A stretch of 26,479 nucleotides of DNA from positions 1 to 26,479 of the IMG/VR virus record IMGVR_UViG_3300031902_000047, one strand, 5' to 3'. A program made the translations under genes and the position numbers. Source of the stretch: a virus. Below are positions 1 through 26,479 of this stretch, piece after piece (positions within the stretch are counted from its first letter, which is position 1; every line of letters begins with the position of its first letter). The notes under the pieces were generated by a model. The model saw only the letters and a program-made list of their open reading frames with translations, was not told the origin of the DNA and searched no databases.

Positions 1-387
1 GGGATTGGCGTGAACACAGGTCCAGATGGTATCCTCAAGAATCACCAGAGCCCGCTTCGTGTGTGCTGGGGACACGAATTGCGTGTGTGCCCGATGAATC
101 TCAGCACCAAATTCTGTGACCACCGCTGCGCACCCCTGCGAAACGATGTTGCCGTGCGAATGCCGATGGATCTTGCCAATCCAGATCTCGCCCTTCTTCA
201 TGAACACCGACCGCATGTAGACGCCGGGAGCGAACACATGCTCTGTAGGCAAGTCTTTGGGTGTGAGTTTCTGCTCAACCCCCAACTGGTTCATATGATG
301 CTCAAGAATGCAGATATTACGCCTGACCTCCAGCGGGTCCGGGTTTGTCACAAGCTCCGACAGAAGAATGGGAAGCTGAGTAGACAT
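1..387 (-). CDS. Cupin-like phage protein, C-terminus cut by window edge
   Basis: An open frame starts at ATG 387 (MSTQLPILLSELVTNPDPLE) and runs 129 residues to the window edge with no stop, so the end is missing. The N-terminal part is helical. The second half has a cupin-like rhythm: a GEIWIGKIHRHSHGNIV stretch with clustered His, then VVTEFGAEI, FVSPAHTKRALVILEDTIWT. The pattern of a His-rich strand followed by a proline turn and an EDTxW strand is common in small phage beta-barrel proteins near tail genes; that match is from memory. No good Shine-Dalgarno site precedes ATG 387, and GTG 405 is an in-frame alternative. It lies 45 bases after the preceding gene and is in the same frame. Function unknown; a virion or host-interaction role is a guess. 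Confidence 0.75.
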   Translation of the reverse strand, partial: MSTQLPILLSELVTNPDPLEVRRNICILEHHMNQLGVEQKLTPKDLPTEHVFAPGVYMRSVFMKKGEIWIGKIHRHSHGNIVSQGCAAVVTEFGAEIHRAHTQFVSPAHTKRALVILEDTIWTCVHANP

Positions 388-432
388 GCTGGGGTAGCAT
401 ACCACGCGGGGCGTGTGGAATGCAAGGCGAAT

Positions 433-1854
433 TTACACGCTGTCGCCAAACTCCGCAGTAGGTACGCTGAATCCTGAATTGTAACGGGATACACCGGGGG
501 TAAATCTAACATCGTCTATGTATCCAGCAGACCAGGATGTGGCTCCTGATCGCGCACCGATCTGAAGGTCTGTGTACGTGAAACTCTTAAGTACAGTCGT
601 ACTGGCTCCGACCTGAACACCATTCAGGAATAACCTATACTGCGAACCATTTTTAGTCAACGCAATGTGGTTCCATGCGGCTGCGGTAGGTGTCCCCGCA
701 ACTCCAGAAATATTATTGATACTACTATCACCCACATACCACCCACCGCTGAACCATTCGATATAGAGATCATCCCCCGCAACACCGAAACATAGTGGTA
801 TGAAGTTACCTGCCGCATCTGGACGGAACCAACATTCAACTGTCCACAGGCTTAGAGTACCTAGATTGACGCTAGTAATCGGACACTGAAGGTACTTACC
901 CACATCTACCCGAATAGATGAAGGGCTCCACTGATACTGTGCGGTGCTACGTGTGACGCGACCTACTGGGTTTACGAGATGGTGAGCAGAACTATGGTCG
1001 TAAAACGGATCACATCCTGCGGTGTTGTTAGTGTGAATCAGAAGGTCTACTGACGCGAAATCAGCATCGTGCAGGCCATTCCCAGCGGGGGGTACAAACG
1101 CAGCTTCATCCCATGCCTGAAACCCGTCAGGCAAGTATGACATTTCTGATGCTAGCGTGCGGATGGTGCATACCTCAGCTGTCCCGCCATTTGCACCCTG
1201 AAAGAACGGGTACAACGGAGCCACGTTCATTGCCCCCTGACGGTTTAGAATTCCGTTTTTATCGACCCCGATGTACTGTCCGAAGCTACACCGGAACCCC
1301 ATGATGTCACCCGCCGCAGTGCCGCCGAACCCCGACAGAAAGTTTCCTGCTACCCACACGAGGTTCGCATACAGAGAGACCGTAGCATCGTCAGCCCCCG
1401 GTGAATAAGTTAATGCGAGGGCAGTAGATCCGTGGACACCCACAGCTTGTCCAGACCCGCCGCCTAACGAATTTGCGAAAAATTCAAGATACCAGTTTCC
1501 TGACGAATGTGACGTTAGTCCGCGCCCAGCAAACGCACCCGTTGGACCTGATGCGACGGTTAAGTAGTGACCATTAGAGAATGTGCCCGCGACAGCAGCA
1601 TTGACGTCCGAGGGGTTCCACCCACGAGATACGAACGACTGCGGGACCGGAGCAGTGGACCCTCGTGGCGTGAATACCTTGACTGCCAGCCGCCCCGCCT
1701 GATCCGAGAATTCGTCTGGCCTCGTTGGCGACCTGCGAGCTACCCGGATATCCTGAGGCGGCAGTATCGCGGTGGTGAGGTTCCCAAACGTCCGGCTGGC
1801 TATCTGCTTGTTCGCAATAGCTAGGTCAACCGGCCGAAAGGGGGAGTGGCTCAT
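433..1854 (-). CDS. Tail/fibre-type protein with SPRY-like and LamG-like domains
   Basis: The protein is 473 residues from ATG 1854. I preferred this start to the longer frame (2031) because the ATG shares one base with the TAA of the gene before it (TAATG), and the extra N-terminal residues look like out-of-frame translation of that gene. Residues about 80-260 have SPRY-like features (SGNWYLEFF, then a GDIMGFRCSFGQYIGVDKNG block). Residues 270-473 are a complete concanavalin/LamG-like jellyroll: LLIHTNNT at the start, VECWFRP, WNHIALTKNGSQYRLFLNG, and a closing IDDVRFTPGVSRYNSGF motif. Such domains bind glycans or decorate phage tails. The closing motif is shared with two proteins at 16749-18106. 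Likely a receptor-binding or decoration protein of the virion; role inferred from domains and position. Confidence 0.82.
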   Translation of the reverse strand: MSHSPFRPVDLAIANKQIASRTFGNLTTAILPPQDIRVARRSPTRPDEFSDQAGRLAVKVFTPRGSTAPVPQSFVSRGWNPSDVNAAVAGTFSNGHYLTVASGPTGAFAGRGLTSHSSGNWYLEFFANSLGGGSGQAVGVHGSTALALTYSPGADDATVSLYANLVWVAGNFLSGFGGTAAGDIMGFRCSFGQYIGVDKNGILNRQGAMNVAPLYPFFQGANGGTAEVCTIRTLASEMSYLPDGFQAWDEAAFVPPAGNGLHDADFASVDLLIHTNNTAGCDPFYDHSSAHHLVNPVGRVTRSTAQYQWSPSSIRVDVGKYLQCPITSVNLGTLSLWTVECWFRPDAAGNFIPLCFGVAGDDLYIEWFSGGWYVGDSSINNISGVAGTPTAAAWNHIALTKNGSQYRLFLNGVQVGASTTVLKSFTYTDLQIGARSGATSWSAGYIDDVRFTPGVSRYNSGFSVPTAEFGDSV

Positions 1855-2210
1855 TACGAAATACGGTTCACGTACCCGCCGATGTTGATGGCGCTGGCGG
1901 TGCCAGAAAACGCACGGCAGACCAGACCGTTCTGCAGAACCTGCCCCGTGGCGATAGGGATTGGTGCAGAGTTGGCGGGAATGCTGTACTGCTTCACCAT
2001 GTGGTCGCCGGGATCGGTCACACCACCCCATTCAAGCGTCAGCGTAGCCGCCGAGCCGGTGACGTTCGACGCCCACAGGTAGATTTCATCGAACGACGCA
2101 GTTCCTGCGATTGCCGTGTGGAGCAGAGTGCCGGGTGTGGCTGTCGCAGCAACAGGGATTTCCCGCCCGTTCGTGCTGCCCGAGAGGAGTTGCCGTGAAT
2201 AGGTTGACAT
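1854..2210 (-). CDS. Small beta-rich virion-type protein
   Basis: This gene encodes 118 residues from ATG 2210, with a TTGGAG ribosome site seven bases upstream. The sequence is rich in Thr, Ser, Gly and Ala with alternating hydrophobics (FDEIYLWASNVTGSAATLTLEWGG, VCRAFSGTASAINIGGYVNRI), which suggests a beta-sandwich. It has no signal peptide or membrane segment. Proteins of this look (an adsorption- or fibre-associated barrel ending in a GGYVNRI-type strand) are common next to phage tail genes, but I cannot name the family. It ends inside the TAATG junction with the SPRY/LamG gene, so the two are probably translated together. Confidence 0.75.
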   Translation of the reverse strand: MSTYSRQLLSGSTNGREIPVAATATPGTLLHTAIAGTASFDEIYLWASNVTGSAATLTLEWGGVTDPGDHMVKQYSIPANSAPIPIATGQVLQNGLVCRAFSGTASAINIGGYVNRIS

Positions 2211-2212
2211 GA

Positions 2213-2878
2213 TTACGCTCCAAAAATCTGGGTTGGAAGAATCTGCTGGGAGTCAGCAGTGACTATCGGTGGGGGTGGGGGTGGTCTTGTCATCGCCTTC
2301 TGCGCGATGACAAGGCTTGCATCGTCCACCACTACCGCAGGGGCGGACGCTGGCGCAGAAGCTGACGATGTCGAGCGGCTCAGGGCGCGCTGGGCGAGTA
2401 CAAGGCTAGAATCATCTACTACGACCACCCCCGGAGCGCCAGCCACGCCGACAGCGGCAGGAGCAGGTCGGAAGAATGACCGCTGAGCCAGTACGAGGCT
2501 AGAGTTCTCAGTAAACCCCAGCGTAGCTGCATTCAGTGTAGTGAACGTTCCTGCGGCTGGTGTTGTTGCCCCGATAACTGAGTTATCAATGTTGTTGATG
2601 ACCGCCTTACTGACAGACAGTGTGTTGCTCGCCTTGTTGTACGTGAACGCAGACGATCCGCCGAACGTACCGGAGTCATTGAACTGAACATACGTATTCA
2701 CCCCGCCCGGTGAAGTAGCTGGGGGCGCTGGCGCTGGAGGAGACGGAGCAGGTGCTGCGGATAATGCACGAACCGTAGTGGATAGTTCGTTTATCCACCG
2801 TTTCCACGCCTGATCGAACTGCTTGTCCGGCCCCGCAACAGAGGCATTCAGCGGGGCGGGACTAAGTGGCGTGGTCAC
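2213..2878 (-). CDS. Tail-fibre-type protein with three internal repeats
   Basis: The protein is 221 residues from GTG 2878; the start overlaps the previous stop as GTGA, with GAGG seven bases upstream. Residues 21-39 form a Trp-containing amphipathic helix (FDQAWKRWINELSTTVRAL), followed by a Pro/Ala linker. Then comes YVQFNDSGTFGGSSAFTY (63-80) and IGATTPAAGTFTTL (102-115), both typical of phage tail-fibre proteins. The C-terminal part repeats a SLVLAQR motif three times (about 127-133, 158-164 and 188-194; the last is SLVIAQK), separated by Ala/Pro-rich linkers, and ends with a poly-Pro run and PTQIFGA. No catalytic motif is seen. Likely a virion fibre or adaptor, inferred from motifs and from its place after the gp10-like gene. 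Confidence 0.8.
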   Translation of the reverse strand: MTTPLSPAPLNASVAGPDKQFDQAWKRWINELSTTVRALSAAPAPSPPAPAPPATSPGGVNTYVQFNDSGTFGGSSAFTYNKASNTLSVSKAVINNIDNSVIGATTPAAGTFTTLNAATLGFTENSSLVLAQRSFFRPAPAAVGVAGAPGVVVVDDSSLVLAQRALSRSTSSASAPASAPAVVVDDASLVIAQKAMTRPPPPPPIVTADSQQILPTQIFGA

Positions 2879-4302
2879 TGCATCGCCTCAGTGCCGGGGG
2901 ATATGACTGCCTCCCCGAGCGTGATAACCCACTGCACTGGATCAGTCATGGTAAAGCGGAACACGAAGTCTCTGGCTGAACCAATGCGGTCCCAGTTGAC
3001 TTGTTTACGGAACTGCCCCTGTCTGCCAAGAGATTTCCAGCGTTCAGGACCGAAAGTCTTTCCACCGTCGATGCTAACCTGCATCATGATCTGTGGGTTA
3101 GACCCCTGCCCCACCGTCAGCGCGCCGCCGACTTCAACTTCAAGATTGATGTCTGATATAGCGAACTCATTACCATCAAGTCGCACATGACGAGACGTGA
3201 CCATGCGTTTGATAGCCGCACCGCTCTCAGTGAATAGACTAGCTGAAAGCTGATACCCAACGCCAGAATTAGCATCGCTGACGTAGTTCTCAGTGTGAAA
3301 TACAATGCCCAGATTAGCGAAGTGGCGCACATTATCGCCCACTCCGCTCTGAGTCTCGTACCACATGCCAGTGAGCGAATCAAACAGGAACGAGCGGTTA
3401 GCTGAAGGAAACGTGAGCTGATACATGGGATGACCGTCCACCATGTATGTCAGCCCCAGCGCATCGCTGAACACAGTGAAGCTAGTGATGATATTCTCTA
3501 TGTCCGAAGTGCTCACCCGATGCGGAACGTAGTTGTTCAGCGTCATCACCTGCACGCCCCCCTGAGGGTTCTGCGCAAGAAAAATCATCGAGTTGTTCAG
3601 CAGCGCACGGCTATACTTCGCTGCGAGACCCCACGTTTGGCTCAAGCCATTGACACGCGAGTATGGGTTGGGAGACGTTCCGATGTCCTGCCAACACTCC
3701 ATGTTTTTCGGCCCCCACAGAATCAGCATACCATTCAGCACATCGACTGCAATCAACAAGTCGCTGGAATTCTCTTTCGTACCAAAGATGATAGGCGTCC
3801 ACAGGGTAACGTCAAGTTGAGAACTGACGTAATACGACCGAGAATTTGGAACTTCGCAGATGGCACGGGTGTTCAGAACTGCGACCGTCGTAGCACCATT
3901 CGGGAAGTTAGCATCCGTGATTAGCGTGGGGGCACCGGCTGGCAACGCGAGCGCATATCCCCGACTACCGTCCACGAAGATCAGCTGGATGCTGTTGTCA
4001 TCCATCGTGACATACTGCCCCGTGTTACTGATGGTGCCCAGTATAGAGAACGAGTGGTCGTTCGCAACCAGGAACACTGTGCTGCCCGCGACGACGTACT
4101 TGTAATCGCCTACCACCCGCCAGCCACGAATGGGGCCGTCTGTCAGCGTGTACTGAGAGAACGATCCCGGCGTACCACGAATGACAATCTTCGACTTGTC
4201 TTCGTCAGCGCGAATATCGTAGAAACAGTTGATCCGCCGCTGCGCGGTGATCGTAGAACTCAGGGACTTAATCCCCGTACCGAACAGCGGAATCGGCTTC
4301 AT
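2875..4302 (-). CDS. Packaged-DNA stabilisation protein, P22 gp10-like
   Basis: The protein has 475 residues, close to P22 gp10 (about 470), a beta-propeller-like protein that closes the portal after packaging and is part of the tail hub. Visible features are the N-terminal RRINCFYDIRADEDKSK, IRGTPGSFSQYT, repeated short strands (YKYVVAGSTVFLV, IQLIFVDGSRGYAL), the central NGMLILWGPKNMECWQD and AQNPQGGVQVMTL, and a C-terminal WKSLGRQGQFRKQVNWDRIG block. The last block has the typical layout of the conserved end of this family. It begins at ATG 4302, overlapping the preceding TAA (TAATG), directly after the gp4-like gene; this gp4-gp10 order supports the call. Acts in the virion neck. Confidence 0.85.
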   Translation of the reverse strand: MKPIPLFGTGIKSLSSTITAQRRINCFYDIRADEDKSKIVIRGTPGSFSQYTLTDGPIRGWRVVGDYKYVVAGSTVFLVANDHSFSILGTISNTGQYVTMDDNSIQLIFVDGSRGYALALPAGAPTLITDANFPNGATTVAVLNTRAICEVPNSRSYYVSSQLDVTLWTPIIFGTKENSSDLLIAVDVLNGMLILWGPKNMECWQDIGTSPNPYSRVNGLSQTWGLAAKYSRALLNNSMIFLAQNPQGGVQVMTLNNYVPHRVSTSDIENIITSFTVFSDALGLTYMVDGHPMYQLTFPSANRSFLFDSLTGMWYETQSGVGDNVRHFANLGIVFHTENYVSDANSGVGYQLSASLFTESGAAIKRMVTSRHVRLDGNEFAISDINLEVEVGGALTVGQGSNPQIMMQVSIDGGKTFGPERWKSLGRQGQFRKQVNWDRIGSARDFVFRFTMTDPVQWVITLGEAVISPGTEAMQ

Positions 4303-5264
4303 TACGGTTCCTCAGCGTTCGCAACGAAGAATAGGCTGGAGAACTCAGCATCTTTCTGCTGTGCAATGCGCAGCGAAGTGATGAAGTTCTCTTGCATCAG
4401 TGGGGTCCAGATGCGGTTGAACATCGGGCAAATCAACTTGGAGAGCCCCCAACTCAGTGGAAGGAACCACTCCTGAGGATAGCTCGGGGTGTCCAGTGGG
4501 TTGATCAAATCTTGAATCGGCTCCATGTACGTGAGCACCAGATGCTTGGTCACGTCCTGCGCCGCGCCGCCATCTGTATAGAGATACGAGTTGCCCAGTT
4601 GATTCTCGTAGTAGATGGACGTCGGATCCTGCATGTTGGTGACGTCAGTCTTATTCGGCAGGATGTCGTACTCCTGCGTCGTCTTGAATATCCGAATAGG
4701 TGTGTCCACCGACCAGATGTCACGTAGAACCGCAGCCTCGATGAACAGGGGTTGCTGAGCAGTCGTCGTGTACGTGAACACCACATTGGTCGCGGATGCA
4801 CCACTCGGCAAGCCAGTGGCAATCGTGATCGTTGTAGACGGCAGCGTTAGCACGGTAGTCCAGAACAGCTCCCCGCTGTCCAGTTCAATGCCTATCTTGT
4901 CCCCAATGACCAGCCCTGTGATGCTGTTCAGCACCAAGGACGTCGCGGCAGCGGCAGCGGCAGCGGCCAGAGTTCTACCCGTGTAGCTGTTCGTCCACCC
5001 CGTAGCTCCCGGCCCGACGGTGTACTGCCCCGTAGTGTTGGAGAGGAACAGGTGACCCCTCTTGCGCGTCCAGACCTTCAAGCCGGGTGCGAAGTCAGCC
5101 TTCCCCATCCACTGCTTGCACATCATGTTCAGCATCAGCCCGATGTCAGCAGTCTGAACTGCATCCGGCGTATCGTACGCCCCCAGCTTGCCGATGTTCA
5201 ACATCGACTGACGGATGAGGTCATCCCGCGTGACCGAGAACGAGTAGACGCCAGAAGTAGTCAT
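4302..5264 (-). CDS. Head-completion/adaptor ring protein, P22 gp4-like
   Basis: The protein has 320 residues from ATG 5264, with GAGG eight bases upstream. It starts with a helical part (DDLIRQSMLNIGKLGAYDTPDA, LMLNMMCKQWMGKADFAPGLKVWTRK in two segments), as in the adaptor that docks under the portal in P22-like and T7-like phages. A beta-rich middle region (about 60-190) includes a run of Ala encoded by a GGCAGC hexamer repeat at 4945-4967 and TSLVLNSITGLVIGDKIGIEL. The C-terminal half (LVLTYMEPIQDLINPLDTP, YPQEWFLPLSWGLSKLICP) matches the pattern of tail-tube/neck adaptor proteins. It is larger than P22 gp4 because of the middle insertion. Neighbouring gp10-like gene supports the assignment. 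Confidence 0.8.
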   Translation of the reverse strand: MTTSGVYSFSVTRDDLIRQSMLNIGKLGAYDTPDAVQTADIGLMLNMMCKQWMGKADFAPGLKVWTRKRGHLFLSNTTGQYTVGPGATGWTNSYTGRTLAAAAAAAATSLVLNSITGLVIGDKIGIELDSGELFWTTVLTLPSTTITIATGLPSGASATNVVFTYTTTAQQPLFIEAAVLRDIWSVDTPIRIFKTTQEYDILPNKTDVTNMQDPTSIYYENQLGNSYLYTDGGAAQDVTKHLVLTYMEPIQDLINPLDTPSYPQEWFLPLSWGLSKLICPMFNRIWTPLMQENFITSLRIAQQKDAEFSSLFFVANAEEP

Positions 5265-5265
5265 G

Positions 5266-5793
5266 CTAGAACCTCACCATAGCCTTGCCGCCACGAGTCT
5301 TATCGATGACCCACCCAGTCTCTTCCAGCGCAGCCGTCGCCCCCGCGAGCAGCCACACATCGTCGAATACCATCTTGCCGCCCTGAACCATCATAGGGCC
5401 AAGAACGGCGCATGCATCCTTGATGGACTGATATTGGTCCGCGTCGATGTGCGCGAATGCAATGGGGGGCATGGGTACGACGGAAGCCGGAAACACACCC
5501 TGAACTACAGTAGCGTAGGGAATCGCAGAACGGACGAAATCTACGCTGGTATCCCCGAAATCGCCAACTGGGTGCGGATCAAGCGAACCCTGCATCGGTA
5601 TGCCGGTGAACGTGTCGTACAGGTAGATTTCACGATCTTGGTACGCAGCGATTTTGGATAGGTGCCACGCAGTCCCGCCCCGGTACACACCTAGCTCTAC
5701 GAAACAGCCTGCGGGGGTAGATTCAGCTTCCTCGCACAGGAAGTAAATCTGGTCTTGACCGACTACCGACATCGGAATACGCTCTTCAGTCAT
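5266..5793 (-). CDS. TylF/MycF-type SAM-dependent O-methyltransferase
   Basis: The protein is 175 residues from ATG 5793, chosen because it forms an ATGA overlap with the previous gene and has AAGGAA seven bases upstream; the longer frame (5847) adds only out-of-frame residues. A Rossmann-type SAM motif FVELGVYRGGTAWHLSKI is followed by the acidic strand end LYDTFTGIP. FAHIDADQYQS and MVFDDVW give the Asp/His pattern that binds metal in TylF-like sugar O-methyltransferases. It is shorter than full TylF (about 250), so it may be a minimal version. Its partner gene is a methyltransferase-glycosyltransferase fusion, so both may modify a glycan on virion proteins or on the host surface. The substrate is unknown. 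Confidence 0.82.
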   Translation of the reverse strand: MTEERIPMSVVGQDQIYFLCEEAESTPAGCFVELGVYRGGTAWHLSKIAAYQDREIYLYDTFTGIPMQGSLDPHPVGDFGDTSVDFVRSAIPYATVVQGVFPASVVPMPPIAFAHIDADQYQSIKDACAVLGPMMVQGGKMVFDDVWLLAGATAALEETGWVIDKTRGGKAMVRF

Positions 5794-7355
5794 GCCGCTT
5801 CCTTCTGACGCAGCCATGCGGCGAGTGGCGCGGCGACAGCATGCCACACTTCCTCAACTGAGATTTCAGCTTGGCAGATAGCCGTACTGGTCTCTGGATC
5901 TTGCGTGCAAGTATCCCAGCCGTAGTGCATCATGTGACAGGCTGGAGCTTCATCTTGACCCCGTCCCTTGCAGTGCGTTCCCTTGCTGCTGAGTGAAGTG
6001 GTGTTGACCCAGTCCCGAGTGAGGTTTTCTTCCGTCGAATGCGATAGAAATACAATCTTCGGAACGGGCATGCACGCGGCAGCATTCAGCACGCCAGTCT
6101 CAGGCCCGATAATCAGATTACACTGAGACAAGAAGCTGAGCGACTGTCGGATGCTCCACTTGCCCGATGTCTTGTGAATGCGGGGCTCTTTCTCCCAGCC
6201 CTGCTCCAGAATGACGCACTCCGGACCGCCGACCAAGACGACTTCACACGTGGGAAACTGCACCATCAGGCTGGCGAGGATATTGTCCAATCCTGCCCAC
6301 GTTTTGTGAACAGAACTACCCGCCAGTGACCACATGATGATGGGGCCGGTGCCCATACGCTGACGAGTTTTGCGTGCCCACGCACGCTCGTCATTCGTAG
6401 AGTAGAAGCGCACCTGAGGAACGTGCGGCACCCCTGCCAGCGCATGCTGGAACTCGAGGTAATTCCGGTTCATCATGCTGTGGCGCACGCTCGGGGTCCA
6501 CCCGCCCTGCGCACGTGTCGGCATTGCCAGCAGGGTGCCTTCGACCGACTCGCTCAGGTTGACGAATCGGTCATACTTCTTGCGCTGCCACGCCCAGAAA
6601 TCCACGAGATTGGCGTTTGGCACCTGATCCTTGTCAAACAGGATCAGGTTATCGATGTTGGGGTCGTGCTCGATGGCGTCACTTCCGGGCTTGGAGCAGT
6701 GGAAGGTAACGTGGAATCCTTGATCCTTAAGCCCGCGAACCACGCTGCTAGCCTGTAGCACATCACCGAAGGCTCCGTATCTGACCACAAGAGCGGTCTT
6801 GTGTGGTCGCACTGAGTTCCAGGAGTGGAGCCGGAGTTTCCCGGAGAGTTTCTTGAACACCAGCAGGAAAGAGTACTCCATGCCATCGTTCCGCTCCTGC
6901 TGTGAGACCAAGTCCCACCCATCAGGCATTGCGGCAACGACTTCGTGTGGCAGGAAATCGCGCTTGTGGTCAGGGTTGGCCCCCGGCTCACCCATGTTCG
7001 GGTAGTAGTCCTTGTGCGGGAGGTACATGACCAGATACCCACCCTGCTTGACCAGCCGCCACCACTCCTTCAGCGTGGCGTGCATGTCCTCCACGTGTTC
7101 CAGCGTGTGGCTGGAATAGACCCAATCCATCGAGCAGGAGGCAAACATATCCAGCTTAGATGCGTCAGCCACGATGTCGGGCTTCTGCGTGAAGCCGAAC
7201 GCAACGTGGTTCAAGTTGTCCACGCTGATGGCATGCGGAAGGATCTTGAAATCTCCCGCGCCGATGTCAACCCCACGACCTCGAAGGTACGGAGCGACCT
7301 CCCAAACGATCTTTTTGGACTCGTTGCACTGGGGATCTGTCGCTCTCCAAACCAT
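5790..7355 (-). CDS. Methyltransferase-glycosyltransferase 9 fusion protein
   Basis: The start ATG 7355 has AGGAGA six bases upstream and lies in the 35-base gap after the previous gene; an earlier in-frame codon at 7418 lies inside that gene. The product is 521 residues. Residues 1-170 form a type-11 SAM methyltransferase: VDIGAGDFKILPHAISVDN (29-47), DWVYSSHTLEHVED (77-90), WWRLVKQGGYLVMYLP (98-113). From residue 187 (KTALVVRYGAFGDVLQASSV) the rest resembles ADP-heptose:LPS heptosyltransferases (GT9), with IIMWSLAGSSVHKTW, CEVVLVGGPE and LIIGPETGVLNAAA as donor-binding blocks. GT9 enzymes add heptose-type sugars. The fusion suggests coupled glycosylation and methylation of one product. Target, virion protein or host envelope, is inferred only. 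Confidence 0.85.
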   Translation of the reverse strand: MVWRATDPQCNESKKIVWEVAPYLRGRGVDIGAGDFKILPHAISVDNLNHVAFGFTQKPDIVADASKLDMFASCSMDWVYSSHTLEHVEDMHATLKEWWRLVKQGGYLVMYLPHKDYYPNMGEPGANPDHKRDFLPHEVVAAMPDGWDLVSQQERNDGMEYSFLLVFKKLSGKLRLHSWNSVRPHKTALVVRYGAFGDVLQASSVVRGLKDQGFHVTFHCSKPGSDAIEHDPNIDNLILFDKDQVPNANLVDFWAWQRKKYDRFVNLSESVEGTLLAMPTRAQGGWTPSVRHSMMNRNYLEFQHALAGVPHVPQVRFYSTNDERAWARKTRQRMGTGPIIMWSLAGSSVHKTWAGLDNILASLMVQFPTCEVVLVGGPECVILEQGWEKEPRIHKTSGKWSIRQSLSFLSQCNLIIGPETGVLNAAACMPVPKIVFLSHSTEENLTRDWVNTTSLSSKGTHCKGRGQDEAPACHMMHYGWDTCTQDPETSTAICQAEISVEEVWHAVAAPLAAWLRQKEAA

Positions 7356-7390
7356 CTGAATCTCCTGTGTTGCAGTGCCTGTAGTGTAGC

Positions 7391-7747
7391 CTACTCCACC
7401 GGCTCTGACAACCTCCACATTTCAGATTGTTTGAACTTGAATTTCATCACGTTCAACGCAATGGACGCGTCCTTGACTGCGTCCCACGGCTGATTGTTGT
7501 TCTCAGCTTCTTTGTAGAGCGTAGCCTTGGACACTGCGCCGGACGCCAGCACGTTCTTAAGGAATTCCTGCGCGCTGACCAGTTGATCCGTCTGGATGAG
7601 GTTGTGCTCTTCCACGGATTTCGCGACCGTGGGGGGCGTACCGAGAAGATTCCCCGCGCCATCGTATAGCAGACCATCCTGTTCGTAGCTGGCTCGTGGA
7701 TGACCCGCGATTGCCGCATAGGGCTTACTTCTGTTCAGCGTGCTCAT
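7391..7747 (-). CDS. Conserved-type phage protein of unknown function
   Basis: The gene encodes 118 residues from ATG 7747 with AGGAGA six bases upstream. The N-terminal half is extended and polar (NRSKPYAAIAGHPRASYEQD, then GLLYDGAGNLL), the C-terminal half helical (VEEHNLIQTDQLVSAQEFL, WDAVKDASIALNVMKFKFKQS). A tyrosine-rich N-terminus of this kind, followed by a helical domain, occurs in small proteins of phage structural operons, but I cannot assign a family. There is no membrane segment or catalytic motif. It lies between a run of small genes and the sugar-modification pair, with its own good ribosome site. It may be a head or tail accessory protein. Confidence 0.72.
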   Translation of the reverse strand: MSTLNRSKPYAAIAGHPRASYEQDGLLYDGAGNLLGTPPTVAKSVEEHNLIQTDQLVSAQEFLKNVLASGAVSKATLYKEAENNNQPWDAVKDASIALNVMKFKFKQSEMWRLSEPVE

Positions 7748-7756
7748 TGCGTTCTC

Positions 7757-8002
7757 CTAAATCACGTAGGCTGAGGCTTCCTTGATCTTACCCAGCACGA
7801 CATCCTTGACTGCCCGTATGTCGTCGGCCTGTCGGGAGCGGGTGGCGTGCATCATCGGCGACTTGATTTCGGCGATCAGTGCCTCGATGAAGTCGTCCAG
7901 CGGGCATTCTAGCCCGATGCTGTCGTCGCGGATGGTGACTGTGATTTGCGGGCTGTGCCAGTGGCGGGAAATCACGACCGCCTGCTTTCTGATCTCGGAC
8001 AT
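7757..8002 (-). CDS. Small protein of unknown function
   Basis: This frame encodes 81 residues from ATG 8002, with a weak AGGGG site upstream. It opens with a beta hairpin (AVVISRHWHSPQITVTIRDDSIGLECPL) and then a helix (DDFIEALIAEIKSP), followed by a charged helical tail (RQADDIRAVKDVVLGKIKEASAYVI). It has no membrane segment. It is packed between two genes with gaps of two to nine bases, as expected for an operon member. The same stretch has other open frames on both strands, but this one fits the operon spacing and has balanced composition. Family not recognised. Confidence 0.7.
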   Translation of the reverse strand: MSEIRKQAVVISRHWHSPQITVTIRDDSIGLECPLDDFIEALIAEIKSPMMHATRSRQADDIRAVKDVVLGKIKEASAYVI

Positions 8003-8004
8003 GG

Positions 8005-8277
8005 CTACCCCTGATCGATTGCGGACACGATGCTCGCAAGCCCGGCGAGGGCGGTATTGATCTGCACTATGCCGTTGTAGATTGCGGTGCCCGACCCAGC
8101 GGGCATGGAGGACTCCAGCGAGGACTCCAGCAACGCCGGAGACGCCCCGGCGTTGGTGATCTGGTCTGCAATGGCTTTCAGCCGGGATGCATCGTTGGAT
8201 GCTTGGATGATTTCATTGTTCAGCCCGAGGAGCTTTCGCCCAACGAGGGTGTTTTGCGGAACTACGATACGGCTCAT
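8005..8277 (-). CDS. Small helical protein of unknown function
   Basis: The gene encodes 90 residues from ATG 8277 with GGGGAT about six bases upstream. The N-terminus (SRIVVPQNTLVGRKLLGLNNE) is short and extended. The rest is mostly amphipathic helix with many Ala, Ser and Leu (DASRLKAIADQITNAGASPA, IYNGIVQINTALAGLASIVS), suggesting a coiled-coil or helical bundle in a virion protein. The DNA carries a small duplication (gaggactccagc twice, 8106-8129), giving LESSLESS in the protein. It sits two bases from the next gene. No family recognised; structural or chaperone roles are both possible. Confidence 0.7.
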   Translation of the reverse strand: MSRIVVPQNTLVGRKLLGLNNEIIQASNDASRLKAIADQITNAGASPALLESSLESSMPAGSGTAIYNGIVQINTALAGLASIVSAIDQG

Positions 8278-8286
8278 GTATATCCC

Positions 8287-9066
8287 CTAGGTCAGAAGTC
8301 CAAAATCACGCAGCGCCTTCACAATCTGCGCTATCGTGTACCCATCAAACGTAGAAACATCCTGAACGGCTGCACCCGCCCCCGCCACGAAAGTTGCCGA
8401 CGCGGACCCGGTAGTAGGTTTGGCTATCGGAGTAGCGGCGTAGAATCCCAGCTTCACGGCGGACAGGTCATCAGATATTTTTAGCCCGACCCCAAGTGCG
8501 GTTTCCAGCGTCACCACGCCGTTCGCGGTAGTGCCCGCCCCACCCTTTAGCTTCACCGCCCCGCCGACGCCAGAAGCCCCGGTCCCTGCGCCGCCGACTA
8601 CAGACCCAGCGCCCCCGGTCACATTCGCGGACCCCCCGGTCATCGATACCGCGCCAGCCGTCATGGTTGATGTCGCAGACCCGCCAGTGATGATTACACC
8701 ACCGGATGACGTATTAACCCCCACCCCGCCCGTGATGGTCACTCCGCCGCCCGCGCCACCACCCGCACCCGCAGCACCCCCAGTGATAGCTGTAGGGCCT
8801 CCGGGGGATCCATCCCCACCGGATAGAGTCAGTGTGCCCCCCGGGGTTACAACACCCCCGCCAGCCCTGACGATGAGCCCCTTTCCATTGGTCACAAATA
8901 TTGATATCGGGGTGCTCGCGCCCGTAAATTGCAGGCCATCCACTGTGAGGATTGACGACCCGCCGCCTAGGTACTTGAACTGGGATTCCGCAGCGAACAA
9001 ACCGTTGGAGTTGTATTGGATCATCTGGGCTGAGCCAGCCGGTAGCGTCACACTGGAGATAGCCAT
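8287..9066 (-). CDS. Glycine-rich fibre-type protein
   Basis: The protein has 259 residues from ATG 9066, with AGGAGT nine bases upstream. Residues 1-50 are ordinary beta sequence (MIQYNSNGLFAAESQFKYLG). Residues about 60-190 are a low-complexity domain with paired glycines every 6-10 residues (LTLSGGDGSPGG, VTITGGVGVNTSSGGVIITGG, VSMTGGSANVTGGAGSV), a pattern that could form a polyglycine-II or beta-roll shaft. The C-terminus returns to normal sequence and ends with FDGYTIAQIVKALRDFGLL; a closing helix with LRDFGLL is common in phage head or tail fibre proteins. Likely a trimeric virion fibre or decoration; inferred. Confidence 0.78.
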   Translation of the reverse strand: MAISSVTLPAGSAQMIQYNSNGLFAAESQFKYLGGGSSILTVDGLQFTGASTPISIFVTNGKGLIVRAGGGVVTPGGTLTLSGGDGSPGGPTAITGGAAGAGGGAGGGVTITGGVGVNTSSGGVIITGGSATSTMTAGAVSMTGGSANVTGGAGSVVGGAGTGASGVGGAVKLKGGAGTTANGVVTLETALGVGLKISDDLSAVKLGFYAATPIAKPTTGSASATFVAGAGAAVQDVSTFDGYTIAQIVKALRDFGLLT

Positions 9067-9067
9067 G

Positions 9068-9619
9068 CTACTGGTACTCCTGAATCGATGCCGTGGTCCC
9101 TGCGGCGCTTATGGCGTGAATCGCAGCGGTGGTGAACGTGTACTCGTCCATCTGCCAAGTGGAGCCGGGGTATAGGCAGATGCCCTTATTGTTCACTGCT
9201 GCGGCCCCGTCACCGATGAATAGTGTATTCACACCGACATTTGCGATCAGCAGCATCTTCCGGCTTGCGTTCGCAGCCACGATGGTCGAGTCCACCCCGG
9301 TTACAGATGCCGTGGCTGCGGCCATCGCGATGCCGCGCTGCCTAAATACCGCGATTAGGCCGCGCAGCTTGGCCGATAATGTGCCCGCACTGTCGCCGTA
9401 CACCGCCGCATCAGCAATGGCACCTTGAGTTACGTCTGCCCCGTCAGCTACTGTGACAGCACCACCCCCGCCCCCGCCCCCGCCCTGAGTTGCCTTGACC
9501 CACTGGAGGGTGCCCGTGTCCCAGACCGTAGTGGCGACGTAATTCACCTCCTCCGTCTGCGTCCCATCGGGCGCAGTCAGTATGGTGCGGTGAATATAGG
9601 CGCTGAGGGGCAGGCCCAC
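9068..9619 (-). CDS. Beta-rich virion protein with polyglycine hinge
   Basis: The protein has 183 residues from GTG 9619; no ATG is close, and the ribosome site is weak, so translation may depend on the gene before it, which ends at 9623. Residues 1-45 form beta strands (IHRTILTAPDGTQTEEVNYV, TTVWDTGTLQWVKATQ). A run of eight Gly follows, encoded by a CCGCCC hexamer repeat (9462-9485). The last part, AVFRQRGIAMAAATASVTG to SIQEYQ, looks like a compact beta-barrel (ASRKMLLIANVGVNTLFIGDG, TWQMDEYTFTTAAIHAIS). This barrel type, with a GVNTLFIGDG turn, is common in phage fibre and decoration proteins. Likely a virion protein; exact role not known. Confidence 0.75.
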   Translation of the reverse strand: MGLPLSAYIHRTILTAPDGTQTEEVNYVATTVWDTGTLQWVKATQGGGGGGGGAVTVADGADVTQGAIADAAVYGDSAGTLSAKLRGLIAVFRQRGIAMAAATASVTGVDSTIVAANASRKMLLIANVGVNTLFIGDGAAAVNNKGICLYPGSTWQMDEYTFTTAAIHAISAAGTTASIQEYQ

Positions 9620-9622
9620 GGA

Positions 9623-10024
9623 CTAGATCCGGTCGAGGTAGTTGTTCCGTTCGACGAAGCCGCCCGCGTCACCGTAGAACTGGTCCACGTGTTCGCCCGT
9701 GTACTGGTCGTCGGTGCCCTTCTGCTCGCGCTTGGTGAACCCGTTGGCGAATGCAGTGGGGTTCGTGTCCTTGGACACATCACCCTCGCCAGACATCACG
9801 AACGGCATACGGTTGATCTCCGTCGAGCACTGGTTGTTGAGTTCCATGCCGGGGGGCATCATGTTGAACTTGTTGCCGTCCAAGTCCTGATTGGTACGAC
9901 CCTTGAAGCTGGGTACACCTGCCTGCGAGTCACGCGCTGACTCGAAACTGGCCCAGCCTTCGGCGGGCTCTGCGTCCTTGGTCGGGACGGTGATCTGAAT
10001 TTTCTCTTGAAGTGGATTCCGCAC
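9623..10024 (-). CDS. Tandem paralogue B after the capsid gene, unknown function
   Basis: The gene encodes 133 residues from GTG 10024; AAGGAG six bases upstream decides this start. It is hydrophilic, with no membrane segment. The middle block KFNMMPPGMELNNQ, then STEINRMPFV, matches the block KFNFLPPGMNISNQ, then AEIHDMPLV in the gene at 10097-10519, so the two are tandem paralogues that have diverged elsewhere. The C-terminus carries DQYTGEHVDQFYGDAGGFVERNNYLDRI, which parallels the DIGEMSGFITTGYLDKQ part of the other copy but in a different order relative to the PPGM block. A role in head maturation or decoration is inferred from position after the capsid genes. Family not recognised. Confidence 0.75.
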   Translation of the reverse strand: MRNPLQEKIQITVPTKDAEPAEGWASFESARDSQAGVPSFKGRTNQDLDGNKFNMMPPGMELNNQCSTEINRMPFVMSGEGDVSKDTNPTAFANGFTKREQKGTDDQYTGEHVDQFYGDAGGFVERNNYLDRI

Positions 10025-10044
10025 GCTGTTCTCCTTGATGGAAG

Positions 10045-10068
10045 TGCGGGGGCACGATGGCCCCCGCA
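10045..10068 (-). promoter_or_regulatory. Perfect 9-bp GC hairpin between paralogous genes
   Basis: TGCGGGGGC (10045-10053) pairs exactly with GCCCCCGCA (10060-10068) around a six-base loop. It lies in the 72-base gap between the two paralogous genes, just before the ribosome site of the gene at 9623-10024. No U-tract follows on either strand, so it is not a standard terminator. It may set mRNA stability or reduce readthrough from the abundant capsid transcript into the downstream genes. Confidence 0.55.
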
Positions 10069-10096
10069 GGTCTACTCACTCACGAAGTGCCGGGGA

Positions 10097-10519
10097 TTAT
10101 TCCGGCATGTCACGCGGCGTGGGCGACCAGCCGTCGCCGGGGTACGACTCGGCGACCAGCTTCACCAGCGGCATGTCGTGAATCTCAGCGTTCTCTTGGT
10201 TGCTGATGTTCATGCCGGGCGGCAGGAAGTTGAACTTCGCTGCTTCACCGAACGGAGTGGACTGCTTGTCCAGATACCCCGTGGTGATGAACCCCGACAT
10301 TTCGCCGATGTCGTTGTGCAGACCTTCGATGCCAGTGATCTGAGCGCTCACTTCGCCCAAGGGCTCAGCGAACTTCTCGGGCATCGAGTTTCCGCGCATC
10401 TGTCCTGCGCTGTCTCCCCCGTAGTTTCTGGCGTGCGGACCCTTGCCAGTCCGCGTGACGTCGGCGGGCAGGTTGTCCGCGATTCTGTTGAACTGCTTCT
10501 TGGTGCTGTTCGTTGCCAT
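10097..10519 (-). CDS. Tandem paralogue A after the capsid gene, unknown function
   Basis: This gene encodes 140 residues from ATG 10519 with a very strong AAGGAGG ribosome site, suggesting high expression like the capsid gene nearby. The N-terminus is basic (NSTKKQFNRIADNLPAD). The body contains GISGxx-free polar helices (MPEKFAEPLGEVSAQITG, LHNDIGEMSGFITTGYLDKQ) and the KFNFLPPGMNISNQ block shared with the gene at 9623-10024. No membrane segment or enzyme motif is visible. Close copies in tandem, both with a PPGM block, suggest a virion component present in two variants, or gene duplication and specialisation. Function inferred from position only. Confidence 0.75.
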   Translation of the reverse strand: MATNSTKKQFNRIADNLPADVTRTGKGPHARNYGGDSAGQMRGNSMPEKFAEPLGEVSAQITGIEGLHNDIGEMSGFITTGYLDKQSTPFGEAAKFNFLPPGMNISNQENAEIHDMPLVKLVAESYPGDGWSPTPRDMPE

Positions 10520-10530
10520 GATGGTCCTCC

Positions 10531-10941
10531 TTAGACCGTGACGTTGGCGAGGGGCACGATTGCCAACTCGACCGTAGCCGCGAACGTGGTGGTGGCGTCA
10601 GCACCCTTCTGCACCCACCACGTGTCGCCCTGTTGGAGCGAAACTTGGCTGGCCGGGCTGGCCGGCGTCAGGTTGCTGAGATACGCGGCGGAGCCGTGCG
10701 TCCCGTAGACCTGAGTCGTGGTGGTCGTGTTGGTGCCGTTCGTGCCGGTCACCTTCACGATGCTGACGATGTCTGCCCCGGTGCTCAGCACGAGGGCAGC
10801 AAGCGTGATGCTCTTGACTTGCAGCGCGGTGAACGCTGCAAATTTCGTGCTCAAGCCTGCCGCCCCCGTGAGAGTGCCGGAGTTTTGCGGGATGACCGCG
10901 AGGTACGCCGGATGGTCGTACGCCATGTTTTTCGCAACCAT
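10531..10941 (-). CDS. Probable head decoration protein
   Basis: The real start is ATG 10941 (MVAKNMAYDHPAYLAVIPQN), with AAGGAGA eight bases upstream; the longer open frame (11160) is antiparallel-frame sequence inside the capsid gene. The product is 136 residues, Ala/Thr/Val-rich and beta-forming (LSTKFAAFTALQVKSITLAALVLS in segments, ADIVSIVKVTGTNG, TTTTTQVYGTHG, WVQKGADATTTFAATVELAIV). It directly follows the major capsid gene with an 11-base gap and a strong ribosome site, the usual place for a head decoration or minor capsid protein. The beta-barrel composition fits this. It could also be a head-fibre base. No catalytic motif is present. Confidence 0.75.
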   Translation of the reverse strand: MVAKNMAYDHPAYLAVIPQNSGTLTGAAGLSTKFAAFTALQVKSITLAALVLSTGADIVSIVKVTGTNGTNTTTTTQVYGTHGSAAYLSNLTPASPASQVSLQQGDTWWVQKGADATTTFAATVELAIVPLANVTV

Positions 10942-10952
10942 GTGCCTTCTCC

Positions 10953-11924
10953 TTAAGCGAGTGAATCCCACTTCACGATGCGAGCGTTCGCAGCGAGAGT
11001 GTGGACGATGCCGAAGCCGCCGAGGTAGTACCACGCGACACCCTTGGAACGACCGTAGTCGCTCGGGATCTTGCCGCGCATTTCCTCGGGAACCGCGATG
11101 GCCTCGGCGACGGTGTCGTTGCCGAAGAAGAACATCCAGTCCGACTTGCCGTTGACCCACACGGTCTGGGTGATGCCGTCAGTGCCGGACCCCTTCGCGA
11201 TGTTGGTCTGCTCGACGTAACGAACGTTCTCGTAGCGGCCGATTTCGCCGTTCATGATCAACTTGAACCCGGTGTCCGAGTACTGGTGGATCGTTTCGAG
11301 GTTGTTCTTGAACGAACGCAGCGTCGTCGGCCATGCCAGCGCGTAGTAGTCGTCACCGAGGTAGGCCGGAATGTTCCGTTCCTTCATCAGGTCGACCACC
11401 GACTTCGCGTGGGCGTTGCCGTAGGCGATGGAGTTCGTGCCGGTGACGGTGCCGCCAGTGAACAGGGTGATTGCCGCCGTGTCCGTGCCGCCCGTGGGGA
11501 TGGCACGCAGAGGGGTCTGGTTGAACTGCGTCCAGGCCAGCCGGTCGAAGGTCTTGACCGCGTCGTTCTTCAGCACCTTCTGGATCAGTTCCATGACCGG
11601 GAACTTGGACAGGTTGTCCAGCTTGCCCGAGTACGGCACCGAGTTGCCAGCTTCAGTCACGGTCAGGGTGCCCTGAACGATGGTGAAGTTGGTTTCCGGC
11701 ATCGTGTTGGTTTCTGCCAACACACCGCCTGACTGAGCGACGTCCGAGAAGACGTCCCAGGTGAAGATGTCACCCTTCTTCTTGCCTTGTTGTGACGCAT
11801 CGCGAACGTCCGCGAATTGCCGGAACTTCACCAGCGGCTGAACCGCCATGCGAAGCACGTTGCTCAACTGACGCGAGTACATGAACCCGCCGAGCGAGTT
11901 GACCGCCCATACCTGACCTGCCAT
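10953..11924 (-). CDS. Major capsid protein, N4-gp56 family type
   Basis: The protein has 323 residues from ATG 11924 with AGGAGA six bases upstream. It has the layout of the N4-gp56 group of HK97-fold capsid proteins: an N-terminal arm (SRQLSNVLRMAVQPLVKFRQFADVR), KKKGDIFTWDVFSDV, a long helical part (SGKLDNLSKFPVMELIQKVL), the LGDDYYALAWPTTLRSFKNN block, and a C-terminal DYGRSKGVAWYYLGGFGIV, followed by ARIVKWDSLA. The KWDS-type ending is characteristic of this group. It assembles the procapsid shell with the portal and the scaffold encoded just upstream. Order scaffold-capsid-decoration is standard. Confidence 0.9.
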   Translation of the reverse strand: MAGQVWAVNSLGGFMYSRQLSNVLRMAVQPLVKFRQFADVRDASQQGKKKGDIFTWDVFSDVAQSGGVLAETNTMPETNFTIVQGTLTVTEAGNSVPYSGKLDNLSKFPVMELIQKVLKNDAVKTFDRLAWTQFNQTPLRAIPTGGTDTAAITLFTGGTVTGTNSIAYGNAHAKSVVDLMKERNIPAYLGDDYYALAWPTTLRSFKNNLETIHQYSDTGFKLIMNGEIGRYENVRYVEQTNIAKGSGTDGITQTVWVNGKSDWMFFFGNDTVAEAIAVPEEMRGKIPSDYGRSKGVAWYYLGGFGIVHTLAANARIVKWDSLA

Positions 11925-11933
11925 TTCGATCTC

Positions 11934-12971
11934 CTAGGCTTTCATCCACTGTGGCCCGCCGCGAGCTTTCGCGATGTTGGCGATCACAGAGGACGCATCT
12001 TCTTCACCATCGTCTTCGTCTGGCTTGACCTGCTGGACTTTCTTGGTGGCGGAGACCGGGACGGTGGGCGCAGCGGCTTTCTTGGCCTTCTTCGCTTCCA
12101 TACCAGTTTCCACAGGTTCCTTGACCTCTGGCTCCTTCGCAGGAGCCGGGGACAGGCTTTCCTTCCAAGCGCGGAGTTCCTTACCGATCTGCTCGTAACG
12201 TTCGGCATAGGGCCGAGCGTCACCAGATGCGATCAGCTCATTGTCCCGCTGTTGGGCGAGAGTGTTGAGCAGTGGATCCCCCGAGATGTCCGAGTAGTCA
12301 CTCCGAAACTTCGAGATGGCTTCATTGAAAGCGAGGCGTTCATCGATGGCCCGAGACATGTCGTCCGTTGTGACGGATGGACGCGCTCTGCGCTCGTCAA
12401 GCTTGCGTACCGCTTGGAGAGCTTCCTCTTCCGTGCCCATTTGTATCGCGCGGACAATCGCGCGGTCTTCTGCGTCCCGAGCGGCTTGGAGTTCCGCTTC
12501 CGTAGGACCAGCCGGGGCTGCGGGTTGCGCCGCAGCCTCGCGCTTCTGGCGAGCCGCGTCGGCGAGATACTCGTCCGCCGACGCAACCTTCTGTGCTCTG
12601 GCAATAAGCTCTTCTTCCGTGAACTCAAGCTCCTTGCCGTTGACCTTGACTTTGAACTTGCGGACTGGCTCGTCGTCAGCCTCAGGCTCTGCTATCTCTT
12701 TCGGGGGTACTTCTTCCGGAACGACTTCAGCCGCATCGCCCTCCACAAGAAACGGGGTGGTCGTACCGTCATCATTGACGTCCGCCAGTTCCTCCGCGTT
12801 GCTTGCATCATTCGCATCGTTGATAGCGTCGAGGCGGGCCAGCCGCTCGTCGTTGCCGGTGCCAATCGCACCAGACCCAGCACTACTATCGCCAGTGTCC
12901 GCTTCGCCGCCACCAGCGTCAACTGGATCGGGGTCACGTTTGAAACAGAACTTGCGACGGTAGTTGATCAT
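11934..12971 (-). CDS. Probable scaffolding protein
   Basis: The protein is 345 residues from ATG 12971, which overlaps the previous stop (ATGA) and has AGGAGA seven bases upstream. It is strongly acidic and low in aromatics. Residues about 10-100 are disordered (Gly/Asp/Glu/Ala-rich). FKVKVNGKELEFTEEELIAR followed by ADEYLADAARQKREAAAQ is the beta-hairpin-helix block often seen in putative phage scaffolds. A long helical region follows (AELQAARDAEDRAIVRAIQM, DMSRAIDERLAFNEAIS), then a Lys/Glu/Pro-rich tail (KEPEVKEPVETGMEAKKAKK) and a C-terminal helix (SSVIANIAKARGGPQWMKA). Position between portal and capsid supports scaffold function; not in mature virions if so. Confidence 0.78.
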   Translation of the reverse strand: MINYRRKFCFKRDPDPVDAGGGEADTGDSSAGSGAIGTGNDERLARLDAINDANDASNAEELADVNDDGTTTPFLVEGDAAEVVPEEVPPKEIAEPEADDEPVRKFKVKVNGKELEFTEEELIARAQKVASADEYLADAARQKREAAAQPAAPAGPTEAELQAARDAEDRAIVRAIQMGTEEEALQAVRKLDERRARPSVTTDDMSRAIDERLAFNEAISKFRSDYSDISGDPLLNTLAQQRDNELIASGDARPYAERYEQIGKELRAWKESLSPAPAKEPEVKEPVETGMEAKKAKKAAAPTVPVSATKKVQQVKPDEDDGEEDASSVIANIAKARGGPQWMKA

Positions 12972-13246
12972 TCATCTTCTCCTGGGTTTTCGATGAGGTC
13001 CAATGCCTTGAGGCCATCCATGATTGCCTCCGACATCCAACGTTCTAGCGTCTCTGCCTTCCAAACATCCCCCTGCGCCCGGACTATTTTCTTCACATCC
13101 GTAGGGTCTACATTCTTTAACAAGTCCACGGCGTTAGTGTAGCACTCCTGCGCACGGTTGCGCAAGTACTCGCCCACTGCTGATGCCCAAAATAATTCCA
13201 CCTGCTTGCCGAAGGCAGCGCGGGCATACAGTTCCTCATTTTCCAC
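12968..13246 (-). CDS. Small helical protein between portal and scaffold
   Basis: The gene encodes 92 residues from GTG 13246, with AAGGAG eight bases upstream; its first bases overlap the end of the portal gene and its stop overlaps the scaffold start. It is almost entirely helical and charged (ELYARAAFGKQVELFWASAV, YLRNRAQECYTNAVDLLKNV, ERWMSEAIMDGLKALDLIEN). The size, composition and place (portal, small helical protein, scaffold) match a conserved but functionally unknown protein of podovirus packaging clusters. A DNA-packaging or portal-assembly helper is possible. No zinc site or enzyme motif is seen. Confidence 0.75.
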   Translation of the reverse strand: MENEELYARAAFGKQVELFWASAVGEYLRNRAQECYTNAVDLLKNVDPTDVKKIVRAQGDVWKAETLERWMSEAIMDGLKALDLIENPGEDE

Positions 13247-15182
13247 TGCTCTTCTCCTTGGTGTTCGCCATGTGCAGAGCGGCGAAGTGGGTGGCTAGCG
13301 AACGCTTGTTCTCGTTCTCTTCCTGGATTACAACCTGCTGTAGCTTGGTCTGGTTGGTCTCGCGAGTCTTCTGCAGACCGACCATGTGACCAGTCATGCG
13401 CTCCTTCTTCTCGGCCTCCAGCTTCTGGATCATGCCCTGCGCCTGCTGAAGTTGGCCCTGCAACGCAGTGATCTGTGGGTTGTCAGTGGTGAAGAACCGA
13501 GAGCCGTCCGAGTAGCCCAGATGTCCAAAGATCTCCTTGCCAATCTCCACCATGTTGGCCCCCGGAATGGGGTTCTTCAGCATGTTGGTGAATGCGCTCA
13601 TCGCACTGAGGAACTTCTGAAGTTTCTGCGTGGGGTCTGTGGCACCCATGCCGACGTTCACGTTTACCGTGATCTCCTGATTCAGAAGTTCGTCGGTAAT
13701 CTCGTCTACGCCGAACTTTTGGTACAACTGGGCGTTCTTCGCGCACAGGCCCAGAATGACAGTATCCGTCTCGTAGTGCTGCTCGAGAAGAACAAGCTGA
13801 CGCAGTACAGGCTGCACGAATGTCTCGACGTAAGTGCGGATCAAGTACTCAACGAGCGTGCCCGTGCTGGAGTTCAGCATCGCCATGTTCCGCGCCGGGG
13901 CATGGCCCGCACCGCTGGTCATCAACCCCGCTGGGTTGAAGTTGCCCAGCAGTTCGTCCATGTCGAGATTGATGCGGTTCTGCTCCTCGTAGGCACTGCC
14001 GGTCACATCCGGCCAGCTGATTTCTCGGACGTCGTTGATGGGGTCGTTCATCATGACCACACCACCGGGAACGTTCCGCACCAGCCCGGAGAGGTCAACG
14101 TCCACGCCACGCTTTGCGAACCATTTCTTGTTCAGCGCGAACTTGACGTTGTCGATGCGTGAGTTCGCCACTTCATTGGCTTCATCAGCTAGTCCTCGGG
14201 CAAGCTGGGGAACTCCGCTGGGGATGACCTTGTGGGTTTCAAGGATGCAGCACCCCATGATGTACGGTCGCCGCCCGTGGAAAACAGACTCTTGGAGCGG
14301 GCGAGGATCAGATAGGAGAGCATGTTCTCCCAATGTATAGAACTCAACGTCGGCTCCGTTTCTTCTGTGGATGTGTCGCTGAACCCAGACGATGTCATAG
14401 TCCGTTACTCCTCTGGATTCTTGGCCGTATGGGTCTTCACGATCTTTACCGCGTGCCGTGCGAGTGCTGTCCATATTGGACGCCTGCGCAAACGTGATTT
14501 CCATTTCCTTCCAGTCGCCGGAGACCATCTTGGCCTTGACGTCCATGGAGTACATGGGGATGCAGTGAATCCAGTATGGGCTGGTGTTCACTGGGTCGAT
14601 CCAGTTGGCGCTGGGGTCGAACCGACAATTCTCGATCGGCAGCAAGTCAACGACAGGAACGTCGCGACCTGAAGTGTCCCAGTAGGCGTGCGCAACAGCG
14701 CAGCCCACGGTTTGCGCGTCCTGTAGCCCTCCCAGCACGGTCTGGAACCACGGGATGGTGCGTGTCAATCTATATTGAATGAGTTGCTTGTTGATTTCGG
14801 CGCTGGCGATCTGTACCTTGTCGCTCTGGTCGCCCGCCTCCATGCTAACCACATCCATATTTGAGAAGAACGCAGCAGCGGCGGCTGATTCATTCTTACG
14901 AATGACACTGCGGACCTTCGGACGATACAGTTTGGAGCGCTTATCGTAAGCGGGAGCAGAATACTTTGAATCGCTGGGGTGCTGATTGTTGAATGCACGG
15001 ATGCCATCTTCAAACCCCTTACGGAAGTTCGAGTCCATATAGTTCGTACTGGCCCGATACGCTGACCGTGCCAGCGTCAGATAGTTTGTCTGGTCCCGAG
15101 TTTCGCCGTCTGAGGCATCTCGGTCAGTAGGCTCCGCGACTTGCGCCGTCGGCGGCTGCGGGCGACCCATTATTTCTGCCAT
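13236..15182 (-). CDS. Portal protein (podovirus/P22-like size)
   Basis: The protein is 648 residues from ATG 15182, preceded by TTGGAG at good spacing; ATG 15170 (MGRPQPP) in the TAATG junction is the alternative. Blocks include YLTLARSAYRASTNYMDSNF, YRPKVRSVIRKNESAAAAAF, a wing region (DYDIVWVQRHIHRRNGADVE, YTLGEHALLSDPRPLQES), RRPYIMGCCILETHKVIPSG, then the helical crown-side segment VPQLARGLADEANEVANSRI, VKFALNKKWF, and a Gln-rich coiled tail (LQGQLQQAQGMIQKLEAEKK). It forms the dodecameric DNA entry ring. Size and blocks fit the large portals of P22-like phages. The start region is inside the 3' end of a homing-type endonuclease gene. Confidence 0.88.
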   Translation of the reverse strand: MAEIMGRPQPPTAQVAEPTDRDASDGETRDQTNYLTLARSAYRASTNYMDSNFRKGFEDGIRAFNNQHPSDSKYSAPAYDKRSKLYRPKVRSVIRKNESAAAAAFFSNMDVVSMEAGDQSDKVQIASAEINKQLIQYRLTRTIPWFQTVLGGLQDAQTVGCAVAHAYWDTSGRDVPVVDLLPIENCRFDPSANWIDPVNTSPYWIHCIPMYSMDVKAKMVSGDWKEMEITFAQASNMDSTRTARGKDREDPYGQESRGVTDYDIVWVQRHIHRRNGADVEFYTLGEHALLSDPRPLQESVFHGRRPYIMGCCILETHKVIPSGVPQLARGLADEANEVANSRIDNVKFALNKKWFAKRGVDVDLSGLVRNVPGGVVMMNDPINDVREISWPDVTGSAYEEQNRINLDMDELLGNFNPAGLMTSGAGHAPARNMAMLNSSTGTLVEYLIRTYVETFVQPVLRQLVLLEQHYETDTVILGLCAKNAQLYQKFGVDEITDELLNQEITVNVNVGMGATDPTQKLQKFLSAMSAFTNMLKNPIPGANMVEIGKEIFGHLGYSDGSRFFTTDNPQITALQGQLQQAQGMIQKLEAEKKERMTGHMVGLQKTRETNQTKLQQVVIQEENENKRSLATHFAALHMANTKEKSSGK

Positions 15183-15625
15183 GTCAGAACTCCAAGAATA
15201 TCTGAAAACGGTCGGTTTTCTTTCATGCACTCTATGAATGCGAACCTGGACTGCCTTGGAGCATCCCAGCGTAACCTTTGCCCTCGGGACATTCTTTTCT
15301 TGGCTTCGTCACCGTACGAAAATCCAATGGAGCCTTCTCCGCCGTCAGTTAGGTTGTACCCCTTAGGGAACTTAGTTCCCCACTTGTCAATAGCTTCAAC
15401 TTCAGCGAGTGCTAGAAGTTCTTTATCTGCATCACCCGAGTACAGTACGCTAACTTCAAAGCTATCTGCGCCGTACTTTCTAATGGCCCTGGACACTGCG
15501 TAATCAACTTCAGTGCTGCGGGCTACCGAAATGTGCTTCAGAACCCGGCCCCTAGGTGTCGGGTCTACTGATTTCCCAATGTAGCATTCCCCGCTTGGAA
15601 ATTTAAGCTGATAGATGCAACTCAT
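15170..15625 (-). CDS. GIY-YIG homing-type endonuclease with NUMOD3-like motif
   Basis: The protein has 151 residues from ATG 15625 (ATGA overlap with the gene before). The N-terminus MSCIYQLKFPSGECYIGKS has the GIY-YIG layout, with Cys in place of the first Gly; the catalytic Tyr and an Arg (around RGRVLKH, residues 26-32) are present, and a Glu lies in LALAEVEAID. GYNLTDGGEGSIGFSYGDEA and KKRMSRGQRLRW make a NUMOD3-like DNA-binding segment. Such free-standing endonucleases nick DNA near the site that lacks them and spread with it. It sits directly before the portal gene, overlapping its start. The loss of the first Gly may lower activity; whether it is active is unknown. Confidence 0.85.
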   Translation of the reverse strand: MSCIYQLKFPSGECYIGKSVDPTPRGRVLKHISVARSTEVDYAVSRAIRKYGADSFEVSVLYSGDADKELLALAEVEAIDKWGTKFPKGYNLTDGGEGSIGFSYGDEAKKRMSRGQRLRWDAPRQSRFAFIECMKENRPFSDILGVLTWQK

Positions 15626-15975
15626 TTTGCCCAGACCTGCCTCTCGTGTTCTGGGTCCGTTTCGCCCGTGTTGCGCTTGACCTGAACGGCCCTGTCATCG
15701 TAGAGCGCCTGCATGTGGCGATCTTTGGTGTTCGTGATGGGCAGGATCTGCCCAAGGTGTTCCTTCATCCACTTGCGGATGGCGGGGCTCGGCGTGCGGG
15801 CAGTGAACAGCCGGACATCCTTGCCATCAGCCAGCCACTTCCTCACTCTCGTCACCATCTTGTCAATGGGCGCCCCAACGTGATCTGTCCCACGATAGTG
15901 GTCGTAGTGGGCCAGCGTGCCGTCAAAGTCTACGCCAATCCACCCATTGCCCTGATCGCGGGGGTCAGAGGTCAT
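15622..15975 (-). CDS. HAD-superfamily phosphatase
   Basis: The product is 117 residues from ATG 15975; the longer frame (16134) adds residues that overlap other genes in the wrong register. Motif I is VDFDGTLAHYD (nucleophile Asp16, acid Asp18), motif II is RLFTAR with Thr58, and motif III is ITNTKDRHMQALYDDRAV with Lys84 and Asp93-Asp94. All three HAD motifs are therefore present. The compact size and absence of a cap domain resemble small phage phosphatases of the polynucleotide 3'-phosphatase or nucleotidase type. The gene overlaps the one before by 11 bases and the endonuclease by four. Possible roles are DNA-end repair or nucleotide metabolism; the substrate is not known. Confidence 0.82.
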   Translation of the reverse strand: MTSDPRDQGNGWIGVDFDGTLAHYDHYRGTDHVGAPIDKMVTRVRKWLADGKDVRLFTARTPSPAIRKWMKEHLGQILPITNTKDRHMQALYDDRAVQVKRNTGETDPEHERQVWAK

Positions 15976-16201
15976 CGAACTCCCGCCGCTTGTTCGACAG
16001 CTCTTTCTCAAGGGTGGCGACAGCTTCCGCAGACAGCAGGTTGAACATACTCTTGGTGATCCCCGCCTTCGGCATGTACATCTGGTCGCCACAAAACGCA
16101 GCGGGTACGAATTCGACCTTCTTCCAGTTCGCAATGCTGGTCTCCAGGTCGCGGATGTCGCAACGGAGTTCGATAGCCTTCGCCATTGTTTCCGCCTTCA
16201 T
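15965..16201 (-). CDS. Small protein of unknown function with helical ends
   Basis: The gene encodes 78 residues from ATG 16201 (ATGA overlap; AAAGGTGG upstream). It starts with a helix (MAKAIELRCDIRDLETSIANW), has a middle segment VEFVPAAFCGDQMYMPKAGI that is likely a loop or hairpin, and ends with a charged helix (EAVATLEKELSNKRREFDDL) that could form a coiled coil. It has no membrane segment or known motif. Part of the small-gene chain before the portal, co-translated with its neighbours. Family not recognised. Confidence 0.7.
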   Translation of the reverse strand: MKAETMAKAIELRCDIRDLETSIANWKKVEFVPAAFCGDQMYMPKAGITKSMFNLLSAEAVATLEKELSNKRREFDDL

Positions 16202-16377
16202 TTCTTGCCACCTTTCTTCTTACCGAAGTTGGAGAATTGCGCTTGGCTCATTTGAAACTCGCCGGGAAGCTGGCCCGCGTCACGGCCCTTCTTCGGGTCT
16301 TGCTCTGCCGCTTCCTCGCGCTTCTGAGCGATCTTCTTCGGGTTCAGCAGCGCGTCCTTGAGTGTGTCGTCAGCCAT
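16198..16377 (-). CDS. Small basic protein, 59 residues
   Basis: A short frame from ATG 16377 (MADDTLKDALLNPKKIAQKR) with AGGAGA about six bases upstream. It contains REEAAEQDPKKGRDAG and QLPGEFQMSQAQFSNFG, and ends in a Lys/Gly-rich tail (KKKGGKK). The strong ribosome site, the ATGA overlap with the next gene and the balanced, lysine-rich sequence support it as a real gene. It is highly charged and probably unstructured or helical; a nucleic-acid or virion-binding role is possible but not shown. Family not recognised. Confidence 0.72.
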   Translation of the reverse strand: MADDTLKDALLNPKKIAQKREEAAEQDPKKGRDAGQLPGEFQMSQAQFSNFGKKKGGKK

Positions 16378-16386
16378 GTCGTTCTC

Positions 16387-16746
16387 CTAGAGACCGTGAA
16401 GGTGCCGGGGGTCGGCTCCCTCCACGTGGGTTGCAAACTCTCCGTTCCACTCACCACGCTTGAAGCCGCATCGCTCCAGAAGTTCACCCCCCGCCAGCAT
16501 GGCGAGGTGAGCAAGCTCGCTGGAAGTGGCGATCTTCGTGCCGTCGATGGTATACCCGTAGTTCCCGGGGATTGCCATGTTCTTGACGCACAGAGTCAGA
16601 CCCGGCATCCAGCCTACCGACCATAGGTGCGCGGGGTAGTGCTGGACCAGAGTCTCGGCGACGGCTTTCGCCCACGCCTCCATCTGGATCGACTCGTGGT
16701 CGATGCTTGTGACTTCGACTGTTTGGATGTCGTCGGTTTCGCGCAT
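16387..16746 (-). CDS. Conserved-type phage protein, unknown function
   Basis: The protein has 119 residues from ATG 16746; the ribosome site is weak, so it may depend on the fibre gene just before it (gap of two bases). Blocks include a helix SIQMEAWAKAVAETLVQHYP, then LWSVGWMPGLTLCVKNMAIP and NYGYTIDGTKIATSSELAHL. The last part contains two Cys (CVKN, LERCGFKRG) and His near the end (THVEGADPRHLHGL). No transmembrane segment. The aromatic SVGWMPG and GNYGYTID patterns suggest a compact alpha/beta fold. I do not recognise the family; it sits between fibre genes and small pre-portal genes. Confidence 0.72.
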   Translation of the reverse strand: MRETDDIQTVEVTSIDHESIQMEAWAKAVAETLVQHYPAHLWSVGWMPGLTLCVKNMAIPGNYGYTIDGTKIATSSELAHLAMLAGGELLERCGFKRGEWNGEFATHVEGADPRHLHGL

Positions 16747-16748
16747 GG

Positions 16749-17606
16749 TCAGGGTCCGAATGTTGGGAATAGAGTTGTGGGTGGGGTGAAGTTGCCGCTG
16801 TAGCGTGCCAGTCCACGTGTGATTCGGTACTGATCAAAGTTAAAGTCTTCATTGCTACCGATGCCACCCATTCGTCCAATAGACGGAGGGAGTGTAACTG
16901 GACTCACGGGATCATTGACAGACACTGGAGGAGTTGGTCCGCTAGACGTGTACCCCACTCCGTTGATATACGTGGTGACAACCTGCCCAATCTTTTGCAG
17001 TGCAAGGTGATACACTGTGCCCTTGGCCAGTGCGGGCTGTGACCCCACCCCCCCGACAGACGTGTTATTCCAATCTTCTCGCATGAGCCCGGTAGATTCA
17101 TCATTCGCCCAGAGCAATCCACTGCTCCGGTATGCATACTCATCGCCATAGATAATGTTCCCGCCTGTAGGGGCGACGGCCGAGTTCTGCCTAAAGAATA
17201 GCTCAATGCAAAGTGGGCCAGACCCGTACACAAGTTCTGGAGTACTGACCGCATTGAAGGCCCAGCTTAGTCCAGCCGCATTACTAACCAGAGATCCAAC
17301 TACGCGGATGCTATTTCCGCTAGGCGTGGCTGCGGGATCTACCGTGGTAACGCCACCGATGACCGTCAGTGCCCGACCGTAGCTAGACCTATCTTGAACT
17401 ACACCGTTCTGGATCAACAAGACCACATACGGGAATAGTGGGTCAGGCGTGCTGGGTGCCTGAGTGCTCCAGAACAGATTCCCGATCTGCGTGCGGCGAG
17501 TCTTCAATGTGGGGCCAGAGCCTTGATTCACAAGCGTGTAGTCGCTCGCATTCACACTGGATGCCAGCGGCAGCTGAGACAGCCAGAGATCTACTGGATT
17601 CGTCAT
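16749..17606 (-). CDS. Fibre-type protein with tail N-motif and LamG-like domain
   Basis: The protein is 285 residues from ATG 17606 (ATGA overlap with the gene before; the longer frame to 17855 is out of register). Residues 8-44 (LSQLPLASSVNASDYTLVNQ, then TLKTRRTQIGNLF) carry the LP-A...DY..V.QG...T..QI motif seen at the N-terminus of many phage tail fibres and repeated twice in the neighbour at 18108. Residues about 58-285 form a LamG/concanavalin-like jellyroll (LCIELFFRQN, YHLALQKIGQVVTTYINGVG) closing with FDQYRITRGLARYSGNFTPP. A complete and intact version of the architecture that is split next door. Likely binds surface glycans; inferred from the fold. Confidence 0.82.
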   Translation of the reverse strand: MTNPVDLWLSQLPLASSVNASDYTLVNQGSGPTLKTRRTQIGNLFWSTQAPSTPDPLFPYVVLLIQNGVVQDRSSYGRALTVIGGVTTVDPAATPSGNSIRVVGSLVSNAAGLSWAFNAVSTPELVYGSGPLCIELFFRQNSAVAPTGGNIIYGDEYAYRSSGLLWANDESTGLMREDWNNTSVGGVGSQPALAKGTVYHLALQKIGQVVTTYINGVGYTSSGPTPPVSVNDPVSPVTLPPSIGRMGGIGSNEDFNFDQYRITRGLARYSGNFTPPTTLFPTFGP

Positions 17607-18106
17607 GGCACGAACGGCAGTGTGAACGGGGCCACGGGCGGAGTAAACGCACCCACGTAGACCGCCTGCCCGATGATGCAGCGGCACTCGTCTGCGAATG
17701 GCACCACCGTCTGGACCGCCGCACCGTTCGGGCTCAGCAGAGCAAGTGTGATGGCCGCGACGGTAGAGAACGCGCAGACTAGCGACGCGACGACAGCGCC
17801 AGCCACGAACATGCGCAGCGTAGTGCCATCGTGCGTCAGGGCCACATGCGCCCACTGATTCGTCAGCGCGTAGGCATACGGAGTGGTCGAGAATGAACCT
17901 GCGGGGGACGAAATAGTCCCTGTCAACTGGCTGGAGTTTCCCAGCACTACGCTGATGCTACCGCCCCCCGTCACGGACCAAGTCAGGGTGTCACTAGCCC
18001 CCGCACCTGACGGCCACCAGATGAAGCCCTCCATGCAAAACTTCGTTGCCGCTGCCGGGGCGTTCAGCACGGAGGTCTGGATCGAACAGGTGAATGGGGT
18101 AGGCAT
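17603..18106 (-). CDS. Second half of split fibre protein, LamG-like core
   Basis: The frame gives 167 residues from ATG 18106, one base after the TAA of the previous gene, with no clear ribosome site. It contains the middle and end of a LamG-like domain: FCMEGFIWWPSG, ALTNQWAHVALTHDGTTLRM, and the closing ADECRCIIGQAVYVGAFTPP, which aligns with the ends of the proteins at 433-1854 and 16749-17606. The first strands of the domain are absent here and are instead found at the end of the previous gene. It is either translated by re-initiation as a separate chain that completes the fold, or joined by a +1 frameshift. A recent frameshift mutation or a sequencing error is also possible. Confidence 0.72.
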   Translation of the reverse strand: MPTPFTCSIQTSVLNAPAAATKFCMEGFIWWPSGAGASDTLTWSVTGGGSISVVLGNSSQLTGTISSPAGSFSTTPYAYALTNQWAHVALTHDGTTLRMFVAGAVVASLVCAFSTVAAITLALLSPNGAAVQTVVPFADECRCIIGQAVYVGAFTPPVAPFTLPFVP

Positions 18107-18107
18107 G

Positions 18108-18578
18108 TTAGCTCGACATCGACCCGGAGCCGAACTTGGCCTTTGCCGTGGAGGTGACCACATCGCGGTGACCACCGACTATCGGACTCTCGGCCCACGC
18201 ATTCGATGTGACGTCGTCTGCGAACGTAGTACCAGCATTCGCTCCGTCGAAGTGTAACTGGTAGATCACCGCCCAGTTCGGCGCGGTAATCAGCTGACTA
18301 ATCTGCGCCAGCCGTGTGGTGTAATTCGGCCCAGTCTGATCTACGACGATGTAGTCGTTCAGGTATACAGCAGTCGCCACCGGCAGGCTGTCGATATGTA
18401 TCGGCCCGCGCATCTGCGGGGGGACAGGCAGAATCTGTCCTGAGGACACCGTAGCTGCTGCTTGAATGAGTGCCTGCGTAGCCTTGCGAGCAATCGGTGG
18501 GCTACCCTGAATGACAATGAAGAAATCGCCCGGCGAGAGCAGCGGGGCGATTTCTAGTGCAGCTATCAGTCGGCTCAA
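18108..18578 (-). CDS. First half of split fibre protein, double tail N-motif
   Basis: The gene encodes 156 residues from TTG 18578, which overlaps the previous stop (TTGA) and has GAGGAT close upstream. It has two copies of the phage fibre N-motif: residues 5-38 (LLSPGDFFIVIQGSPPIARK) and 62-97 (SLPVATAVYLNDYIVVDQTG). From residue 106 (YQLHFDGANAGTTFADD, then TSTAKAKFGSGSMSS) it shows the opening strands of a LamG-like domain and then stops at TAA 18108-18110. The rest of the domain begins in another frame at 18106. Compare the intact protein at 16749-17606. The short form alone would be an incomplete lectin domain. Confidence 0.74.
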   Translation of the reverse strand: MSRLIAALEIAPLLSPGDFFIVIQGSPPIARKATQALIQAAATVSSGQILPVPPQMRGPIHIDSLPVATAVYLNDYIVVDQTGPNYTTRLAQISQLITAPNWAVIYQLHFDGANAGTTFADDVTSNAWAESPIVGGHRDVVTSTAKAKFGSGSMSS

Positions 18579-18901
18579 GGGATCCTCGGATCTGGGTTGA
18601 GCTCTTGGTAGCTGCCGAACCCATTGTTCGCAGCACCGGGGATGACACCGACTCCGGCGATGATGCCGTCACGCATGTCAGGGTACTGCGTGCCGTCCAG
18701 AAGCAGGAGGGTGTTGCCCTGAACTCCGTAGAGCCCGGTGGTGCCCCGGTCAGTCGAGTCCTTATTGTTCCCGCCCGAGAACTTGTATATGTTCCGGTCT
18801 GGTTGACCCCACTCGCTGCCCCACGCTCGGTGGCACAGATCAGCCCACGAGGTAGATCGGGTGGTGACCTTTCCACCTAGGTTGTTCGGGTCTACTGCCA
18901 T
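18575..18901 (-). CDS. First gene of fibre cassette, unknown function
   Basis: The protein has 108 residues from ATG 18901. There is no ribosome site; a promoter lies immediately upstream (TATACT at 18909-18914), so the mRNA would begin at or next to the start codon. The sequence is Gly/Asp/Asn-rich (MAVDPNNLGGKVTTRSTSWA, NIYKFSGGNNKDSTDRGTTG, VQGNTLLLLDGTQYPDMRDG), with beta-forming parts and no membrane segment. The stop overlaps the TTG of the next fibre gene. Its place suggests a fibre base, chaperone or small virion protein; family not recognised. It could also be a moron-like gene in a separately transcribed cassette. Confidence 0.65.
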   Translation of the reverse strand: MAVDPNNLGGKVTTRSTSWADLCHRAWGSEWGQPDRNIYKFSGGNNKDSTDRGTTGLYGVQGNTLLLLDGTQYPDMRDGIIAGVGVIPGAANNGFGSYQELNPDPRIP

Positions 18902-18908
18902 GCGTGGC

Positions 18909-18938
18909 AGTATAGGCTGGAGCCTGCACTGAACGCAA
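18909..18938 (-). promoter_or_regulatory. Sigma70-type promoter of fibre cassette
   Basis: On the minus strand a TTGCGT box (18938-18933) is followed by an 18-base spacer and a TATACT -10 box (18914-18909). Seven bases separate the -10 box from the ATG at 18901. The -35 context, AGGGCTTGCGTTC, is nearly the same as in the promoter at 22030-22058, so both promoters probably share origin or regulation. It lies in the 44-base gap after the terminase gene. Confidence 0.7.
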
Positions 18939-18945
18939 GCCCTAT

Positions 18946-20547
18946 TTACACGTACTCGGGCTCGATGTACCCCGGCTCCTTGAAGCTCGGGGCGTGTGGC
19001 TCCATGTCGTAGATGCGGGACGTTGCGTCGATCACGTCTTTCTTGCCGCCGAATGGGAAGAAGTGCGCCTGCAAGCGGAGTTCCTTGGCAAGGTCGTAGA
19101 TCTTCTTGCTCTCGTCCTGTCTGCGGATGGGCTGCGCTACTCGGTAGGCATACCCAGTGTTGATCAACTTGCGCTGTGTGGACGTCAGATTCTTCTCGTC
19201 GGTCTCATAGGGCAAGAAGAACTTGTGCAGGCGGAAGTCAGGGCCGAGGCGCTGCACCCGGTCGTTCTTCGCTCCTTCTCCATCGCGGGGCCATGCAAGC
19301 TCCTCGATGTTGAAGTACCCACCACCCTGAGGAGTAGCCATCTGCTCCTTGAAGTAGTCGAGGTCGGCCTGCGCGCCGAAGGACTCATAGCCGAACTTGA
19401 CGTTCTGCACTCCCGTGGCTCGCTTCCACTTGTGGTACATCTGTGCGCTGCGCACCCACCGCTCGCGGAGATCCATCCGGTGGTTGAAGCCATCCAGAAG
19501 ATACTTGTTGTTCGCGTAGTCCAGACCCAGCACAACGATGGCAGTCTTGTCACTTCCCTTCTTCACACTGCGTGCGGGGTCAACCATGATGTAGACGTTG
19601 AGTGTCTCGGGGCGTACCTCGTAGACGCCAAGGTCTGCCACGTTGAACATGCGCTGCTGACCAGCCAGCGGGTTCTGCAACATCTGGCAGGAGATAGTAG
19701 CCTCGCCCTGCGCGATGACCTTCGCGGCCCAGACCTCGCGAGTGAAGAATACTGGCTCGCCGGTGAATGTGCCGTCGTCCGTGGCGGGGTACATGCGGAT
19801 CTTCACAGCCTTGCGCTGGATCATCGTCTCGTACGTATCTGCGTACGAGTACCGGGTGCCGATGTGCCACTTCCGCCCGCCAGCCTTTCCCAAGTTGTCA
19901 GATAGCTCCCACGCAGATGTGGTCTTCTGGATCTGCTCGGGGGTGCTGACACTGCCCTCGGTCACGACGTCATCGTACACGAGGAGTTCAAAGTGCTTGG
20001 AGACTGGCTGGCCGTCCACGAGGCCGTGAGCCTCTATGGTACGTTCCTTCGGATTGCTTGCGCGCCTGACGGTCAACCCGTTGTCTAGAGACCAGCTAGG
20101 CGAGTCCTTCTGAGGATTGGCGTAGAACGTAGTCGGGAAGAGGGAGATGAGGTCTTGGTTCTTCTCAAGCTCTTGCTGAATCTGTGCGAGGAATGCCTTA
20201 GCAATGGGCTTCGTGTGGGAAAATATGCCGATCGTGATCTCAGGATTCCTGCAGACTTCCTGAATAATGCCAGCATACGTGATGATTGTTGACTTGTAGT
20301 GCTCGCGTGCCCAGAGATCCAGATGTCCATCCGGACTGGCCTCGACTTCGCGACAACGGGCATAGAGCCACGGGTGAACAGCGTCCAGTCGGTGAAGTAC
20401 CCGAACGAGAAGATAGTATCTATCGTGGAGGGCGAGCCACGCTCGGGTTTCCGGACCTGGAACTGCCGCCTCGAGGATCTTCCAGAGGTCGGCAATATCC
20501 TTGAACTCTGCGGCATGTAGCCTCTCGCTAATTTCCTGGGGAAACAT
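18946..20547 (-). CDS. terL: Terminase large subunit (ATPase and nuclease)
   Basis: The protein has 533 residues from ATG 20547 with GGGAGGT upstream, overlapping the small-subunit gene by 20 bases. The N-terminal ATPase shows an atypical Walker A (AREHYKST, residues 80-87) after HLDLWA and a Walker B acidic pair in FELLVYDDVV (Asp192-Asp193). The C-terminal nuclease has YIMVDPARS with Asp323 and a following DKTAI, a middle DYANNKYLLDGF, and a late KKDVIDATSRIYDM that supplies another Asp. This is the motor that cuts concatemers and packs DNA into the procapsid through the portal. Size is typical. The packaging style (headful or cos) cannot be read from this. Confidence 0.92.
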   Translation of the reverse strand: MFPQEISERLHAAEFKDIADLWKILEAAVPGPETRAWLALHDRYYLLVRVLHRLDAVHPWLYARCREVEASPDGHLDLWAREHYKSTIITYAGIIQEVCRNPEITIGIFSHTKPIAKAFLAQIQQELEKNQDLISLFPTTFYANPQKDSPSWSLDNGLTVRRASNPKERTIEAHGLVDGQPVSKHFELLVYDDVVTEGSVSTPEQIQKTTSAWELSDNLGKAGGRKWHIGTRYSYADTYETMIQRKAVKIRMYPATDDGTFTGEPVFFTREVWAAKVIAQGEATISCQMLQNPLAGQQRMFNVADLGVYEVRPETLNVYIMVDPARSVKKGSDKTAIVVLGLDYANNKYLLDGFNHRMDLRERWVRSAQMYHKWKRATGVQNVKFGYESFGAQADLDYFKEQMATPQGGGYFNIEELAWPRDGEGAKNDRVQRLGPDFRLHKFFLPYETDEKNLTSTQRKLINTGYAYRVAQPIRRQDESKKIYDLAKELRLQAHFFPFGGKKDVIDATSRIYDMEPHAPSFKEPGYIEPEYV

Positions 20548-21304
20548 CGATTACCTCCCCGAGTGTAGACTCGGATGCCGAGCCCTTGCGCTTCATGACC
20601 AAGTCGAACTTGCCAAGGATCTTGTCGATGTCGGACTGACCCGGCTGGGTGTCTGGGGGGCGCTCAGGATCCTCCAGCGCACCGACGATGCCGAACGCTT
20701 GCCGCTCCAGCAGGATCTGATTCTTCAGCGCACTGGACAGCTTGAGGTTGATGTCGGCCCGTGATGGCAGGTCGATGATCTTCCGGTACATGTCGTTCAG
20801 CCTGTCCTTGCCCTGCTCGTTCTCGTTGCGCAGCAGGAAGCCCAGATCGTCCAGGTTCTCCTCCTGGTCCATCAGCGCCTCAAGCTCGTCGAACAGGCGC
20901 TGCGTGAGCGTGCGGGCGCGGCGTACATCTCTGCGGTGCTCAACCAGAATGCGGGCCTGCATCTCTGCGTTGACGCGCTCTGCCTTGTCTCGTTCAACGA
21001 GCAGTCTCTCGTTGTCCTCGATTTCCTTGGCTACCTTCAACTCAGTAAGGTGCTGGGTGCGTGCCTCGGGATTCTTCGTCCAACCCTCGTTGGAGGAGCG
21101 GGCGAAGAAAGATGTGGTGCTTACGCCGATCTCGTCGGCGATGAGCTTGGCTGACTTGATGCCCGCCTCGTACTGGGCACGGGCGTACACCCAATCACGG
21201 GCGTGCTCAGGTAAAAGAGCGACACGACTGGTTGGATAGTCGTGTCGCTGCTTCGGTTTCGCAGAATAAGGCCCGCGCTCGGCGGGCCTCATCTCCTCAG
21301 CCAT
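20528..21304 (-). CDS. terS: Probable terminase small subunit
   Basis: The product has 258 residues from ATG 21304 (ATG 21292 is a second choice; neither has a good ribosome site). Residues about 44-75 form a helix-turn-helix (QYEAGIKSAKLIADEIGVST, FFARSSNEGW), the DNA-recognition type of small terminase subunits. Residues 85-140 are a long charged coiled coil (KVAKEIEDNERLLVERDKAE, RVNAEMQARILVEH), suited to ring oligomerisation. The C-terminus is disordered. It directly precedes and overlaps the large subunit, which supports the role: recognition of the packaging start site. Longer than many small subunits. Confidence 0.82.
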   Translation of the reverse strand: MAEEMRPAERGPYSAKPKQRHDYPTSRVALLPEHARDWVYARAQYEAGIKSAKLIADEIGVSTTSFFARSSNEGWTKNPEARTQHLTELKVAKEIEDNERLLVERDKAERVNAEMQARILVEHRRDVRRARTLTQRLFDELEALMDQEENLDDLGFLLRNENEQGKDRLNDMYRKIIDLPSRADINLKLSSALKNQILLERQAFGIVGALEDPERPPDTQPGQSDIDKILGKFDLVMKRKGSASESTLGEVIDVSPGN

Positions 21305-21305
21305 G

Positions 21306-21321
21306 CTGAGCGATTGCTCAG
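21306..21321 (-). promoter_or_regulatory. Hairpin at the terminase small-subunit start
   Basis: CTGAGC (21306-21311) and GCTCAG (21316-21321) are exact inverted repeats around a four-base loop. On the mRNA the hairpin ends one base before the ATG at 21304 and includes the stop of the preceding gene (21318-21320). It would cover the place where a ribosome site should be. It could make translation depend on ribosomes arriving from the gene before. Confidence 0.5.
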
Positions 21322-21626
21322 GGGGCCGGGGGCACCGTGGCGACGGCGGCGGCGAGCGCGTCGGCGTTCGCGGTGATGTCGGCTGTCAATGCGGCCAGTG
21401 CGACGGGGTCGGTGCCAGCGGCAGCAAGGCGAGCGGCGATGCCGTTCAGAAGGGTGACAGCGCCGGAGATGACGGTATCAGAAGCGGCGACTGCGGCTTG
21501 CAGGTCGGTGAGTGCGGTCATGATGGTTCCTTGAGTTGTGATGACAGGGTGGAGAACTTCCGCGAGAACTTCCCGCAAAAGATTGCGAAGGCTTTCAGCG
21601 CCTCCGAATTGGATTGTGATGATCAC
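21318..21626 (-). CDS. Alanine-rich helical phage protein
   Basis: A GTG at 21626 overlaps the previous stop as GTGA and gives 102 residues; an ATG at 21521 with AAGGAA upstream gives the 67-residue core. The core is an Ala/Leu-rich helical protein with heptad character (LTDLQAAVAASDTVISGAVT, LLNGIAARLAAAGTDPVALA, DITANADALAAAVATVPP). The extra N-terminal part (IQFGGAESLRNLLREVLAEV) is amphipathic helix and looks coding, so I keep the longer form but both may be made. Small Ala-rich coiled proteins of this type are frequent in phage structural operons, with unknown roles. No membrane segment. Confidence 0.68.
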   Translation of the reverse strand: MIITIQFGGAESLRNLLREVLAEVLHPVITTQGTIMTALTDLQAAVAASDTVISGAVTLLNGIAARLAAAGTDPVALAALTADITANADALAAAVATVPPAP

Positions 21627-21760
21627 GGAGTTGTGGTCTCCGGCGGGGGCGGGGGCGGGGGCGGATCAGCTTGACCAGCCTCGTAGATGGCGCGCAGTGC
21701 CGCCTCGTGAGACTCTCGGTGAGCCTCCTTGTAGATCTGGCCCAGCGTTGCGTCGTCCAT
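21623..21760 (-). CDS. Small proline-tailed protein, 45 residues
   Basis: A short frame from ATG 21760 (ATGA overlap with the previous gene) to TGA 21623. The first 32 residues are helical and charged (MDDATLGQIYKEAHRESHEA, ALRAIYEAGQADP), followed by a run of eight Pro encoded by a GGGGGC hexamer repeat at 21641-21664, and ETTTP. The overlaps at both ends (ATGA and GTGA) support it as a true member of the operon. Function unknown; poly-Pro could be a linker or partner-binding site. Confidence 0.65.
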   Translation of the reverse strand: MDDATLGQIYKEAHRESHEAALRAIYEAGQADPPPPPPPPETTTP

Positions 21761-21990
21761 CACTCGTCACCCCCGTAGCCGTCGTATCCGTCGTACGCAG
21801 TGCGGGGGCCGTAGCTGACTGCGCCGCTGGTCCGGCAGTCACCGGCGTAGAACGCCAGCCGCGACTCCATGTCCTTGTTCTTGTTGGCGTGGATGACCGC
21901 GTCCAACTCAAAACTTCCCGTGATGTTCGGCGTGTGCCGGAACTCCGCTGGGCAGACAGAGTGCATTGGGGTTCCCTTGGGATACTTCAT
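21760..21990 (-). CDS. First gene of the late operon, unknown function
   Basis: The gene encodes 76 residues from ATG 21990 with AGGAGG at ideal spacing. It follows a strong promoter (22030-22058) with a leader of about 33 bases, so it is the first gene of the late transcript. The protein is small and polar: MKYPKGTPMHSVCPAEFRHT, then SFELDAVIHANKNKDMESRL, AFYAGDCRTSGAVSYGPRTA, ending with YDGYDGYGGDE, a short Tyr/Gly repeat. It has two Cys, no membrane segment. Family not recognised. Expression before the terminase genes suggests an early-late accessory role. Confidence 0.72.
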   Translation of the reverse strand: MKYPKGTPMHSVCPAEFRHTPNITGSFELDAVIHANKNKDMESRLAFYAGDCRTSGAVSYGPRTAYDGYDGYGGDE

Positions 21991-22029
21991 GGATGGCCTC
22001 CTAGGAAGGCCGAGGTCGGCCCGCCGCCT

Positions 22030-22087
22030 AGTATATGCGCGGCGCAGGCCGAATGCAAGCCCTAAAAAATTTTTCGAAAATTTCGAA
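22030..22087 (-). promoter_or_regulatory. Strong late promoter with AT-rich upstream element
   Basis: On the minus strand TTGCAT (22058-22053), a 17-base spacer and TATACT (22035-22030) form a near-consensus sigma70 promoter. Directly upstream, 22061-22087 holds A- and T-tracts (AAATTTTCGAAAAATTTTTT) like an UP element that binds the RNA polymerase alpha subunit. The predicted start is near 22023, ahead of the gene at 21990. The -35 context AGGGCTTGCATTC is shared with the promoter at 18909-18938. Confidence 0.75.
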
Positions 22088-22107
22088 CGGGATTCTTGGC
22101 CCTTCTT

Positions 22108-22159
22108 CGGCCAGCTAAAGGAAAGTCACAGAAGTTAACTCCGGCCAGCTAAAGGAAAG
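22108..22159. repeat. Two exact 18-bp direct repeats, upstream of late promoter
   Basis: CGGCCAGCTAAAGGAAAG occurs at 22108-22125 and 22142-22159, 34 bases apart (about three helical turns). They lie about 50 bases upstream of the -35 box of the minus-strand late promoter, in non-coding DNA. The spacing puts both copies on nearly the same helix face. They are likely protein-binding sites, possibly for a late activator. Confidence 0.7.
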
Positions 22160-22190
22160 GCGACAGACTCCGCCCCATGCTCCCGCCGCC

Positions 22191-22310
22191 ACCAGATTGG
22201 ATTGACCCAAGTCGCCTCGGCTCAGCATGGGACCCGACCCGATCTGGTGCGCCCCAATCTGGTTCACGCTCAGGTTCAGTGCCCCAGGCACCATCGTGGT
22301 GCGCAGGTGC
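22191..22310. other. Non-coding stretch with short inverted repeats
   Basis: No convincing gene is seen between 22000 and 22469 on either strand. This part holds CCAGATTGG (22192-22200) and its inverse CCAATCTGG (22254-22262), further ACCAGAT/ATCTGGT elements, and a small hairpin GCACCA-TCG-TGGTGC (22288-22302). They may be operator or structural elements between the divergent late genes and the plus-strand gene at 22470. Confidence 0.45.
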
Positions 22311-22325
22311 CGTAGGCTGGCACAA

Positions 22326-22386
22326 TGTGACGCAGCACGTCACCCCTAGGCTTGCTGGCATGCCCTAATGTGGCGCAGTCTGTCAC
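22326..22386 (+). promoter_or_regulatory. Paired operator-like repeats
   Basis: TGTGACGCAGCACGTCAC (22326-22343) and TGTGGCGCAGTCTGTCAC (22369-22386) are direct repeats with 14 of 18 identical bases, 43 apart. Each is also an imperfect dyad (TGTGAC/GTCAC arms). They lie 85-145 bases before the plus-strand gene at 22470, typical of a regulator binding twice near a promoter. The regulator is not in the window as far as I can see. Confidence 0.6.
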
Positions 22387-22416
22387 ATATACCCCCTAAA
22401 TGGCATGGCATGGGGC

Positions 22417-22446
22417 TTGCATGTACTGTGGGCTGCAATGTTGCAG
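22417..22446 (+). promoter_or_regulatory. Possible promoter/operator of the 22470 gene
   Basis: TTGCAT at 22417-22422, inside the same GGGCTTGCAT context as both late promoters, is followed by a poor -10 candidate (TGTTGC, 22439-22444). A perfect 14-base palindrome CTGCAATGTTGCAG (22433-22446) covers that spot. A weak promoter under an operator is one reading; the -10 is far from consensus, so the promoter call is uncertain. Confidence 0.4.
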
Positions 22447-22469
22447 TGACCTAGTGTGAGGTGCCTAAC

Positions 22470-23006
22470 ATGGCAAAGACCCGCAATACCCCCCCGGCCC
22501 CCGTGGCTGACGTAGTGGTGGCTGACGCCGCCCCCGTGGCTGACGCCGCCCCCGTGGCTGACGTAGTGGTGGCTGACGTAGTGGTGGCTGACGCACTGGC
22601 TAGCATGGCTGGTGTGCTGGCTGCACCGGCAAGCGTGGCTTTGGTTGACAAGCGCGCAGCCGCAGCCGCAGCCGCAGCGGCCAAAACCCCTGCGCTGGCG
22701 CAGGCCATCAGTGCAGCCGTGGCCGGTACTGTGCCGCGTCACATCCTTGCAAGCTTTGGTACGCTGGCTACCGCTACCGTCCCCACTGACATGCGGGGTA
22801 AGCTTGTGGTGCGTGGCCGGGACTACAACGCCCGTCAACATAACGCCACGTGGGCCGCAGCCATGCAAGCTTGCGTAGATGCCGCAGGCCCTGCTGGCGC
22901 ACCCGTAGAGGCATGCGTGCAGGCCGTGCTGGCTAGCAGCGTGCCGGGTAGCGGATGGCATAGCGTGCGGGCTTACCTTGAGCGGGGTTGGTTTAAGGTA
23001 GCCTAA
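22470..23006 (+). CDS. Alanine-rich protein with N-terminal VAD repeats
   Basis: The start ATG 22470 has GAGGTG upstream; an in-frame GTG at 22461 is less likely. The product has 178 residues. Residues about 11-40 are six tandem VADVV or VADAAP units, encoded by 15- and 18-base DNA repeats (22502-22596). Next comes an Ala-rich helix including nine Ala in a row from a GCAGCC hexamer repeat. The C-terminal domain looks folded and basic: HILASFGTLATATVPTDMRG, KLVVRGRDYNARQHNATWAA, PGSGWHSVRAYLERGWFKVA. No family is recognised. It is the only plus-strand gene between the late promoter and a strong terminator, has operator-like DNA in front, and could be a regulator or a DNA-binding protein; this is inference. 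Confidence 0.75.
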   Translation: MAKTRNTPPAPVADVVVADAAPVADAAPVADVVVADVVVADALASMAGVLAAPASVALVDKRAAAAAAAAAKTPALAQAISAAVAGTVPRHILASFGTLATATVPTDMRGKLVVRGRDYNARQHNATWAAAMQACVDAAGPAGAPVEACVQAVLASSVPGSGWHSVRAYLERGWFKVA

Positions 23007-23025
23007 GCCCGCTAGTCTGCACCCT

Positions 23026-23060
23026 AAGCCCCGCTAGCTTGCGCTAGCGGGGCTTTTCTA
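23026..23060 (+). terminator. Strong intrinsic terminator
   Basis: AAGCCCCGCTAGC (23026-23038) pairs perfectly with GCTAGCGGGGCTT (23043-23055) around a TTGC loop, and a short T-rich tail (TTTTCT) follows. It lies 20 bases after the stop of the gene at 22470-23006 and would end its transcript. Its opposite strand has an A-run before the stem and could end minus-strand readthrough weakly. Confidence 0.88.
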
Positions 23061-23070
23061 CGTCTGGTGC

Positions 23071-23190
23071 TGGCCTGCTGGCCTAGGCTGCGCATCGGCG
23101 CTGGCCTGCTGGCCTGCTGGCCTGCTGGCCTGCTGGCCTAGGCTGCGCATCGGCGCTGGCCTGCTGGCCTGCTGGTCTAGGCTGCGCACC
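23071..23190. repeat. Compound tandem repeat array (TGGCCTGC)n
   Basis: Three modules each consist of n copies of TGGCCTGC followed by TGGCCTAGGCTGCGCATC and GGCGC: n=1 at 23071-23101, n=4 at 23102-23156, n=2 at 23157-23190 (last module diverged and cut short as TGGTCTAGGCTGCGCACC). It is GC-rich and non-coding, directly after the terminator. There are no unique spacers, so it is not a CRISPR array. Possible iteron-like or packaging-signal role. Confidence 0.8.
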
Positions 23191-23199
23191 AGACTTGAA

Positions 23200-23310
23200 C
23201 AGACCCAGAACTGAGCGCACCGAAACTGACCAGTACAGATTCTGTACTGAGCCGAGCAGAACTGAACTGATCAGTATGGACTCAGAATCTGGGTGATCAG
23301 GTCTGATTTC
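23200..23310. promoter_or_regulatory. Cluster of palindromes and ACTGA motifs
   Basis: ACTGA occurs five times (23210, 23225, 23246, 23261, 23266). A perfect 19-base dyad CAGTACAGATTCTGTACTG lies at 23231-23249 and a perfect ACTGATCAGT at 23266-23275. ACCCAGAACTGA (23203-23214) and TCAGAATCTGGGT (23282-23294) form an outer imperfect inverted pair. A T-run (23308-23316) follows. The layout suggests operators or an origin-type structure. Confidence 0.6.
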
Positions 23311-23582
23311 TTTTTTCGCTTATGAATATCCGATAACTCGCGCATGTGCGAGATCAGAATCCATCTGGTCAGCTCTTGTTTTCCGTCCTGGATCAAGGTG
23401 GTCCGACCCCGGACAGATTTGGGGACATTTTGGAGCATACATTCACTCTACATTGGAGAGAAGATGTACTCTTTTTGCCCACTCTATCCCTCCTATCAAG
23501 CGACAAATTGTCCCATCGGTCTTCTCTAAAACAGTGCTCGATAGGGGAAACCCTTACATCATACAGTGCCCACTATCGGGGA
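23311..23582. other. AT-richer non-coding stretch
   Basis: No supported gene is visible here; plus-strand frames at 23344-23529 and 23346-23708 lack a ribosome site and have unnatural composition. It holds an imperfect palindrome CTCGCGCATGTGCGAG (23337-23352) and a degenerate direct repeat starting ACAGTGC (23531 and 23563, 32 bases apart). CGATAG (23539-23544) and CTATCG (23573-23578) form an inverted pair. The lower GC content contrasts with all neighbouring coding DNA. Confidence 0.5.
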
Positions 23583-23833
23583 CGTTATACGCAACGTATA
23601 CCGCTAAGTTGTTGTTTTATAAGGGTTTTTAGTGTCGGTTATATGTTATACGTTGGCAAAAAACCGCAGCACACGGCGGCGCGGGTGCGCGGGTGCGGGT
23701 ATATATAGTTTTAGATAATATAACAATATAACGTATAACCGAGCCAAAAACTCCAATAAAAACAAGCACTTGACGTTATACCATGCGTTATACGGAACTC
23801 TATGCCATATAACGAACACTGGCCGTGTTATAC
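23583..23833. repeat. About nine GTTATAC(G) motifs in both orientations
   Basis: CGTTATAC-type boxes occur at 23583, 23645, 23774, 23786 and 23827 (plus) and as CGTATAAC or TATAAC forms at 23595, 23719, 23727-23739 and 23808. Two neighbouring pairs have start-to-start distances of 12 bases (23583/23595 and 23774/23786). The last copy overlaps the -10 box of the promoter for the gene at 23877. The DNA is AT-rich. This is the pattern of a repressor operator set or replication iterons. Confidence 0.7.
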
Positions 23834-23856
23834 TGGCCTTGCCAGCGCATGCTGGC
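23826..23856 (+). promoter_or_regulatory. Extended -10 promoter with hairpin at transcript start
   Basis: TGTTATACT (23826-23834) is an extended -10 promoter element (TG-n-TATACT). No good -35 is present, as is usual for this class. The predicted start is near 23841, where GCCAGC-GCAT-GCTGGC (23841-23856) can form a hairpin at the 5' end of the mRNA. The -10 box also contains one GTTATAC motif, so binding there would block transcription. Confidence 0.65.
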
Positions 23857-23876
23857 GCACCCGTGAAGGATAGACC

Positions 23877-24143
23877 ATGAAGCTCAACCCCCATCCCTCC
23901 ACACATGCGATTCCAGAGAATCGCCGTGGCACTCGTACTTACCGTGGCTATGCGCGGCACTGCGCAGCAGGCAACGGACTCGCAGGCGGCATGGCCGCAC
24001 TGCTGGCCTCCCCCAAGCAGGAAGCCGCTGCCCGCAAGCTGTACGAACGCGGCACACGCCCCAGCCAAGTGAATGGCCGCGTGCTGCGCGCCGTGCTTGC
24101 GAGCATGCACCAGTTCTACGACTTCGACGACATCCCCTTCTAA
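23877..24143 (+). CDS. Small basic protein of unknown function
   Basis: The gene encodes 88 residues from ATG 23877, with AAGGA seven bases upstream, about 36 bases after the predicted transcript start. The N-terminal third is basic and extended (NPHPSTHAIPENRRGTRTYR, GYARHCAAGNG), followed by helices (GMAALLASPKQEAAARKLYE, VNGRVLRAVLASMHQ) and an acidic end (FYDFDDIPF). The pattern of basic helix and acidic tail could fit a nucleic-acid mimic or small regulator, but no family is recognised. First of a short plus-strand cassette that is probably expressed early because it has its own controlled promoter. Confidence 0.72.
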   Translation: MKLNPHPSTHAIPENRRGTRTYRGYARHCAAGNGLAGGMAALLASPKQEAAARKLYERGTRPSQVNGRVLRAVLASMHQFYDFDDIPF

Positions 24144-24155
24144 CCGGAGCAGACC

Positions 24156-24353
24156 ATGATCAGCAAGCAATATCGCATCTCCAAGCTCCCCTTCAAGGTG
24201 AAGGGTGAGCAGTTCTATCGTGTAGACGTCACCCACGGTCTGCTTGACACCGAGCCGCTGGGCGTGCTGCCCACATACGCATCTGCCCGCCAGACCGCGA
24301 TTGCCCACGCCAAGCGCACCGGCGTGAACCCCCTGATCCTGACAGGAGCCTGA
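24156..24353 (+). CDS. Small protein of unknown function
   Basis: The gene encodes 65 residues from ATG 24156 with GGAG seven to eight bases upstream, 12 bases after the previous stop, so it is co-transcribed. The sequence MISKQYRISKLPFKVKGEQF, YRVDVTHGLLDTEPLGVLPT and YASARQTAIAHAKRTGVNPL suggests a small beta-alpha fold: three strands and one helix. It is basic at the N-terminus. No motif is recognised. A small early protein of the phage is the best reading from context. Confidence 0.7.
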   Translation: MISKQYRISKLPFKVKGEQFYRVDVTHGLLDTEPLGVLPTYASARQTAIAHAKRTGVNPLILTGA

Positions 24354-24685
24354 GGGCTCTACGAAGCCTGCTCAACCACTGATTGACCTGATGCTCAAAA
24401 AGGTCGCAGCATTCCACTTCGTTCGCAACCCCGTGTTCGTGTTCGGCTACAAGTGGCCGAACGTGACAGCGAGTGCTAGCAGATTCGTGATGACTCCACC
24501 CCGCAAGCTGGATCGCGTGGGCTGGAGGGGCTCTACGAGGGTTACGAGCTTGCCCTGCGCGCTGCACCCATACAGGCCAGCACACGACGCTCCACCAAGC
24601 CCTCCAACCAGCCCTAGGAGCGCTCAAACCCCGCTGGGCTAGGCTACCCCCTAGGCTACCCCCTACAAACGCCTCCTAGCCCACT
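24354..24685 (+). other. Stretch without a firm gene; weak ORF and short repeats
   Basis: A plus-strand frame from ATG 24391 to 24642 (83 residues, MLKKVAAFHFVRNPVFVFGY at its start) has no ribosome site, and its second half is Pro/Arg/Ser-rich as in non-coding frames. Another frame reads well only after 24490 (RGLEGLYEGYELALRAAPIQ) but has no start and a stop before it. The two together could be the remains of one gene broken by a frameshift. GGGCTCTACGA occurs twice (24353-24363, 24527-24537), and CTAGGCTACCCC is repeated in tandem at 24639-24662. Confidence 0.4.
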
Positions 24686-24847
24686 ATGACCAACATCAGA
24701 TTCTACATGAAGAAGGGGCGCTGGCGGGTGACTGCCACTACCAAGACTGTCCCCGCGAATGAGTGGTGGGCCGCCATAAACCATGTGAAGTGCTTGAACC
24801 ACAAGCTGCGCATGGCTGAGAGTCACTTGAAGAATTGCCTGAGGTGA
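24686..24847 (+). CDS. Small basic protein, 53 residues, overlapping convergent gene
   Basis: The frame from ATG 24686 to TGA 24847 encodes MTNIRFYMKKGRWRVTATTK, TVPANEWWAAINHVKCLNHK and LRMAESHLKNCLR. It begins with a beta hairpin and ends with a long amphipathic, basic helix, a natural composition for a small nucleic-acid-binding protein. No clear ribosome site precedes it. Its last 25 bases overlap the end of the minus-strand primase/helicase gene, tail to tail. It would be the third gene of the plus-strand cassette. Family not recognised; a chance ORF cannot be excluded. Confidence 0.55.
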   Translation: MTNIRFYMKKGRWRVTATTKTVPANEWWAAINHVKCLNHKLRMAESHLKNCLR

Positions 24848-26479
24848 CTGGAGCAAGTCTTGGCATCGCTCCAATCGTCATCCCGACGACGGACTACCCA
24901 GAAGCGAGCCTGCACTCCGTCACGACCCTGAGGCTTGAGTGGGTTCCCCCCGTTCGCCAGAGAGAATCCTTGATTCTTTAGGGCATTGGTCAGGCTCTTA
25001 CTCCTGCCATGTGTGATCTCGCTTTCTGAGCACCCCCAGTAAATCATGGCGAGCTCCTTAGCTGACCACAATGCGCGGCCCTGTCCAATAAGTGGAAGTA
25101 TGAACTCGGGGTCACGCCACAGATCTTTAGCCCACAGATCCATGGGAGACATACCAGCCTCAGTAATCTCGTCCTTCCACTCGGTGTGTGGTGCCCACGC
25201 ATGGGGGTCGAAGCCAGAGGCTTTGATGTCCCACTCCAATAGGAACTGATACAGAGCCGCTGGACCTTCGTTCTCTGACCATCGCACATATTCTACCCAG
25301 TATGGCTGATCCCCTCTGTGGTCCACATCTGCCGACTGTGGCTCCCACTTGATTACGCAGGCCCGCCGGTCGTCTTGATCGAGCTTGATACAGTCATGAT
25401 AGTTAGACGTCAACGCTAGATTCGCGCAGTTGCGAACCTCATACTCAGGCTGGTTCTTCGTGTTGACAGTGATCTTCTTCGAGGTCGTAAGCAGTTTGAT
25501 CTTCTGCATCGCGAGCCCGCCGCTGTCAGCGAAGTCTGAGCGCACGCGGGGGAGCTCATCCACATGCACGAGTTGCTTCTTGGAGTAGACAGAGTTGAAC
25601 GCAGACCTCAGATTCTCCTCACTGATTAGCACTGCGTTGTCGCCGTATATCGCGCGCAGCGGGTCTAGGAAGAGGTTCTTGCCCACCCCACTGGGGCCGA
25701 ACAGCAGCAGGAGCGAGTTCATCTTGGAGCCTAGATTCTGGAGTGGGTACGCACACCACGAGATAATCCAGTTCCGGAGCCATTCGTCCCCGACGTTGTT
25801 GGTGAGTAACCGCAACCAGACGTCTACATCCCCCGGCTCTGGCTCGCACCCCATCCCCTTCCACAGATTAAGCTTGCGCGGCCCGCCACCCACATCCACA
25901 TCGATACGCTCGTGCCCCGGCATGTACGCGATGCTCTCAACCTCTACTCGCCGAGTATCCGTAATCCAAATCTTGGGGACGTTAGCCATCCGTACATCAT
26001 CCCCATGAGGGACTTCGGCCATGTAGTGCGCGAAGTTCACGTCTGTGAACGTCGCCCTACTCATGAGCGTGCCAGTCTCTTGCTCAGCAATGCGTCCTAT
26101 GTCGCGCACGACGCAGACCTCGCTATTCAGCTTTACTAGCATCTGCTCAAGCTGCGAGACATCGATTGGCTCACCAGCCCCCTCTAGGAACTCCAGCGCC
26201 ACGCGGTCGCCTACGGACATTCGGAAGTCGTCGAAGCCCTGATCTCCCAGAGGCACAGCATCGGGATGTGGGACACGGAGCGCGACTGCCGACCGGCCTG
26301 TGATAGCGAACAGCTTCGCAGCTAATCGATTCTCCGCAGCCTGCACCTGCCAATTCGTGCGTGCATTCGCGTCGAACACAATGACTGGCTCCAACGCCCG
26401 CGCCTTCCAAGGCAAGTCTCTCAACTCCGCGATAAGTGCTATCTCATTCTTCTGGGATGTCCACCCCCACACCCCGTTG
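24823..26479 (-). CDS. Primase/helicase-type replication protein, N-terminus missing
   Basis: The frame is open to the right edge; the GTG at 26472 lies inside the conserved NGVWGW sequence, so the protein starts outside the window. About 550 residues are visible. Residues 1-95 from that GTG resemble the TOPRIM-like DUF3854 domain (VWGWTSQKNE, EPVIVFDANARTN with Asp in the strand end). After about residue 210 comes a superfamily 3 helicase or DUF5906-like ATPase: Walker A GPSGVGKN (259-266), Walker B LVHVDEL (301-307) and a motif-C-like ANLALTSNYHDCIKLD. A C-terminal winged-helix-like part follows. It likely unwinds and primes the phage origin. Confidence 0.85.
   Translation of the reverse strand, partial: NGVWGWTSQKNEIALIAELRDLPWKARALEPVIVFDANARTNWQVQAAENRLAAKLFAITGRSAVALRVPHPDAVPLGDQGFDDFRMSVGDRVALEFLEGAGEPIDVSQLEQMLVKLNSEVCVVRDIGRIAEQETGTLMSRATFTDVNFAHYMAEVPHGDDVRMANVPKIWITDTRRVEVESIAYMPGHERIDVDVGGGPRKLNLWKGMGCEPEPGDVDVWLRLLTNNVGDEWLRNWIISWCAYPLQNLGSKMNSLLLLFGPSGVGKNLFLDPLRAIYGDNAVLISEENLRSAFNSVYSKKQLVHVDELPRVRSDFADSGGLAMQKIKLLTTSKKITVNTKNQPEYEVRNCANLALTSNYHDCIKLDQDDRRACVIKWEPQSADVDHRGDQPYWVEYVRWSENEGPAALYQFLLEWDIKASGFDPHAWAPHTEWKDEITEAGMSPMDLWAKDLWRDPEFILPLIGQGRALWSAKELAMIYWGCSESEITHGRSKSLTNALKNQGFSLANGGNPLKPQGRDGVQARFWVVRRRDDDWSDAKTCSSHLRQFFK

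Follow-up and report, generated by a model that had tools for sequence, protein, structure and literature searches.

P4 has type I iterons, a C-terminal winged-helix origin-binding domain in its alpha protein, and an ori that is separated from crr. Functionally, alpha is a primase-helicase fusion that replicates from its cognate ori (PMC6092414). The origins of PICIs directly follow the initiator gene on its 3' side and invariably have an AT-rich region with an iteron set to either side, a layout that, according to the authors, is shared by no other known bacterial replicon (PMC6092414). In a further study, the C-terminal domain of SaPI Rep recognizes iterons directly 3' of the rep gene, and the C-terminal domain of Cch2 alone binds the Cch2 origin of SCCmec, which there consists of three short direct-repeat iterons directly 3' of the helicase gene with no mirror layout reported in the passages on it (PMC7581432). 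Lastly, the primase-polymerase of NrS-1 recognizes TTTGGTTA sites, which are thought to set the start site (PMC8718748).

The window analyzed here, meaning the whole of a 26,479-base viral contig whose record states no completeness, contains a field of short boxes that resembles the PICI and SaPI origins in both aspects of their layout: two box sets flank an AT-rich core, and the field lies 3' of a presumed initiator gene, a primase-helicase (Table 1). As for the distance to that gene, box clusters start mostly 4–130 bp past the primase stop in primase-bearing relatives, and the field lies 1 kb from the primase in the window, where the primase stop and the terminase flank it and three small plus-strand ORFs (23877-24642) without family match separate it from the primase; one small ORF of 88 aa, used as a query, found no relatives. 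PICIs are satellites, whereas the phages described here encode a terminase, a portal and capsid proteins themselves. They also differ in that one or both sides carry a conserved arm, and in that this arm is retained between lineages as the box sequence changes. Terminase large (18946-20547) and small subunits, a portal, baseplate-like proteins and a major head protein are encoded on the minus strand of the contig. Together with the lack of an integrase match in the 12 records searched, this led us to reject the assignment of the window element to the PICIs. A homing-endonuclease-like ORF (phrog_314) lies within this structural gene region (window 15170-15625, minus strand). The likeness to Cch2 is that a helicase C-terminal domain binds short iterons directly 3' of its own gene, as is presumed here, and the differences are the direct-repeat arrangement, the element and the host. 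From the P4 side, the alpha protein is likewise a primase-helicase fusion; the P4 origin-binding domain was not among the Foldseek, VIA-align or profile matches, an absence that is uninformative on kinship with P4.

Statistically, the boxes are strongly concentrated. Exact GTTATAC occurs six times in the contig, with all six copies inside 250 bp (23584-23833), whereas shuffled contigs held a mean of 0.88 copies and reached six in 0 of 100 shuffles. The degenerate form GTTATA[C/T] occurs 10 times, again exclusively inside the field, against an expectation of 0.4–0.8 and a maximum of 5 in 5000 trials under a Markov model that preserves the AT-rich composition of the field. Thus, a count of the motif over the rest of the genome, which the first-pass annotation had suggested, returned neither form outside 23584-23833. 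That annotation had described a nine-fold motif: the clustering holds, and the number does not, being six for exact copies, 10 for GTTATA[C/T] and 11 in total with one GGTATAC, so that nine was an undercount or a mixed count. The box map bears out its statement that boxes occur in both orientations, and of the two pairs that it placed 12 bp apart, the one at 23775/23787 is exact, whereas the boxes at 23584/23596, although 12 bp apart, are oppositely oriented. The tightest spacings are in fact 7–8 bp, at 23638/23645 and 23718/23726/23733.

Table 1 Coordinates of the box field and of the primase-helicase in the window
Feature	Position	Strand	Detail
Outer boxes, terminase side	23584..23602		GTTATAC 23584-23590 (+), GGTATAC 23596-23602 (-)
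Arm 1	23606..23630	+	AAGTTGTTGTTTTATAAGGGTTTTT; kept in relatives
Inner boxes, left	23638..23651	+	GTTATAT 23638-23644, GTTATAC 23645-23651
Core	23652..23717		TATATATAG near 23700-23708, presumed melting site
Inner boxes, right	23718..23739	-	GTTATAT 23718-23724, GTTATAT 23726-23732, GTTATAC 23733-23739
Arm 2	23747..23771	-	AAGTGCTTGTTTTTATTGGAGTTTT
Outer boxes, primase side	23775..23833		GTTATAC 23775-23781 (+), 23787-23793 (+), GTTATAT 23807-23813 (-), GTTATAC 23827-23833 (+)
C-terminal winged-helix domain (predicted) of primase-helicase	24826..25215	-	Presumed box-binding part
Primase-helicase	24823..26478	-	DUF5906 SF3-type helicase; 5' end cut by contig end; presumed initiator

The field is more ordered than was initially recognized. 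Along the plus strand, the boxes and arms read + -, arm(+), + +, core, - - -, arm(-), + + - +, such that the inner boxes to the left and right of the core are oppositely oriented and two 25-bp arms are inverted around it. The GC minimum (0.30 over 100 bases, 23700-23799) lies just past the core. The maximum of the detrended cumulative GC skew falls within the field (23723) in the window, near it in one relative (G008) and elsewhere in four others, a pattern that argues neither for nor against an origin. The two arm matches score far above every other position in the contig. The IHF consensus WATCARNNNNTTR has no perfect match in the whole window, and both arms depart from it by one mismatch, at the third position, with the match of arm 1 lying on the opposite strand. 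An Rfam search of 22900-24000 gave no matches. Adjoining a second repeat array between the field and the terminase (23068-23190, CTGCTGGCC units) are imperfect palindromes at 23220-23380 (CAGTACAGATTCTGTACTG and others), in place of which L011 and L014 carry different repeats (CCCACCCAGTGCTGAG-like units). The second array has counterparts in relatives (L080:3430-3590 and L009:2839-3113), with 7–9 copies of ACCCCTA (aaacccctaggtag units) in L077, L078 and L080 and 16 copies of AAACCCT in L009, and its unit, like the field box, is lineage-dependent.

At the nucleotide level, a query with 22400-26479 matched none of 50,697 phage records, and relatives were found through IMG/VR searches with the terminase (29 loci) and the primase (23 loci), whose contigs are partly shared. 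The field type is present in 19 records including the window (about 14 independent lineages by our own count), and most of these records have a related primase-helicase or terminase gene. The closest relative holding the region, L008 (terminase 81% identity), has 9–10 copies of a different box, TGTGCTACAGT. In L011, L014, L016 and L032, the order of primase, about 3 kb, and terminase is kept, with an AT-rich field after the primase stop, and L033 resembles them in its field arrangement; the box in these five is GGTAACA or GGTAACT. L080 likewise has a field of GGTAACA boxes. Across lineages, the box varies among GTTATAC, GTGCTACA, GGTAACA, GGTGGCA, GTAGCGAC and TGTAAGA, while arm and layout are kept. 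Non-conservation in relatives had been named as grounds for discarding the motif, and here the outcome is split: the letters GTTATAC are not kept, and the field is, with a substituted box. An unbiased search for 7-mer clusters in all loci returned box clusters in most of them (GGTGGCA in L086 and L094, GGTAGCA in L090, GTAGCGA in L041, CTGTAAC in L087, TGTAATG in L075, GTAACAG in L079, GTTACAA in L084 and TGTAAGA in L068), although in several loci other repeat arrays outscore the field. The cluster lies 1.5–3.5 kb from the primase in L075, L079, L084 and L091, and no box field was seen within the stretch examined in the primase relatives L082, L083, L085 and L093, where it may lie elsewhere in the contig or be missing.

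Structurally, the 19 fields follow a recurrent plan: outer boxes (often three one way and one reversed), an arm and one to three inner boxes precede the core, which is followed by inner boxes in reverse orientation, often by an arm that is likewise reversed, and in some fields by further outer boxes. Box patterns for this map were picked by eye after the 7-mer search, and its box counts are therefore descriptive; the unbiased statistics include the GTTATAC shuffle count, the Markov count and the 7-mer cluster search. In nearly all 19 fields, the inner boxes are oppositely oriented across the core, and one or both sides have an arm. Exceptions are L009, with one inner group only, and L041, L086 and L090, with no arm above threshold, although L041 has a one-base arm variant (AAGTGGTTGTTTT) matched by a looser pattern; arm orientation differs in L079 and L087. 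The core of one relative also holds four 11-bp tandem copies of CCATACATGCC (L032:7202-7256) that are absent from the window. A DNA-pattern scan with the arm alone recovered the same family along with many contigs that have the arm in other contexts, without related primase or terminase (L042-L074), where the sequence AAGTKSTTGTTTTNNAANNGNTTTT in several cases lies just 5' of an ORF. Its presence in contigs without these genes suggests that the arm is a common host-factor (IHF-like) element, and on this view the arm would be the host-factor site and the box the site of a phage protein. A viral scan for the same box beside the arm gave two further matches, in contigs of 107 kb and 118 kb, and the one inspected (L096) has no field.

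Which protein would bind the boxes? The constant neighbor is the primase-helicase, whose helicase core matches that of NrS-1 (E 9e-23). The two proteins differ at the N-terminus, which is an AEP-type PrimPol in NrS-1 and only weakly DUF3854-like here, and in recognition, with NrS-1 reported to recognize its template through the HBD domain, as opposed to the presumed recognition of duplex iterons here. The last 130 residues of the primase, modelled with 19 relatives, gave a helix-rich domain (pLDDT 89.5) that we read as a winged helix. Z scores of about 5 are commonplace between winged helices; VIA-align placed the domain model at Z 5.2 to PriRep1 with dsDNA (7pds), among similar-scoring generic winged-helix proteins, and at Z 4.4 with 18% identity to the C-terminal tail of the NrS-1 polymerase. 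Foldseek on this domain found no significant match (best E 0.2), and its profile had no matches to solved sequences. Box distance and primase distance covary (simple Mantel test: r about 0.6, p 0.0004), whereas the partial Mantel test of box versus winged helix beyond the rest of the primase gave r 0.14 and p 0.13. The winged helix is thus not singled out over the helicase statistically, and assigning the boxes to it follows precedent.

Taken together, we posit that the field is probably a phage replication origin with boxes bound by the phage's own primase-helicase. The first-pass annotation had offered an iteron-type origin as one of two options, and the comparison supports it well through primase adjacency, mirror symmetry, an AT-rich core and an architecture kept with a lineage-specific box. 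Counting against it are the primase relatives in which the cluster is distant or no field was seen, the 1-kb gap to the primase in the window, the weak structural matches of the primase C-terminus and the partial Mantel result. Mechanistically, the C-terminal winged-helix domain of the primase-helicase would recognize the GTTATAC/T boxes and, since the boxes are opposed across the AT-rich core, a pair of helicase rings facing opposite ways could form and open the TATATATA core that lies between the two, where replication would start. A host DNA-bending protein of the IHF or HU type may bend the inverted arms, folding the outer boxes onto the inner ones. Each lineage has its own box, presumably co-evolved with the initiator, and related phages would thus not fire each other's origins.

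An origin could also have its boxes bound by another phage protein, such as a stand-alone winged-helix paralogue or a partition or packaging protein, and the missing statistical tie between box and primase winged helix is consistent with this. Indeed, stand-alone ORFs of 121–125 aa that align with the C-terminal winged-helix domain of the primase (GGKLIK...RYYAVRN) lie between primase and field in two relatives (L014:1859-2224 and L032:6688-7065); they are possibly copy-number regulators or competitors for the boxes. However, no such paralogue was seen between primase and field in the window or the other relatives, and the field is still kept there with the primase as its constant neighbor, such that we regard a different box-binding protein as unlikely.

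The other option in the first-pass annotation, an immunity-type repressor, corresponds to a multi-site operator at which a phage repressor or regulator on the boxes would control the plus-strand small ORFs or the primase, as in lysogenic immunity. The repetition of a single box in both orientations and its intergenic position just 5' of plus-strand ORFs would suit such a role, yet the field is kept in relatives without these small ORFs, and an operator has no need of a mirror layout around an AT-rich core. Moreover, the plus-strand promoter whose extended -10 the last box was said to overlap was not recovered: a sigma-70 consensus scan of 22900-24900 found no such promoter. Nor is there any sign of lysogeny, given that no tyrosine integrase was found in 12 records, which are fragments whose integrase may lie elsewhere, and that no related primase turned up in 84,980 genomes of bacteria and archaea. 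The repressor option thus found no support, and we consider an operator quite improbable. The same searches bear on an attachment site. In lambda, attP has protein boxes and IHF arms around a core, and the outer and inner boxes, IHF-like arms and core of the field resemble these parts, as if the boxes were arm-type integrase sites, the arms IHF sites and the core the crossover site. Against this, besides the missing tyrosine integrase and the lack of a related primase in the scanned bacterial and archaeal genomes, no serine recombinase scored above the cut-off in 15 records (also fragments), the integrase and recombinase searches yielding a single sub-threshold match (G025). With no associated integrase found in these fragment records, we rejected membership in the lambda-type attP class, and an attP reading appears very improbable.

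The box field is thus a real, ordered and conserved feature, and its most likely role is that of a replication origin in a family of phages, laid out like those of PICIs but with a lineage-swapped box; to date, this layout has been described for satellites of phages and not for phages themselves. More tentatively, it may represent a widespread, undescribed class of phage origin, in which a mirror-symmetric scaffold with a fixed host-factor arm takes up an initiator box that is swapped freely, so that every lineage has an origin to itself, with possible mutual exclusion of replication and a layout possibly shared with, or borrowed by, PICI-type satellites. Few uncultured phages have a known replication origin, and a recognizable scaffold with a lineage-specific box would make origins readable from sequence. 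The many natural pairs of box and primase also make the protein–DNA recognition code directly testable. If the origin reading is true, initiators of related phages are predicted to be specific for their own boxes, and a layout once stated to be exclusive to PICIs would also occur in phages that encode their own virion proteins.
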